From assembly GCA_025357635.1 (NCBI GenBank), contig JANXOV010000004.1, positions 111,032 to 175,031 of the forward strand: 64,000 nucleotides of DNA, read 5' to 3'. Shown in pieces: positions 1 through 64,000 of this stretch. This DNA comes from Pseudomonadota bacterium (GTDB lineage: Bacteria; Pseudomonadota; Gammaproteobacteria; Steroidobacterales; Steroidobacteraceae). The translations under genes and the position numbers were made by a program. How positions within the stretch are numbered: position 1 is the first letter of the stretch; every line of letters begins with the position of its first letter. Below the pieces are notes generated by a model. It saw only the letters and a list, made by a program, of their open reading frames with translations, searched no databases and was not told the DNA's origin.

Positions 1-62
1 AGTATCCGCCACCCACCTCGCGGCTGGTTTTCGCGGGACGGTCTTGAGACACTCCGCTCCGA

Positions 63-515
63 TCATGAAATATGAACAGTGAACCGCTGATTCGGACCTC
101 TTCGAAACTCCACCACGTCTTCCGTGTGCCAATCGTTCTCAGCACCGCCCCTTGCGGTTGCGTGAATCACAGCAACGCTGATCTGCTCCAACGAGGCGAA
201 TTCCGGGTGCGCCGCGAGAATTTTTTCGGCGCTCGCCACGATTTTTGCCGCCGCGTCATTGCGAGCTGACGGATCGGCTCCGGCCAGTTGCAGGTCGCGG
301 ATTGCGATACGCAACCGCACGCGACTGCTGGTCATTTCGATCGCCTCTTTCCCAAACCCCGCCGCTGTGGCAATCGCATCGCTGATGGTCTGCAAGTCGC
401 TTGTATAGCGCGCCGCGGCGGCGGAATCCGACGCACCCGGCCCGCACGCGGACAGAACCGCGGCAACGGCCGCGACACACATGATTCGTGGAATATTTTT
501 CCAAATCACTTCCAT
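63..515 (-). CDS. putative lipoprotein of unknown function
   Basis: 150 aa ORF with N-terminal hydrophobic stretch and LSAC lipobox. Confidence 0.6.
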   Translation of the reverse strand: MEVIWKNIPRIMCVAAVAAVLSACGPGASDSAAAARYTSDLQTISDAIATAAGFGKEAIEMTSSRVRLRIAIRDLQLAGADPSARNDAAAKIVASAEKILAAHPEFASLEQISVAVIHATARGGAENDWHTEDVVEFRRGPNQRFTVHIS

Positions 516-565
516 CTCCGACCGGTGGCGAACACGCTATACCTGCATTCCGTTGCCACATTCGC

Positions 566-1663
566 ATGAGGTCTTCTACGTACAAGGACCCTGAGCAATC
601 CCCGGCAGCAGAACTCAACCCGCGGAAACTCCTTCTCCTGGCGATCGTCTGTTCCATCGCAATTGCGTGCCTGGTCGTGCTGCGGCCATTCCTGGCGCCG
701 ATCGCATGGGCCACGATACTCGTCTATGCAAGCTGGCCGCTGTATCGGCGAATCCGTGCAAAATTCGGCAGATTCAACTCGACGGCGGCCCTCGTCATGA
801 CCGTCTTGCTCACCTGCATCGTGATCCTTCCCGTGCTTTGGTTGCTCGCTTTGGTAATGGAAGAACTATTTTTGTCATACCGAGCGTTCAACGCGTATTT
901 GGCGCAGCCGCCGCATTCCATACCGCCCGCCGTGCGCGCCATCCCATGGCTGGGCGACCAATTGCAGCAATACCTGGATCGATACACGGCCGACCCGGCC
1001 GCTCTGGGGCGCGAGGCCATCGGATGGATGCAATCCTGGGGGCGGGAGCTCGCCGGTTTGCTGAGCGGACTCGGCCGCGCGATGGCCAGCTTGATTGGCG
1101 CGATGTTGACGGCTTTTTTCCTGTATCGAGACGGCGACAACATCGTGCGCCAATGCCACCGGGTGGTGCATCGGTTATTCGGCGACAGTATCGACCCCTA
1201 CATCGCAACGGCCGCCTCGATGTCGCGCACCGTTCTCTTTGGGCTGCTGATAGCGGCCTTCGCGCAAGGCCTGGTCGCCGGGATCGGCTATGCCATTCTT
1301 GGAATTCAAGCGCCGGCACTCCTCGGCGCGTTGACCGGCGTCCTGTCCGTGGTGCCCGTCGTTGGAACGGCGATCGTGTGGGTTTCCCTCAGCGCGTACT
1401 TGTTCGCAATGGGACACCTTTGGAAGGCCGTGATTTTGCTGGCGTGGGGGTTCTTCCTGGTTCATCCGACCGACAATGTACTGCGACCCTTGTTGATCAG
1501 CAGCGCCGCCCATGTCCCCTTCCTGCTGGTGATGTTTGGGGCAATCGGGGGCCTGGCGGCATTTGGATTGATCGGCGCATTTATCGGACCGGTTATCCTG
1601 GCCGTAGGGTTGGCCGTCTGGCGCGCCTGGTCGATTGAATCGCATCCAGCGAACCCGCCGTGA
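566..1663 (+). CDS. AI-2E family transporter (UPF0118/PerM-like)
   Basis: multi-TM protein; architecture and motifs such as GVLSVVPVVGT and VHPTDNVLRPLLI typical of the AI-2E family; start moved to internal ATG at 566. Confidence 0.85.
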   Translation: MRSSTYKDPEQSPAAELNPRKLLLLAIVCSIAIACLVVLRPFLAPIAWATILVYASWPLYRRIRAKFGRFNSTAALVMTVLLTCIVILPVLWLLALVMEELFLSYRAFNAYLAQPPHSIPPAVRAIPWLGDQLQQYLDRYTADPAALGREAIGWMQSWGRELAGLLSGLGRAMASLIGAMLTAFFLYRDGDNIVRQCHRVVHRLFGDSIDPYIATAASMSRTVLFGLLIAAFAQGLVAGIGYAILGIQAPALLGALTGVLSVVPVVGTAIVWVSLSAYLFAMGHLWKAVILLAWGFFLVHPTDNVLRPLLISSAAHVPFLLVMFGAIGGLAAFGLIGAFIGPVILAVGLAVWRAWSIESHPANPP

Positions 1664-1714
1664 CCGCGCTGCCAGCGGGTTCACAATCGTTTCAGCAGAT
1701 CCGAAGCAGGTCGA

Positions 1715-3049
1715 TCAGCGAAGGGCGCCGGCCGCTTTGAACACCACGCCATCCTTCATCACGAATTGCACCTGCTGCAGCGCGTGCACATCGGCCAGCG
1801 GATCGCCGGCCACGGCGATGACGTCGGCATAGGCGCCGGGCGCCACCACGCCGAGTTGACCACGCATATCCAACAGCTCCGCGGCGCGCGTGGTGGCCGA
1901 CTGTATGGCCTGCATGGGCGTCATGCCGAATTCCACCTCGCGCAGGAATTCCTGCGCGATCGGATCCGACCACACGAAGCCGCCGGCATCCGTGCCGAAG
2001 GCGATTCTGACCCCCGCGCGCAGAGCTTTCTGAAACGACACGCCATGCAGCGCCGTGCGCTTGCGGTCGCGTTTGCCGGAATCCGTGTTTTCGGGATCCC
2101 AGTCATAGTAGTAGACGGCAAGCGTCGGCACATACCAGGTGCCTTGCTTGAGCATCTGCGCGATCTGCGCATCGGTGAGCTCGAGTCCGTGTTCGATGGA
2201 ATCGCAGCCGCCATCCAGCGCACGCTGCAGGCCCGGTCCGTTGTAGGCATGACAGGCCACCTTCTTGCGCCAGCCATGCGTCTCATCGACGATGGCTTTG
2301 AGTTCTTCGAGCGTCAGCGTCGGCTGCGAGACCAGCTCGCCTTTTTCATCGAGCCATGAGCGGTGCGTCATGTACACCTTGATCCAGTCGGCGCCATTGT
2401 CGAGCTGCTCGCGCGCAGCCTTGCGCGCCTCCACCGGTCCGTCGATGAGCTGCACGCCCTTGGGCAGCGACACCTCCGGCGCATATCCCTCCAGCTGATA
2501 GCCGCCGGTGGTGGATATCGCGCGCGTCGCCACGAACAGCCGCGGCCCGGGAATGTAGCCTTCGTTGATCGCCTGCTTGATGCCCACGTCGCCGTAGCCG
2601 GCACCCTCGGTCTCCACGTCGCGCAGCGTGGTGAAGCCTTGTTCGAGTGCGCGCCGCGCCGCGACGGTGGCGCGCGCGACCCGGTAGGAGGCTGGAAATT
2701 TCAGCAGTTGCACATCGTAGCCGCCGGCATCAGGGACCTCCCCTTGCAGAAAAATGTGCGTGTGCGTGTCGATCAGACCCGGCAGCAGTGTCGCGTCGCC
2801 CAACTCGATGACCTGGGCGCCGGCGGGCAGCGGCTGCGATCCGGCGGTGCGCACCGCGGTGATGCGATTGCCCTGGATCACGATTTCCGGATTGCGGCGC
2901 CGCTCGGCGCTACTGCCGTCGATGAGCCATTGCGCGTGCAGCACCATCGCCGGCGCCGCCGTGGCGGCAGGGCCGGTACCCGCATCGGCGAGACTCACAG
3001 CGCCCGTCCCCATCAAGGCGCACAGGCTCATTGCAGTTGATCGATTCAT
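1715..3049 (-). CDS. amidohydrolase family protein (imidazolonepropionase-like), exported
   Basis: signal peptide, LLPGLIDTHTHIF, KVACHAYN, SIEHGLEL, FGTDAGG motifs. Confidence 0.88.
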   Translation of the reverse strand: MNRSTAMSLCALMGTGAVSLADAGTGPAATAAPAMVLHAQWLIDGSSAERRRNPEIVIQGNRITAVRTAGSQPLPAGAQVIELGDATLLPGLIDTHTHIFLQGEVPDAGGYDVQLLKFPASYRVARATVAARRALEQGFTTLRDVETEGAGYGDVGIKQAINEGYIPGPRLFVATRAISTTGGYQLEGYAPEVSLPKGVQLIDGPVEARKAAREQLDNGADWIKVYMTHRSWLDEKGELVSQPTLTLEELKAIVDETHGWRKKVACHAYNGPGLQRALDGGCDSIEHGLELTDAQIAQMLKQGTWYVPTLAVYYYDWDPENTDSGKRDRKRTALHGVSFQKALRAGVRIAFGTDAGGFVWSDPIAQEFLREVEFGMTPMQAIQSATTRAAELLDMRGQLGVVAPGAYADVIAVAGDPLADVHALQQVQFVMKDGVVFKAAGALR

Positions 3050-3159
3050 CGACGCTCTCCCATGTACTTCGTCCCGCTATACTGCTGCCCTTACGCAGCC
3101 GGCACAAGGTGAGCAGGATTTGAAGAGATGACGCTGACGCGGATCCGGCTTAAGCTGCC

Positions 3160-4587
3160 GTGAGCGTCGCGTCCGTGGGATCCGACCTCAAGAGCGGCGT
3201 CGCCCGGCCGATGCTTCAGGCAATACCGACCATCGGCGAATCAGGCGTGTCCGAAACCTCCGATTGGAAACAAAAATATCGCGACACGGTCCTCGAAATG
3301 GAGGCCGAGCAGAAGCGATGGCAGCAGATCGAGAAGGTTCTGCGGCGGCTGATCAACCGGCTCTGCGCAGCCGGGATGGGCGTCAATGAAACGCTCGATA
3401 CCGAACTGGCAGAAGTCGCCGCCGCCAATCGCCGCAGCGCCGAGGTTGATGAACTCGAAACCCTGGTGAGCACCTTGACCACCGCGGTCACGGCAGTGGA
3501 CCAGGTCGCGCCGATCCTGCCCCGGTCAGCCAACGGCGGGCGCTGGGAATCTGCCTGCGCCGCCACCGGCCTGCTGCTCGATCGGCTGGCGCAGAGCGAA
3601 ACCGACATCGACACCAAAGCCGGGGCGCTGCGCGTGGAGCTGACCAAGGCGCGGACCGATGCGGAGCTTGCCGCCATTCTCGGCCATGCGGCGGATCTGG
3701 TGCAGGCGCGCAATGCGATGGCGGAGGGCGAACGGCAGCAGGCGGCCACCGTGCTGTCCGCCGTCAACCTGCGACTGGAGGAACTGCTCGAATACTTTGA
3801 CTCCTCGGCCGATGCAAGCCGCGCCGGGCACGAAGACACCGCGCAGCTCGACGCCCGCCTCATGACGCAGGTGCGCGAGCTGTCGGACGGTTCGAATCAG
3901 GCAACGGACCTGGCATCGCTGCAGGCGCTGGTCACGCAGGGATTGGAGTCCGTCGGACAAAGCGTGCGCGAATTCCGCGAGCGCGAGGAAAGACGTCTGC
4001 TGGAACAAAACGCGCAGGCTGAGGAGATGCGCCGGCGCGTCGCGTCGCTCGAAGGCGAGACGCGCGCACTCAACGAGAAGCTGGCGGCCGAACGCGATCG
4101 CGCCCGCATCGATCCGCTGACCAACATCTGCAATCGCAAGGCTTTCGATGAACGGCTGGCGCAGGAAATCGCGCGCCGCGCAATCACACAAGGTCCGGTC
4201 TCACTGCTCGTCTGGGACATCGATGACTTCAAGACCATCAACGACACCTACGGTCATCGCGCCGGCGACCGCGTGCTGCAGACCGTGGCAAAATATCTGG
4301 CGCAGGGCATTCAGTCCACCGACTTTGTGGCGCGCATCGGGGGCGAGGAATTCACCATGGTCCTGATCGGCCCGGCTCTGGAAGCCGCGCAGCAGATTGC
4401 CGATGAGCTGCGCGAAACCATCGCCTCGCTGCGGCTGCATTTTCGCGGCACGCCGGTGCATGTGACGATTTCCTGCGGAATCACGCCCTTATTGGATCAT
4501 GACACGCCCGGCCGGGCGTTCGAGCGCGCCGATGCGGCGCTGTACAAGGCGAAGAACGGCGGCAAGAACAGCTGTTTCGCCGGCTGA
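3160..4587 (+). CDS. GGDEF-domain diguanylate cyclase
   Basis: C-terminal GGEEF motif, DIDDFKTINDTYGHRAGD; long N-terminal coiled region; GTG start or later. Confidence 0.88.
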   Translation: MSVASVGSDLKSGVARPMLQAIPTIGESGVSETSDWKQKYRDTVLEMEAEQKRWQQIEKVLRRLINRLCAAGMGVNETLDTELAEVAAANRRSAEVDELETLVSTLTTAVTAVDQVAPILPRSANGGRWESACAATGLLLDRLAQSETDIDTKAGALRVELTKARTDAELAAILGHAADLVQARNAMAEGERQQAATVLSAVNLRLEELLEYFDSSADASRAGHEDTAQLDARLMTQVRELSDGSNQATDLASLQALVTQGLESVGQSVREFREREERRLLEQNAQAEEMRRRVASLEGETRALNEKLAAERDRARIDPLTNICNRKAFDERLAQEIARRAITQGPVSLLVWDIDDFKTINDTYGHRAGDRVLQTVAKYLAQGIQSTDFVARIGGEEFTMVLIGPALEAAQQIADELRETIASLRLHFRGTPVHVTISCGITPLLDHDTPGRAFERADAALYKAKNGGKNSCFAG

Positions 4588-4600
4588 TCGACCGCAACCT

Positions 4601-5098
4601 CTAGGCGAAACTCTCCAACCGCTTGATCTGCTGCGCGCGCTCGCCGTGGCGGGTTTCCTCGGCGCCGTTCTGCCGCAGCAGCTTGGCGATTTCTGCATTC
4701 GGCTCGCTGTCCGCCCAAGTCTGGTAGTGCGTATCGCCGTCGAACTCGGCTTTCTCCAGCATGGACAGAAACTCACCACTCAAGGGGATTTCGCCGGGGA
4801 CGTTCTGTGCCAACGGATTGTCTTTCGATTCGGGCAGGATCAGAGACTCGCCGCCGAGTATCTGCAGTGCTTTGAGGATGCGGTGCGCATGACCGCGTTC
4901 TTCCTGGCTGGTGCGCGTGAGCAGCTTTTTCGCCTCGTCGGTGCGTGCCGTCCTGGCCATGCTCTGATAGAACAGCTCGCCGGCGGCTTCCACCAACGCC
5001 AGCACCTTGAGCTCATCCATGCCGAGCCGCTTGCGCAACTTGAGCATGTCGAACGCGGCGATGAGATCTGTGGGATAACCGGCAGGCAGTGTGATCAT
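4601..5098 (-). CDS. ferritin-like/rubrerythrin-like di-iron protein
   Basis: all-helical with EAAGELFY, EERGHAHR, EETRHGER motifs. Confidence 0.6.
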   Translation of the reverse strand: MITLPAGYPTDLIAAFDMLKLRKRLGMDELKVLALVEAAGELFYQSMARTARTDEAKKLLTRTSQEERGHAHRILKALQILGGESLILPESKDNPLAQNVPGEIPLSGEFLSMLEKAEFDGDTHYQTWADSEPNAEIAKLLRQNGAEETRHGERAQQIKRLESFA

Positions 5099-6120
5099 GA
5101 GGCACCCTTTTCGTTGGCGACGCGCACCACGAGCTTACCAAAGTTGTTGCCGGCCAGCAGGCCGATGAAGCCCTGCGGCGCATTCTCCAGTCCTTCGATC
5201 ATATCTTCCCGGTACTTGATTTTTCCGGCCTTCAACCAGCCGGACATGTCGCGCAGAAAATCCGCGGTGCGGTTCTGGTGATCGGAAACGATGAAGCCCT
5301 GCATCTTGACGCGCTTGATCAGCATCGTCCGCATGATCGTCGGCGTCCGGTCGGGTCCTGCCGGCAATTCCGTCAAGTTGTACCAGGCCACGACGCCGCA
5401 AACCGGCATGCGCGCGTTCACATTGAGCGAGCCCAGCACGGCCATCAACACCGGGCCGCCGACATTTTCGAAATACACATCGATGCCTTGCGGACAGGCG
5501 GCGGCGAGCTGCTTCGCCAGATCTTTCTGGTGATGATCCAGGCAGGCATCGAACCCGAGTTCGCGAACCGCGTAGTCGCATTTTTCGCGGCCACCGGCAA
5601 TGCCGACGACCCGGCATCCCTTCAGCTTGGCGATCTGACCCACCGTGGCGCCCACCGGACCGGTCGCGGCAGCCACCACCACGGTCTCTCCCGCCTTGGG
5701 TTGCCCGATATCGAGCAAGCCCACGTAGGCCGTCATGCCCGGCATGCCGAGCACGCCAAGCGCCCACGAGACAGGAGCGGCCGCCGGATCCAGCTTGACC
5801 AGTCCGCTCGCAGGCACGGCCGCGTACTCCTGCCAGCCCGTGTAGGCCAGCACGGTGTCGCCCGCCTTGAAGCCCGGTGCGCGCGACTCCTCGACGCGGC
5901 AGACCGTGCCGCCGCACATGACTTCGCCGATCGCGACCGGTTGCGCATAGGAGGCGCCTTCGCTCATGCGGCCGCGCATGTAAGGGTCCAATGATAAATA
6001 CAGGGTTCGCAGCAGGACCTGGCCATCTTGAACCGGGGCAATGACGGCGGTTTCCACACGGAAACAATCGGCCGTGGGTTTGCCCTGAGGGCGATGCGCA
6101 AGGACGATACGGCGATTCAT
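5095..6120 (-). CDS. NADP-dependent oxidoreductase, MDR superfamily (curcumin/2-alkenal reductase-like)
   Basis: YMRGRMS, AATGPVGATVGQIAKLKGCRVVGIAGG; start set at MNRRIVLAHRPQGKP (6120). Confidence 0.87.
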   Translation of the reverse strand: MNRRIVLAHRPQGKPTADCFRVETAVIAPVQDGQVLLRTLYLSLDPYMRGRMSEGASYAQPVAIGEVMCGGTVCRVEESRAPGFKAGDTVLAYTGWQEYAAVPASGLVKLDPAAAPVSWALGVLGMPGMTAYVGLLDIGQPKAGETVVVAAATGPVGATVGQIAKLKGCRVVGIAGGREKCDYAVRELGFDACLDHHQKDLAKQLAAACPQGIDVYFENVGGPVLMAVLGSLNVNARMPVCGVVAWYNLTELPAGPDRTPTIMRTMLIKRVKMQGFIVSDHQNRTADFLRDMSGWLKAGKIKYREDMIEGLENAPQGFIGLLAGNNFGKLVVRVANEKGAS

Positions 6121-6190
6121 AACGTGGCTCCAATCATTGAACGGCTTCATCATAGCCGCACGGCGCGCGGCATTCCCGACTGTAGCGCGG

Positions 6191-8518
6191 CTAGGGCGAG
6201 CGCGGGTACCAGATTGCCCGATGGCACTGCTCGCAGGCTTCGTCGATCTTGCCACCCACATCGAACAGCGCCTGCGCGTCGCGGCGCTCGATGGCCGCCA
6301 GCGCCTCTTCGCCGGCAAGGCGCAGCGCACGCGCCATATTCGCGAAGCGCGGAGGGTCGGCATCGATGGCCTTGCGCATATCGGCCACGGATTCCACGCC
6401 GGCCTCCGCATCGCCTTCGGTCTTGCTGCCGACCGGCGCAGCCGGGCGTCCACGCACGGTCAAGGCATCGGCGCCTTCGATCAGAGCGAGCGCGCCGCGC
6501 CGCACCGCATCCCACTGCGCGTCGGTTCGAGGCTGGCGGTCTTCCACGCCAGCCGCGTTGCTGATCGTGGCCACCGATTCCCACAGCACGTCGGCCGCCG
6601 GGTCGATCCGGGTCAGCATGAGTTCCTGGATGCTGGCGAGCGGCGTGGCGGCTGCCGCGGGTTGACGCGAGTAGACTTTGCGGCCTTGAAAATAAGTCAT
6701 CAGCACGCGCACGTCGCTGATCTGCTGCGCGGGCACTTTGAACAGATTGCGGTCGAGCACGATGAAGTCGGCTGATTTGCCGACCTTGATCGACCCGGTC
6801 TGGTCTTCGCGGCGCAGCGCCGCTGCGCCACCCATTGTGTAGATGCGCAGCGCATCGGCGAGCGTGACGGACTCTTCGGGCCAGAGTGCCGAGGACGAAT
6901 GACGCAGCGGGTCGGAGCGCGTCACCATGGACTCCACCCCGCTCCACGGATCCATCGACGGCACCACCGAGGGCCAGTCGGAGCCTGCGGCCAGCGGCGC
7001 GCGCGAGGCCACCAGCGTGCGCATGGGCCAATACCGTTTACCGCGCTCGCCCACCGCTGAGATGACCGCATCGATGATGGGCGAGGGATACCAGATCACC
7101 GGCGATAGTTCCGCCACTGCGTTCAATTGCGCGAAGCGTGGCAGATCCGCATCGTCAATGTAGCCGGCATGCGCCAGTTCATGGCGCAGTGTGCTTGCGG
7201 GGTTCGCGGCACGCGCCGCGGCAATCGCATCCAGGCCGGCGCGAATTGCGCGGTCGCCCGTCGCATGCATCTTCACCGTGTAGCCGCGCCGGTCGAGTTC
7301 GATCAGATCCTGCGCCAGCGCCGCCGGATTGACGTGCAGCATGCCGCTCGTGCGCTCGCCCTTCGAATCCGGCAGGTAGGGCGCCAGCATCGCAGCGGTG
7401 CGCGCCGGCGTCGGTACACCATCCAGAAATATCTTCACGAAGCGCGTATCGAGCAGATCGGATTGATGCGCGCGATGCACCTCGTCGATGGCAGCGAAAT
7501 TCAGCAGCGCATCGGGCTGATCCTGACCGGTCTGGGTCTTGATGCAGGCCGCGACATAGACACTGAGTTTCCCGTCCGAGTCGGCCGAATGATAGGCCGC
7601 AACTTGCGCCGGATCCGCATCCGCGTCCTTGAAGCCGATGATGCCGAAGCGGTGTGCGATGTCTTGCGCGCGCAGCACGCCGCGCCGGTACTCACTCGCC
7701 GAGCGGAGCGGCACAGCGCCTTTCATGCCCTCCGCCGCCGCCTCGATCACCAGGCCATTCGGCTCACGCGAGCCCGGCTCGCGCTCGAATCGCCCGCCGG
7801 CCGGATCGGCGGTGGCGGCATCGACGTGCGCCGCCTGCAGCGCCGCCGAGTTCACCCAGATGTTGTGAAAGGCATCGTCCCACAGCAGGACCGGATGCTC
7901 ACCCGCGATCGCATCCAGCCAGCGCCGCGGCGATCCGATCTTGAAGCGATTGAAGAAATCACTGTCCCAGTGTCCGCCGATGATCCAGGCGCCGCGCGGC
8001 GATCCCTTCACGCACTTGGCAAGAACGGGTCGAATCTGCTCCGGCGTGGCATCCGATGCGAACAGGCAGTCGAACAGCTCGGCCATGGCGCCATCGCCGG
8101 CATGCACGTGCGCGTCGATGAGCCCGGGCATGAGCATCCGGCCCTGAAGATCCACGCGCCGCGTCGTCGGGCCCATCCACGCCTGCAGCTCGGCATCGGA
8201 GCCCACCGCCACGATGCGCCCCTTCGCCACAGCAATGGCTTGCGCCCAAGGTTGCGCGGCTTCCTGCGTGTAAATGGCGCCGTGCTCGAACACGGTGTCC
8301 GCTGCAGGTTGCGAAGCCGCGGCCGGCAGTCCAGCAATCGCCGTCGCGAAGAGGCCGGCGGCGAGCCGGCACCGCCGTCGATAGGCTGATGAAGTAGACT
8401 GTGCACGACGGATTCGACGGCACGCCGTTGGAGATGACAATTCCCGCACTCCCGTGTGATCCAGAAAACGCCACTCAAGGATTGTAAGCCTATGAATCGC
8501 ACTGGTTTCGTCTGCCAT
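6191..8518 (-). CDS. amidohydrolase family protein (YtcJ-like)
   Basis: LMPGLIDAHVHAGD, GGHWDSDFF, AGSDWPSV motifs; true start uncertain (8518 or further downstream). Confidence 0.8.
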   Translation of the reverse strand: MADETSAIHRLTILEWRFLDHTGVRELSSPTACRRIRRAQSTSSAYRRRCRLAAGLFATAIAGLPAAASQPAADTVFEHGAIYTQEAAQPWAQAIAVAKGRIVAVGSDAELQAWMGPTTRRVDLQGRMLMPGLIDAHVHAGDGAMAELFDCLFASDATPEQIRPVLAKCVKGSPRGAWIIGGHWDSDFFNRFKIGSPRRWLDAIAGEHPVLLWDDAFHNIWVNSAALQAAHVDAATADPAGGRFEREPGSREPNGLVIEAAAEGMKGAVPLRSASEYRRGVLRAQDIAHRFGIIGFKDADADPAQVAAYHSADSDGKLSVYVAACIKTQTGQDQPDALLNFAAIDEVHRAHQSDLLDTRFVKIFLDGVPTPARTAAMLAPYLPDSKGERTSGMLHVNPAALAQDLIELDRRGYTVKMHATGDRAIRAGLDAIAAARAANPASTLRHELAHAGYIDDADLPRFAQLNAVAELSPVIWYPSPIIDAVISAVGERGKRYWPMRTLVASRAPLAAGSDWPSVVPSMDPWSGVESMVTRSDPLRHSSSALWPEESVTLADALRIYTMGGAAALRREDQTGSIKVGKSADFIVLDRNLFKVPAQQISDVRVLMTYFQGRKVYSRQPAAAATPLASIQELMLTRIDPAADVLWESVATISNAAGVEDRQPRTDAQWDAVRRGALALIEGADALTVRGRPAAPVGSKTEGDAEAGVESVADMRKAIDADPPRFANMARALRLAGEEALAAIERRDAQALFDVGGKIDEACEQCHRAIWYPRSP

Positions 8519-9348
8519 GAACATTACACTTGGCATCACACCGGCGCCAGCGCCGGGCCGCTGCCTTACGGACTGATCATTCAGCCGGATGCCCATCGGG
8601 ACCGGCAGTTTTGAAATTGCGCGATTGTCGGCCGGCGGCTGCCTGGCGGCGCTGGATGCCCTGGCCGCCGCTACGGTGGACAACGCCTACTGCCTGGTGC
8701 GCCCGCCCGGCCACCATGCCGAAAAGGATCTGGCGCGCGGCTTCTGCGTGTTCGCCAACAATGTGCTGACCGCGCAGCGCGCCCAGCGCGAACACAAGAT
8801 GGCGCGCATCGCCATCGTCGATTGGGACGTGCACCACGGCAACAGCCAGGAGCACGCCTTTCTCGACGATCCGTCCGTGCTGACCGTGTCGGTGCACCAG
8901 GACAATTACTACCCGCCCAACTCCGGAATGCTGGAAGAAAACGGCAAGGGCCGCGGCGCCGGGGCCAATATCAACGTACCGCTGCCGCCGGGTTCCGGCC
9001 ACGGCGCGTATGTGGACGCCTGGCAGCGCGATGGATCCGCTGGGCCGGATGCTGGCGCACAGCGAAACCTTCCGCGCACTGACGCGACAGACGCTCGATC
9101 TGGCACGGGAGGTCTGCGGCAGCCGCGTGCTTGCTGTGCACGAAGGTGGCTATTCCACCGCATAAGTGCCTTTCTGCGGCCTGGCCGTATTCGAAGAAAT
9201 GCTGGGCAAACTTACAGAAGTGGTGGATCCGTATCTGGCCATTTTCGAACACATGGGCGGACAGGCGCTGCAACCGCATCAAAAGACGCTGATAGACGCG
9301 GCCGCAGCCTTGGTGGCCAATGTGCCGAAGGGCGCCTGGAACGCTTGA
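8492..9348 (+). pseudogene. histone deacetylase-like (acetoin utilization/AcuC superfamily) protein, degraded
   Basis: fragments MNRTGFVCHEHYTWHHTG.., LVRPPGHHAEKDLARGFCVFANNV.., WDVHHGN.., MDPLGRMLAHSETF..VHEGGYSTA*VPFCGLAVFEEM in different frames with a stop and apparent internal deletions. Confidence 0.85.
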
Positions 9349-9385
9349 TGGAGTAAATGCACGGACACCGTGTTATTCCTTTGCC

Positions 9386-9628
9386 ATGAAAAACGTCACC
9401 GTGACGCTCGACGAGAAAACCGCTGCCTGGGCCCGCATATACGCGGCCCGTCGCGATATGAGCCTGTCGCGATATCTGGGCGAGCTTCTGCATCGTCAGA
9501 TGCACGAATCGCGCGACTACGAGCGTGCGATGAAGCGCTATTTTTCCAGACCGCCCGCCAGGCTCAGCAATCCCGGCGACCGATACCCCACCCGCGAGGA
9601 CTTGTATGCCCGCGATGACCTTCGTTGA
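9386..9628 (+). CDS. ribbon-helix-helix-like antitoxin
   Basis: MKNVTVTLDEKTAAWARIYAARRDMSLSRYLGELL; overlaps downstream PIN gene. Confidence 0.72.
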   Translation: MKNVTVTLDEKTAAWARIYAARRDMSLSRYLGELLHRQMHESRDYERAMKRYFSRPPARLSNPGDRYPTREDLYARDDLR

Positions 9629-10148
9629 CACAAACGTATTCGTGTACGCACGCGATGTTGCGCACCCACAGAAGCAGGCGATCGCCGGAGAATGGCTGCT
9701 GCGTCTGTGGCGCGAACAATCCGGGCGGACGAGCATGCAGGTACTGAGCGAACTTTACCTGACGCTGACCCGGAAACTCCGCCCCGGCCTTTGCGTGGAC
9801 GAAGCGTGGGAGGACATCGAAGCGCTTATGGCCTGGGATTCGCCTTCCGTGGATTGCGACGTGATTCGTCGCGCTCATGAGACTGAAAAGCGATACCGTC
9901 TCAGCTGGTGGGACAGCATGATCGTAGCTGCCGCACAACTGCAAGAATGCGATACATTGCTATCGGAGGATCTTCAAGACGGCATGCGATTCGGGCAGGT
10001 CACCGTTCGGAGTCCGTTCAAACTCGATGTTGGTGAGACGCCTGCTGCGTACCATGTGCAACCCGTTATCGCGCAGCGCCATCGGCCCAGGGGCAGGCCG
10101 CGACAACAGCCGATGGGCAAGCTGGCGACAGACCGGCAGAGCCCTTAG
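9606..10148 (+). CDS. PIN-domain toxin (VapC-like)
   Basis: FVDTNVFVYA, SELYLTLTRK, LSWWDSMIVAAA, LLSEDLQDG motifs; C-terminal tail extends past usual VapC end. Confidence 0.85.
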   Translation: MPAMTFVDTNVFVYARDVAHPQKQAIAGEWLLRLWREQSGRTSMQVLSELYLTLTRKLRPGLCVDEAWEDIEALMAWDSPSVDCDVIRRAHETEKRYRLSWWDSMIVAAAQLQECDTLLSEDLQDGMRFGQVTVRSPFKLDVGETPAAYHVQPVIAQRHRPRGRPRQQPMGKLATDRQSP

Positions 10149-10218
10149 CGCAGGCTCATCCATCCGGCGCGCTTCTCACAGCTCGTTGCGATAAGCTCAC
10201 GTCTTTGCGGACATCCCA

Positions 10219-12027
10219 ATGCGGAAAGTAAACACCCTGGCCTGCCTTTTGCTCGCCGCCTCCAGCGCTTTCGGACTCACTCAGCCAGGCACCACCCTCG
10301 ACAATCCCGGTGCCGCCTCGATTCAGCTGAAAAAGCTGTTTGCCGCCAGCGACGAGTCAAACCTGAAGCGTAATCCGCTGCAGGCGCTTTTTCGCGGCGA
10401 CCTGCGATATGCCGGCGAGTTTGGCGACTACCTCAGCGACGCTTACTTCGCCGCCGAGAAACAAGCGGCGATGGATGATCTGGCCGCCCTTGCCCGCATC
10501 GACCGCGGCTCACTGGGACCGGAAGATCAGGTCAGCTACGACGTCTTTCACTATCAGCGCAATGACAGTCTGCGCGGATTCGCACCGGCGCTGCTCAAAG
10601 CGCAGTACGAACGGCCGATCGAGCATTTCTTCGGCGTGCAGGCATCGATTCCCCAGTTGTCCTCGGGTGAAGGCGCCGCCCCGTTCAAGACAGTGGCCGA
10701 CTACGACAACAATCTGCGGCGGCTCGACGGTTACATCGTGTATCTGGACCGCGCCATTGGCCGCATGAGGCAGGGACTGGCCGACGGCATCACCAATCCC
10801 AAACTGGTCATGGCGCACGTCGTCAACCAGTTCGACTCGCTCATCGCCGAGGGCGTGGACGACTCGACCTTCTTCAGGCCCATCAAAAAGTTTCCGGCCG
10901 CCATTTCCGCCGCCGACCGGCAGAGACTGACGCACGCCTACGCACGCTTCATTCGCGACAAGCTCACGCCTGCGCACCGACGCATGCGTGATTTTCTCAA
11001 GACCGAGTATCTGCCGCGGGCACGCGATGCGGTGGGCCTGGGCCAGATGCCAGCCGGAGCGCCGCTATACCGCTACCTCGTTGCCAGCGCGACGACGACC
11101 TCAATGACGCCGGAAGCGATTCACGCGCTGGGCTTGAGGGAGGTCGAGCGCATCCACGCCGAGATGGAAAAGGTCAAGACATCGGTCGGATTCAACAAGA
11201 GTCTGAAGGAATTCGACTCGTTCATGCGCAACGATCCTCGATTTGCGCCTGCCTCGAAAGCATCGATGCGCGATGCCTTCCTCGCCATCGACAACAAGCT
11301 CCAGGCGTCAATACCACGAGAATTCAGCAGGGTGCCGAAGTCGCTGCTGGAGATTCGCCCGGTTCCCGCCGCCACAGAAAAAATCGATGCGGGGGGATAC
11401 TATGAAGCCGGCACGCCTGACGGGTCACGCCCCGGCATTTTTTACTACAACACCTACGATCTGCCGTCGCGGCGAACCTGGGGCTTTGAGGCGCTGTTCC
11501 TGCATGAAGCAATACCGGGTCACCATTTCCAAGTCAGCCTGGCGCAGGAGAACACGACGTTGCCGGCATTCCAACGCTTTGGCGGCAATACCGCCTACGA
11601 CGAAGGCTGGGGACTCTATGCTGAAAGTCTGGGAGTCGAACTGGGGCTGCTCACCGATCCCTACCAAAAGTACGGCAGTCTGAACCAGGAGATCCTGCGC
11701 GCCATGCGGCTCGTCGTCGACACCGGCATTCATGCTCAGCAATGGAATCGCGACAGCGCCATCACCTACATGCTGGAGAATTCCGCGATGAGCCGCACCG
11801 ACGCCACGGCGGAAGTTGATCGCTACATCGCGGTACCCGCTCAGGCATTGGCGTACAAAATCGGACAGCTGACCATCCAGCGCCTGCGCGCGAAGGCCGA
11901 GAAGGCGATGGGTGCAAAGTTCGACGTGCGCGCGTTTCACGAACAAGTCTTGAAGTCCGGCTCCGTACCCATGGCGGTGTTGGAGCAAAAGATCGAGGAT
12001 TGGATTGCCGTGGCCAGCCGCAGCTGA
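10219..12027 (+). CDS. DUF885 family protein (putative metallopeptidase-like)
   Basis: signal peptide; HEAIPGHHFQ and EGWGLYAESLG motifs typical of DUF885. Confidence 0.88.
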   Translation: MRKVNTLACLLLAASSAFGLTQPGTTLDNPGAASIQLKKLFAASDESNLKRNPLQALFRGDLRYAGEFGDYLSDAYFAAEKQAAMDDLAALARIDRGSLGPEDQVSYDVFHYQRNDSLRGFAPALLKAQYERPIEHFFGVQASIPQLSSGEGAAPFKTVADYDNNLRRLDGYIVYLDRAIGRMRQGLADGITNPKLVMAHVVNQFDSLIAEGVDDSTFFRPIKKFPAAISAADRQRLTHAYARFIRDKLTPAHRRMRDFLKTEYLPRARDAVGLGQMPAGAPLYRYLVASATTTSMTPEAIHALGLREVERIHAEMEKVKTSVGFNKSLKEFDSFMRNDPRFAPASKASMRDAFLAIDNKLQASIPREFSRVPKSLLEIRPVPAATEKIDAGGYYEAGTPDGSRPGIFYYNTYDLPSRRTWGFEALFLHEAIPGHHFQVSLAQENTTLPAFQRFGGNTAYDEGWGLYAESLGVELGLLTDPYQKYGSLNQEILRAMRLVVDTGIHAQQWNRDSAITYMLENSAMSRTDATAEVDRYIAVPAQALAYKIGQLTIQRLRAKAEKAMGAKFDVRAFHEQVLKSGSVPMAVLEQKIEDWIAVASRS

Positions 12028-12052
12028 TGGGCCTGGGCGGCTGAAGCCCATC
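12026..12052. terminator. possible bidirectional terminator hairpin between convergent genes
   Basis: inverted repeat GATGGGC ... GCCCATC with 13 nt loop; no clear T-tract. Confidence 0.25.
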
Positions 12053-12067
12053 GAACACCCTGCGCGT

Positions 12068-14086
12068 TCAGTTCTCAAACCGGTTCAGACAGTCTCCCAA
12101 GGACCTGGCAAGCGGCGCCAGCTCCTTTTCAAAATGCCGCCAGTGCCCGATGCCCGAATCGTAGATGGGCTGACGCACCTGCTCAGAGCTGGCCGTGCGC
12201 ACCGAGCGCTGCGTTTCGTGGAACCGCAGGCAGGCCGGTTCGAATTCCAGACCGCAATGTGTGAGCAGCCGCCGCACCTCACCTTCGGTATCGCGAACCA
12301 ACGCCTCATAATTCAACGTGAGCACGCGCCCCGGCAGGACGGCATGCCAATGATCCATGACGGCCAGGTAGCCGCGATAGTAGCGGCCCAGGTCCTCAAG
12401 ATCGTACGAGAACGTCTGGCCTTCGGCGAAATGCTGCTTGAAGGCGCTGAAGCAGGCATCCATCGGATGGCGCCGCACGTCGATAAACGTGGCGTCCGGC
12501 AGAATCAATTGCATGAAGCCGATGTGGCGGAAATTGTTGGGCATCTTGTCGATGAAGTACGGCCGCCCGGAACGCAGCTCGCGCGTCTCTTTCAGGTAGC
12601 GTTCGCCCAGCGCGCGCAGCCGTTCGGCCGGCAGCGAAGCAACCACCTCCGGATACGCATCCGTCTTGCCGCCCGCCGTTTCCAATTCCTGCACGAAAGT
12701 CAGAATGTTGGGCAACTCCATGGTGCCTTCGACTTGCGAGTGACTGGCGAGAATCTGCTCTACCAGCGTGGAGCCCGAGCGCGGCAAACCGACGATGAAC
12801 AGGGGTCGTGCCGCGCGTGGTCCTGTTGCCGGCGCCGCGGTTCTCTGCGCCATGAACGCGGCGTTGAACACATCCATGATGCGCCCGCTCTTGGACTCGA
12901 AACCCGCTGCATCGTATTGCACACTGCGCCGCCGCAGCGCATTGGCCTGCGCATAGTGTTCGAAGGAGGACACGTACTCACCGCGCTGTTCACGCGCGCG
13001 GGCTAACGCGAAGTTCAGCAGCGCCGCATTGGCCGGATCCTGCGGCTGCGCGGCCAGTGCGCTGTGCATCTGCGCCAACTGCGCATCACTAAAGCGATAG
13101 GTCTTAAGATCAGCCAGGCACCAGAAATACTCGCCGTTGGCAGGTTCCATCTCGATGCAGGCGTGGTAGGCCGCTTCGCATTCGGCGCGCCTGCCCAAGG
13201 TCTTCAACAGGTGCCCCTTTGACATCAGTACCCGGGCTGGATACAACGGACCAAGCCTCAATGCCTGCTCGAATGCGCTCAACGCCTCCGTCTGGCGCAG
13301 GCGCCGTGCCAATACCGTGCCGAGCATGACCCAGTTGCGCGCAGAATCCGGCTCGACCATCAACGCGTGACGAACGGCCTGCTCGGATTCCTCCAGCTTG
13401 CCCGCGTCCATCAGCGTCTGCGAGAGCCCGCGCCAGATCAGCGGCAGATGCGCCGACTGGCGCAGCGCATTGCGCAGCAGACGTTCGGCTTGAGCGGTTT
13501 GCCTCGCCATCAGCGCCACCGCGGCGAGGCCGCACAGCGCTGCCACATGCTTGCCTTCCTGCTTGAGAACGCCGCGGAAGATCTGCTCCGCCTCGGCCGC
13601 TTCCCGGCGCGTCAGATGATCACCGGCTCTGGCGATGTCCTCGCGGAAACGGTCGGTCTGCGCGGAACGCTCAAAGGCTTTGGCTGCGTCGATGAGCTCC
13701 CCGGAATCGACCAGCGCGTCTCCCAGCAGACGCCAGGCGGCGCTCATCGACGGATCCAACTCCAACGCGATACGCAGAGAGGCCGCCGCCTCCTGCGGTC
13801 GGGCAATGCTACGCAACAGCGCGCCCAGATCCGCGTGCAGGTGTGCCGCCCCCGGTACCAGCTCAACCGCCTGGTGAAGCGTGGCGATTGCCTGATCCGA
13901 TTTACCCTGCGCCTGAAGGATGAGCGCGAGCAGCCGCATTGCCTGCACATCCTCGGGGTGCAGTGCAAGCAGTTCGTGCAGCAGCCGTTCGGCCGTGTCG
14001 GTCTTGCCCTGGCCCAGATAAGACAATGCCAGGTCGCGGACTCCGGAGGATTCCTTGCTTTCTAGATCAGTTACCAGAGTCGCCAA
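12068..14086 (-). CDS. TPR-containing sulfotransferase
   Basis: N-terminal TPRs; C-terminal PLFIVGLPRSGSTLVEQILASHSQ (PAPS-binding) and HPMDACFS motif. Confidence 0.88.
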   Translation of the reverse strand: MATLVTDLESKESSGVRDLALSYLGQGKTDTAERLLHELLALHPEDVQAMRLLALILQAQGKSDQAIATLHQAVELVPGAAHLHADLGALLRSIARPQEAAASLRIALELDPSMSAAWRLLGDALVDSGELIDAAKAFERSAQTDRFREDIARAGDHLTRREAAEAEQIFRGVLKQEGKHVAALCGLAAVALMARQTAQAERLLRNALRQSAHLPLIWRGLSQTLMDAGKLEESEQAVRHALMVEPDSARNWVMLGTVLARRLRQTEALSAFEQALRLGPLYPARVLMSKGHLLKTLGRRAECEAAYHACIEMEPANGEYFWCLADLKTYRFSDAQLAQMHSALAAQPQDPANAALLNFALARAREQRGEYVSSFEHYAQANALRRRSVQYDAAGFESKSGRIMDVFNAAFMAQRTAAPATGPRAARPLFIVGLPRSGSTLVEQILASHSQVEGTMELPNILTFVQELETAGGKTDAYPEVVASLPAERLRALGERYLKETRELRSGRPYFIDKMPNNFRHIGFMQLILPDATFIDVRRHPMDACFSAFKQHFAEGQTFSYDLEDLGRYYRGYLAVMDHWHAVLPGRVLTLNYEALVRDTEGEVRRLLTHCGLEFEPACLRFHETQRSVRTASSEQVRQPIYDSGIGHWRHFEKELAPLARSLGDCLNRFEN

Positions 14087-16400
14087 AGCGATACTTCAGG
14101 CGCAGGCCGACGGCGCGCGGCGCATTGGTGGTAATGCGCGAGTCGTACAGATAGGTGTTGATGAATACAACCGCACGTTCATTGGTGATATTGCTGACAT
14201 AAGCTTCCGCGCTCCATCGGCCTTCGGATTGATCTACGCCGACACGCAGCGACCCAATATCGTACGCTGGCTGAAGCGACCGCGCATTGAGATCGAGGCT
14301 GCTTTGCATGCTGCCGGTGTGCGACTGGTCAAATTGCACGAAGGCGCGATGGCTGGTAAACACCGGCCATTCGTAGCGCACCGCAGCGCTGGCTTTCAAA
14401 TAGGGTACGGAGGGCAGCCGCTCACGTGCCGCGACGGGAAAATCCGGATTGGCATACGTGTTGTTCACGATCTGCGAATCGTTGTAGCTCGCCGACAGCG
14501 ACAACGTCAATCCCTGGGTGGGCCGCGCCTCGACACTGGTTTCCATGCCGATGATGCGCGCACTGCCTATGTTCGCGTAAAAAGTAGTTGGCGCGATGGC
14601 AAAGTCGAACACGGCCGTCTGGAAATCCTTCCATTCGGTGACGTAGAAGGATCCATTCCAGCGATAGCGTCCCTTGTCATACTCGGTTTTCCAACCAAGC
14701 TCGTAGTTGTTCAACGTATCCGGAGTGGTTTGCTTGGGAACCGCAGGATAGTTATCGAGCCCGGTATTGATCACACCGGGGCGAAAACCCTGCGAGAAAC
14801 TGAAATAGTACAACTGCGATTCGCGCGGCTTGTACTCCAGGCCCGCGCGAAACGTGGCCTTGCTCCATTTGCCTTCCGATGGCGTGTATTCGAGCGGCTG
14901 GTAGAAGTACTTGCCGTAGCCGTTGCCGTCCGCCCGCGCCTCGAACCAGCGCGCTCCGGCCGTGACGCGCCAGCGATCCGTCAGCGCATAGTTAGCCTCA
15001 CCGAACAACGCCGTCTGACGCTCGTCGCTGCGCGTGGCGCCTGAATACCATTCCTCGGGAAAAGGTTCGCCGCCGTAGTAGTCGATCAGGGCTTTTGCCG
15101 GCGCACCATCGTGTTGGATCCCGGGCACGCGATAGAAATTCGAGTAGGTGTTGTTGGTCTTCTCGTAATAGCCGCCCACGATCCAGTTCAGGCGCCCGTC
15201 GCCCTTGGACTGCAGGCGCAGTTCCTGCGTCAGGCGCTTGGTGTCACTGCGGTATTCGGCGTACTCCAGCGGAACGTTGCAACCCACAAAGTAGAAGTCC
15301 GCGCAGGAGAATTGCTGAACATAGTCGGCGGTGGTCGAGCCGATATTGACGTACTGAACGTACTCGGAATATTCGGTGGTTGTGTTGTAGCGCGTTTTGT
15401 AATACCCGGCGATGTAGGTGAGATCGCCAATGCCCACGTCGCCTTCGAGCTTTGCCTGCGCGATGGTGTTGTAGTTATCGCCCCACTCAGGTCCAAACCG
15501 CGCCACATTCAGATCGCCGTACCGGGCGGGGTCATGGTCCCAGGCGCCGTTGTGCACCTGCTCCTGATAGTCGGCGGACATGGTGAAGCGCCAGTCCTCA
15601 TTTATATTGTGCAGCAGCGCGATTCGTCCACCCTTGAAGGTCTGCGTGTTGTAGTCATCGCGCGCCCACTCGGCATTGGTCGACGACGTGCCGTTCTTCC
15701 AATCGCGAGTCCTCAACAGGTTGTTGATGAAGCCACCCTGCTTTTCGTGGAACGCAGAGACCCGGATGGCCGTCTTGCCATTGCCCAACGGAATATTGAC
15801 GTAACCCTCTTCAGTATGATTCGCCGAGCTGCCGCCGGCGAATCGCGAGCCATCGATATCAATCCCACCGCTGAATGCCGTCGGGTCGGGCCGACTGGGA
15901 ATCAGCCGCACGGCGCCGGACATGGAGCCCGACCCGTACAGCGTGCCTTGAGGGCCATTGAGCACCTCGATCCGCTCCAGATCGTACGCATGCAAATCAG
16001 GGATGCCGCCGAAATAGCTGACTGACACATCGTTCATGAAGAACCCCGAGACCGAATTCGACGGCACCTCGGGATTGCTGCCATCCGAGGCGCCGCGAAT
16101 AAACAGGTACTGGGTTCCGGGACCGATGCTGATCATGGAAATGGACGGGGTGCGGATTGCGTAATCCTCCACCTTGGTGATGGCAAGATTATCTAGCGCC
16201 TCTTTGGAGTACACACCGACACTGGCCGGAATGTTCTGCACGCTTTCCGTGCGCTTTCGCGCCGTGACCACGATCTCCTCGAGCATGCCGGAGCCGTCCG
16301 CATGCACGAAACCCGGGGCCAGAACAGCGCCTCCGTAAAGGACCGACGCGATGGCCATGGCCAGTGGGGAAAGCGCAACAGGAGTTCGGGTGGCGTTCAT
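14067..16400 (-). CDS. TonB-dependent receptor
   Basis: EEIVVTARKRTESVQNIPASV, plug-like GPQGTLYGSGSMSGAVRLI, C-terminal YRFGDSGN barrel strand. Confidence 0.93.
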   Translation of the reverse strand: MNATRTPVALSPLAMAIASVLYGGAVLAPGFVHADGSGMLEEIVVTARKRTESVQNIPASVGVYSKEALDNLAITKVEDYAIRTPSISMISIGPGTQYLFIRGASDGSNPEVPSNSVSGFFMNDVSVSYFGGIPDLHAYDLERIEVLNGPQGTLYGSGSMSGAVRLIPSRPDPTAFSGGIDIDGSRFAGGSSANHTEEGYVNIPLGNGKTAIRVSAFHEKQGGFINNLLRTRDWKNGTSSTNAEWARDDYNTQTFKGGRIALLHNINEDWRFTMSADYQEQVHNGAWDHDPARYGDLNVARFGPEWGDNYNTIAQAKLEGDVGIGDLTYIAGYYKTRYNTTTEYSEYVQYVNIGSTTADYVQQFSCADFYFVGCNVPLEYAEYRSDTKRLTQELRLQSKGDGRLNWIVGGYYEKTNNTYSNFYRVPGIQHDGAPAKALIDYYGGEPFPEEWYSGATRSDERQTALFGEANYALTDRWRVTAGARWFEARADGNGYGKYFYQPLEYTPSEGKWSKATFRAGLEYKPRESQLYYFSFSQGFRPGVINTGLDNYPAVPKQTTPDTLNNYELGWKTEYDKGRYRWNGSFYVTEWKDFQTAVFDFAIAPTTFYANIGSARIIGMETSVEARPTQGLTLSLSASYNDSQIVNNTYANPDFPVAARERLPSVPYLKASAAVRYEWPVFTSHRAFVQFDQSHTGSMQSSLDLNARSLQPAYDIGSLRVGVDQSEGRWSAEAYVSNITNERAVVFINTYLYDSRITTNAPRAVGLRLKYRFGDSGN

Positions 16401-16545
16401 GCGGTCGACCTCGTTTCTTGACCAGCCTGAGCATATATCAGGGAAACCCGATATGGAACATGCGTTCTATAAAAGGCGCGGCGGGCGCCCAACCGGCTGT
16501 CTCCGCACAGCAACATCGGTGTAACATTGGCATTGAGAAGGAACC

Positions 16546-17173
16546 CGTGCCCAAGATCGTCGACCATGACCGCCGCCGCAAAGAGATCGCCATGCTCACG
16601 CTGGAGGTGATGCGCGCGGTGGGCATCGAGAACGCGTCGATCCGCGGCATCGCACAGCGCGGCGGCCTGAGCATGGGCGTGTTGACGCACTACTTCAAAA
16701 CAAAAGACGATCTGGTGGTGTTCACCTTCCGCTGGCTGGCGGAGCACACCTTCGCGCAACTGGATCAACTGCTCGATGATCATCATCCCGGTTTGCGGCG
16801 GCTCGAGGCCGCCATCGATGCCGTGCTGCCCCAGCCCGGCGAGCCGGCGGCGCTCGCATTGTGGATGAGTCTGTGGGACCGCGCAGTGCGAAACCCGGCG
16901 TTCGCGCGTGAGCATCGCGACTACTACCGGCGGTGGCGCGGCTACGTCAGAATGTTTCTGCAGGATGCGATCCGCCTGAAAGAAGCGCCGGCGCGGCTCA
17001 ATCTCAACACGGCCACGGATCTCATCGTCGCGGGGGCCGATGGCCTGTGGCTGGCCATGACGCTGCAGCCGCGGCGCTTTTCCAAAGTTCAGCGGCGCGT
17101 GCTGCTGCGGCAGCTGATCGACGATGTGACCAAGCATCGGCGCCATACCAGGGCGAACCGCCGCCATCGATGA
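16546..17173 (+). CDS. TetR/AcrR family regulator (BetI-like)
   Basis: HTH: SIRGIAQRGGLSMGVLTHYFKTKDDLV; GTG start proposed; divergent from TonB receptor. Confidence 0.82.
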
Positions 17174-17291
17174 TGCGACCGTTGCTGATGATCAGATCGA
17201 ACGGCGCAGCGGGTGCCGCATGCGCCGGCGTATGCGCGAAGAACAGCGTCGCGACGATCAGCGCTCCGATGACTCGCCTCATATCAGACAC
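17140..17291 (-). pseudogene. N-terminal stub of N-acyl-D-amino-acid deacylase/amidohydrolase
   Basis: signal peptide then FDLIISNGRIIDGGGSPWYGADA, after which amidohydrolase homology stops and the sequence is the 3' end of the TetR gene. Confidence 0.7.
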
Positions 17292-18168
17292 ACCTCAAGA
17301 ATTGATCGTACTCTTCGCGAAATTGTTCGAATACCTCGAAATGTGGCAACGCGCCACTCTGGAACACGCTGCTGCGCCAGTTCGCGCGCCCGGCCAGCAT
17401 CGCAGTGCCTCGATAGTCGGTGAAGTCGCCGCGCACGCCATGCGACATCCACACCGGCAGCGTCAATTGCTCGTACACCGTGTGAATGTCGGCGCTGAAC
17501 AAGGCCGCTGACAAAAAATACAGGGGTGCATGCTCCGCGCCGGGTTGACGTGCCGCGAGCACGTCGTATTGCCACAAACGATCGTCGATCAACTTCGAGC
17601 CCCAGGTACGGCGCAGAAAATAGCGAATGACCTTCGGTCGAATCAAAGCACCGAACAGTGACTTCCCCCAGCCCGGTCCTCGCAACAGCCGGTAAACCCA
17701 CGGCTTTCCATAGGTCGTTCCCTGCGGCGCGCGGCGCGATCTTTTGCCGCTGAAGCCGGTGGGACTGACCAAGGCCAGGCTGCGAAAGGCGCCCGGCTCC
17801 TCCGCAGCGGCACGCGCCAGAAACTCGCAGGACAGCGACAGCGCACATGCATCCAGCGGCGCCTCGCCGCGGCGCTCGCGAATGCGTCGTACCAGCGCAT
17901 GAAGGGCATCGGTCATCAGACGCGGTGAATACACGCGCTCACTGCGCTCGGAAAACCCAAAGCCGGGAAGATCGATGGCGAAGACCGTGCGGGTGGTGCG
18001 GTAATGATCGTACAAAGGCCGCATTTCCGCCGCTGATGCGGCGGCATTGATGCTGTGAATCAGCAGCAGTGGCGGCCCGCTGCCGCTGACGTAGGTGCTG
18101 AGACGACCTGCATGACTGTCGAACTCAAACCTTTCGCCCTCAAGGGCAGCAGGCAGAGCCGGGTTCAA
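17284..18168 (-). CDS. alpha/beta hydrolase
   Basis: PPLLLIHSINA, DLPGFGFSERS, ALSLSCEF nucleophile region, HFEVFEQ; likely TTG start overlapping cupin stop. Confidence 0.78.
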   Translation of the reverse strand: MNPALPAALEGERFEFDSHAGRLSTYVSGSGPPLLLIHSINAAASAAEMRPLYDHYRTTRTVFAIDLPGFGFSERSERVYSPRLMTDALHALVRRIRERRGEAPLDACALSLSCEFLARAAAEEPGAFRSLALVSPTGFSGKRSRRAPQGTTYGKPWVYRLLRGPGWGKSLFGALIRPKVIRYFLRRTWGSKLIDDRLWQYDVLAARQPGAEHAPLYFLSAALFSADIHTVYEQLTLPVWMSHGVRGDFTDYRGTAMLAGRANWRSSVFQSGALPHFEVFEQFREEYDQFLRCV

Positions 18169-18569
18169 GGCGACCTCGGTTCGAGCATGGTGTATTGAAC
18201 CTCGGCGAAGGAATCCACCGGAAACACATAAAAAAGTTTCAGCGGCGATGCGCCGGTGTTGCGGATGCCATGCGGCGCATCCGCCGGAATCGAAACCGTG
18301 GTGCCGGCCCGCACCGCGTGCTCGCCATCGCTCAGCCTGACCACGCCCTCGCCCTGCAGAAAATAGTAGAGCTCGAGCGTGGGATGACGGTGCAGCTTCA
18401 GCTCCCCGCCCGGTTCGATTTCGCACACGCCGCCGCTCACCTCGCGCGTCGGCGTGCGATCGGCGCTGATCAGCGTGCGCCAAGACACGCCCTTCCCGTC
18501 GATCTCTTCGTCGCCCGACTCGACCGCGACCTCAGACTCTTCGATTAGAAACGGCTGCATTGCTGTCAT
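18165..18569 (-). CDS. cupin domain protein
   Basis: ELKLHRHPTLELYYFLQGEGVVRL and PADAPHGIRNTG cupin motifs. Confidence 0.85.
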   Translation of the reverse strand: MTAMQPFLIEESEVAVESGDEEIDGKGVSWRTLISADRTPTREVSGGVCEIEPGGELKLHRHPTLELYYFLQGEGVVRLSDGEHAVRAGTTVSIPADAPHGIRNTGASPLKLFYVFPVDSFAEVQYTMLEPRSP

Positions 18570-19884
18570 CGCTCCTGGTGGTTGGCAATTCGGGGGCGCC
18601 GTCGTGCGGCAGGCCTGGCGCGTGCTTGTGATACGGCAGCCAGCCGTAGATTTCCGGCGAGGTCTGCGGATAGGCCAGGAAGTCTTCGTGCGTCTCCACC
18701 ACCCGGTCGGTCTTGCGGCGGGTCAGCCGCCAGATCGAGAACAGCGTGAACGGCAGGGTGAGCGCAATGACGTACACGAAGAACGCACTGGGGCTGATCA
18801 ATTGAATCGCATAGGTGCCGGTGGTCGGGCCGATGGCCGCGCCGAGCGCCCACACGAACAGCAAGGTGGAGGACAGCGACACGTAATCGGCGACGACTGC
18901 ACGGTCGTTCGCATGCGCCACGCCCACCGCATACAGACTTTCCGCCAGGCCGCCGAATACGGCGAACAGCGCGGCCAGCAGCAGCAGCGGCGTGTCGCGA
19001 TTCACCGTTACCAGCGCGGCGGCCACGCCGAGGATGCCGGCGCCGAGCCCGATGAGGGCATACAGTCGATCGACCTTGTCGGAGAAATAGCCGATGGGCC
19101 ATTGCAAAAACAAGCCGCCCAGAGATACGCACGCCATCAGCAGCACGATGTGCGATTGATCCAAGCCGATGCGTTCGCCGAACAGCGGCCCCACGGTGGT
19201 GAAGGCCGTGAGCACCAGACCGTTGAGCAGACAGGCCATGACGCTGGCCGGCGAGGTGCGAAACGCTTTCATGATCTGCAGTTCAACCCGGTGCGGCAGC
19301 ACCGGCGCGCGCACGTCGATAGCAACCATGGGCACCAGCGCCAGAATGGTTGAAATGCCGCCGATGAACAGCAGCTCTGGACCCAGCACGTTGAGGTTGT
19401 GACCGAACAACTGCCCGGCGCCGAAGAAGCAGCCATACACCAGCACATAGATGGTGAGCACGCGGCCGCGATGCTCATTCGGAACCAGCGCATTGAGCCA
19501 GCTTTCCACAATGATGGCCAGTCCGGCTGCATTCATGCCGATCAGGAAGCGCAGGCCCACCAGCACGACCATGCTGTCGGCGAAATGCAGACCGAGTATG
19601 GCGACCGCCTTCAGGCCGGCGAAGGTCGCGTAGGCGCGCTCCAGGCCCACCGGTGCGATGATCTTGTGCGCATACAGACAGGCGGTGAGAAAGCCGATGG
19701 CTTCGGCGGTGGCGATGAGACCGATGGTGCCGGCCGACATGCCCATGGCCGAGAAGCGCAGCGGCAGCAGCGAACCCAGCACTCCAGCGCCGAACATGAT
19801 CAGCGCCGTGCTGGCCAGCGGCAGCGCCACGCGCCAGGGTATGCCCGCGGCCGGCCTGGCAGCCGCGGCGGCCGCCTCGCTCAT
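18532..19884 (-). CDS. MFS transporter
   Basis: 12-TM-like hydrophobic pattern; start at MSEAAAAAARPAAGIPW (19884), overlapping upstream stop. Confidence 0.86.
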   Translation of the reverse strand: MSEAAAAAARPAAGIPWRVALPLASTALIMFGAGVLGSLLPLRFSAMGMSAGTIGLIATAEAIGFLTACLYAHKIIAPVGLERAYATFAGLKAVAILGLHFADSMVVLVGLRFLIGMNAAGLAIIVESWLNALVPNEHRGRVLTIYVLVYGCFFGAGQLFGHNLNVLGPELLFIGGISTILALVPMVAIDVRAPVLPHRVELQIMKAFRTSPASVMACLLNGLVLTAFTTVGPLFGERIGLDQSHIVLLMACVSLGGLFLQWPIGYFSDKVDRLYALIGLGAGILGVAAALVTVNRDTPLLLLAALFAVFGGLAESLYAVGVAHANDRAVVADYVSLSSTLLFVWALGAAIGPTTGTYAIQLISPSAFFVYVIALTLPFTLFSIWRLTRRKTDRVVETHEDFLAYPQTSPEIYGWLPYHKHAPGLPHDGAPELPTTRSDDSNAAVSNRRV

Positions 19885-21014
19885 CCGATCTTGCGCTCGC
19901 GGCCGCGCGATTCGGCGGCGATGCTGCGCAGCGCGCTGAGGAAGGTGTCCACCTGCGGCTCTGTGCCGACGGTGATCCGGCACCAATTGTCAAAGGGCGG
20001 AAATCGCCGGCCGACTCGGATGTGGCGCGCCAGCATGCGCTCCTGAAACGCACCGATCGGCATGCCGGTATCGAAGAACACGAAGTTACCCTGCGCCTTG
20101 GCATACGGCATTCCCAGGCGATCCAGTTCACCGGTGATTCGCTGGCGGCTGGCGATTACGCGGCGCCGCGTATCGGTCAGGAAGGCGTGGTCGCCGAGGC
20201 TGGCGAGCGCTGCACGCATGGCGAAAATGCTCGGGGAGGCCATCCGGATATCGGTCATGGAGGCGATCATGTCGGGCTGGCCCATGGCGTAGCCGCAGCG
20301 AACCCCGGCCATGCCGTGAATCTTGGAAAAGGTTCTCAAGACCACCACGCGCTTGCCGCTGCCGATCAGGTCGGTCACCGACTTCACGGCCGGGTCATCG
20401 GCGAATTCCATATACGCTTCATCGACAATGGTGGTGACGTTGTCGGGCAGCGACTCCACGAAGCTGCGAATCGCGGCCGCGCCGATCGCCGTGCCGGTGG
20501 GATTGTTCGGATTGCACAGATAGACTGCGCGGGTCTTGTCGCTCACCGCCGCCCGCATTGCGCTTAAGTCATGACTCAGCAGCGCATCGACGGGCACATA
20601 TTTTACAGTCGCGCCCACACGCAGCGCGTAGCCGGGCAACTCCAGATACGTGGGCTCCGCGGCCACGATTTCCCCGCGCTCACGGCCGACCAGCGTGCCC
20701 AGCGCACTGAGCAGTTCACCCGACCCCGAGCCGGTGACGATGTGATCCGCGCTCAATCCCTCTTTTGCGACCAGCGCATTCTGCAGCAGTTCGATCTCCT
20801 GCTCCGGATATCGGCAGGCATGCGACACCGTGCCGTTCAAGGCAGCACGCGCCAGCGGCGAGGGGCCATAGGGATTCTCGTTCCAGCACAGCACCAGCGG
20901 CTCGGCGGCCGTCGGCGCCTTCACGGCGGCGTGGGTGGCATCGGAAAACGCCAGGCGTGGGCGGGCAACCAGTAATGCAGAAGCGGACAACAATGCACGG
21001 CGGCTCAAGTTCAT
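19881..21014 (-). CDS. PLP-dependent aminotransferase, histidinol-phosphate-aminotransferase-like, with Tat-type signal
   Basis: MNLSRRALLSASAL twin-arginine leader; NPNNPTGTA, DEAYMEF, RTFSKIHGMAGVRCGY. Confidence 0.85.
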   Translation of the reverse strand: MNLSRRALLSASALLVARPRLAFSDATHAAVKAPTAAEPLVLCWNENPYGPSPLARAALNGTVSHACRYPEQEIELLQNALVAKEGLSADHIVTGSGSGELLSALGTLVGRERGEIVAAEPTYLELPGYALRVGATVKYVPVDALLSHDLSAMRAAVSDKTRAVYLCNPNNPTGTAIGAAAIRSFVESLPDNVTTIVDEAYMEFADDPAVKSVTDLIGSGKRVVVLRTFSKIHGMAGVRCGYAMGQPDMIASMTDIRMASPSIFAMRAALASLGDHAFLTDTRRRVIASRQRITGELDRLGMPYAKAQGNFVFFDTGMPIGAFQERMLARHIRVGRRFPPFDNWCRITVGTEPQVDTFLSALRSIAAESRGRERKIG

Positions 21015-21115
21015 GGGCGATGCTCCTGTGGCGGAATTGCGCATTTTGCTCCAGATGGCGCGGGTTGAGGCAACTCCTTTGCGAGCCCGGATACTCGTGC
21101 ACACCGGGCTGAGCT

Positions 21116-22321
21116 TCAACGCGGATCAGCCATCCACTCCCAGACAGGGCGGACGTCTATCGTACCCGCTCCCGTCACGATACGGTCTCGCTGGTCAAGC
21201 GTGAGTATCAACGGGCGCCGGTTACCCGGCAATGCCGCCGCACGCAAAGCGCCTCTGACCTCCCGCTCCTGGTTATGGGCGGTGAGATTGGCGCATACCT
21301 GAACGGCAGTCGTCGGCGTAACGAAATCGCACTCCCAGGAATCCTTCTCGCCGGCATACGCGATAGACTCCCCGCGGCGACGCAACGCAAGAAACACGGC
21401 ATTCTCCAGGCGGTGACCCAAATCGGAGGTCAGCTGAGGAGAGTTTGCGCGTCGCAGGCCATTGTCGACGGCGTAGTATTTGTTCGGCGTCACAATGCGC
21501 TTTTTGAATGACACGCTGAATTTCGGCACCGCAAACAACACATATGCGTCAGCCAGATACTCCAGGTAACGTGAGGTCTGCTGAACCGTCGGGATTGCCA
21601 GCGATTTCGTCAAGGTTTGCATCGAAACGGGCTGGCCCGTGTTGGCGAAAAGGTATAGCGCGAGATTCATGACGTGCCGGGTTTCGCGCAGCTTGCGCCG
21701 CACCGCGATATCGCGCTGCACGATGTCGCGCAGCAGCTCCTGCAAAATCGCCGGGTTCCCTTCGCGCAAGTAAGCCGGAAAGCCGCCCTCATCGAGATAC
21801 GAGCGTAATGAGTCCGCTCCTGGCTTGCAATTCCGGTACTCGAGATACTCCGCGTAACTGAACGGGAAGACCTCGAAAGACAAGTGGCGCCCGGTGAGTT
21901 TGGATCCCAACTCCCGGCCCAGCAAGGATGCATTGGATCCGGTGACGCAAACCGTCCGGCCGCGGTCGAGCAGCGTGCGCACCAGACGCTGCCAGCCCTG
22001 GATCTCCTGCACTTCATCGAGAAAAACAGCCGCGGACTTTGGAACCAGCGAGTCGATGAGCGCCAGCAGAGTGGGGAAGTCCTGCGCCGACATGCCGAAA
22101 AGCCGCGTATCCTCCAGGTTGCAATAAAAGGGTCTGCTCCGCGACTTCATCAGCTGCGCTTGCAATGTGCTCTTGCCGGCGCGGCGCACGCCGGTCAGCA
22201 CCAGCGCGTGAGTCGAGCGCCTGGGCAGCACCTTCGCGATCGTTCGCCGCACCTCCGGCGCTGGAACGCCGGCCGGCTGCTGCTTCCGCAGGATCTCTTG
22301 GAGTGTATTTTGTAATATCAC
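21116..22321 (-). CDS. ATP-binding protein, AAA/DUF4143 family
   Basis: GVRRAGKSTLQ Walker A, VFLDEVQEI Walker B; DUF4143-like C-terminal half; GTG start. Confidence 0.87.
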   Translation of the reverse strand: MILQNTLQEILRKQQPAGVPAPEVRRTIAKVLPRRSTHALVLTGVRRAGKSTLQAQLMKSRSRPFYCNLEDTRLFGMSAQDFPTLLALIDSLVPKSAAVFLDEVQEIQGWQRLVRTLLDRGRTVCVTGSNASLLGRELGSKLTGRHLSFEVFPFSYAEYLEYRNCKPGADSLRSYLDEGGFPAYLREGNPAILQELLRDIVQRDIAVRRKLRETRHVMNLALYLFANTGQPVSMQTLTKSLAIPTVQQTSRYLEYLADAYVLFAVPKFSVSFKKRIVTPNKYYAVDNGLRRANSPQLTSDLGHRLENAVFLALRRRGESIAYAGEKDSWECDFVTPTTAVQVCANLTAHNQEREVRGALRAAALPGNRRPLILTLDQRDRIVTGAGTIDVRPVWEWMADPR

Positions 22322-22344
22322 ACTATTATTATATCGTAAAATAC
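22305..22344. promoter_or_regulatory. AT-rich imperfect inverted repeat overlapping ATPase start
   Basis: GTATTTTGTAATAT / ATATCGTAAAATAC, 11 of 14 arm positions complementary. Confidence 0.4.
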
Positions 22345-22379
22345 AGTAAAGATGCCAATAGTCATGACCAATGCTGCAT

Positions 22380-24722
22380 TCAAGGCCTCGCCAGCAGATC
22401 GAACGATGCGTGCAGCCCGGAATCCGACGACGGTCCTACCCACAGATCGAACGATCCCGGCTCGGCTGTGCGCCGCTGGTCGGCGTCGACGAACTCCAGG
22501 TCCGCGCTCGCGAGCGTAAAGGTCAACTCGGCGGACTGCCCGGCGGCAACCGGCACGGACTTGAACGCCTTCAATTCACGGACAGGGCGAGTCTGGCTTG
22601 CGACCCTATCGTGGATATACAGCTGCACGACCTCGGTGCCGTTGCGCCGACCCCGGTTGGTGAGGCGCACTTTCACCTTCAGCGTCTCGTTCCAGCCCAG
22701 CGCGGTGGTGCTCACTGCGATCGACTCGTACTTGAACGCCGAATAACCCAGGCCGAACCCGAAGGGATACAGGGCCTGGTTCGCGGTGGTTCGATAGCGC
22801 GCCTTAAATGACTGCGGCTCGCCGGGGCTCGCCGGCCGCCCCGTGCTCTTGTGATTGTAGAAGAAGGGCTCCTGTCCCGAGTCAATCGGAAAACTGACGG
22901 CCAGCCGCGCGGACGGGTTGCTGTCGCCAAACAGCACGTCAGCGACGGCATTGCCGGACTGCGAGCCCAGGAACCAGGTTTCCACGATGGCGCGCGCATC
23001 GCGTACCGCGCCACGCAGCGCCAGCGCGCGGCCGTTGCGCAGCAGCACCACCACCGGCGTGCCGGTGGCGGCCACCGCTTCGGCCAGCGCCTGCTGCGGA
23101 TCCGGAATCACGATCTGCGTGCGCGACTGCGCCTCGCCCGACATGCCCTGCGACTCACCGATGGCGAGCAGAACCACGTCCGCCTGCCTGGCCGCCGCCA
23201 CCGCCGCGTCGATTCCGCCGGTTACCGACTGCTCGATGCCGCTGCCGCGCACGACGTTGAGTAGCGCCGGATTTTTCATGGCCGACTTCAAACCCTGCGT
23301 CAGATCCACCGCGCGCGCTTCATCGCCGAAGATCGACCAGGTTCCGAACAGATTCTTGCGGTCCGCGCCGAACGGACCGATCAGCGCGATGCGCAGGCCC
23401 GACTTGGGAAGCGGCAGCAGATTGCCCTGATTCTTCAGCAGCACGATGGAACGCTGCGCCGCCTCGCGCGCCAGGGCGGTGATGGCCGGCGTGGCGACTT
23501 CCCGGCGCTCACGCTGCGCATCCATCACTGCATAAGGATTGGCGAACAGCCCCAGCGCCTTCTTCACGGCAAGCACACGGCGCACCGCCTCATCCAGCCG
23601 CTGCATCGGCACCGCGCCGGCGGCGACCAACGCGGGCAGATACTTCATGTAAAGACCGCTTTGCATGCTCATGTCCACGCCGGCGAGAAAGGCCCGCCGC
23701 GCGGCATCGCGGGCATCCGAGGCGAATCCGTGCGCAATCAGTTCCTCGTCGGCGGTGTAGTCGGAGACGACGAAGCCCTTGAAATGCCAGGCATCGCGCA
23801 GCACCGTGTTGAGCAGATACGGGTTGGCGGATGCCGGCACGCCGTTCACCTCGTTGAACGCGCTCATCGTCGACAGTGCGCCCGCATCGAAAGCCGCCTT
23901 GAACGGTGGCAGATGCGTCTCCCACAGCGTCTGCAGCGAGACGTCCACGGCTCCGTACTCCATGCCGGCGGCCACCGCGCCATACGCGGCGTAATGCTTC
24001 GGCGTGGCCAGCATCGAATCGCGCGCCGCCAGATCGCTGCCCTGAAAGCCGCGCACGCGCGCCGCCGCGAATACACTGCCCAGATACACGTCCTCGCCCG
24101 CCCCTTCCGAAACCCGCCCCCATCGCTGATCGCGCGCGACGTCCACCATGGGCGCGAACGTCCACTGCAGTCCCGAGGCTGTGGCCTCGATGGCCGCGGC
24201 GCGCGCCGTGCGCCGCGCAAGCTCCGGATCGAAGCTGCCGGCTTCGGCCAGCGGTATCGGGAACACGGTGCGCAGCCCATGAATGACATCGGCTGCAAAC
24301 AACAGCGGGATCCCCAGCCGCGATTGCTCGACCGCCACTTGCTGCAGTTCGTGCGCGCTGGCCGCGCCAATGCCCTGGAACAGGCCAGTGACGCGCCCGG
24401 CGCGGATCTGCTCCCGCAGCGCCTGCGCCGCCATGACGCGCACCTGGGGATTCGCGGTCTTGTCTGCGGCCCGGATGGCATCGCTGAACAGTGTCAGCTG
24501 GCCGGCTTTCTCTTCGACGCTCATGCGCGCGAGCAGGGATTCTATCTGCGGATCCGGCGCAGCCGGCGGCGGGTTCTGCGGCTGGGACAAACCCGTTCCC
24601 GCAAACAACAACAAGGCAGCGGCGGCGACGCTGTGCGCCGGCCTGATCCGCAGGCCACTGCCTGCAGAGTTTGGAAGGTTCACGATTGAATGCGGGAATG
24701 CCATCGGAATGTAGAGTGTCAT
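22380..24722 (-). CDS. glycoside hydrolase family 3 beta-glucosidase (BglX-like)
   Basis: GFVVSDYTADEELIAHG nucleophile motif, APMVDVARDQRWGR, C-terminal fibronectin-III-like domain. Confidence 0.92.
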   Translation of the reverse strand: MTLYIPMAFPHSIVNLPNSAGSGLRIRPAHSVAAAALLLFAGTGLSQPQNPPPAAPDPQIESLLARMSVEEKAGQLTLFSDAIRAADKTANPQVRVMAAQALREQIRAGRVTGLFQGIGAASAHELQQVAVEQSRLGIPLLFAADVIHGLRTVFPIPLAEAGSFDPELARRTARAAAIEATASGLQWTFAPMVDVARDQRWGRVSEGAGEDVYLGSVFAAARVRGFQGSDLAARDSMLATPKHYAAYGAVAAGMEYGAVDVSLQTLWETHLPPFKAAFDAGALSTMSAFNEVNGVPASANPYLLNTVLRDAWHFKGFVVSDYTADEELIAHGFASDARDAARRAFLAGVDMSMQSGLYMKYLPALVAAGAVPMQRLDEAVRRVLAVKKALGLFANPYAVMDAQRERREVATPAITALAREAAQRSIVLLKNQGNLLPLPKSGLRIALIGPFGADRKNLFGTWSIFGDEARAVDLTQGLKSAMKNPALLNVVRGSGIEQSVTGGIDAAVAAARQADVVLLAIGESQGMSGEAQSRTQIVIPDPQQALAEAVAATGTPVVVLLRNGRALALRGAVRDARAIVETWFLGSQSGNAVADVLFGDSNPSARLAVSFPIDSGQEPFFYNHKSTGRPASPGEPQSFKARYRTTANQALYPFGFGLGYSAFKYESIAVSTTALGWNETLKVKVRLTNRGRRNGTEVVQLYIHDRVASQTRPVRELKAFKSVPVAAGQSAELTFTLASADLEFVDADQRRTAEPGSFDLWVGPSSDSGLHASFDLLARP

Positions 24723-24776
24723 AGCGCACTGGAATCAGGTAGTTTTGCGTCAAACAAATAGCAGGGAGTACGCCTC

Positions 24777-26804
24777 GTGACAATCACTCGCTATACGCTC
24801 ATCGCCTTGATCATCGGCATGACGGCAACGGCACATGCGCAGCAGTTTCCAGCATCACAGCCCTCAATCTGGGCGCAACGGCCGGACGCAAAAGCGTTCG
24901 AGTCGGCCGAGAACGTGCGCATCGATACCGCCAGGCAGCTGGTTGCGAAGCTCAAAAACCAGCGAGGGTCGCGTACCCTGAGCAACACGCTGGCCCCGTT
25001 CGACGAGGCAATGCAGCAGCTCAACGCCGCCTTGTACTTCTCCACGCTGATGGAAGCCGTGCACCCGGAGGCGGCGTTCCGTGACCGCGCCACGGCCATG
25101 ACCCGGCGCGTGAACGAAGTGCGCACGGCCTTGACGCTCGATCAGGATTTGTACAAGGCGCTGTCGGCATTGGATGTTACGCGCGCCGATGCGCCCACCC
25201 GCCACTATGTCAACCGGCAACTGCTGCAGCTCCGGCTTGCCGGCGTCGACAAGGACGATGCGACGCGCAATCGCCTCAAGGTGCTCAACGATCAGCTCAC
25301 CGAACAGCAATCCAAGTTCGAGCGCAACATCAGCGACGGTCAACTCTCAGTCAGCGTGACCGACCCGCATGAGCTGGACGGTCTGCCGCAGGACTACCTC
25401 GACAAACATCAACCCGACAAGGGCGGCGCGATCAAGATCACGACCGACTATCCCGATGTTTTTCCGGTGCTGCAGTTCGCCCGGAGCGATGCGCTGCGCA
25501 AGCGGCTGTACCTGGCGTTCAATGCGCGCGCTTACCCTGCCAATCGCGATGTGCTGATGAACATGATCGCGGTGCGGCATGAAATCGCGACGCTGCTGGG
25601 TTACTCCTCGTGGGCCGACTACAACGCCGTGGACACGATGATTGGTTCCGGCGCGAACATTGCGCAATTCATCCGGCAGATCGATGAGGCGACACGACCC
25701 GGCGCCGAGCGTGAGTTTCAGATGGTGCTGGCCGAGAAGCGCAAGATCGACCCCGCGGCCACCCAGGTCGGGGACTATGAGCGCAGCTACTTCCAGGAAC
25801 AGCTTCGCCGCGGCAAGTACGACTTCGACTCGCAATCGGTGCGCCCCTACTTTCCCTACAGACGCGTGCAACAGGGCATCCTCGACACGGCGAGCGCGCT
25901 GTTTCACGTCAGCTTCCGGCAGGAACTCAATGCCCCCGCGTGGGATGCGTCGGTGCAGACCTGGGACGTCATCGACAGGGGCGCAGTGATCGGCCGTTTC
26001 TATCTGGACATGCATCCGCGCACCGGCAAGTTCAGTCATGCGGAAATGATCCAGGTGCTCGACGGCATCCGCGGCAAGCAGCTTCCCGAGGCCGCGCTGG
26101 TGTGTAACTTTCCCGTGCCGAGCGCCTCCGACGAGGCCTTGATGAGCTATGACGATACCGCGGCCTTCTTCCATGAGTTCGGCCATCTGATGCATTGGAT
26201 TCTCGGCGGGCAGCAGCGCTGGGCGGGCATCAGCGGCATCACCATGGAGTGGGATTTCGTCGAAGCGCCTTCACAGATGCTGGAAGAAATGATGCGCAGC
26301 CCCGCGGTTCTGTCGAGTTTCGCGCGGCACTATCAGACCGGCGCGGCCATTCCCGCCGAGCTCGTGAGCCGGATGAATCGCGCTTCCGCATTCGGACGCG
26401 CCACATTCATCGCCCGGCAGAATCTGTTCTCGGCGATATCCTATGACGTCTACAAAGACAAGCCGCAGGCCATCGACCCGGACGCAATCACCGCAACGAA
26501 CGAGAAGCGGTACAGTTTGTACACGCCGATGCCTGGAACGCATACGTACGCCTCGTTCGGGCACCTGGGCAATTATTCATCGGCCTATTACACATACATG
26601 TGGGACAAGGCGATCGCACTGGATTTCTTCTCGCAATTCGATGCTGCGAACCCACTGAGTGGGGATACGTCCTTGCGATATCGCCGGGTCGTGCTGGAGC
26701 CGGGCGGATCGGTGTCGGCCAATGATCTGGTGAAAAACTTCCTCGGCCGCGCGCAGAATCTGCAGGCGCTGCAGCGGTGGATCGGGGAGCAGTTCGCGCA
26801 GTGA
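24777..26804 (+). CDS. M3 family metallopeptidase (oligopeptidase/Dcp-like)
   Basis: FFHEFGHLMHWILG (HExxH), EAPSQMLEEMM. Confidence 0.92.
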   Translation: MTITRYTLIALIIGMTATAHAQQFPASQPSIWAQRPDAKAFESAENVRIDTARQLVAKLKNQRGSRTLSNTLAPFDEAMQQLNAALYFSTLMEAVHPEAAFRDRATAMTRRVNEVRTALTLDQDLYKALSALDVTRADAPTRHYVNRQLLQLRLAGVDKDDATRNRLKVLNDQLTEQQSKFERNISDGQLSVSVTDPHELDGLPQDYLDKHQPDKGGAIKITTDYPDVFPVLQFARSDALRKRLYLAFNARAYPANRDVLMNMIAVRHEIATLLGYSSWADYNAVDTMIGSGANIAQFIRQIDEATRPGAEREFQMVLAEKRKIDPAATQVGDYERSYFQEQLRRGKYDFDSQSVRPYFPYRRVQQGILDTASALFHVSFRQELNAPAWDASVQTWDVIDRGAVIGRFYLDMHPRTGKFSHAEMIQVLDGIRGKQLPEAALVCNFPVPSASDEALMSYDDTAAFFHEFGHLMHWILGGQQRWAGISGITMEWDFVEAPSQMLEEMMRSPAVLSSFARHYQTGAAIPAELVSRMNRASAFGRATFIARQNLFSAISYDVYKDKPQAIDPDAITATNEKRYSLYTPMPGTHTYASFGHLGNYSSAYYTYMWDKAIALDFFSQFDAANPLSGDTSLRYRRVVLEPGGSVSANDLVKNFLGRAQNLQALQRWIGEQFAQ

Positions 26805-27317
26805 TCACAGCGGCGCGAGCGAAGCCGCCGCGCTTACCACCGCATCGAGTGGCACGTAGCGCTCGCGAAACTCCGGCGGCCATCGCGAGGGACGGCCGCT
26901 CGACAGCTCGATGCAGGCGTATTGAACGTCGGCGCGGGCAAGCGTCGCGCCATCCGACTCGCGCCGCACCTGAAAACGCCGCCCCACTCTGAGCTTGCCA
27001 TCGCCGGGCAGCAGCCACGTCGCCACGCGAATCGCATCGCCCAGCAAGGCGGGGCGCAGGTAGGCGATCACGCTGCGCAGCACCGCCATGCCCCGGTCCA
27101 GCTGCAGACATTTCTCAATCGGCAGACCCAGCGCCGCGGAATGCTCCCAGGCGGCGCGGTCGAACCAGGTCATGTAGACCGCGTTGTTGACATGCTCGTA
27201 GGCGTCGATGTCGGCCGCCGCGACAGCGATGGCCGCAAGAAAGGGTTCTGGTAAATCCCATTCCGGAGACAACTGCTGATTGAAAATACAAATCTCCACG
27301 AAATGCCAGCCATCCAA
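26805..27317 (-). CDS. acyl-CoA thioesterase, hotdog fold (4HBT-like)
   Basis: DIDAYEHVNNAVYMTWFDRAAW; start may be internal. Confidence 0.78.
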   Translation of the reverse strand: MDGWHFVEICIFNQQLSPEWDLPEPFLAAIAVAAADIDAYEHVNNAVYMTWFDRAAWEHSAALGLPIEKCLQLDRGMAVLRSVIAYLRPALLGDAIRVATWLLPGDGKLRVGRRFQVRRESDGATLARADVQYACIELSSGRPSRWPPEFRERYVPLDAVVSAAASLAPL

Positions 27318-27344
27318 CTCAAGGGCGCAACATATTCTAACCTG

Positions 27345-27641
27345 ATGAAATTACCACTGGGGGAGAATGCCTTTGTTGAGCAAGCCAAGGCGCGATTCTT
27401 TATCGGCCTGGGCTTTCGTCCCACGCAATGGAATCTGCTTGCCGAAGCACTGTGCGCGGTAGGAACTACCAACGACGTTTCTTCTAGCGTAAAGTCAACG
27501 CACGGAACGCGATATGTCGTCGACGGACTTTTGGAGACATCTGGTGGCCGGTCACCGAAGGTAAGAACGGTCTGGATACTTGAACCGGACGGCGTGGGCC
27601 CCAGACTCGTCACGGCCTACCCAGTGGAGATGCGCGAATGA
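27345..27641 (+). CDS. DUF6883-like protein
   Basis: MKLP..., KARFFIGLGF, VRTVWILEPDGVGPRLVTAYP; upstream ATG at 27303 also possible. Confidence 0.6.
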   Translation: MKLPLGENAFVEQAKARFFIGLGFRPTQWNLLAEALCAVGTTNDVSSSVKSTHGTRYVVDGLLETSGGRSPKVRTVWILEPDGVGPRLVTAYPVEMRE

Positions 27642-27868
27642 GCGAAATCGAAGAACATCAGCGCGTAGTGCTTACGATCGACCTCCCTGCCGAAAAACTC
27701 ACGGTCGGCGATATTGGCACCGTCATTCACATATACAACGGCGGGAAGGGATTTGAAGTTGAGTTCTCCACGCTCACAGGCGAAACAGTCGCTATCGTTT
27801 CACTGGAAAGGAGTCAACTCCGGAACGTTGACCACCGGGACGTGGCGCACGCGCGTCGCGTTGCGTGA
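27638..27868 (+). CDS. DUF4926-like protein
   Basis: EEHQRVVLTIDLPAEKLTVGDIGTVIHIYNGGKGFEVEFSTLTGETVAIVSLERSQLR. Confidence 0.7.
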   Translation: MSEIEEHQRVVLTIDLPAEKLTVGDIGTVIHIYNGGKGFEVEFSTLTGETVAIVSLERSQLRNVDHRDVAHARRVA

Positions 27869-27871
27869 GCC

Positions 27872-30052
27872 GTGTCAATCCTGCGACGAACCTTGCACGT
27901 TCTTTGCCTGGCGAGCATTTTCGTTCAGCCCACTCAGGCGCAAGGTATGCTCGGATTCAGCCCCGCGTCCGCTGCAAAGCAAGCCGGGATCGAAGCCAGG
28001 TTCAAGGCGATCCCCACGCCGGCCGAGGCGCAGCGCCAGCACCGAATTTTCACCGCCGAGCCGCACCTGGCCGGCTCAGAGCGCAACAATGAACTCGCGC
28101 GCTACATCGCACGCGAATGGAAAAAGCAGGGCCTGGAAGACATCGTCATTCGCCGCTATGACGTCTACAGTTCGGATCCGAAGGAAACCCTGCTCGAGAT
28201 GGTGGCTCCAACCCCCTACCGCGCCGGCTTGCGCGAAGCAGCGTACGACCAGGATCCTGACACCAAAAACCCGGACATCAGTACGGCCTGGATCGGCATG
28301 TCGACGTCGGGTGACATCACTGCACCGGTGATCTACGCGAACAGCGGCAATCCAGCCGACTTCGCCCTGCTGCGCAAGAACGGCATCGATGTGAAGGGAA
28401 AGATCGTGCTGGTGCGCTATTCCAATCCGTACAGCTATCGCGGCTTCAAGGCGCTGACGGCGGAAAAGGAAGGCGCCGCAGCGATCCTCATCTACAGCGA
28501 TCCGGCGGAAGATGGCTACGCAAAGGGCAAGGTATTCCCCGACGGCCCCTGGGGGCCGGAGACTCACTTTCAGCGCGGCGCCATCGAGTACGACTTCCAG
28601 CAAGCGGGCGATCCGACCACGCCGGGCTGGCCTTCGCTGCCTGGTGCCAGACACATCCCGGCTGCGGCGTCCTCGGCTGTTCCTAAGATCATGGCCCTGC
28701 CCCTTTCCTGGCATGACGCCAAGCCCTTGCTCGAAAACATGGACGGACCCGTCGCCCCGAAGGAATGGCAGGGCGCATTGCCCATCACCTATCACCTCGG
28801 CGGGGACCGGGTTCGTGTGCACTTGAAGATTCAGATGCAAGAATCACTGAAGGCGAACTACGTGGTCGAGGCAAGCATTCGCGGCACGGAACATCCCGAT
28901 GAATGGGTGCTGGTCGGCAATCACCGCGATGCCTGGGTGTTCGGCGCGGCTGATCCTGGCAGCGGAACCGCTGCGATGATGGAAATGACCCGCGGCCTCG
29001 GCAAACTGGCCAGGCAAGGCATTCGCCCCAAGCGCAATATCCGCATCTTGAGCTGGGACGGCGAGGAGACGAGCTTCGCAGGCTCAGCCGAGTGGACCGA
29101 ACAGTTTGCGCATGAGCTGGGGCAAAAGGCCGTGGCGTACCTGAACGTGGACATCGGTGTCTCCGGTCCTGATTTCCAAGGCAACAGCGTTGGTTCACTG
29201 GCGCCACTGCTGGTGGACGCCAGCAAGTCGCTGCCTGATCCGTCCGGCAAATCCTTGTACGAGGCGTGGCAGACGGCACGCGCAAAGGACCTCAAAAGCC
29301 GGAAAGAGAACGACACGGTCACGGACTTCAATCTGGTGGAGACGCGCATTGGCAGCGGCTCGGACTACGCGGCGCTGCTCGATCATGCCGGTGTGCCGGT
29401 GCTGGACGTGTCCTTCACCGGCCCCTACGGCGTCTACCATTCGGCCTACGACAACTACTTCTGGATGAATCACTTCGGCGATCCCGGATACCGCTATCAC
29501 ACAGTCATGGCGCAAGTCCTCGGCGTTCTCGCCCTGCGCCTGTCGAACGCGGATTTTCTGCCCTTTGATTTCGGCAGCTATGCCGCGCACATTCGCCAGT
29601 ATCTGAACACACTGAGCAAGGACAGCGACCTGAGCAAACTGGAACTGGACTCGCTGCGCGTGGCGATCGATGAGTTCGAGCGCGGCGGAAAAGACTTGAA
29701 CGAATCGGTGCAGACGGCGCTTGCGTCCGGGCCGCCCGATCCGCTGCTCTCCGATCAGATCAACCGCGGGATGATGGGCATCGAGCGCCATTGGTTGAAC
29801 CCCGAAGGCATCCCCGGGCGCCCCTGGTACAAGCACATTTTATACGCGTGCCGGCAGACCTACGCGCACCTGGAGCTGCCGGGACTCACCGAAACGGTGG
29901 AGCGCGGCGACATGGTGGCCGCGCAACGGCAGGCGCGGATCCTCGAGGCCGCGTTGCGGCACAATGCGCAACTGCTGCATCAGCTGAACCGGGATCTGGC
30001 CTGTACGGCGGGCCTGACCCGGCAAGGTGTGGCTTTGTGCACGGAACACTGA
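27872..30052 (+). CDS. M28 family metallopeptidase (glutamate carboxypeptidase II/transferrin-receptor-like)
   Basis: PA-like domain, GNHRDAWVFGAADPGSGTAAMME, SWDGEETSFAGSAEW, C-terminal dimerisation domain; GTG start. Confidence 0.92.
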   Translation: MSILRRTLHVLCLASIFVQPTQAQGMLGFSPASAAKQAGIEARFKAIPTPAEAQRQHRIFTAEPHLAGSERNNELARYIAREWKKQGLEDIVIRRYDVYSSDPKETLLEMVAPTPYRAGLREAAYDQDPDTKNPDISTAWIGMSTSGDITAPVIYANSGNPADFALLRKNGIDVKGKIVLVRYSNPYSYRGFKALTAEKEGAAAILIYSDPAEDGYAKGKVFPDGPWGPETHFQRGAIEYDFQQAGDPTTPGWPSLPGARHIPAAASSAVPKIMALPLSWHDAKPLLENMDGPVAPKEWQGALPITYHLGGDRVRVHLKIQMQESLKANYVVEASIRGTEHPDEWVLVGNHRDAWVFGAADPGSGTAAMMEMTRGLGKLARQGIRPKRNIRILSWDGEETSFAGSAEWTEQFAHELGQKAVAYLNVDIGVSGPDFQGNSVGSLAPLLVDASKSLPDPSGKSLYEAWQTARAKDLKSRKENDTVTDFNLVETRIGSGSDYAALLDHAGVPVLDVSFTGPYGVYHSAYDNYFWMNHFGDPGYRYHTVMAQVLGVLALRLSNADFLPFDFGSYAAHIRQYLNTLSKDSDLSKLELDSLRVAIDEFERGGKDLNESVQTALASGPPDPLLSDQINRGMMGIERHWLNPEGIPGRPWYKHILYACRQTYAHLELPGLTETVERGDMVAAQRQARILEAALRHNAQLLHQLNRDLACTAGLTRQGVALCTEH

Positions 30053-30077
30053 CACCGGTGCGAGGCGAGGAGCGCTC

Positions 30078-31688
30078 ATGTTCCCTCAACTGATCGCACC
30101 GGTGGCCGGGAACCTTGCGCTGTCCACGCTCGTTGCGGGGATTCCTGTCATCGTCGTGCTGTTCGTTCTGGGCGTGTTGCGCCGGCCGGCATGGATGGCG
30201 GCGCTGGCGGGATTGCTCGCCGCCCTGGCGATCGCCATCACCCTGTGGCGCGTGCCCGCGGGACTTGCGCTGGATTCACTGGCTTTCGGCGCCGTGTTCG
30301 CGCTCTCGCCGGTGATCTGGATCGTCGTGAATGCCCTGCTGGTGTACAACGTGGCGGTGAAGTCGGGCCGGTTCGACGCGTTCTGCCGCTGGCTGACCCA
30401 TCATCTGCCCGATGACCGGCGCGTGGTGCTGATCGTCGTCGGATTCTGCTTCAGCGCCCTGTTCGAAGGGTTGTGCGGATTTGGCACACCGGTGGCCATC
30501 GCCAGTTCGCTCCTCATCATGCTCGGCTTCGCGCCGCTGGAGGCGCTGGTGTACGTGTTGATCTTCAATACTGCACCCGTGGCCTATGGTGCGCTGGGCA
30601 CGCCGGTGACCGTGCTCGGTGCCGTGACCGGACTGCCCGCCGCCACGCTGGGCGCAATGATTGGCCGGCAGCTGCCCCTCATCGCCATCCTCCTGCCGTT
30701 CTATGTGACCGCTTTGTACGGCGGCTTGCGATCAGTGAAGGCGCTTTGGCCGTTCCTGCTGGTGGCGGGCGGAAGCTTTGCCGTATGCCAATTCATCGTT
30801 TCCAACTTCATCGACTACACCTTGACTGATGTCATTTCATCGCTTGGCGCGCTGGCCTCCACGCTGTTGTTCCTGAAGTTCTGGCGGCCGGCCGCCGACT
30901 CCGCGTTTGCCATTGGCGGCGAGAACACGGTCCGGCAAGATGCGTCCGGCACGCGCCACGGCGCGCAACAAGGATGGCTCCCCTGGATCATCCTGTCGGT
31001 GATCGTGATTGCGTGGACGTCTCTGAAAGTGCCGGCCATCGGACAGCAGAAAATCGCCTGGCCCGGATTGCACCACGCCATTTCAATCACGGTTTACGGC
31101 GGCAAGCCGTACGATGCCATCTGGACGTTGCAGCCGCTGGGAACCGGCACCGCGATCCTGCTGGCGGCAATCGTCACCGCGCTGACCGCGCGAATGCCGG
31201 TGCGGGAGTTCTTCGGCTGCATGGGCACGACGCTGCGCCAGTATTGGCGGGCCGGGATCACCGTCATGCTCATCGTGGGTCTTGCGTATCTCATGAATTA
31301 TTCCGGACTGGCTTACACGCTGGGCCAGGGCGTAGCCTCCACCGGGCATCTGTTCATTCTGCTCTCGCCGTTCCTGGGCTGGCTGGCCGTCATGCTGTCC
31401 GGTAGCGACACCGCCGGCAACGCGTTGTTCGGCAATCTGCAAGTGGTGGCGGCGAATCAGCTGCAATTGAGCCCGGTGTTGTTCGCCGCCACCAACTCCT
31501 CGGGCGGAGTGATGGGCAAGATGATTTCTCCGCAGAACATCGCCACCGGCGTGTCGGTGACCCATCTTGCGGGCAGCGAGGGCCGTGTGTTCGCGCGCAC
31601 CTTCATTCACAGTATCGTGCTGACTGTGGTGCTGGGCCTGCTGGTCGCGGCACAGCAGTATCTGATGCCGTGGATGATCCCGAAATGA
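30078..31688 (+). CDS. lctP-like: L-lactate permease family transporter
   Basis: LCGFGTPVAIAS, SGSDTAGNALFGNLQ, KMISPQNIATG motifs. Confidence 0.9.
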   Translation: MFPQLIAPVAGNLALSTLVAGIPVIVVLFVLGVLRRPAWMAALAGLLAALAIAITLWRVPAGLALDSLAFGAVFALSPVIWIVVNALLVYNVAVKSGRFDAFCRWLTHHLPDDRRVVLIVVGFCFSALFEGLCGFGTPVAIASSLLIMLGFAPLEALVYVLIFNTAPVAYGALGTPVTVLGAVTGLPAATLGAMIGRQLPLIAILLPFYVTALYGGLRSVKALWPFLLVAGGSFAVCQFIVSNFIDYTLTDVISSLGALASTLLFLKFWRPAADSAFAIGGENTVRQDASGTRHGAQQGWLPWIILSVIVIAWTSLKVPAIGQQKIAWPGLHHAISITVYGGKPYDAIWTLQPLGTGTAILLAAIVTALTARMPVREFFGCMGTTLRQYWRAGITVMLIVGLAYLMNYSGLAYTLGQGVASTGHLFILLSPFLGWLAVMLSGSDTAGNALFGNLQVVAANQLQLSPVLFAATNSSGGVMGKMISPQNIATGVSVTHLAGSEGRVFARTFIHSIVLTVVLGLLVAAQQYLMPWMIPK

Positions 31689-32866
31689 CCGCGAATGGCA
31701 GCTCCCGCGACTACCGGGACGTGGTGCTTGCTGCGCCGGTCACGGTGCCTTATGTCAGGTACTCGATCCGCAGCGCGCATTGGTTCGTGGCGCAGGCATT
31801 GGCGCGACTGCTGACGGCGTCGGGTCTTAGGAAAGCCGCCGTCGACGGCTTGAGCCTGGGCAGCTTCATGCTGGCGCCGGACACGGCGATCGGCGTCACG
31901 CAGCACCTCGGGGTGACAGTGCGCTGGCTCGATCACCTTCCGCTGGGAGGAGCCTGCGGCATCGTTGCGCTGCGCCGTGCGCTGCGCGCCGTGCAGTGCG
32001 GCGATGCCGAAGTGGTCGCGTGCATCGGCGCCGATACCAACAGCGTCGATGCGTTCCGGCAGAGCCTGGGCAGCTTCAGCGTGTTCGCACGCGACGCCGT
32101 GTTTCCTTACGGCTCCGGCGGACCCAATGCAAGCTTTGCCTTTCTGACCGACTATTACATGCGCCGCTACGGTGCAACCCGGGAAGACTTCGGTAAGATC
32201 TGCGTCGCGCAGCGCGACAATGCGTTGGGCTATCCTCATGCGATATTCAAGAAAAAACTCACCTTGCCGGATTATTTGAACGCGCGGCTGATCGCCGACC
32301 CGATCCGGCTGTTCGATTGCGTCATGCCCTGCGCGGGTGCGGAAGCATTTCTGGTGATGACGCGGCAGCGTGCCGAGTCGCTCAACCTGCCCTTCGTCAC
32401 CGTGCGCTCAACCTGCGAGCGCCACAACGCGTTCCCCGACGATCCCATTCAGACCCGCGGCGGCTGGGTGCTGGATCGCGAGCATCTCTACGGCGCCGCG
32501 GGAATTGATCCGGCGGATGTCGACTTCGTCCAGACCTACGATGACTATCCGGTGATGTCGGTCATACAGCTTGAAGACCTCGGCTTCTGCGCCAAGGGAG
32601 AGGGGCCGGAGTTCGTGCGTCGCCATACCTTCACCACGGATGGCAGCTTTCCGATCAACACCAGCGGCGGACAGCTGTCCGTCGGCCAAGCCGGTTGTGC
32701 CGCAGGCTTTCTCGGCCTCGTGGAGTCGATCCGGCAGCTGACGGAGTGCAATCTGGCGCGCCCCGTCGCGAATGCGCGCTTCGGAATCGCCGTGGGTTAC
32801 GGCATGATCACCTACGATCGCGGTCTGTGCTCGGGAGCGGCTGTGCTGAGCCGGGCGGCCACATGA
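31685..32866 (+). CDS. thiolase-superfamily protein (lipid-transfer/SCP2-like thiolase)
   Basis: GGACGIVALRRALRAVQCGDAEVVACIG, NTSGGQLSVGQAGCAAGFLGLVESIRQL, RGLCSGAAVL; start approximate. Confidence 0.82.
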   Translation: MTANGSSRDYRDVVLAAPVTVPYVRYSIRSAHWFVAQALARLLTASGLRKAAVDGLSLGSFMLAPDTAIGVTQHLGVTVRWLDHLPLGGACGIVALRRALRAVQCGDAEVVACIGADTNSVDAFRQSLGSFSVFARDAVFPYGSGGPNASFAFLTDYYMRRYGATREDFGKICVAQRDNALGYPHAIFKKKLTLPDYLNARLIADPIRLFDCVMPCAGAEAFLVMTRQRAESLNLPFVTVRSTCERHNAFPDDPIQTRGGWVLDREHLYGAAGIDPADVDFVQTYDDYPVMSVIQLEDLGFCAKGEGPEFVRRHTFTTDGSFPINTSGGQLSVGQAGCAAGFLGLVESIRQLTECNLARPVANARFGIAVGYGMITYDRGLCSGAAVLSRAAT

Positions 32867-34107
32867 TCCCGCCGCTGCCGAAACCGCCGCGCAAAAATCC
32901 GATCCTGCGCACGCGGCTTCCCTTGCTGCCGCCCTCGGCTCGCTCTCGCGCAGCGCTGGGCTTGACCGCGGCGGCATCGCGAGGCCGGTTTGAACTGCAG
33001 GTTTGCAACGACTGCGGCGCCGTGCAATATCCGCCGCGCGAGTCGTGCCATCGCTGTCTGTCGGGCAAGCTGTGCTGGCGCGCGCAAGAAGGCAGCGGCG
33101 AGCTGCTCGCCACAACCACGGTGCGTCACAGCCACGATACGTTCTTTCAAGAGCGGGTTCCGTGGCGATTGGCGCTGGTACGACTCGATGTGGGTCCCAC
33201 GGTGGTGGCGCATCTGCATGCCGGCTGCCCGCCGGCCCCGGCGCGGGTTCGATTAGGCGCCCGGCTCGACAAGGCCGGCCAGGGCGTGCTCGTAGCTTTT
33301 CCAATGGATGAGGTGCCCAATATGGCCGATGACCGCCAGCTTCGTGAAATGACCTGCGATCCGAAATTCCGCAAAGTGCTGGTGACCGACGGCAAGAGCG
33401 CGGTCGGGCAGGCCGTGGTGCGGGGACTCGCCGCGGCCGGTGCGGATCTGATTTGGGTGGGACACGCAGAGCCCTGGAAAGAAACCGCCCGCTTCGCTGA
33501 GCTTGCCACCTTGCCGCAGGTTGCGCTGCTGCCGCTGGAGCTCACTGACTCGCAATCGGTGCGGGAAATCGCCGCCGAGATCGGCGGCAAGGTCGACATC
33601 CTGATCAACACGGCCGAGGTGCATCGCACCCACGGAATCTCCTCGCGCAGCGGCGTGGAGACGGCGCGCGCGGAAATGGATGTGAACTACTTCGGCCTGC
33701 TGCGTCTGGCGCAGGAGTTCGCACCGGCAATGCGCGCGCGCGCCGCCGACGGCCAGTCCAGCGCCGTCGCCTGGGTCAATCTGCTGTCCATCTACGCGTT
33801 GAGCAATTTCCCACCGCACGGCACGTTCTCGGCATCGAAGGCGGCGGCGCTCTCCTTGTCGCAGTGCCTGCGCGCCGAGATGCGATCCAGCGCAATCCGC
33901 GTGATCAACGTATTCCCCGGACCCATTGACGATGAGTGGAATCAAACCCTGCCGGCGCCGAAGCTGAGCGCGGAAGCCCTCGCCAAGGCGATCCTCAGCG
34001 CGCTGCAGGACGGCGTCGAGGACGTGTACCCAGGCGATGTGGCCCAGGAGTGGCTGGCGCGCTGGCAGGAAAGCCCCAAAGTTCTCGAAAAAGAACTCAG
34101 CATTTGA
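32863..34107 (+). CDS. fusion: DUF35-type Zn-ribbon/OB-fold domain + short-chain dehydrogenase
   Basis: CNDCGAVQYPPRESCHRC zinc ribbon, then KVLVTDGKSAVGQAVVRGL ... LINTAEVHR ... GTFSASKAAALSLSQCL SDR domain in one ORF. Confidence 0.8.
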   Translation: MIPPLPKPPRKNPILRTRLPLLPPSARSRAALGLTAAASRGRFELQVCNDCGAVQYPPRESCHRCLSGKLCWRAQEGSGELLATTTVRHSHDTFFQERVPWRLALVRLDVGPTVVAHLHAGCPPAPARVRLGARLDKAGQGVLVAFPMDEVPNMADDRQLREMTCDPKFRKVLVTDGKSAVGQAVVRGLAAAGADLIWVGHAEPWKETARFAELATLPQVALLPLELTDSQSVREIAAEIGGKVDILINTAEVHRTHGISSRSGVETARAEMDVNYFGLLRLAQEFAPAMRARAADGQSSAVAWVNLLSIYALSNFPPHGTFSASKAAALSLSQCLRAEMRSSAIRVINVFPGPIDDEWNQTLPAPKLSAEALAKAILSALQDGVEDVYPGDVAQEWLARWQESPKVLEKELSI

Positions 34108-34144
34108 ATACCCGGTCACCAATTGAATCGAGGGTCACGCGCGC

Positions 34145-34927
34145 ATGGCTGCAAGTTCACTGATTTCGCTGGCGGCGGAGCTCGTCTCAGGACGAGTCCG
34201 CGTCGTCGATTTGACGCAAACATTGTCCCCACAGTTTCCCGCGATCGCGCTGCCGCCGGAGTTCGGTCAGTGCTGGCCGTTTCGCATGGAGGAGGTTTCG
34301 CGCTACGACGAGCGCGGGCCGGCCTGGTACTGGAATAATTTCTCCTGCGGCGAGCACACCGGAACGCATTTCGATGCGCCGATCCATTGGATTTCCGGCC
34401 GTGATCTGCCCAACAATGCCACCGACACCATACCGCCGCAGCATCTAGTGGGTCCGGCATGCGTGATCGACTGCTCCGCGGAAGCGACCTCCAACCCGGA
34501 TTTTCTGCTGACTGCGGATCACGTAAGACGCTGGGAATCGGCGCACGGGCGCATTCCACCGCGATCCTGGGTGCTCATGCGCACGGATTGGTCGAAGCGT
34601 TCCGACCCGGCCGCGTTTCAAAACTACGACGCGGCGGGTCAACACACGCCTGGACCTGCCACCGATGCGGTCCGATTCCTCGTCGATGAGCGCGATGTGG
34701 TCGGTTTTGGAACCGAGTCCATCGGCACCGACGCCGGGCAAGGCTATCACCTCAAGCCGCCGTACCCGTGCCACTACTACATGCACGGCTCCGGCCGCTA
34801 TGGCCTGCAGTGTCTGGCGAACCTGGATCTTCTGCCACCGACCGGCGCGGTGATTTTTTGCGCACCCTTGAAAATCAAGAACGGCTCCGGCAGCCCCATC
34901 CGCGCGCTGGCGCTGGTCCCGGCTTGA
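34145..34927 (+). CDS. cyclase family protein (kynurenine-formamidase-like)
   Basis: VVDLTQTLSPQFPA, HTGTHFDAPIHW motifs. Confidence 0.85.
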   Translation: MAASSLISLAAELVSGRVRVVDLTQTLSPQFPAIALPPEFGQCWPFRMEEVSRYDERGPAWYWNNFSCGEHTGTHFDAPIHWISGRDLPNNATDTIPPQHLVGPACVIDCSAEATSNPDFLLTADHVRRWESAHGRIPPRSWVLMRTDWSKRSDPAAFQNYDAAGQHTPGPATDAVRFLVDERDVVGFGTESIGTDAGQGYHLKPPYPCHYYMHGSGRYGLQCLANLDLLPPTGAVIFCAPLKIKNGSGSPIRALALVPA

Positions 34928-34953
34928 CTATGTGCCGGCGAAAGCCAACGGCA

Positions 34954-37629
34954 TCAACTGGTGTATGGGTGCGACGACGATCCTGCTGGGTCTCGCAGTG
35001 GCTGATGATTGAGGCGTATCTGCAGACCGCCGTCCCGCCGATTCTCGATTGACAGGCTGGCGCCGATCATGCGTGACCGGTACGCCATGATGCGCAAGCC
35101 CATGCCCTGCTGCGAATCGGCCGGTGCCGCCATGCCGGCGCCGTTGTCCGAAATGGTGAGTTTCAGTCCGTTGGCGTCCACCCGCAGATGCAGCGAGACC
35201 ATGCTCGCGCCGCTATGGCGCGCCGCATTGGTGAGCGCCTCCTGCGCGATCCGATACACATGATTGGCGGTTGCCGCATCCACTTGCAGCAGCGTCGCAG
35301 CCGAGCTGCGATAGCGCACGGTCAGTCCGTAGCGCTCTTTGGCGTGCACCGCGAGCCCGCGCAGCGCGGCGACGAGCCCGCCATGCTCGAGCGTGACGGG
35401 CGACAGACCGCGCGCCAACGCGCGAGCGCCACTGATGGTCTGATTGACGATGCCGATGACCTCATCGATGGACGCGCGGCCTTGCGGGTACTCGCGAGCC
35501 AGCTGCTCAGAGAATGACCGCAAGAGCAGTGCAATGCCCGTCAACTCCTGTCCCAGACCGTCGTGCAAATCGCTGCCAATGCGTTGCTGCTCGCGATTGG
35601 CGACTTCGATGATTTCGTGTTCGAGACTCTTGCGCTCGGTGATGTCGTGGGCCACGCCCAGCATCCCGATGACCTCCCCCGTCCCGGAGTGCCTGATGGG
35701 CTCATTGATCGCATGCAGCCAGCGCAGCGTACCATCGGCACGCAGCAGCCGTACTTCGCCCTCGGCGCGCTCGCCGCGCATCAGTCTGGCCACACGCTCC
35801 TCCGCGTTGGCGATGTCCTGCGGAAGATAAAAGGCGCGCATCCCGCCGCGCCGGTTGTACTCTTCCACCGAACAGCCGAAGACGTCCGCAAAGCCCTTGC
35901 TCGCCCAGACAACCTCGTAGCCGGATTGAGCAGCTGCGTCGAAACGCGACTCATGCACGTAGCCAAGCGTCATATCGGCGACGCTGCGATAGCGAAATTC
36001 GCTCTGTCTCTGGCCTTCCTCGGCCAGTTTGCGCGCACTGATGTCGATGAGTGTGCCAGCCAGCGTGACGGGGCGTCCGAGCGCGTCGCGCTCGACGATG
36101 CTGGCGCGGTCGAACAGCCAGATCCAGCGCTCCGACTTCGTGAGGTAGCGATACTCGACTTCGTAGCTGGCGCAGCGGCCCTGCAGATAGTCGTTTACGG
36201 CCTTGAGCACCGGCCCGGCATCTTCCGGGTGCAGGCGGCTTTGCCACGGATTCTCGCGCGAACGCCAATCCGCGTCATCGAAGCCGGTCATTTGATACCA
36301 GCTGCTGCTGTGGAAGGCCTGGTTGCTCTGCAGGTTCACGGTGTACAAGGCGGCATTGGCGCCGCTCATCGCCACGTCGAATCGCCGTTCGGTATTCAAC
36401 AATGACAGCTCCGCGCGTTTGCGCGCGTCGACGTCCAGGAGCACGCCGCTGATGCGCGTCACCCGGCCCTCCGGCGATCTGCCGCTGGCGCGGCCGCGCG
36501 CGTAGACCCAGCGGCGCGCGCCGTCCGGCGCCCGCATCCGGTATTCGACTTCATACCAGGGACTCTCTCCTTTTAGGTGAACACGCAGCGCGATGCGCGC
36601 CCGTTCGATATCCTCCGAGTCCAGGTTGGTTTGCAGCCAGGACAGATCGGCCACTATCGGCGCAGGCTCGCTGCCCATCAGGCCGGCGCATACGGAATCG
36701 AAATAGATCGTGGAAGTCGCGATGTCGAATTCCCAGGTGCCGATGTTGGCGCAGTTGAGGGCTGAGTCGAGCTGTTCGTGGCTCTTCTGCAGTTCCGCCT
36801 CGGCCGCCTTACGGTCGGTGATGTCGCGGGCGTTGACGACCATGCCGCGCACATGCGGGTTTTCGAGCAGGTTTGCACCGAGCGTCTCGACCCAGCGCCA
36901 GCTGCCATCGGCATGCCGTGCGCGCAGCTCATAGGTGTACCGGCCGGCGCGGCCGGGATCCACCATGTGCAACGCCAGCGATTCCCGGGTCCTGGCAATG
37001 TCGTCCGGGTGAATGAACTCGAAGATGCTGCGTCCGAGCATCTGCTGCGCGCCGAAGCCGAGCAGGCGGCGCACCCCGGTTTCGTTGATGAACTGAACCT
37101 CTCCGCGCGCGTTGATCACGATCATCAAGTCCAGAGAGTTCTCCATCAGCGCGCGGAAGCGCAGCTCGGAGGAATGCGCCGCAGACTGCGCCACTCTCGC
37201 GGACACATCGGTGCAGGTCAGCAACACCAGCGATCGCTTGTCATCGATGCCGAGCCGCCGCACGCTGACCTGGCAGGACCAAGTCTGCGCATTACGGTCA
37301 TGGAAACGGAAGTCGCCCCGTGGTACTTCCTTGTTTTCCGAGGCCGACGCAACCAAAGTCCGTAGTCCGGCGCGGTCGGCTGCGTCGACCCAATCGCACA
37401 GGTCACGATCGCACAGTTGTTCGGCGGCAAGTCCGCAGATTTTCGCCAGCCGCGCGTTGGCGCGCACGATGCTCAGGCCGGAGCGATCCGCGTCGACGAT
37501 GACCAGACCGTCGGCGGCGAGATCGAATGCGGCCCGCAGCAGCGAATCGGCGCCGGCATCCAGCGGTTGATGCTGCGGTGATTCGCGGTGGCTGAGGATG
37601 CGGTTCACGATGAAAGTGTTCTCATTCAA
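34954..37629 (-). CDS. multi-PAS sensor histidine kinase (HisKA_3/NarX-type)
   Basis: repeated PAS/PAC blocks; REQQRIGSDLHDGLGQELTGIALLL phosphoacceptor; NHVYRIAQEALTNAARHS; no obvious TM segment. Confidence 0.92.
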   Translation of the reverse strand: MNENTFIVNRILSHRESPQHQPLDAGADSLLRAAFDLAADGLVIVDADRSGLSIVRANARLAKICGLAAEQLCDRDLCDWVDAADRAGLRTLVASASENKEVPRGDFRFHDRNAQTWSCQVSVRRLGIDDKRSLVLLTCTDVSARVAQSAAHSSELRFRALMENSLDLMIVINARGEVQFINETGVRRLLGFGAQQMLGRSIFEFIHPDDIARTRESLALHMVDPGRAGRYTYELRARHADGSWRWVETLGANLLENPHVRGMVVNARDITDRKAAEAELQKSHEQLDSALNCANIGTWEFDIATSTIYFDSVCAGLMGSEPAPIVADLSWLQTNLDSEDIERARIALRVHLKGESPWYEVEYRMRAPDGARRWVYARGRASGRSPEGRVTRISGVLLDVDARKRAELSLLNTERRFDVAMSGANAALYTVNLQSNQAFHSSSWYQMTGFDDADWRSRENPWQSRLHPEDAGPVLKAVNDYLQGRCASYEVEYRYLTKSERWIWLFDRASIVERDALGRPVTLAGTLIDISARKLAEEGQRQSEFRYRSVADMTLGYVHESRFDAAAQSGYEVVWASKGFADVFGCSVEEYNRRGGMRAFYLPQDIANAEERVARLMRGERAEGEVRLLRADGTLRWLHAINEPIRHSGTGEVIGMLGVAHDITERKSLEHEIIEVANREQQRIGSDLHDGLGQELTGIALLLRSFSEQLAREYPQGRASIDEVIGIVNQTISGARALARGLSPVTLEHGGLVAALRGLAVHAKERYGLTVRYRSSAATLLQVDAATANHVYRIAQEALTNAARHSGASMVSLHLRVDANGLKLTISDNGAGMAAPADSQQGMGLRIMAYRSRMIGASLSIENRRDGGLQIRLNHQPLRDPAGSSSHPYTS

Positions 37630-39452
37630 TTCACCGTCACGCCGACCGGCGTCGATGCGATGCCATTGGCCACGACGACCAGGGAACCCGCGCCGGTTTC
37701 CGTGCCCGCCGCCACGGTGAACTGCGTGGAAACGGCACGGCTGCCGGTCGCCACGCCCATGGTGCTGTGATCGTGAGTGCGCGCGTAGAACACATGACCC
37801 GTTGCGGTATTGGTGATGCGCACCAGGGGATAGTTGGTGGCGGCATTGAATTCATCACCGACATTGGCGGCCTGCGACAGGCCGTTGAATTGCGTGCCGG
37901 AGATCGTGTACGTCGAGCCGCGAGTGACGCTCGCCGGAGAGGCGGTGATGGTCGGCGCCCAGGCTGGATTGGCGCTGCCGCCGCCCGCATAAATCTGCGT
38001 GACGCCACCGCTCACCAATGCCTGACCGCTGGGCAGGGGCAGAACGAAGTACAGCGTGCTGCCGCCGTTGCTCGGCAAAGTGCCCGTGAGCGTCATCGCC
38101 GTCCCGTCAAATTCGTAAAAGTTGCCCGAGGGTGAGGCGACCAACACATGCCCGGAGGGCAGCAAGGCCGCACTGGCATCCAAGGCACTGTCGCCCACGC
38201 CGAAATCCGGTCCTACTCTGAAACTTCCGGGGTCCGCAGGCGTGGGTCCGGGCGTGTAGATCGCCGTGTGACCCGTGTTTCCCCCATTATCGGCGCCGGT
38301 GGCAAAGACGCTTCCATCGGGCAGCAACAGGGCGGGACCGACTTCGCCCGGCGGGAAGTAAGTGCCCGCCGGTCCCGGACCATAGCTGACGCCACCGACC
38401 ACCTGAACCGGCGCCGGACCATAGGTCAGACCGTTGGGGTAGCTCGTGGGCGAGGTCAGAACGACGGGTGTATTGCCGTCGCTGTACCACTGCGCGGCGA
38501 GCGGATCATAGTGTTCGGCGTGCGGCGGAGTCCCGACGTCGATGGTGAACAGATTGCCATTGGGCAACAACGTCCAGCCTTCCTCGGGGAAATCATCCGC
38601 TTTGCCGGTGGTGGGCAGCGACGTCCAGGTCAGACTCACCGGGTCCAGACGCCACATTTCCCGCCCCAGCTTCGTGCCGAAAACGAAGCTGCCGTCCGGC
38701 ATGACGGTCGAGGGCGGATCGCCGATATAGTCGACGCCAGGCGGTGGCGCAATCATGGTCCATCCATCGGCAACCGGATCGTAAAGTGCGGACATGTTGG
38801 TCAGCGCGCTGGGAGCGAAGGGCGTGGCATATTGGTTCTGGTTGTATTCGCCGCCGACGAACAGCACCCGCCCGTCCGCCAGCACCGCTTCCGCCCCCGC
38901 ATCGGGTGCGTAACCAGCCGGCGGGCTCGCAAGCTGCCGCCACGTGCCCTTCCCATAGTCGCCGAAGGCGTCAGGTGTCAGCCCATAGAACACGCCGGCG
39001 TCGTTGATCGACTGCATCATGACGCGGCCGTCGGTCAGCAGCAGACTCAGATAGCCGCCGGCCGGTGCAGGGTTGGCCAGAGCCGTGAACGCAATGGTGG
39101 TGCAGGCGACAGCCACATTCGTCACGTTCGCGCTGCCCACGGTGCCCGAACCGTTCGTGACCACGCAGTCCTGCGATGGCGAGGAAGGCTGCGTCACCAC
39201 GCTCACGGAATATGCGGCGCCGCTGCCCAGACGCCCCGGAAGAGCGAATGCACCCGATGCGGATACTGCGAAGCCCGTGTCGAGGTTGTTCTGCAGGACA
39301 AGGCCCGACCCGCTGAGCCCGCTGACCGTGCCGCCCACCGTGTAGGTCGGCGGCGGTGCGGACGAACCGCCGCCGCCCCCGCCGCACGCGGCAAGCAACA
39401 TCAATGGCATCGCGAGGATGCCTTTCGCCCAATGCGCCGCGCAACGATTCAT
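37626..39452 (-). CDS. Kelch/galactose-oxidase-like beta-propeller lipoprotein
   Basis: LLAACGGGGGGSS lipobox; recurring DGRVLFVGGEYN / LPSGHVLVASP kelch-like units. Confidence 0.75.
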   Translation of the reverse strand: MNRCAAHWAKGILAMPLMLLAACGGGGGGSSAPPPTYTVGGTVSGLSGSGLVLQNNLDTGFAVSASGAFALPGRLGSGAAYSVSVVTQPSSPSQDCVVTNGSGTVGSANVTNVAVACTTIAFTALANPAPAGGYLSLLLTDGRVMMQSINDAGVFYGLTPDAFGDYGKGTWRQLASPPAGYAPDAGAEAVLADGRVLFVGGEYNQNQYATPFAPSALTNMSALYDPVADGWTMIAPPPGVDYIGDPPSTVMPDGSFVFGTKLGREMWRLDPVSLTWTSLPTTGKADDFPEEGWTLLPNGNLFTIDVGTPPHAEHYDPLAAQWYSDGNTPVVLTSPTSYPNGLTYGPAPVQVVGGVSYGPGPAGTYFPPGEVGPALLLPDGSVFATGADNGGNTGHTAIYTPGPTPADPGSFRVGPDFGVGDSALDASAALLPSGHVLVASPSGNFYEFDGTAMTLTGTLPSNGGSTLYFVLPLPSGQALVSGGVTQIYAGGGSANPAWAPTITASPASVTRGSTYTISGTQFNGLSQAANVGDEFNAATNYPLVRITNTATGHVFYARTHDHSTMGVATGSRAVSTQFTVAAGTETGAGSLVVVANGIASTPVGVTVN

Positions 39453-39483
39453 GGCGAAGCAAGACCCGGCGCAGGTTCCGGGA

Positions 39484-39819
39484 TCAAGCGGCCGTCTGTC
39501 CTTGCGCATATCGATTCGGGGTCTTTGCTTCCTGCGCACACCAGATGATCAGGATGATCCATCCGACGATCGGAATCAGGCCCAGCAGCTGCAGCCAGCC
39601 GCTGCGGTCGGTGTCGTGCAGCCGGCGCGCGCCGACGGCGATGGACGGAAGAAAGGTTGCCACCGAGAACGCCGCGGATAATTTGGAACTGAGCGCGCCG
39701 AGCACGCCGGTTGCGATGAAGGTGAACAACACCCACCACCAGAATTCCGGCCTGGAGGCACAGCCATTGAAGTCTGCATATTTCTTGAAACAGGTGCTGA
39801 CGGAGTCGCCGAAGTTCAT
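39484..39819 (-). CDS. DUF805 family membrane protein
   Basis: CFKKYADFNGCASRPEFWWWVLF, ARRLHDTDRSGWLQLL. Confidence 0.9.
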   Translation of the reverse strand: MNFGDSVSTCFKKYADFNGCASRPEFWWWVLFTFIATGVLGALSSKLSAAFSVATFLPSIAVGARRLHDTDRSGWLQLLGLIPIVGWIILIIWCAQEAKTPNRYAQGQTAA

Positions 39820-39925
39820 GCTGGTTTTCTCCTATTGTTGTGCTGCGGGCCGAGTATACGGCAGTGTTGCATCGTCTGACGCCAGGTTATTCGGGTCATG
39901 GGAGTTGAGTCGACTGATTGCGAGG

Positions 39926-40897
39926 TCAATGATCCTCGCAGGCTGCCGGATCTTTCGGTCCTACATCCGGCGATGCGCGAATCTCGGCAGCGCTGTCCGC
40001 AACCGCCAAGGCAAACCGGCCCGATCCAGCGGAGGCGAGCGCACGGCCGATCTCCTCCTCGGCAAGTTCCCGGCAGCCTTCCCGTAACAGCGCCAGGGCG
40101 AGGTTGTTGCGGGCGGCCGCATTGTCAGGCTCGTGCCTGAGCAGTTCGCGGTAGGCCGTTCGGGCCTCACGCCAATGGCCTTGGCTCCACGCGATGTTAC
40201 CCAACCCCAGCCACGCACGCGGATCGTCCGGCCAGCGCGAAAGCCCAGCGCGGTAGGCCATCTCGGCCGGCTGGGCGCGCCCCGCTGCTTCCAGGCCGCT
40301 CACCGCCTCCAGGTATCGTTGTGAGTCCGTATCCGCCGGTAACTGCGGCGGAGTCAGTGCGATCATTGCCCAGGAATCGGCCCGTCGCCAGGTCGCCTCG
40401 AAGCGCCCCGCCGCCAGAGTTTCGCGGGCCTTCGTGCCCGAGCGCAGGATGTACTGGCGGTGCGCCGGGTCGAATCCGACGACCACTGCAAAATGCCAGA
40501 TCGGTGCGCTGCGAAAGCCAAAGTTCTGCAGCACCAGCACCGGGTAGCCTGCACGGACCTCGCGCAGCAAAGCATCCGTGGTGGACGCAAGAATGTACGG
40601 CAGGCGATCGTGGCGGCGCGCGGATCCGACCAGTTCTGCCTGCAGGCTACCGCGCCGGCCGGGCAGGTACACTTGCGGAACGAGTTCGTCGGGTGTGACG
40701 GCAACGCCCGTGGCAGCAAGCACGGTGGCGAGTGCCGCCGGACCGCACTGGTATCTATCTTGAGGAAAAAACGGAACGGCGGTCAGTTCTATCCGCGCAG
40801 GCTCCATATCGGATTGTGTTTCTCGAACCGTACCGCAGGCCGCGCAGAGACCCGCGAGCAATGCTGCAAACAGGACCCGGAGAGTTTCCCCCCTCAC
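39926..40897 (-). CDS. PA2778-family C39-like cysteine peptidase with TPRs
   Basis: lipobox, PFFPQDRYQCGPAALATVL, HFAVVVGFD, C-terminal TPR. Confidence 0.83.
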   Translation of the reverse strand: MRGETLRVLFAALLAGLCAACGTVRETQSDMEPARIELTAVPFFPQDRYQCGPAALATVLAATGVAVTPDELVPQVYLPGRRGSLQAELVGSARRHDRLPYILASTTDALLREVRAGYPVLVLQNFGFRSAPIWHFAVVVGFDPAHRQYILRSGTKARETLAAGRFEATWRRADSWAMIALTPPQLPADTDSQRYLEAVSGLEAAGRAQPAEMAYRAGLSRWPDDPRAWLGLGNIAWSQGHWREARTAYRELLRHEPDNAAARNNLALALLREGCRELAEEEIGRALASAGSGRFALAVADSAAEIRASPDVGPKDPAACEDH

Positions 40898-41295
40898 CGA
40901 CGATGGGTGAAGATATGAATCACTCCGATGTAGTCCAGAATCAGCAAAACCACGAACACGATGCCGATGACGGCCAGAATACCTCCGTCGGCACCCGCCG
41001 GAGCCTGATCAATGCGCTGCGCCAGACTGCCGATTTCACGATCCGTCAGTGCAGCCACCCGTGCCTGCACCTGCTCGGGCGTGACTCCGTATGCCGCCAG
41101 GCTTTTCTGAACTTCGGCTCGCGCCAATTGTGCCTGGACCTTGGCAAGATTTGCGCTGCGCGCCTCCTGCGTATCGAACCCAAAAGTGCTGGCAGTGCTG
41201 ATGATCCCGGCCTGAGCAACCGCCGGCAGAATCGAAGAGGATACGAACGCCACCATCGTGACGGCGACCAAGGTTCTTGGCATCAGCGCTCTCAT
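40894..41295 (-). CDS. PA2779-family protein
   Basis: signal peptide, AYGVTPEQVQARVAALTDREI, C-terminal TM; overlaps PA2778-like gene. Confidence 0.82.
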   Translation of the reverse strand: MRALMPRTLVAVTMVAFVSSSILPAVAQAGIISTASTFGFDTQEARSANLAKVQAQLARAEVQKSLAAYGVTPEQVQARVAALTDREIGSLAQRIDQAPAGADGGILAVIGIVFVVLLILDYIGVIHIFTHRR

Positions 41296-41409
41296 TGTTT
41301 ACTCCCGGTAGAATCTAACCGCAGATTGGATCACGAGAGAAACTCGCAGGTCTAGCGTCGCCGATGGCAGACAGACGGAGAGTCCATCGCCTGCTTTGCA
41401 GCCGAACGC

Positions 41410-42156
41410 CTACCAAATACCACCCAACGCCACGGTGATCGCCTCCCCATTCACGCCCCCCGCCGCATCGCTGCACAGGAATGCGATCACCTCCGCCACC
41501 TCGCGCGGCTCCAGCACCCGGTTCTGTGGATAGATGGCGGCACGCTCGCTCCACACCTGCTCCACCGTGATGCCGCGCTGCTCCGCCGAGGTCCTCGCCG
41601 AGCGCTCCGCCATTTCGGTTCGCACCCAACCCGGCAGCACCGCATTGGAGGTGACGCCGAACGGCCCCGCATCCTGCGCGACGGCGCGAGCGAGACCGAT
41701 CACACCATGCTTGGAGGCCGTGTAGGCGCTGCCCGACCGCTCCGCTTTTTCGCCCGCAGTCGAACTGGTGAAGACGAGCCGGCCGAAGCCGCGCTTGCAC
41801 ATGCCGCCCACCGTGAGCCGCGCAAGTTCAAACGGCGCGTCGAGATTGATGCGCATCGTCTCGCGCCACACGGCCGGATCCTGTTCCCACACCAGCTTCT
41901 CGTGGGCCGAGCCGATGCCGTGGTTCACCACCAGCAGATCGATCGGGCCGAGGCGGCGCTCGGTCTCCGCGACGGCCCGGGCGCAGCCCTCGGTCGTGCC
42001 GAGGTCGGCGGCTACGTAATCCAGACCGACGGACGCCAGTTCCGTTGAGCTGCGCGCGACCGTCATCACGCGGGCTCCCGCCGCCGACAGCAGCAATGCT
42101 ACTTCGCGCCCAATGCCGCGGCCACCGCCCGTCACCAACGCTACGCGTCCCTTCAT
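41410..42156 (-). CDS. SDR family oxidoreductase (3-oxoacyl-ACP reductase-like)
   Basis: VTGGGRGIGREVA, NHGIG, SAYTASKHGVIGLARAVA. Confidence 0.88.
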   Translation of the reverse strand: MKGRVALVTGGGRGIGREVALLLSAAGARVMTVARSSTELASVGLDYVAADLGTTEGCARAVAETERRLGPIDLLVVNHGIGSAHEKLVWEQDPAVWRETMRINLDAPFELARLTVGGMCKRGFGRLVFTSSTAGEKAERSGSAYTASKHGVIGLARAVAQDAGPFGVTSNAVLPGWVRTEMAERSARTSAEQRGITVEQVWSERAAIYPQNRVLEPREVAEVIAFLCSDAAGGVNGEAITVALGGIW

Positions 42157-42199
42157 CGCTGCTCTCCCGTGTTCGTAGCGACCCTACTTCCCTGTCCGC

Positions 42200-42964
42200 C
42201 TACTGCCCCGCATACCACAGCGCATTGTCCGAATCCTCCCACCAGCCACCGCGGCCCTTGCCAAAGCCGGTGAGGCGATCGACCACCTCGACGCGATCGA
42301 CATATTTCGCATTTTTGTAGCCGATCTGCGTCTCCACGCGCAAACGCAAGGGCGCACCGTGTCCAACCGGCAACGGCTTGCCGTTCATCTCATAGGCCAG
42401 GATGGTCTGCGGATGATAGGCATCGAACAGGTCGAGGCTTTCGTAGTAGAACTCGCCGTTGGAATCCTTCTTGTCGAGGCAGTGGAACACCACGTATTTT
42501 GCAGACGCGACAACCCCCGCCATCGTCAGCAGCAGTCCCAGCGGTACGCCGCCCCACTGCCCGATCGCATTCCAGCCTTCATCACAGGCGTGCATGGTGA
42601 TCTGCGAGCGCATGGCAAGACGCTTCAAGTCCTGCAGCGATAGCGCAAGCGGTTGGCGCACCAGCCCGTGCACCCGCAGTCGCCAGTCGCGAAATCCGCT
42701 TTCCACCATGCGCTGGTAGTCAGCGCCCGGCGCCACGCGGCTGCCGTTCACGGGAAAGTGCGCCGACACCTCGGCCTGCGAGAACTCGCGGGCCAGCGGC
42801 CGCTTGGCCAGGATCAACCGCTGGGTGCGCAGCGTGAGGCGCTCGGCGCCATCGACGAACGCCCTCGACCAGTCCTCGTTTCGAACCAATTCGATGCCCA
42901 GCGCCGCCGCGGCGCCGGCGCCCACGGCCGTCAGCACCGATCGCCGCGTCCATAGCGTGCTCAT
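42200..42964 (-). CDS. molybdopterin-dependent oxidoreductase (sulfite-oxidase-like)
   Basis: twin-arginine-like leader TRRSVLTAVG; MHACDEGWNAIGQWGGVPL; GAPLRLRVETQIGYKNAKYV. Confidence 0.86.
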   Translation of the reverse strand: MSTLWTRRSVLTAVGAGAAAALGIELVRNEDWSRAFVDGAERLTLRTQRLILAKRPLAREFSQAEVSAHFPVNGSRVAPGADYQRMVESGFRDWRLRVHGLVRQPLALSLQDLKRLAMRSQITMHACDEGWNAIGQWGGVPLGLLLTMAGVVASAKYVVFHCLDKKDSNGEFYYESLDLFDAYHPQTILAYEMNGKPLPVGHGAPLRLRVETQIGYKNAKYVDRVEVVDRLTGFGKGRGGWWEDSDNALWYAGQ

Positions 42965-43782
42965 GGCGTCTCCTTGTGAAGACGGTAGTAGCCGGTCAAC
43001 ATCGCGCCCAATTGATTCACGATGCCGGCGACGAAGGATTGGAAGACGTGCACGAGAATGAACAGGATCATGAGTGCAGCAAAAAGCGCGTGCAGGGTTC
43101 GCGCCGACTCGCGCCCGCCGAACAGCGTGAACAACTCCGGGAAGCGAAGAGTCACGGCGTTCGACATTGTCAGCCCCGTGAGCACCATCAGCGGCAGCAG
43201 CAAGCCAAGCACGGCAAGGTAGGCCAGCTTCTGCAACAGGTTGTACTGGCGGTCATCCGCGCGCCGCAAGGTCAGGTGCTGCCAGAAATCGCGGCGGATC
43301 GCGGCGGGCGCGAGCTGCGCTGAAGTCGGCAGCCACATGCGGCCCAAGCGTCGGCTGAGCAGCAGATACACCGCATACGCGGCCGCAGCCGTCACCAACA
43401 CCCAAGCCAGCGCGAAGTGCCAGGCCCTAAGGCCGCCAAAATGCCAGCTCTCCGGCGCGTTGAAGATCATGAAGTAGGTGCCGTCGTTACCGTAATCGAA
43501 CGGCACGCCGGTAATGCCCGTGACATCGAACTTTGCGTGCCCGATGTTCAAGACCGCGGGCGCCGCATGGCCGGCAACCGCCGGTCCTGCAGGGTCGAGG
43601 CCGACCACCGCTGCCGTGCCTTCGTTACCCACCTCACCCCAATACAGTCGCGGGTGCACGTTCAGGATGCAGATGCCGGTAAAGAGCAGACCCAGGACGG
43701 TGGCGGCCGTCAGCCAATGCCACAACCTCACCGGCAGCGGATGCCGGTAGGTCTCGTCGGTCAAATTACCGCTTAAATCCAA
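42961..43782 (-). CDS. cytochrome b/b6 domain membrane protein
   Basis: PLPVRLWHWLTAATVLGLLFTG and further TM helices with His; overlaps molybdoenzyme gene. Confidence 0.83.
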   Translation of the reverse strand: MDLSGNLTDETYRHPLPVRLWHWLTAATVLGLLFTGICILNVHPRLYWGEVGNEGTAAVVGLDPAGPAVAGHAAPAVLNIGHAKFDVTGITGVPFDYGNDGTYFMIFNAPESWHFGGLRAWHFALAWVLVTAAAAYAVYLLLSRRLGRMWLPTSAQLAPAAIRRDFWQHLTLRRADDRQYNLLQKLAYLAVLGLLLPLMVLTGLTMSNAVTLRFPELFTLFGGRESARTLHALFAALMILFILVHVFQSFVAGIVNQLGAMLTGYYRLHKETP

Positions 43783-43801
43783 GTCAGCGCTCCAATGAAC
43801 C

Positions 43802-45820
43802 TTACTTCAAAAACCGGTCAAACCACCCCACCACGCGCGTCATCACATCGGCCTGATCTTCATGCTTTTGAAACGCATGCCCCTCGTCAGGATACACCAC
43901 GAACTCCGTGGTCACGCCGAGCCGGCGCAACGCATTCCAATACTCATAAGACTGAGTGACCGGCACTTCCGCATCGCGGTCCCCGCTCAGCAGCAGCGTG
44001 GGCGTGCGCGCGTTCTTGATGAAGGTCATGGGCGAACTGCGCTCGTAGACCTTGGGATCCTCGTACACCGATGCGCCGAAGAACGGCAGCATCCAGGTGT
44101 CGATGTTGTTGGTGCCGTAGTAGCTCTGCCAGTTTGACAATCCTGCGCCTGACACAGCAGCCGCAAAGCGGTTCGTTTGGGTGATGGCCCACATGGTCAT
44201 GTAGCCGCCATAGCTCCAGCCGACGATACCCACGCGCGCAGGGTCCACCGGCGCCTGCGCCGTGACCGCATCCAGGCCGCGCAGGATGTCGCGCAGATCG
44301 CCATAACCGAAGTCACGGACATTGGCGCGCGCGAAGGCCGCACCCTGGCCATAGCTGCCGCGTGGGTTGGGCGCAAAGACGAAGAAGCCGCGGCTGGCCA
44401 GCACGGCGTCGTAGGCTTCAGCGCCCGTCGGGAACAAGGGATAATGCGCAAACGCCGGGCCGCCGTGTACATTCACCACCAGCGGATAGCGTTTGCCGGG
44501 CTCCACCACCGGCGGTGCGATCAGCATGCCCTGGATGCTGAATTCATCGCTCTTCCAAAAGACGTTCGTCGCCTTTCCGGTCAGCGGCCGCACGCCGGCA
44601 TTGAACGCGGAGATGCGCTTCCACTTGCCCGGCGCGCCGGTTTCAATCTCGGGTGGCGAGGTATAGGACTGGCGAATGACGGCCGACTGTTTGCCGTCCC
44701 GCGACAGCGAGATGCCCGCATCGCCCGGCGCAAAGCCTATCAGGCTGTTCGCCCAGATCATCTGCGGCGCGCGCCACAGTTCCCGCTGCGAGCGCGCGTC
44801 GGCATCGATCTCGTACAGCACGCCATCGCCGGCTGCGAAGCCGGTGGCCACCAGATGTTTGGGGGAATGGTTCCAGGTGATCGTATTGATCGATGCTTTG
44901 AGATTGGGCGTGACGTTGACGGGCTCGCCGCCCGCCGCCGCCACGACGAACACATCCCCGCCGGTGATGCCCTCATCGCTCATGATCCCGCCGATGAAAG
45001 CGATGCGGGCGCCATCGCCGGACCAGCGCGGAGAGGCCATCTGCATCGCGGGTTTGAGAATCTGCGTGATGGCGCCGCTGCGCGCATCGATGAGGTCGAG
45101 TTCGGCCAGCCACCAGTTGGCATCGCCGGAGCCGTGCGCCGCGGTGACGACGAAGCGCGTGCCATCCGGCGACCAATCATATTCATAGACGTTCAGATCG
45201 GGCGGGCCGAGCAGCGCGGGTTCACCACCACTCACGGGAATCACAGCAAGTCGCTGTTCGAACACCGTCGAGGACAGCACCCCCGCATCGCGCGACAACG
45301 GGTTCAGGGGGCCGGGTGTCTTGGGGGCACCGTAAGAATAGAGAAAGGCGACCTGCTTGCCGTCCGGCGACCAGCGCGGCACATCGACCGGACCCTTGGC
45401 GTGGGTGATGATCCGCACCTGTTTGCCGCTGCCATTGGCCACCGCCAGCTGCGGTTGATCCTGCGCATCCGTGGTGACGAAGACCAGCTGCCGGCCATCG
45501 GGCGACCAGGCTGCGCCATGCTCATCGCAGGCCGTGCCGGGGCATGCCGTGAGCGGAACCGCGTGCGAACCGTCGCGGGCATTGGCGATGAACAGGGCCG
45601 AGATGTCCACGTCCGCCCCACCTCGCTTGCCGGGGATGGTGCGGCCGAATACCAAAGTCTTACCGTCGGGCGAGAGCGCCACCTCTCCCAGGGCTTGGAC
45701 TGATTGCAGGGATTTCAGTGCATCCTCGACACCGGCAGAGGGCGGCGCGGCGGCGAGCGCGTGCGTGGTGTAAAGAATCAGAGTGGCGGACAAGGCGGTA
45801 AACGCAGTCGTGATTTTCAT
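43802..45820 (-). CDS. S9 family peptidase (prolyl oligopeptidase/DPP-like), secreted
   Basis: VGIVGWSYGGYMTMWAITQ nucleophile elbow, DEGHAFQKHED; WD-like propeller. Confidence 0.92.
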   Translation of the reverse strand: MKITTAFTALSATLILYTTHALAAAPPSAGVEDALKSLQSVQALGEVALSPDGKTLVFGRTIPGKRGGADVDISALFIANARDGSHAVPLTACPGTACDEHGAAWSPDGRQLVFVTTDAQDQPQLAVANGSGKQVRIITHAKGPVDVPRWSPDGKQVAFLYSYGAPKTPGPLNPLSRDAGVLSSTVFEQRLAVIPVSGGEPALLGPPDLNVYEYDWSPDGTRFVVTAAHGSGDANWWLAELDLIDARSGAITQILKPAMQMASPRWSGDGARIAFIGGIMSDEGITGGDVFVVAAAGGEPVNVTPNLKASINTITWNHSPKHLVATGFAAGDGVLYEIDADARSQRELWRAPQMIWANSLIGFAPGDAGISLSRDGKQSAVIRQSYTSPPEIETGAPGKWKRISAFNAGVRPLTGKATNVFWKSDEFSIQGMLIAPPVVEPGKRYPLVVNVHGGPAFAHYPLFPTGAEAYDAVLASRGFFVFAPNPRGSYGQGAAFARANVRDFGYGDLRDILRGLDAVTAQAPVDPARVGIVGWSYGGYMTMWAITQTNRFAAAVSGAGLSNWQSYYGTNNIDTWMLPFFGASVYEDPKVYERSSPMTFIKNARTPTLLLSGDRDAEVPVTQSYEYWNALRRLGVTTEFVVYPDEGHAFQKHEDQADVMTRVVGWFDRFLK

Positions 45821-45934
45821 ACCGGAAGCATACCAGCCCTGCAAAACGATCGGCCAAGCGAGTCGAGTTTCGCCCCCACCCGCTCTGCCGACAACTATGG
45901 CACCATCTCTCCATCATCCGACAGGAGCCGATCG

Positions 45935-48019
45935 ATGAGCACGCAGCGCCTCGCCGCCATGTTACTTGTGTCATGCGCCATAGCGAGCACCGCGTACTCC
46001 CGCCCCAAACCCCTCCCCGCCTCACCCCCCACTTTCGACGTCACGATGGAAGAGGCCTCCATCACCATGCCCGACGGCGTGAAGCTCGCCGCCGACATCT
46101 GGCGCCCCAAGGGAAAAGGCGACACCGCCCGCTTCCCCGTATTGCTCGAATACCTCCCCTACCGCAAGACCGAATCCCGCGGCGAGAGCTACCCGATGTA
46201 CGCCTATTTCGTGCGCCGTGGCTACGTGGTCGCGCGCGTCGACATCCGCGGCACCGGCAACAGCGAAGGCACACTCATCCCCTACGAGTACAGCGACATC
46301 GAGAACCAGGACGGCGACACGGTGATCGCGTGGCTGGCGAAGCAGTCCTTCTCCAACGGCAAGGTCGGCATGTTCGGCATCTCCTGGGGCGGCTTCAATT
46401 CCATCCACATGGCGATGCGCCGCCCGCCAGCGCTGAAGGCCATCATCGCGGTGGATGCCACCGATGATTTGTATCAGGACGACGTTCACTTCATGGACGG
46501 CATCATGCACGTGGACTCCTGGGAGATGAGCCAGGATCTGCACAATGCGATTCCCGGCGCGCCGGAGTTCCGCATCGACGAGCAGTATTTCAAGGACCGC
46601 TTCGACGCCCCGCCCTGGGGACTCACCTACAAACGCCAGCAGCGCGACGGGCCGTTCTGGGACCGTACCTCGCTGCGCGAGCGATATGATTCCATCCAGG
46701 CAGCCACCTTGATGATCGGCGGCTGGTACGACGGCTACCGCGACAGCGTGCCGCGCATGCTCGAGCACCTGAAGGCGCCGGTGAAAGCGATTGTCGGCGC
46801 GTGGAACCACACCTTTCCACACGAGCCGTATCCAAAGCCCGGCTTCGAGTTCCGTCACGAAGCGGTGCGCTGGTTCGACTACTGGCTCAAAGGCCGCGAC
46901 ACCGGGATCATGGACGAGCCGCGCCTGGCCGTGTACGTGCGCGACTGGCATCCGCCCGGGCCGTATCTTGAGACCGCGCCGGGCAAGTGGCGATACGAGG
47001 ACGGCTGGCCGATCGCGCGACTGCAGCAGCGCATGCTGTATCCGCGGGCGGACCGTTCACTGGCCGACGGTGCGTCGGAGGCGGCAAGCCTCGCATTGCG
47101 CTATGTGCCCACCACCGGAGTGGAAGCCGGCGGACCGGTGATGTGGTTCGGCGATGTCGCGCCGGATCAGCGGCCGAGCGATGCGTACAGCCTCACCTTC
47201 GATTCCGCGCCGCTGACTTCGAACATGGAGATTCTCGGCCTGCCGCTGGCGAAACTAGCCGTGTCGGCCGATGCACCCCAGGCCGATTGGATCGCGCGAC
47301 TGGAAGATGTGGCGCCGGATGGCACCACGGTGCTGGTGGCCTCGGCTGCGCAGAATGGCGCGCATCGCGTGTCGGCGCGCGAGCCCAGGGCGCTCGTGCC
47401 CGGCGAACGCTTCGAGCTGCCCATCGAGATGCACTTCACCTCCTGGGTGTTCCCCGCCGGTCATCGCCTGCGCTTTGCGGTGAGCAATGCACAGTGGCCG
47501 ATGCTCTGGCCGACGCCGTATGCGATGACGACGCAGCTGTATCTCGGAGCGGATGCCACGCATTTGGTGCTGCCAGTCATACCGGAAGCGAAACGCCCCG
47601 TGCCCAGCTACGAGCCCATCGATGATCGCGAGGACAAGCTGCCAGGATTTGCATCAATGGACACCGGCACACCTTCCGGCTACGGCGAAATCTCCTCCGT
47701 GGAACGCAACCCGCGCACCGGCGCCGCCAAGGTGGTGGCCACCAACGACAGCGCCTATCGCTTCCCGTGGGGCGAGCGCTACGAGACCGAGGTCATCACG
47801 CATGAGTCCAATGACAATCACCCGGATACGACATCGGTGCGTGGCCAGTACACGACGACGTTGAAGCTCAAGGATCGGACACTGCGGTGGGAGAGCACGG
47901 TGGTGTGGCGCAGTGACCGCGAGAAGTTTTACTACACAGGAAGCCGCAGGCTGTTGAAGGATGGCGTGTTGGTGCGGGAGAGGTCTTGGGAGGATGCGAT
48001 TCCGCGGGATCACCAGTAG
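45935..48019 (+). CDS. CocE/NonD family hydrolase
   Basis: VRRGYVVARVDIRGTGNSEG, GMFGISWGGFNSIHMAM; C-terminal jelly-roll domain. Confidence 0.9.
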   Translation: MSTQRLAAMLLVSCAIASTAYSRPKPLPASPPTFDVTMEEASITMPDGVKLAADIWRPKGKGDTARFPVLLEYLPYRKTESRGESYPMYAYFVRRGYVVARVDIRGTGNSEGTLIPYEYSDIENQDGDTVIAWLAKQSFSNGKVGMFGISWGGFNSIHMAMRRPPALKAIIAVDATDDLYQDDVHFMDGIMHVDSWEMSQDLHNAIPGAPEFRIDEQYFKDRFDAPPWGLTYKRQQRDGPFWDRTSLRERYDSIQAATLMIGGWYDGYRDSVPRMLEHLKAPVKAIVGAWNHTFPHEPYPKPGFEFRHEAVRWFDYWLKGRDTGIMDEPRLAVYVRDWHPPGPYLETAPGKWRYEDGWPIARLQQRMLYPRADRSLADGASEAASLALRYVPTTGVEAGGPVMWFGDVAPDQRPSDAYSLTFDSAPLTSNMEILGLPLAKLAVSADAPQADWIARLEDVAPDGTTVLVASAAQNGAHRVSAREPRALVPGERFELPIEMHFTSWVFPAGHRLRFAVSNAQWPMLWPTPYAMTTQLYLGADATHLVLPVIPEAKRPVPSYEPIDDREDKLPGFASMDTGTPSGYGEISSVERNPRTGAAKVVATNDSAYRFPWGERYETEVITHESNDNHPDTTSVRGQYTTTLKLKDRTLRWESTVVWRSDREKFYYTGSRRLLKDGVLVRERSWEDAIPRDHQ

Positions 48020-48042
48020 GGTTACCGACAATTGGCCATTTG

Positions 48043-49080
48043 ATGGGAAAAGCGCTGCGCGCCAAGTCTCGCGAGTACTATGAGCAACCAATGCCCGCCG
48101 GCCGTCCCATCAAACCCTTAAGACTGTTCATCCAATGCCTCATCACGGCCACCGTACTGGGCTTCCTGCTTCGTATAGTTCCATTTGCGGACATCGCCGG
48201 GGCACTTAACAACGCCGATCCAAGATATGTGCTTCTTGCATTCGCGCTGCAATTGGTAACGCGTCTGCCGAACGCGATCCGGATAAAAATCATCGCAGAC
48301 GCTCTGGCACTTCGTTTGAGCATCAAGACGATTTTGACTACACAACTGTCGACAAGTTTTTACGGAATCCTGCTGCCGGGGGCAATCGCCGGTGGCGCCG
48401 CCAGTTGGATCAAGTACGTGCAGCGCGGAGTCGATGCGAGCCGGGCTCTGGCCTGCATCGTTGTCAATCGCGCTACGGAGATCCTCACCACCGTCAGCGT
48501 TGGCCTCTCGTTTTGGGTCATCGATCGGAAGCTGACAGGACTCCCCGACGGCCTGTTCCTTGCGTTGGCAACCGTTGCCTTGCTATCACTCTATGTGCTG
48601 ATTTTCGGGCGTGCGCACTACCTGGCGTCGCTGGTGGCGCGCGGCATGCGATTGGCATCTCTGAAAAACAATCTGCTGTATGGCAAGCTGTTCGCGTTCT
48701 CAAACGACCTTGCCCGTATGCGCGAACTGCGCCGCGGTTCGCTGGTAACGATGCTTGCCGCGTCGGTGGCGCAGGAACTTCTTGGGATAATGGCCATGTT
48801 CAGCTTCGCGCAGGCGTTGAACCTCGAGCTCAGTTTCTACGCGGTCGCGTGGATGAGAACCGCTGTGTACCTGGTTGTGTTGCTACCTTTGTCCGTATTG
48901 GGTCTGGGCGTGCGTGAAGTTACTCTGGTTTTTCTAACAGCGGCCTATGGAATCATCGCGCCGCGCGCGATCGCATGGTCGTTCCTGATATTCTCCGGCA
49001 CCCTGGTGGCCGCACTCGGAGGCGGGCTGGTCGAGGCACGCGCCTTGTGGTTCAAACAATCCCCCCCGCCTTCCCCGTAG
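48043..49080 (+). CDS. lysylphosphatidylglycerol synthase TM-domain (flippase-like/UPF0104) protein
   Basis: multi-TM; GILLPGAIAGGAASWIKYVQRGVDASRALACIVVNRATEI. Confidence 0.8.
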   Translation: MGKALRAKSREYYEQPMPAGRPIKPLRLFIQCLITATVLGFLLRIVPFADIAGALNNADPRYVLLAFALQLVTRLPNAIRIKIIADALALRLSIKTILTTQLSTSFYGILLPGAIAGGAASWIKYVQRGVDASRALACIVVNRATEILTTVSVGLSFWVIDRKLTGLPDGLFLALATVALLSLYVLIFGRAHYLASLVARGMRLASLKNNLLYGKLFAFSNDLARMRELRRGSLVTMLAASVAQELLGIMAMFSFAQALNLELSFYAVAWMRTAVYLVVLLPLSVLGLGVREVTLVFLTAAYGIIAPRAIAWSFLIFSGTLVAALGGGLVEARALWFKQSPPPSP

Positions 49081-49097
49081 CGGCATCACCGAGACTC

Positions 49098-50159
49098 ATG
49101 TCCCTACCGATCACCCTCTGCATCATCAACCACAATGGTGCCGGGAATCTGAACGGTACATTGCAAGCGGCCATAGACAGTTTGGGTGGCGTTTCGGAAT
49201 TCTTGTTGGTCGACAATGCCTCGACCGATGCGAGCCTGGAATTGGTGCGCAACCATTTTCCGCAGGTTCGGATTCTTGCGTTGAGCGACAATACGGGACC
49301 GGCCGGGGCACGCAATGCGGGCTATGGCGCTGCCCGATTCGATGTCATCCTGTTTCAGGATAACGACGTACGCTTGCAGCCCGAATGCGCCGCGACGCTT
49401 TACTCGCGGTTGCAGACCAAACCAAGAGCGCTGCTCGTCGCACCGCGGGTGTTATATGAACGCCACCCGGCGATGATTCAGTACGACAGCGCCGATTGTC
49501 ATTTTCTGGGTCTCATGGCTCCGCGAAATGCCGATCGGCTGTCGACCGAGATCGATTCGGCTTGTGTCACCACAACCTCGCTGGTGACCGCTTGTTTCCT
49601 CATTGATCGGAGGCGCTGGCTCGATTCCCAGTTGTTCGATGAAGACTTTATTTTCAATCTCGAAGATCACGACTTTGGCGTGCGTGCCAATCTTCGCGGC
49701 ATGGAAACCTGGGTCGAGCCGCGCGCGACCGTGCTGCATGGCGATGGTACCGTCGAATTGTCGTATCGGCCCGGCCGCACGGTCGCTGGACGGCGCATGT
49801 TCTACTTGATTCGCAATCGTTGGCTGATCATCGGCAAGTCCTATGCGTTGCGTACACTGCTGGTGTTGTCGCCTGTACTGCTGCTGTATGAAGTCTTCCA
49901 ATTGGCCGGATTGATCAGGAAAGGCTGGTTTGGCGTGTGGTGGAGCGCGTTTCGGTCAATTGTCGGTCAGCTTCCCGATCTGCGTCGCAAACGTGCCGCA
50001 GTGCAAGCCACGCGCAAGAAGCCGGATCGAGCGATTCTGCGCGGCGGCCCGCTGCCACTCACGGCCGCGTTCCGTCGTGGCAGGATCGCGCAGATGGCAA
50101 TCAACCTTTTTGGCGGCCTCGCAAGCGGCTACTGGAAGCTCATGCGCAAGTGCATATAG
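49098..50159 (+). CDS. glycosyltransferase family 2
   Basis: ITLCIINHNGAGNL, LLVDNASTDAS, NTGPAGARNAGY, FQDNDVRL. Confidence 0.87.
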   Translation: MSLPITLCIINHNGAGNLNGTLQAAIDSLGGVSEFLLVDNASTDASLELVRNHFPQVRILALSDNTGPAGARNAGYGAARFDVILFQDNDVRLQPECAATLYSRLQTKPRALLVAPRVLYERHPAMIQYDSADCHFLGLMAPRNADRLSTEIDSACVTTTSLVTACFLIDRRRWLDSQLFDEDFIFNLEDHDFGVRANLRGMETWVEPRATVLHGDGTVELSYRPGRTVAGRRMFYLIRNRWLIIGKSYALRTLLVLSPVLLLYEVFQLAGLIRKGWFGVWWSAFRSIVGQLPDLRRKRAAVQATRKKPDRAILRGGPLPLTAAFRRGRIAQMAINLFGGLASGYWKLMRKCI

Positions 50160-50188
50160 GTGCATCGAATGAAACCCGAGAGCAGTTA

Positions 50189-51370
50189 GTGCGTATCGCG
50201 ATGATTGCCGCCTGCCCGTTCCCGTGGCCGAGAGGCACACCGGTGCGCATTTATCGCATGGCCGAGGCGCTGGCGCGCCGAGGCCACGACGTGCAGATGG
50301 TGACCTATCACATCGGGGAGAGGACAGGTCCGCTGCCCTTTGCGGTACACCGGATCCGCAATGTACCCGGCTATACCAATAGTGAGCCAGGCCCGCACTT
50401 GCGCAAACTGTTGCAGCTCGATCCGCTTCTCGTCATGACCCTGCGCCGATTGCGAGGCTCGCAATCCATCGATCTTATCCACGCGCATCACTATGAGGGC
50501 TTGCTGACGGCGCTGGCCGCTACGGCGCCGGGGAGACGATTGCCCGTCATTTACGATGCCCACACATTGCTTTCGTCGGAGCTGCCTTATTATTCAATGG
50601 GTATGCCGCGCCGCGCGAAGGCGTGGATCGGTGGCTTCATTGACAGGCATCTGCCGCGGCGCGCGGATCACGTCATCGCCGTCACCCAAAGCATTCGCAG
50701 CACGCTCATCGCCGCGGGACGTGTCGATGAACGTCGCATCAGTGTGATACCCAACGGCGTCGAAACCGAACATTTCGCCGCACTTGATTCACCGCCAGCT
50801 CCGCTGCGGCAGGGCCGGCGGCTGGTATTCGCCGGCAACCTCGCCGCCTACCAAGGCGTGGATCTACTGCTGCAGACCTTTTCCATCGTACGCCGCCGGT
50901 TGAGTGATGTGCGGCTGATGATTCTGACCGACTCCGACTTCAAGGAATTCGTGCCGCTCGCCAAGTCACTGGGCATTGATGCAGCGATCGATGTACACAA
51001 CCCCGGTTACCTGAAACTTCCAGGCTACCTGCACAGCGCCGATGTCCTGTTGAACCCGCGTCCGGCATGCGACGGCATTCCGCAGAAACTTCTGAACTAC
51101 ATGGCCGCGGGTCGACCCATCGTTTCCTTTGCCGGCTCGGGCAAGATTCTCGAACATGAGCACACCGGCTTGTTGGCCGCCGAAGGCGACGTGCCGGCAT
51201 TCGCCGCTGCGGTGCTGCGCTTGTTTGCACAGCCGGAGTTTGCAGCGCGTCTGGGTGTCAACGCCCAGGCACTGGCTATGAAGGAGTACGGATGGGGTCA
51301 AGTCGCTGTCAAAGTGGAAGCCGTTTATGAAAGCGCGATGATCAACCACCGGCAGCCTGGCAAGCAATGA
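50189..51370 (+). CDS. glycosyltransferase family 4
   Basis: RVDERRISVIPNGVETEHF, GDVPAFAAAVLRLF; GTG start at 50189 or ATG at 50201. Confidence 0.86.
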   Translation: MRIAMIAACPFPWPRGTPVRIYRMAEALARRGHDVQMVTYHIGERTGPLPFAVHRIRNVPGYTNSEPGPHLRKLLQLDPLLVMTLRRLRGSQSIDLIHAHHYEGLLTALAATAPGRRLPVIYDAHTLLSSELPYYSMGMPRRAKAWIGGFIDRHLPRRADHVIAVTQSIRSTLIAAGRVDERRISVIPNGVETEHFAALDSPPAPLRQGRRLVFAGNLAAYQGVDLLLQTFSIVRRRLSDVRLMILTDSDFKEFVPLAKSLGIDAAIDVHNPGYLKLPGYLHSADVLLNPRPACDGIPQKLLNYMAAGRPIVSFAGSGKILEHEHTGLLAAEGDVPAFAAAVLRLFAQPEFAARLGVNAQALAMKEYGWGQVAVKVEAVYESAMINHRQPGKQ

Positions 51371-52923
51371 GCGTGCGGACACCCGTTCTGATGCTGGGCC
51401 TGGATGCCGCGGAACTTTCGCTCATCGAACGCTTCATCGCCCAGGGGAAGCTGCCGGCGCTGGCTCGGCTACTGCGAGAAGGATGCTTCGGACGCTTGCG
51501 CTCACCGGCGCTTTCGTTCGCAGGTGGCGTGTGGCCAAGTTTTTACGCAGGCCAGGACGTGCCGTGGCACGGCATATTCCACAACAAGCTGTGGCGGCCG
51601 AGCGCTATGCGCTGCGAAGTACCGACGGATCGATGGATCACCTCGCGCCCGTTCTGGGAACACCTGGGCGAGCAGGGCCATCGCGTCTGCATCGTCGACG
51701 TGCCGATGATCCTCGGCGAGCCGCACCCTGTTAACGGCCTATACCTTGGCGGCTGGGGTACGCACGATCTGATCTCGAGCGGCTCCTGGCCGTCGGGTTT
51801 ATGGAGCGAACTGCGCCGACGCTACGGTCGGCCGATCATGCCCAAAGAGCACTTCGGCCCGCAGACGGCCCGCAGCCTGGAAGAACTCGCGGCATCGCTG
51901 CTGCGTTCAACCGAGCAAATGCAGCGCATCGCGATGGACCTTTTGGGGCGCGAGCCCTGGGACTTCGCCTGCGTCGTATTCGGTGCAACCCACCGCGTCG
52001 GTCATTACCTTTGGGACTTGTCACAGTTGGATGGCGACGCGCTGTCTACCCGGCGCCGAGAGGCCCTGGAATCAGCGCTCCTCGGCATCTATCAAGCAAC
52101 TGACAGCGCCATCGCCCACATCCTGGATCAGGCCGGCGAGGATACGCTGGTGATGGCATTCGCCCTGCACGGAATGGGTCCGAATCCTGGCTGGAGCGAT
52201 CTCGTGCCCGAGATTCTCGAAGCGGTCGAGCATTCGAACACTGGACTGGATCCGAAGAAAGGTCTTTTGTACGCGCTCAGACGGCGGCTGCCGATTCAAT
52301 GGGTCCGTCCACTGATCGAGAGTCTGCCGATGTCGGTCACCGATCGGCTGGTGTCGATCTGGTCGGCCCGGATGTTCGATTGGACGGTGACGACGCAATT
52401 TCCCCTGCCGATGGATCATGCCGGCTACATACGCGTCAATCTTCAGGGCCGGGAGCGTGATGGGATCGTCTCGATGACTGATGCTTACCCGGAAGCATGT
52501 GCGGTGATCGAAAGAATATTCCTGGGCCTTCGCGACCGCGACACGGGTCGGTGCATCGCGCAGAAAGTGGTGCATGCATTTGCACAGGCACCGCCATCCG
52601 CTTCCTATCGCGATCTGATGCCGGACCTCATCGTACAGTGGCAGGAACCAGCGGCCACCGCGTCCCGTGAACTGTACTGCGACGCTGCACCATCGTTTCG
52701 CTTCACGGTTCCGCGCCGCCTGCCTTCCGGCCGCTCGGGCAATCATACCGGGCACGGGTGGTTCGTTGCCCGCGGTCCGGGCGTGGCGCGCGGTCAACGG
52801 CTGGATGGGTACGACATTCTGGATCTTGCGCCGACGGTGCTCGCCGTTCTTGGCGCCGACCGCCGGACTGAATTTCAGGGTCGTCCGATGGATCTGAGCG
52901 GCAGGCAAACCGATGATCATTGA
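51367..52923 (+). CDS. alkaline phosphatase superfamily / type I phosphodiesterase-like protein
   Basis: MLGLDAAELSLIERFIAQGKLPALARLLREG; MAFALHGMG; domain order typical of nucleotide pyrophosphatase-like proteins. Confidence 0.8.
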   Translation: MSVRTPVLMLGLDAAELSLIERFIAQGKLPALARLLREGCFGRLRSPALSFAGGVWPSFYAGQDVPWHGIFHNKLWRPSAMRCEVPTDRWITSRPFWEHLGEQGHRVCIVDVPMILGEPHPVNGLYLGGWGTHDLISSGSWPSGLWSELRRRYGRPIMPKEHFGPQTARSLEELAASLLRSTEQMQRIAMDLLGREPWDFACVVFGATHRVGHYLWDLSQLDGDALSTRRREALESALLGIYQATDSAIAHILDQAGEDTLVMAFALHGMGPNPGWSDLVPEILEAVEHSNTGLDPKKGLLYALRRRLPIQWVRPLIESLPMSVTDRLVSIWSARMFDWTVTTQFPLPMDHAGYIRVNLQGRERDGIVSMTDAYPEACAVIERIFLGLRDRDTGRCIAQKVVHAFAQAPPSASYRDLMPDLIVQWQEPAATASRELYCDAAPSFRFTVPRRLPSGRSGNHTGHGWFVARGPGVARGQRLDGYDILDLAPTVLAVLGADRRTEFQGRPMDLSGRQTDDH

Positions 52924-54526
52924 TGCGCACGATGCGTCCGTGCACGGCCGCCTCGATTGTGACGTTTGCATCGTGGGCGGAGGTGCGGCAGGAATCAGCC
53001 TCGCAGCGGAACTTGCCGATTCGGGCTTGCTGATATGCATGCTGGAGTCCGGAGGCCTGGGCTACGAGACTGCGACGCAGGACTTGCTCAGTGGAGAGGC
53101 GCCCGGCAGCGATTATCTCGAGTTGAGCGAAACGCGGCTCGCGGCATTGGGCGGCTCAACCGGTCTGTGGGCCGGCTGGTGTCGCCCATTGGACGCCATT
53201 GATTTTGAGGCGCGCAACTGGGTTCCCAACAGCGGGTGGCCTTTCACCCTGCGCGATCTGCTGCCGTATTACCAGCGCGCGCAGCAATTGTGCGGACTGG
53301 GGCCATTGGACTATGACGGCGGCGCCTGGGCACGGCGCACCGGTTCCCTGCCGCTGCCATTGCCGCCCGAGCAGTTCTCAACGACGATTTTTCAGATTAG
53401 TCCCATCAGTTTCGGCACCCATTTCCGCGAACTATTGGATCGAACAGCGAATATCCGGACCGTTTTGCATGCCACGGTCTTGCGCTTGTACACCGCTTCG
53501 ACCGCGGATCGCATCGAGCGGGCCCGCGTCGCGACTTTGAACAACAAACAATTTGAGGTCACGGCCCGGATCTTCGTGCTCGCCGCCGGTGGAATTGAGA
53601 ATCCCCGTCTGTTGCTCCTGTCGGGTGACTCCCCCGAGCTCAGCATCGGCAATCGCGGCGGACTGGTGGGCCGATATTTCATGGAGCATGGCTTCATCAA
53701 CGCCGGGAGTTACGTGAGCAGCGACGTCGCGCAATCGATGGCCTTTCACTTTCCAACTCACACTCAATCGAATGGCCATGACGTGGTTGTACGCGGTGGA
53801 TATTCGGTCAGCCCGGCGATCGCGCGCAGTCAGCGGCTGCTGAACAGCGCGATATTCTTCCATTCCGCCTTTGAGTCCCATGATGTTTTCGACAGCCCTG
53901 CAATCAGGGCGCTGCTGGAGATCCGCGACAAACTCCGCGGGCGTGCGATGCCCGGCGGGTATTTGAAGCGCGCCATTCCGGTGCTGCGTAGTCCCGCCAA
54001 GCTTGCGATCGCCCTTCACCGCCGCGCGTTCATGCGCGAGCGACAGCAAAGACGCTGGCGGACACGCGCGCTGTTCGAATGCGCCCCGCACCGCGACAAC
54101 CAGGTCAGCCTCGGCTCCGAGCGCGATAGTTTGAATCGGCCGCGGGCTCACGTGCGGTGGAAGTTAAACGAGCTGGATCTGTGCAGCGTTCGGCAGACTC
54201 ACGCGCTGCTGGATACGGCGCTACGCAGCACCGGTCTTGGGCAATTCGATTGCCGATTCGACACCGATCTGTCGTGGCAACAAGCGACCGAGGCGGCCAA
54301 GCACCATCTTGGCACCACACGGATGCATTGCGACCCAGCGTACGGTGTCGTCAATGAGCATTGCAAAGTCCATGGCGTACCCAATCTCTACATCGCCGGC
54401 GGCTCAGTGTTTCCGACCGGCGGATTCGCCAATCCCACCCTGACGATAGTCGCGCTCGCGGCACGTTTGGCTGCACACATCAGAAGCGAACTGGATCAGG
54501 AGTCACGGGTCAGCTCAGTAACGTGA
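52913..54526 (+). CDS. GMC family oxidoreductase
   Basis: CDVCIVGGGAAGISLAAEL; LAALGGSTGLWAGWCRPLD; HHLGTTRMHCDP; GGSVFPTGGFANPTLTIVALAARLA. Confidence 0.9.
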   Translation: MIIDAHDASVHGRLDCDVCIVGGGAAGISLAAELADSGLLICMLESGGLGYETATQDLLSGEAPGSDYLELSETRLAALGGSTGLWAGWCRPLDAIDFEARNWVPNSGWPFTLRDLLPYYQRAQQLCGLGPLDYDGGAWARRTGSLPLPLPPEQFSTTIFQISPISFGTHFRELLDRTANIRTVLHATVLRLYTASTADRIERARVATLNNKQFEVTARIFVLAAGGIENPRLLLLSGDSPELSIGNRGGLVGRYFMEHGFINAGSYVSSDVAQSMAFHFPTHTQSNGHDVVVRGGYSVSPAIARSQRLLNSAIFFHSAFESHDVFDSPAIRALLEIRDKLRGRAMPGGYLKRAIPVLRSPAKLAIALHRRAFMRERQQRRWRTRALFECAPHRDNQVSLGSERDSLNRPRAHVRWKLNELDLCSVRQTHALLDTALRSTGLGQFDCRFDTDLSWQQATEAAKHHLGTTRMHCDPAYGVVNEHCKVHGVPNLYIAGGSVFPTGGFANPTLTIVALAARLAAHIRSELDQESRVSSVT

Positions 54527-54607
54527 TTCGCACTCTCGCGAACGCTCTTCAGTGGTCATTCTGAACCATTGCAGTCACAATGAGCGCGTCTTTGATGAGG
54601 AAACCCC

Positions 54608-55768
54608 ATGCATTGGCGTACCAATCTCATTCATTCCGAGACGGCTGCCCCTTCTGGCTTCAAGTCACTGTGCACTCCGGTGTATCGGGGTTCAACGGTG
54701 CTGTTTTCGACTCAAGCAGAAGTCACCGACGATTGGCGGCAATCGCAATTCGGCTACACCTACGGACTTTACGGGACACCGACCGTTCTGGAGCTGGGTC
54801 TGCGCATCAAAGAACTGGAAGGCGCGCATCACACCTTCATTGTTCCAGGTGGACAAGCAGCGATCGCGTTGGTGTACCTCGCATTCTGCAAGATGGGCAG
54901 CCATGCGCTCATCCCCACCACAGCCTATGGACCAAACCGAGAGATGGCCGATGGCCTGTTGGCGGGTCTTGGGATCGAGGTGGAGCCCTACGACCCGATG
55001 ATCGGAAAACAGATCAGCCAACTCATCCGGCCGACTACGTCATTGATATGGACCGAAAGCCCAGGGTCCATCACCATGGAAGTCCAGGATGTACCCGCCA
55101 TTGTCGCCTCTGCACGTGAGCATGACATCCCGGTGGCGCTGGATAACACCTATTCGGCCGGAGTGCTTTTTGATGCCTTCGCGCACGGCGTCGAAGTCAG
55201 CATTCAAGCGCTGACCAAATTCGTCGGCGGCCACAGCGATCTGCTGTTGGGATCCGTTTCCGTAGCCAATGCGCGCCGCTACGAACAGGTGGGAATGACA
55301 GCCAGTTACCTTGGTATGGCGGTTTCACCGGATGACTGCAGTCTGGCTCTCAGGGGACTTCAGACTCTGGGCGTGCGATTGGCGCAATTGGAAGCCTCCG
55401 CGTTGCAAATCGCCAATTGGCTGGCGACGCAGCCGGGAATCGAACGCGTATTGCATCCCGCGCTCCCCACATGTCCTGGTCACCAGTTCTGGGCCAGGGA
55501 TTTCGAGGGATCCTCCAGTGTGTTCTCCATCGTGTTCGACCGCTCGATATCCCCCGACCGGGTCGTGGCATTTGTGGACTCGCTTCGCCTTTTCAAGATC
55601 GGAATGAGCTGGGGCGGTGTCACAAGCCTCGCGATCCTCTATCCCAGGTTGCAGCGACCTGACACCGACTACGCTGGCAGGCTCGTGCGACTGAATGTGG
55701 GGCTGGAAGATCCGAACGACCTCATCGCTGACTTGCACCGCGCACTGTCGGCTTCATTCACCCCTTGA
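54608..55768 (+). CDS. Cys/Met metabolism PLP-dependent enzyme (cystathionine beta-lyase-like)
   Basis: RGSTVLF, YGTPTVLELG, DNTYSAGVLFDAFAHGVEVSIQALTKFVGGHSDLLLGSV. Confidence 0.88.
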   Translation: MHWRTNLIHSETAAPSGFKSLCTPVYRGSTVLFSTQAEVTDDWRQSQFGYTYGLYGTPTVLELGLRIKELEGAHHTFIVPGGQAAIALVYLAFCKMGSHALIPTTAYGPNREMADGLLAGLGIEVEPYDPMIGKQISQLIRPTTSLIWTESPGSITMEVQDVPAIVASAREHDIPVALDNTYSAGVLFDAFAHGVEVSIQALTKFVGGHSDLLLGSVSVANARRYEQVGMTASYLGMAVSPDDCSLALRGLQTLGVRLAQLEASALQIANWLATQPGIERVLHPALPTCPGHQFWARDFEGSSSVFSIVFDRSISPDRVVAFVDSLRLFKIGMSWGGVTSLAILYPRLQRPDTDYAGRLVRLNVGLEDPNDLIADLHRALSASFTP

Positions 55769-55775
55769 GTTTCTC

Positions 55776-56504
55776 ATGACACGACGAAACAGTGTGCACC
55801 TGACCACGGCGATCGTGCTGAGCTTGTTGGTATTGGTCCGGCCGTCTATCGCTGCGGCGCGCGATGCGCCGGTCTACAGTCACGCGCCCGCCAGCCGCGA
55901 CGGCATCGGCAAATTCTACGCAGGACGCGAAATCGCCCACGTCATGGGCTTCGCGGGCGCCCAATGGCTCGACCGGTCCGAACGAGAGGTTGAAGAACGC
56001 CCGGATTGGCTGATCGAAGAACTGGCCATCACACCGGCGCTGGTGGTTGCGGATATCGGCGCCGGTTCAGGTTATATGACGCGCCGGATCGCCCCCTTGC
56101 TGACGCGAGGCAATCTCTATGCGGTGGACGTCCAGCCTGAAATGGTGGAGATGCTAAAGGATCTCGCCAGCCAGCCGGGCATGCGCAGCGTGATTCCCAC
56201 CTTGGCCACGGCCACCGACGTCAGGCTGCCTGAAGGGTCTTGCGATCTCGCGTTCATGGTGGACGTCTACCACGAACTGAAATTCCCGCGCGAAGTCATG
56301 CTCAGTATCATCAAGGCGCTCAAACCGGGGGGCCGCATGGTGTTCGTCGAGTATCGGGCAGAGGATCCGGCGGTTCCGATCAAACCCCTGCACAAGATGT
56401 CGGTGGCGCAAGTTCGCAAAGAGATGCAGTCACTCCCGCTTGTCTGGGAGAAAACCTCCGAGCGCCTGCCATTGCAACACGTTGTTGTCTTTCGCAAGCG
56501 CTAG
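55776..56504 (+). CDS. SAM-dependent methyltransferase with N-terminal signal sequence
   Basis: VVADIGAGSGYMTRRIAPLL, GNLYAVDVQPEMV, LKPGGRMVFVEYR; hydrophobic leader TTAIVLSLLVLVRPSIAAARDA. Confidence 0.87.
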   Translation: MTRRNSVHLTTAIVLSLLVLVRPSIAAARDAPVYSHAPASRDGIGKFYAGREIAHVMGFAGAQWLDRSEREVEERPDWLIEELAITPALVVADIGAGSGYMTRRIAPLLTRGNLYAVDVQPEMVEMLKDLASQPGMRSVIPTLATATDVRLPEGSCDLAFMVDVYHELKFPREVMLSIIKALKPGGRMVFVEYRAEDPAVPIKPLHKMSVAQVRKEMQSLPLVWEKTSERLPLQHVVVFRKR

Positions 56505-57091
56505 CGGCCTTCGGGCAACGTCTGCTTCCTGTTGAGTGCTCCTGATACTGCCGAGCGTTCCTCCTCGCGCAGCAACTCACTCAACAGCTCTGTGCTCCGA
56601 TGGAAGTGATGCGCCCACGCCGGTAACTCTGGCGCTGCCAACCCATCTGCGTGGTTACTCAAGAACACCTGCGGATCGATCGGACCGTCCGGTCCCTTGA
56701 ACACGCCGCGAATAGCCACGACGCCGAGGACTCGCCCGTCGCGCACGAATCGATGTTCGAGAAAGCCCCACTTGTGGTCCCACCCGATCAGGCGTGTTTG
56801 AATCTCGAATTTCTGAAACGCCCGCAAATCGCGCCGAAATTTGGCGACGGCATCTGCCACCACTGGAAACGCCTTATGCCGACGTGCAGTCCCCAGCACG
56901 CCGCTGCGGATGAACCAGTGAATTCGCCCGATATCCGCCAGCATCAGGTATCGCCCATTGTTGACATGGAGATTGAAATCCAGATCATTCGGCCACACGC
57001 GCAACTGGATGCGCGTGGTCGCCAGTAGATCTATTCGTGGCTCCGGAAGAGCACCGACGCCTGCGCGGATCAGTCGAAGCCAAGGCAACAT
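56501..57091 (-). CDS. thioesterase family protein (hotdog fold)
   Basis: RVWPNDLDFNLHVNNGRYLMLADIGRIHW. Confidence 0.85.
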   Translation of the reverse strand: MLPWLRLIRAGVGALPEPRIDLLATTRIQLRVWPNDLDFNLHVNNGRYLMLADIGRIHWFIRSGVLGTARRHKAFPVVADAVAKFRRDLRAFQKFEIQTRLIGWDHKWGFLEHRFVRDGRVLGVVAIRGVFKGPDGPIDPQVFLSNHADGLAAPELPAWAHHFHRSTELLSELLREEERSAVSGALNRKQTLPEGR

Positions 57092-57200
57092 CGATATTCT
57101 CTTCCATGGATTGACCTCCGCAGTCTACGCTCGGATCGAACCGCAATCATCGTTCCGTAACTGAGATTCTCCCGCTGACCGCGGAGCTGACCCTTCCCGA

Positions 57201-58178
57201 TCAGTGCCTGGTTCCGGGCTTCAATTGCAGCGCCCCCGCGATGAGCGCGCCGGCGAGAATTCCGACGATCGCTGCGCCGACGGCCGTTATCACCCACTCA
57301 ACGACGGCAATGCCGTTGCCGATCGCATGTGCGACTGCGTGTATCCATTCCTCCGGCATGGAAACTCCGAACTCGGCGAGGCCATGGATCATAATCCCAC
57401 CGCCCACCCACAGCATGGCCGCAGTGCCGATGATCGCCAGGGCCTTCAGCAACACCGGCATGGCATGCACGAGCGCACGACCGAAGCCCGCCGCGGCTCC
57501 ACCCTTTGCCGACAAGTGCAAACCGACGTCGTCCATCTTCACGATAAGGCCCACCACGCCATACACGCCAATGGTGACGGCCACTCCGACCAGCGCCAAC
57601 ACGATCGCTTGTGTAGCGATCGGACTCGCGCTCACCTGATTGAGCGCGATGACCATGATCTCAGCCGACAGGATGAAATCGGTGCGGATCGCGCTGCCCA
57701 CCTGCCGCGTTTCGAGCTCCGCAGGATCGGTGATGCGCGCAACTTCCTCCACCGCCTTTTCGCCCTTGAGCGACTCGATGATCTTTTCGGCGCCCTCGAA
57801 GCTGAGATACAAACCGCCCAGCATCAGGATCGGCGTCAACAGCCACGGCGCGAACGCGCTGAGCAACAAGGCGGCGGGCAGGATGAACAGCAGCTTGTTG
57901 CGCAACGAGCCGATGGCAATCTTGCCGATAATCGGCAATTCGCGTTCGGGCGCCAGCCCGACCACGTAGCTCGGCGTGACCGCGGCGTCATCGATTACAA
58001 CGCCGGCCGTCTTGACGCCGGCGCGCCCTGCTGCCGCGGCAACATCGTCGACTGACGCCGCGGCAAGCCGCGCCAAGGCCGCCACGTCATCGAGCAATGC
58101 GACTAATCCGCCGGCCATGTCATCAGGCGCAAGGCTCTTCCTCGGCACAACGTTGTCATCATCTGCGGGTTTTAGCAC
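57201..58178 (-). CDS. DUF808 family membrane protein (YedI-like)
   Basis: VALLDDVAALARLAAASVDDVAAAAGRAGVKTAGVVIDDAAVTPSYVVGL; multiple TM segments. Confidence 0.92.
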   Translation of the reverse strand: MLKPADDDNVVPRKSLAPDDMAGGLVALLDDVAALARLAAASVDDVAAAAGRAGVKTAGVVIDDAAVTPSYVVGLAPERELPIIGKIAIGSLRNKLLFILPAALLLSAFAPWLLTPILMLGGLYLSFEGAEKIIESLKGEKAVEEVARITDPAELETRQVGSAIRTDFILSAEIMVIALNQVSASPIATQAIVLALVGVAVTIGVYGVVGLIVKMDDVGLHLSAKGGAAAGFGRALVHAMPVLLKALAIIGTAAMLWVGGGIMIHGLAEFGVSMPEEWIHAVAHAIGNGIAVVEWVITAVGAAIVGILAGALIAGALQLKPGTRH

Positions 58179-58550
58179 GGCGTCGGAGATGCGGCAAATC
58201 AGCCGCCGGGCTTGAGCCGGGAAGAACGCCGGCTCGCCGTTGCGCGGCGCTTTTATGCCAGCGAATTGCCCGAAGAAGCATTACTTGCCTACGCGCGTTA
58301 CGGCGGGGATCCTTCCGAGAGCGCCAGGAAAAGCCGCGGGACTTCGTTAGGGTCTTGATCGAAAAATCCTGGGTCGGCCATTGTAGATCCGGGCTTGACC
58401 ACATCCAGGTACAGATCGAGAGCGCGGGGCCGCGCATAGAGCGCCTCGATCTCCTGCGCATTCGCCGCCGGGTTGATCTGGCAAAAGTCGCGCCATGGGC
58501 TTACCCGTCGTGGCAATGATAGGTTCACATCGATTGCGCAGCCGCGCGAC

Positions 58551-58997
58551 TCAGACAGGCCACGGCCGGGTGAACGAAAATCCGCGGAGAAACGGTCTAA
58601 TATTTTTGAAATCCGTATCATCGGTAACCAGCGTCATGCCGCTTTCCCGACACGATGCCGCGATCAAGATATCGTTGACGAGGGAGCGGGGCCGCTCAGT
58701 GAAGCGAACACCGTCCTGCCGGGACAGCGCAGCCAGAATGCGTCCACACTCCCTGAATGCAAGCACGGATGGACCGACCACGCGCCCGCGCCGTTCGAAC
58801 GCCTGAAAGATCCCTTTGTCCACTACACGCGCCGCCCGATCCGTGACCGCACCAGCCCGCAATTCCTGCATCACCACCGAGCTCATGTAGGTGACCGGGG
58901 CGTTGCGCTCGAGGAATGCATCCAAGGCCCTTGCCTGGTCAGGATCACGAATCGCGCTGATGTAGATATTGGAGTCGAGGATAACTTTGCGAGTCAT
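58551..58997 (-). CDS. PIN-domain toxin (VapC-like)
   Basis: VILDSNIYISAI, VVMQELRAGA, NDILIAASCRESGMTLVTDDTDF. Confidence 0.87.
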   Translation of the reverse strand: MTRKVILDSNIYISAIRDPDQARALDAFLERNAPVTYMSSVVMQELRAGAVTDRAARVVDKGIFQAFERRGRVVGPSVLAFRECGRILAALSRQDGVRFTERPRSLVNDILIAASCRESGMTLVTDDTDFKNIRPFLRGFSFTRPWPV

Positions 58998-59010
58998 CGA
59001 TTCGCCGAGT

Positions 59011-59253
59011 CTATTCCTGGTAAATATCCTTCAAGCCACCCGCTGCGCGTACCCGTTGAATGCCGCGCGAGAGTTCCTTCCGCAATGCGATGGCATCCAG
59101 AGCAGCATCCACCGTTTCGGTTTCCGTCCTGACCCCCAGCGCCTTACGTGCAGCGTCCAGTTTGCGCTGGTCGATATGCAAGTTCTTCCGAACCCATCCG
59201 CGAGGGGGACGTCCCAAACGGACTACAGCCGAACCGGCATTTGGATTTGCCAC
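59011..59253 (-). CDS. VapB-like antitoxin
   Basis: NLHIDQRKLDAARKALGVRTETETVDAALDAI; immediately upstream of PIN gene; GTG start. Confidence 0.78.
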   Translation of the reverse strand: MANPNAGSAVVRLGRPPRGWVRKNLHIDQRKLDAARKALGVRTETETVDAALDAIALRKELSRGIQRVRAAGGLKDIYQE

Positions 59254-59355
59254 AATCGTCTCCTTTCAACTGTACGAAATTCGTTATACTGCTGTATAAA
59301 TGCCGGCTCAAGAAATCGCTTCGGCGGCATGCCGGAATCATCCCCGGACACCCGC

Positions 59356-59850
59356 TCAGACGAAAGCCCAATAACCGCACAGTTCGTGCAGAATCAGAAC
59401 AGACCAGGGACGTGCCGCCGGCCCGGGGGCAAACCTTCCGCCACACGACCAACTGGTGCAATACGCCCTCAAGCCGCCTTGCGTGACCGAGCCAAAGACC
59501 AATGCCAACGAAATCTGGTCTTGCAGAGGTGTCAGCAGGTTTCGCAATACATCGGCCAACCCCGCAGTCTTGCGAAAGATTCCGGCCAACTCGGCGTAGA
59601 TGGGGCAGTCATGATTCGCTTGATACCGTACCTGATTTCCCGTGATGGTCCGATTCAACAATCCGGCGTCTTTCAACAGTTTTAGCTCACGGTGTGGCGA
59701 ACCCGCGGGCACCCAGATGAGCCGCGCTATTTCACGCACGTAGAAGGTGACGTCGGAACGCAGAAGCAGCAGCCCCAAGATCTGTCGGCGATAGGCGCCG
59801 AACAGGATTTCCACCAATTGGGGGCTGTCTGCCGGGTCATTTGTTCTCAT
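59356..59850 (-). pseudogene. HTH-nucleotidyltransferase regulator with truncated nucleotidyltransferase domain
   Basis: winged HTH YVREIARLIWVPAGSPHRELKLLKDAGLLNR, then ISLALVFGSVTQGG followed by unrelated residues. Confidence 0.6.
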
Positions 59851-59883
59851 TCTGAAAACAACCGCCGCTATTTTGAGAACAAC
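59841..59883. promoter_or_regulatory. candidate operator of the HTH regulator
   Basis: TTGTTCTCA (59841-59849) inverted to TGAGAACAA (59874-59882); direct near-repeat TGAAAACAAC (59853) / TGAGAACAAC (59874), 21 nt spacing. Confidence 0.45.
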
Positions 59884-59976
59884 TTGCAAGGCAAGCCAAG
59901 GGCAGCCGACCGAAATGTCGTCACCTGCAAGTAATTCAATAAGTTATATCCATGCCACTCTCGGTTACTTACATTT

Positions 59977-60011
59977 TTGTACTCGCAAACGCATCAATTT
60001 CTGTAGTACAA
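59977..60011. promoter_or_regulatory. candidate operator upstream of MazEF-like module
   Basis: perfect inverted repeat TTGTACT ... AGTACAA with 21 nt spacer. Confidence 0.4.
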
Positions 60012-60043
60012 TTTGTCTCACATTCCGTGTTAAGGTGGCGGTC

Positions 60044-60277
60044 GTGGAAGACCTCATATCCTTCTCTCTTCGTATCCCCAAGTCGCTCGCCAGCAGTATC
60101 GAGGTCACCGCACGCCGGCTGGGCGTATCCAAGTCCGAGTACGCACGTCGTGCGATGGAAGCCTTCGAGCAACGTGTCATGCATGACCGCATCGCTGAGC
60201 TGTCGCATCAACTTGCGGCGCATAGTGAAGCGGCCTCGCGAACCATGGACGACAGCACGGCGGATGCGCTGGAATGA
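60044..60277 (+). CDS. ribbon-helix-helix antitoxin (MazE-like partner)
   Basis: SFSLRIPKSLASSIEVTARRLGVSKSEYARRAMEAF; GTG start; overlaps toxin start. Confidence 0.75.
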   Translation: MEDLISFSLRIPKSLASSIEVTARRLGVSKSEYARRAMEAFEQRVMHDRIAELSHQLAAHSEAASRTMDDSTADALE

Positions 60278-60639
60278 CGCAGGCCGTTCGCAGAGGTGAA
60301 ATTTGGGCGGTGAATTTCGAACCGCAAACTCACCGTCAGGAACCAGGGAAAAAACAACGGCCTGCACTGGTGATCCAGACCGACGCCCTCAACGGCGCCG
60401 CCCATCCGGCGACCATCGTGATTCCCGGCACCAGCCAACTCGACGCGCTTCCGCCCGGAGACCTGTTCCCGTTGCGAGTCCGAATCCAACGAACGGCTGA
60501 TCTCAAATTCGACACCGACCTCCTGATCGATCAGGTCCGAGCCATTTCCAACGCCCGTTTCTTGTACCGATACGGCGCGGTTCCGCAGAACATCCTCAAG
60601 CGTGCCGAAGAAGCCCTGCGCCTGCTGACCTCCCGCTGA
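60274..60639 (+). CDS. MazF/PemK-family toxin
   Basis: RRGEIWAVNFEPQ, KKQRPALVIQTDALN, IVIPGTSQ, LLIDQVRAISNARF. Confidence 0.88.
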   Translation: MTQAVRRGEIWAVNFEPQTHRQEPGKKQRPALVIQTDALNGAAHPATIVIPGTSQLDALPPGDLFPLRVRIQRTADLKFDTDLLIDQVRAISNARFLYRYGAVPQNILKRAEEALRLLTSR

Positions 60640-60714
60640 ACGTGCCACGCCGGCCTTGGGAATGGGGACGCCGGTGACAGAATAAGCCCGTTCGCCAGCG
60701 ATGAGCCCATCCCA

Positions 60715-60806
60715 AATCGTATTCTCCCAACCGCTGATCGAGCCGTTGTCGTCGCAGACGGGGCGATCCTGCTCATACGGGATGAGCGTCAGCCTTGGCA
60801 GCGGTC
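60715..60806 (+). pseudogene. possible Nudix hydrolase N-terminal remnant
   Basis: frame reads NRILPTADRAVVVADGAILLIRDERQPWQ; ends at the stop codon of the convergent PIN gene. Confidence 0.4.
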
Positions 60807-61212
60807 ACGTCAACAAATCAACACGCAACGGCAGCGCCGTCCGTGCTGCACGCCGCGCCAACGTGCGATCGAACGTGGCGAACGCGCTGGATTGCGTCGA
60901 CCTGACGACATGCAAGGCATCTGCAAAATCAAAGCCCTGCTGGTACGCCTGAACGGCGGCCATTACGGCGCCTCGATCTTCGATGGACACATGCTCGATA
61001 CCAGCGAGGGCCATCAGAACGCTTGCGATCTTCGTCCTCTCAAGCTCGTAAAAGCCCCGCATGACCCACTCGAACTCAAGCAAAACCGTCACCGAAACGA
61101 AACTGCGCGAACTCATCGCGTCGACGGCCACCGGTCTTTGCTTGGCGCTCTGCGGGTCATCCGGATCGTCGATGAAAAAACGCGCCAGGACATTGGTATC
61201 CAGCGCCCTCAC
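60805..61212 (-). CDS. PIN-domain toxin (VapC-like)
   Basis: MRALDTNVLARFFIDDP, LLEFEWVMRGFYE, DFADALHV, FATFDRTLAR. Confidence 0.9.
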   Translation of the reverse strand: MRALDTNVLARFFIDDPDDPQSAKQRPVAVDAMSSRSFVSVTVLLEFEWVMRGFYELERTKIASVLMALAGIEHVSIEDRGAVMAAVQAYQQGFDFADALHVVRSTQSSAFATFDRTLARRAARTALPLRVDLLT

Positions 61213-61466
61213 GTCTTGCCAGCCTTCCGTAGTGCCGCTGATGGATCGAAATCTTCGAGACGCCGCCGGACACCCCGACTGGGAGCCTTCACCATACCGG
61301 CGAGCTCGGTCAAATCGGTTCGATTGACAGTACGCACGACTTTCAATCGCAGCCCGTCCTCCTCCTCGACGATCTCGACCTTTGCACCCGCACCCATCCC
61401 TAAGCGGCGGCGTATGCCTGCCGGCAGGACGATCTGGCCTTTTGACGAGACGGTGATGGTAGACAT
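61209..61466 (-). CDS. AbrB/MazE-fold antitoxin (VapB-like)
   Basis: MSTITVSSKGQIVLPAGIRRRLGMGAGAKVEIVEEEDGL. Confidence 0.9.
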   Translation of the reverse strand: MSTITVSSKGQIVLPAGIRRRLGMGAGAKVEIVEEEDGLRLKVVRTVNRTDLTELAGMVKAPSRGVRRRLEDFDPSAALRKAGKT

Positions 61467-61484
61467 GGTCACAGCGTAGACTGT

Positions 61485-61497
61485 CTTACATAGTAAG
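61485..61497. promoter_or_regulatory. candidate autoregulatory operator of VapBC-like module
   Basis: CTTAC-ATA-GTAAG inverted repeat just upstream of the AbrB-fold antitoxin start. Confidence 0.4.
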
Positions 61498-61516
61498 TCA
61501 ATGTCTAGCGGCCTTC

Positions 61517-61738
61517 CTAACTTATCACCGCGCCATCTTCGGTGAAGGCAAACGGACGGTACTTCGTGTTCCGTCCACGACCGCTGTTCAAGGTCGCAAA
61601 TTGCGACCTTGAACGTGCAACCTCTCGCTCTTCAAGCTGAAAAGCGAAATCCAGCGGGAACCGTTCGGCATTGCGGCGCACCTGTTCATTCAGACGCTTC
61701 GTGGTGACGCCGTAAACGACAGCGAGATCCGAATCCAA
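61517..61738 (-). pseudogene. ORF6N-domain protein fragment
   Basis: DSDLAVVYGVTTKRLNEQVRRNAERFPLDFAFQL...YRPFAFTEDGAVIS; both ends truncated. Confidence 0.65.
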
Positions 61739-61940
61739 AAGGACTCTTTACCCGCGGACGTTTCGGAATCTGCGCGAAACCTCGGCGCCGTTGGGCGTGG
61801 TGGACGATGCAGGCATGCCTCCAACACCACCCGCATCGCCAAACAATCATCCTCATTGTAGTTCAGCAGCCTCCGCTTCAACTCCGGATTGCCCGTCCTA
61901 ACCCACTGATCAAACCACTCAATGGAAGATGCGCCGAAAG
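61739..61940 (-). pseudogene. C-terminal remnant (copy A) of RecB-like nuclease with RNase H-like domain
   Basis: SSIEWFDQWVRTGNPELKRRLLNYNEDDCLAMRVVLEACL. Confidence 0.6.
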
Positions 61941-62118
61941 GATCCGGATCGCGCCAGGCCCGTGCCATCGGCGGTGCCTCCCGTATTGGGAGTGCTCGCA
62001 AAGGTGGACACCGCTGCATCAGTGGCGATACGACGGATCGTGGGAACCCCTAAATCGAACACGTATACGATTTCCGTGGGATCCACAGCCAACGCGTAAG
62101 GTATCCGCAGATTCAGAA
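61935..62118 (-). pseudogene. NHL-repeat protein fragment
   Basis: LRIPYALAVDPTEIVYVFDLGVPTIRRIATDAAVSTFASTPNTGGTADGTG; no intact ORF. Confidence 0.55.
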
Positions 62119-63576
62119 ATCGCCGCGCGCCAATCCCAATCGCTCGCGCAGACTGTTCAAGACTTCTTCGTCGACTGGCGTTGCTCCGCGCCGGGAAGTG
62201 GATTCCACCTGACGTACCAGCACGCTCACTTTCTCCCGGCCAACCGGATCCTTGACTGCCTGCGCGGGTGTCTTGCCATCCAATGCGGGTAGCGGAGTTT
62301 CGACCCAAGCTTCGTAATGCTCAGCCATGAGCTTGCGTAGGTGCGCCTGGACCTCCGGCAACGCCTTCAGCCGTGCGGACTCGCGCGCCGCCGCTTCATC
62401 CGCTGCATCGTTGGAGCCGCGGTTCTGAAACGCGAATTCCATCGATTGCATCTTCGTCATCCGATAGCGGACCCCATTGCCCAGCCGTTCCTCGATCAGG
62501 CTGCGAAGCTGCTTCGCGCGAACCCCTGAATTGACCTCCGCCCGGAGGCGCTTGCGCGTGATGTCAATCGAGCCCATTACCCGGATGTTGCTCCCCGGCG
62601 TACTCCCATCACGGTCCTGGGTCCACACCAGCCGCACGCGCTTGAGCGCACCCGACCGGTCGCGCTCCGTGTCGTTTTCCAGATCCTGCTCCGACGCGTA
62701 CTGCGCCAGGGACTTCAGCGCAGTGACGCAAGCATCGATCGAATCGATGTCGAAGATCAGCTCCTGGGGGTCGAGCAGATCGCCGTCCATATTTCGAAGC
62801 TCCGGCATGACCGGATCAAGAACGGAATCCGCCAGGGCAAAAAAAAGCTCGCGCAGCTCAAGGTCATAGTCGCGGAGGGACTCCGCCGTCATCGACACGC
62901 CATGGCTCACCAATTCCTCGCGAAGATCGATGACCTCCAAGCTCTTGGTCAGCGGCAGGCTGAATGATGCGGTGGCCTCCAGCATGGCAATACCCTCCAC
63001 CTGCGCGATCTGCGCGTAGAGGATGTCGCCAACGGCCAGGGCCTCGGTTCCCTGGCGTTCCAGAACATCGACGACCTGTCCCGTGAACAGGTCGCGGGCG
63101 CGGAAGCCATGACCGGGTTGGCAACTCAACACCTCATGAAAGCTGAAGGCTGCCGTCAGGCAGCCTTGCAGATAGTTTCGCAGCGTCGGATCGATTTGCC
63201 GGGCGCGACGCTCGAGGAACACCTCGGTGGGAGACCGACCAAACAGTGAATCGTCCTCAATCATGCTGTCCGCCGGATCAGGCGTCCAGTGGTGGAAGAA
63301 CCAGGGTGTGAAGAGTTGGGCATGAGGATTATCCACGCCGAGGTCTTCTTCATCGAACAAGAAAAATTCCGTCCAGGCTTCAGCGAAGGCGGAGTCGCCG
63401 TAAGTCTCGTCGATGAACCGCTGCATGCGCGGGATGTAGCCTTCGAGCGATCCTCGAACGCGCCTCAAGGCGAGAATGTCCGGTGATTCTTCCTCGGCGG
63501 CGGCAGCGGCTAGGCAGCAATGCTTGTACTTCTTTCCGCTACCACAGGGGCAGGGATCATTGCGTTGGATCTTCAT
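62113..63576 (-). CDS. SEC-C metal-binding motif protein of unknown function
   Basis: N-terminal MKIQRNDPCPCGSGKKYKHCC; long intact ORF. Confidence 0.85.
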   Translation of the reverse strand: MKIQRNDPCPCGSGKKYKHCCLAAAAAEEESPDILALRRVRGSLEGYIPRMQRFIDETYGDSAFAEAWTEFFLFDEEDLGVDNPHAQLFTPWFFHHWTPDPADSMIEDDSLFGRSPTEVFLERRARQIDPTLRNYLQGCLTAAFSFHEVLSCQPGHGFRARDLFTGQVVDVLERQGTEALAVGDILYAQIAQVEGIAMLEATASFSLPLTKSLEVIDLREELVSHGVSMTAESLRDYDLELRELFFALADSVLDPVMPELRNMDGDLLDPQELIFDIDSIDACVTALKSLAQYASEQDLENDTERDRSGALKRVRLVWTQDRDGSTPGSNIRVMGSIDITRKRLRAEVNSGVRAKQLRSLIEERLGNGVRYRMTKMQSMEFAFQNRGSNDAADEAAARESARLKALPEVQAHLRKLMAEHYEAWVETPLPALDGKTPAQAVKDPVGREKVSVLVRQVESTSRRGATPVDEEVLNSLRERLGLARGDF

Positions 63577-63643
63577 CAGTCGACGGTATCCATTGCCCCA
63601 AACTCCACCACTAGTCGCACCTGTATCACGCACTGTATTAAAA

Positions 63644-63712
63644 GTAGTCAAGCAGTCGCTGCTTTAACTCCGGGTTGCCAGTTCTCACTCAATGGTGAAC
63701 CACTCGATGTGG
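63644..63712 (-). pseudogene. RecB-like nuclease remnant (copy B), frameshifted
   Basis: reverse-strand reading IEWF / RTGNPELKQRLLDY in two frames; similar to 61858-61925. Confidence 0.5.
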
Positions 63713-64000
63713 AGTTGCCACTATCCAACCGGCGAGTCCGGCCACATGATCGCGTTGGTCAAATACGGTACCGAGCGCGCTTTCATTGTACTGCTCGCCG
63801 TCTGCGGTGGGTGCCACAAGAAGCCTCCTCCCGCGGCGGCGAAGCAAACAATAACTCACGAGTTCGTACAGTTACTCATGCGCGACGTTCCGTTAGGCTG
63901 AAAATCGGTAGACGCTTCGGCTATGAGATTGGCCGACCGATGCAGACTTGCATCAATTTCGCTTTTGGGCGAACATTGATGTGGACAACATTCACTATTT

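Follow-up and report, generated by a model that had tools for sequence, protein, structure and literature searches.

Gene content and extent of the locus

The window, that is the whole stretch of 64,000 nucleotides analysed here, belongs to a 4.29-Mb draft genome and ends where its contig ends. Analysis of the open reading frames and family matches bore out the preliminary description in that seven same-strand genes of the families it named are present (Table 1), and that both the ATGA overlap of the GT4 and PF01663 genes (51367-51370) and the overlap of the PF01663 and GMC genes (52913-52923) are real. The start of the GT2 gene was corrected to ATG 49098. The protein of the first gene contains several hydrophobic segments. 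For the methyltransferase gene, a start at 55695 was rejected and replaced by ATG 55776, which follows the MetC stop and gives a hydrophobic, signal-like N-terminus.

Table 1. Positions of the genes, and of the active-site residues of the PF01663 protein, in the window.
Feature	Position	Strand	Basis or remark
LPG_synthase_TM flippase-like polytopic membrane protein	48043..49080	+	PF03706 E=1.5e-24 / TIGR00374
GT2 glycosyltransferase, rhamnosyltransferase-like (below cut-off)	49098..50159	+	PF00535 E=9.7e-19
GT4 glycosyltransferase	50189..51370	+	PF13439 E=2.8e-28; start GTG 50189 or ATG 50201
H-type PF01663 (alkaline phosphatase superfamily) protein, altered active site	51367..52923	+	PF01663 E=2e-17
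D13, retained; corresponds to Asp29, a metal-2 ligand in phosphonoacetate hydrolase	51403..51405	+	
A52 at catalytic Thr68 nucleophile position, Thr lost	51520..51522	+	HMM alignment
D111, H-type signature	51697..51699	+	25/25; Asn in 9/10 canonical relatives
H209-x3-H213 at metal-1 ligand positions, H209 replacing Asp211	51991..52005	+	alignment with canonical relatives
L267-H268 at metal-2 pair Asp250-His251 position, Asp lost	52165..52170	+	HMM alignment
H460, third metal-1 ligand position	52744..52746	+	alignment with canonical relatives; 25/25 retained
GMC oxidoreductase, pyranose-oxidase/glucose-dehydrogenase-like	52913..54526	+	GMC_oxred_C PF05199 E=2.4e-23
Cystathionine beta-lyase (MetC), predicted	54608..55768	+	Cys_Met_Meta_PP PF01053 E=1.5e-91
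Class I SAM methyltransferase, signal-peptide-like N-terminus	55776..56504	+	PF08241 E=2.6e-15

Among the first five genes (48043-54526) two gaps measure 17 and about 29 bp and the other two junctions are the overlaps, while about 80 bp separate the GMC gene from metC. Four of the core genes (GT2 left out) have a GC3 of 0.68-0.71, versus 0.82 in the upstream hydrolase gene, which is consistent with acquisition of the core genes. The short gaps, the overlaps and the shared low GC3 make the five-gene run more than a chance arrangement, and it looks like one operon; promoter and terminator scans remained at chance level and were uninformative on its ends.

All seven genes had been regarded as one tight unit, a view that stands for the five-gene run and falls for the PLP and methyltransferase genes. 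The PLP gene passes both the NCBIfam equivalog NF005456 (549.5 bits, cut-off 500) and TIGR01324 (390.7 bits, cut-off 365.9) and is predicted to code for an ordinary cystathionine beta-lyase. A 70% identical MetC orthologue in the family member G006 has none of these neighbours, and no locus related to the five-gene core carries the MetC or the methyltransferase gene. A single pathway in which the PLP lyase and the methyltransferase act as tailoring enzymes would agree with the shared strand, the gaps of less than 100 bp and a GC3 that stays similar through 57 kb, but it is highly improbable in view of the equivalog-level match, the orthologue located elsewhere, the apparently exported methyltransferase and the lack of either gene in any related locus. 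The two genes are probably neighbours lying outside the module.

The active site of the PF01663 protein and its clade

The PF01663 match of the fourth core protein (64.3 bits, cut-off 23) indicated homology to the alkaline phosphatase (AP) superfamily core, and a profile of 25 relatives matched phosphonoacetate hydrolase 3szy (7e-9) and the Xanthomonas NPP 2gso (1.7e-7). A single-sequence search aligned SFAG of the window protein with SFAN of chain 3t02, where chain 3szy has SFTN. In phosphonoacetate hydrolase, metal alpha is bound by Asp29, Thr68, Asp250 and His251 and metal beta by Asp211, His215 and His377 (PMC7916636), and PorX has the same two metal sites (PMC11320123). The window protein departs from this arrangement at all three elements of the catalytic centre. 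The nucleophile, Thr or Ser in all ten canonical relatives, is replaced by A52; the metal-1 set of Asp, His and His reads H209, H213 and H460; and the metal-2 set of Asp, Thr, Asp and His reads D13, A52, L267 and H268, with two of the four ligands lost. The protein has no signal peptide or transmembrane segment, and its AlphaFold model, built from four sequences, was poor (pLDDT 46).

The altered metal-1 ligand is shared by 25 proteins from 21 loci, here called H-type, which occur in Gammaproteobacteria, Nitrospirota and Cyanobacteriota, Nostoc and Planktothrix among the last. The first metal-1 ligand position is His in 25/25 H-type proteins versus Asp in 10/10 canonical relatives, R356 is present in 25/25 versus 1/10 and R456 in 23/25 versus 0/10, these frequencies describing a sample with a small canonical set (n=10). 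At least ten different residues occupy the nucleophile position, most of the proteins having no Thr there, and the metal-2 Asp of the SDHG motif is kept in three H-type proteins and lost in 22. Candidates for the H-type set were collected for their similarity to the window protein and assigned by the very residues compared here; the phylogenetic tree, in which all 25 form one clade with a support of 100/100, is independent support for the grouping. The nearest proteins to that of the window are three tandem copies in a Nitrospirota MAG (98/94).

Conservation of H209, D111, R356 and the third His argues against decay, and as judged from these residues the H-type protein would be a re-tooled or non-hydrolytic member of its family and not the product of a damaged gene. 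Public records label genes of this kind 'alkaline phosphatase family protein', which leads to their being read as phosphate chemistry; for the H-type clade the standard phosphodiesterase or phosphatase annotation is probably wrong. That the catalytic centre has been replaced in a conserved way points to a probable misannotation across three phyla in envelope-glycan loci.

Related loci and their neighbourhoods

Relatives of the PF01663 protein were detected in 3/59 related genomes, 17/369 class genomes (E<=1e-3), 13/396 order genomes (E<=1e-15) and, by profile, 6/398 phylum genomes (E<=1e-20), counts that are rough since they include the source genome itself, some of the matches are canonical and only the best few candidates were scored. 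No copy of the whole five- or seven-gene set was found in the loci read from the relatives and from the class, order and phylum samples, so that the neighbourhood comparison gave no support to a co-conserved pathway. As no second copy of the five-gene set turned up, island genes might have come together by chance in the putative operon.

Pairs and triples of the core genes do recur among the related loci. Locus L141 (G605, same order) carries genes for a GT4, a PF01663 protein, an aldo/keto reductase, a PF03706 protein and a GT4, and thus resembles the window in its PF01663 and PF03706 genes and in a GT4 40% identical to that of the window; it differs in having the aldo/keto reductase in place of the GMC protein, in having no GT2 and in its PF01663 protein, which is degenerate in another way and lies outside the H-type clade. 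L130 and L131 (G589, G634), two sister arrangements, share with the window a GMC protein, two H-type proteins each and glycosyltransferases, and in L131 a GT2 40.5% identical to the window GT2 adjoins an H-type gene. Both are, however, far larger, with Wzx, AlgX/SGNH, GH1, Gfo/Idh/MocA and asparagine synthase or carbamoyltransferase genes. PF01663 and GMC genes are adjacent in L045 and L046, and sequence reading placed 47-48% orthologues of the window GT4 in a different glycan locus of three family members (G022, G602 and G004). The locus is therefore modular and patchy, like EPS and glycolipid loci: the recurrence of part-sets in glycan loci indicates that parts are exchanged, the exact set being unique to the source genome among those read.

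A reading of the five genes as unrelated cargo of a lower-GC island beside toxin-antitoxin genes, with no common function, draws on the lower GC3, the TA-type genes downstream and flanks that are non-syntenic in relatives. It is very improbable, for the genes of the run overlap, and both the GT4/PF01663/PF03706 grouping (L141) and the PF01663/GMC pairing (L045, L046, L130 and L131) recur. No empty site was readable through the flanks, as relatives of the COCE and DUF808 genes sit in other contexts, and the viral contigs searched contained no relatives. A search led by the GMC protein (20 loci from genomes, plus several annotated regions of plasmids) retrieved mostly unrelated neighbourhoods, and GMC relatives mostly do not adjoin H-type genes.

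A glycosyltransferase gene is directly adjacent to the H-type gene in 12/21 H-type loci and within a few genes in 19/21, the exceptions being L090 and L140. A sugar-redox or FAD gene is directly adjacent in 7/21, namely GMC (window, L045 and L046), Gfo/Idh/MocA (L041, L130 and L131) or NadB-like (L090). These counts were made by hand on simple ORF picks with no matched background and imply no enrichment over ordinary glycan loci.

Possible role of the module and comparison with known systems

The earlier proposal of a glycoconjugate or glycolipid role gains support from context for the five-gene core, since relatives of its parts occur in EPS or LPS-like loci. Its second element, removal or transfer of phosphate by the 51367-52923 protein, finds none, given the loss of the nucleophile and of one metal site and the different site conserved in the clade. 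With roughly even confidence we regard 48043-54526 as an accessory module for assembling a glycan or glycolipid, probably gained by horizontal transfer, in which the H-type protein is a partner of the glycosyltransferases and redox enzyme and not a canonical phosphodiesterase. The gene content, the residues lost or kept, the single clade and the neighbourhoods are observed; we infer the operon, its substrate, the location of the steps, the flipping and the H-type activity as follows. The module would work at the cytoplasmic face of the membrane, where GT2 and GT4 would extend a short, probably lipid-linked glycan and the GMC flavoenzyme would oxidise a sugar hydroxyl to give a keto-sugar. The PF03706 protein may then move the product across the membrane or help to do so; its family name alone marks it as flippase-like, members of PF03706 are diverse, and flipping is assumed. 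In the H-type protein a conserved His3 site (HxxxH + H), putatively metal-binding, would replace the dizinc/Thr site, and the protein would most likely serve either as a scaffold that binds the substrate or as an enzyme with one metal and a chemistry other than that of phosphatases. A laboratory counterpart of such a site is PorX T271V, which loses metal 2 and keeps metal 1 (PMC11320123) and shows that this fold is stable with one metal.

The GMC protein is most naturally read as an enzyme that oxidises a sugar hydroxyl, since it resembles glucose dehydrogenase and pyranose oxidase and keeps the catalytic His-Asn pair: H464 (54302-54304) is conserved in 32/32 relatives, and N507 (54431-54433) is Asn in 21/32. 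Neither the GMC protein nor the H-type protein has a signal or transmembrane segment, and they are therefore expected to work in the cytoplasm, ahead of export. The likeness to pyranose oxidase is remote and falls under the cut-off.

Three narrower readings of the H-type protein were weighed. It may be nothing but a pseudoenzyme that serves the adjacent glycosyltransferase as a structural partner or regulator, as would be suggested by the loss of the nucleophile and of metal 2 and by loci in which a GT4 and an H-type gene are paired with hardly any further conservation around them (L137, L138 and L143); retention of His3 and of several Arg/Asp positions in 23-25 of the 25 proteins across three phyla exceeds what is expected of a mere scaffold, and we consider this possible though unlikely. 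A persisting phosphodiesterase or phosphotransferase, in which a one-metal His3 site and a water replace the Thr and which might remove a phospho-substituent or cleave a polyprenyl-diphosphate-sugar, is improbable. The AP-superfamily fold, by profile homology, and metal-binding residues at all three metal-1 ligand positions are kept, and metal 1 of NPP3 is assumed to activate the second-step water (PMC6052110), but Thr-to-Ala alone was used to obtain inactive NPP3 (PMC6052110) and here the metal-2 Asp has mostly gone as well. Likewise improbable, finally, is a new class of AP-superfamily enzyme whose single-metal His3 site acts on keto-sugars, and not on phosphate esters, supplied by partner GMC, Gfo/Idh/MocA or FAD enzymes, for example by elimination, isomerisation or glycoside cleavage.

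An active His3 site would mean new chemistry on an old fold, and an inactive one a conserved pseudoenzyme partner of glycosyltransferases. The locus is an ordinary-looking accessory glycan module, and its notable part is a conserved, uncharacterised and probably misannotated AP-superfamily subfamily. In the literature searched, nothing relevant was found on loci of this type, on pseudoenzymes of the AP superfamily or on the association of GMC proteins with polysaccharide loci.

Among known systems, the Wzx/Wzy and XrtA/PEP-CTERM EPS loci likewise hold glycosyltransferases and H-type relatives (L042, L089 and L133-L136), some of these being plain EPS loci with a polyprenyl glycosylphosphotransferase (L089 and L133-L136) or XrtA-type genes (L042 and L135). 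The window cluster differs in that profile matches revealed no export, polymerase or initiating-transferase genes (Wza, Wzc, Wzx/Wzy) among its members; the Wza genes of the source genome are located on other contigs. With pyranose oxidase and the bacterial GMC glucose dehydrogenases the window GMC protein shares the FAD motif (GGGAAG), the catalytic His-Asn and the C-terminal domain, yet it scores far under the NCBIfam pyranose oxidase cut-off (68.7 versus 544.9 bits). Type I phosphodiesterase/nucleotide pyrophosphatase (PF01663; PhnA, NPP) and the H-type proteins have in common the fold family by profile, the first Asp and the positions of the metal-1 His pair, whereas the H-type proteins have mostly lost the Thr nucleophile and the metal-2 Asp, have His for the metal-1 Asp and carry the clade-specific residues D111, R356 and R456.

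A degenerate active site outside the H-type clade

Analysis of the PF01663 protein of locus L141 revealed Gln in place of the first Asp and Ala in place of the metal-1 Asp, while the Thr was retained. Since this protein falls outside the H-type clade (alkaline phosphatase superfamily proteins with an altered active site) and its site is differently degenerate, its residues suggest that the loss was independent of that clade.

Neighbourhoods of H-type genes

The Nitrospirota triplet was flanked by genes for Gfo/Idh/MocA oxidoreductases and one GT4 glycosyltransferase. In both L130 and L131 an H-type gene adjoined that of a small membrane-like protein, and neither small protein had a Pfam match. 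The Planktothrix cluster, possibly a natural-product locus, carried genes with overlapping or nearly overlapping ends, coding for a phytanoyl-CoA dioxygenase-type protein, the H-type protein, an 'L-aspartate oxidase' flavoprotein and asparagine synthase.

The window genome

The toxin genes located downstream of the window glycan cluster are consistent with a mobile region. The separate EPS locus contained genes for Wza-type export, chain-length/kinase-like proteins, its own GMC oxidoreductase and an MBOAT protein.

Coordinates of the features (L-numbers, fetched loci, numbered internally)
Feature	Position	Strand	Source
PF01663 protein, degenerate site, not H-type	L141:2188-3696		
Three tandem H-type PF01663 genes	L041:6840-11539		Nitrospirota MAG
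Small membrane-like protein	L131:4881-5345		
Small membrane-like protein	L130:10258-10662		
Gene cluster including H-type PF01663	L090:2547-8869		Planktothrix plasmid
PIN-domain toxin gene	58551-58997	-	window
PemK/MazF-type toxin gene	60274-60639	+	window
Separate EPS locus	G000:C144 (L190:6072-13245)		same genome as window, another contig
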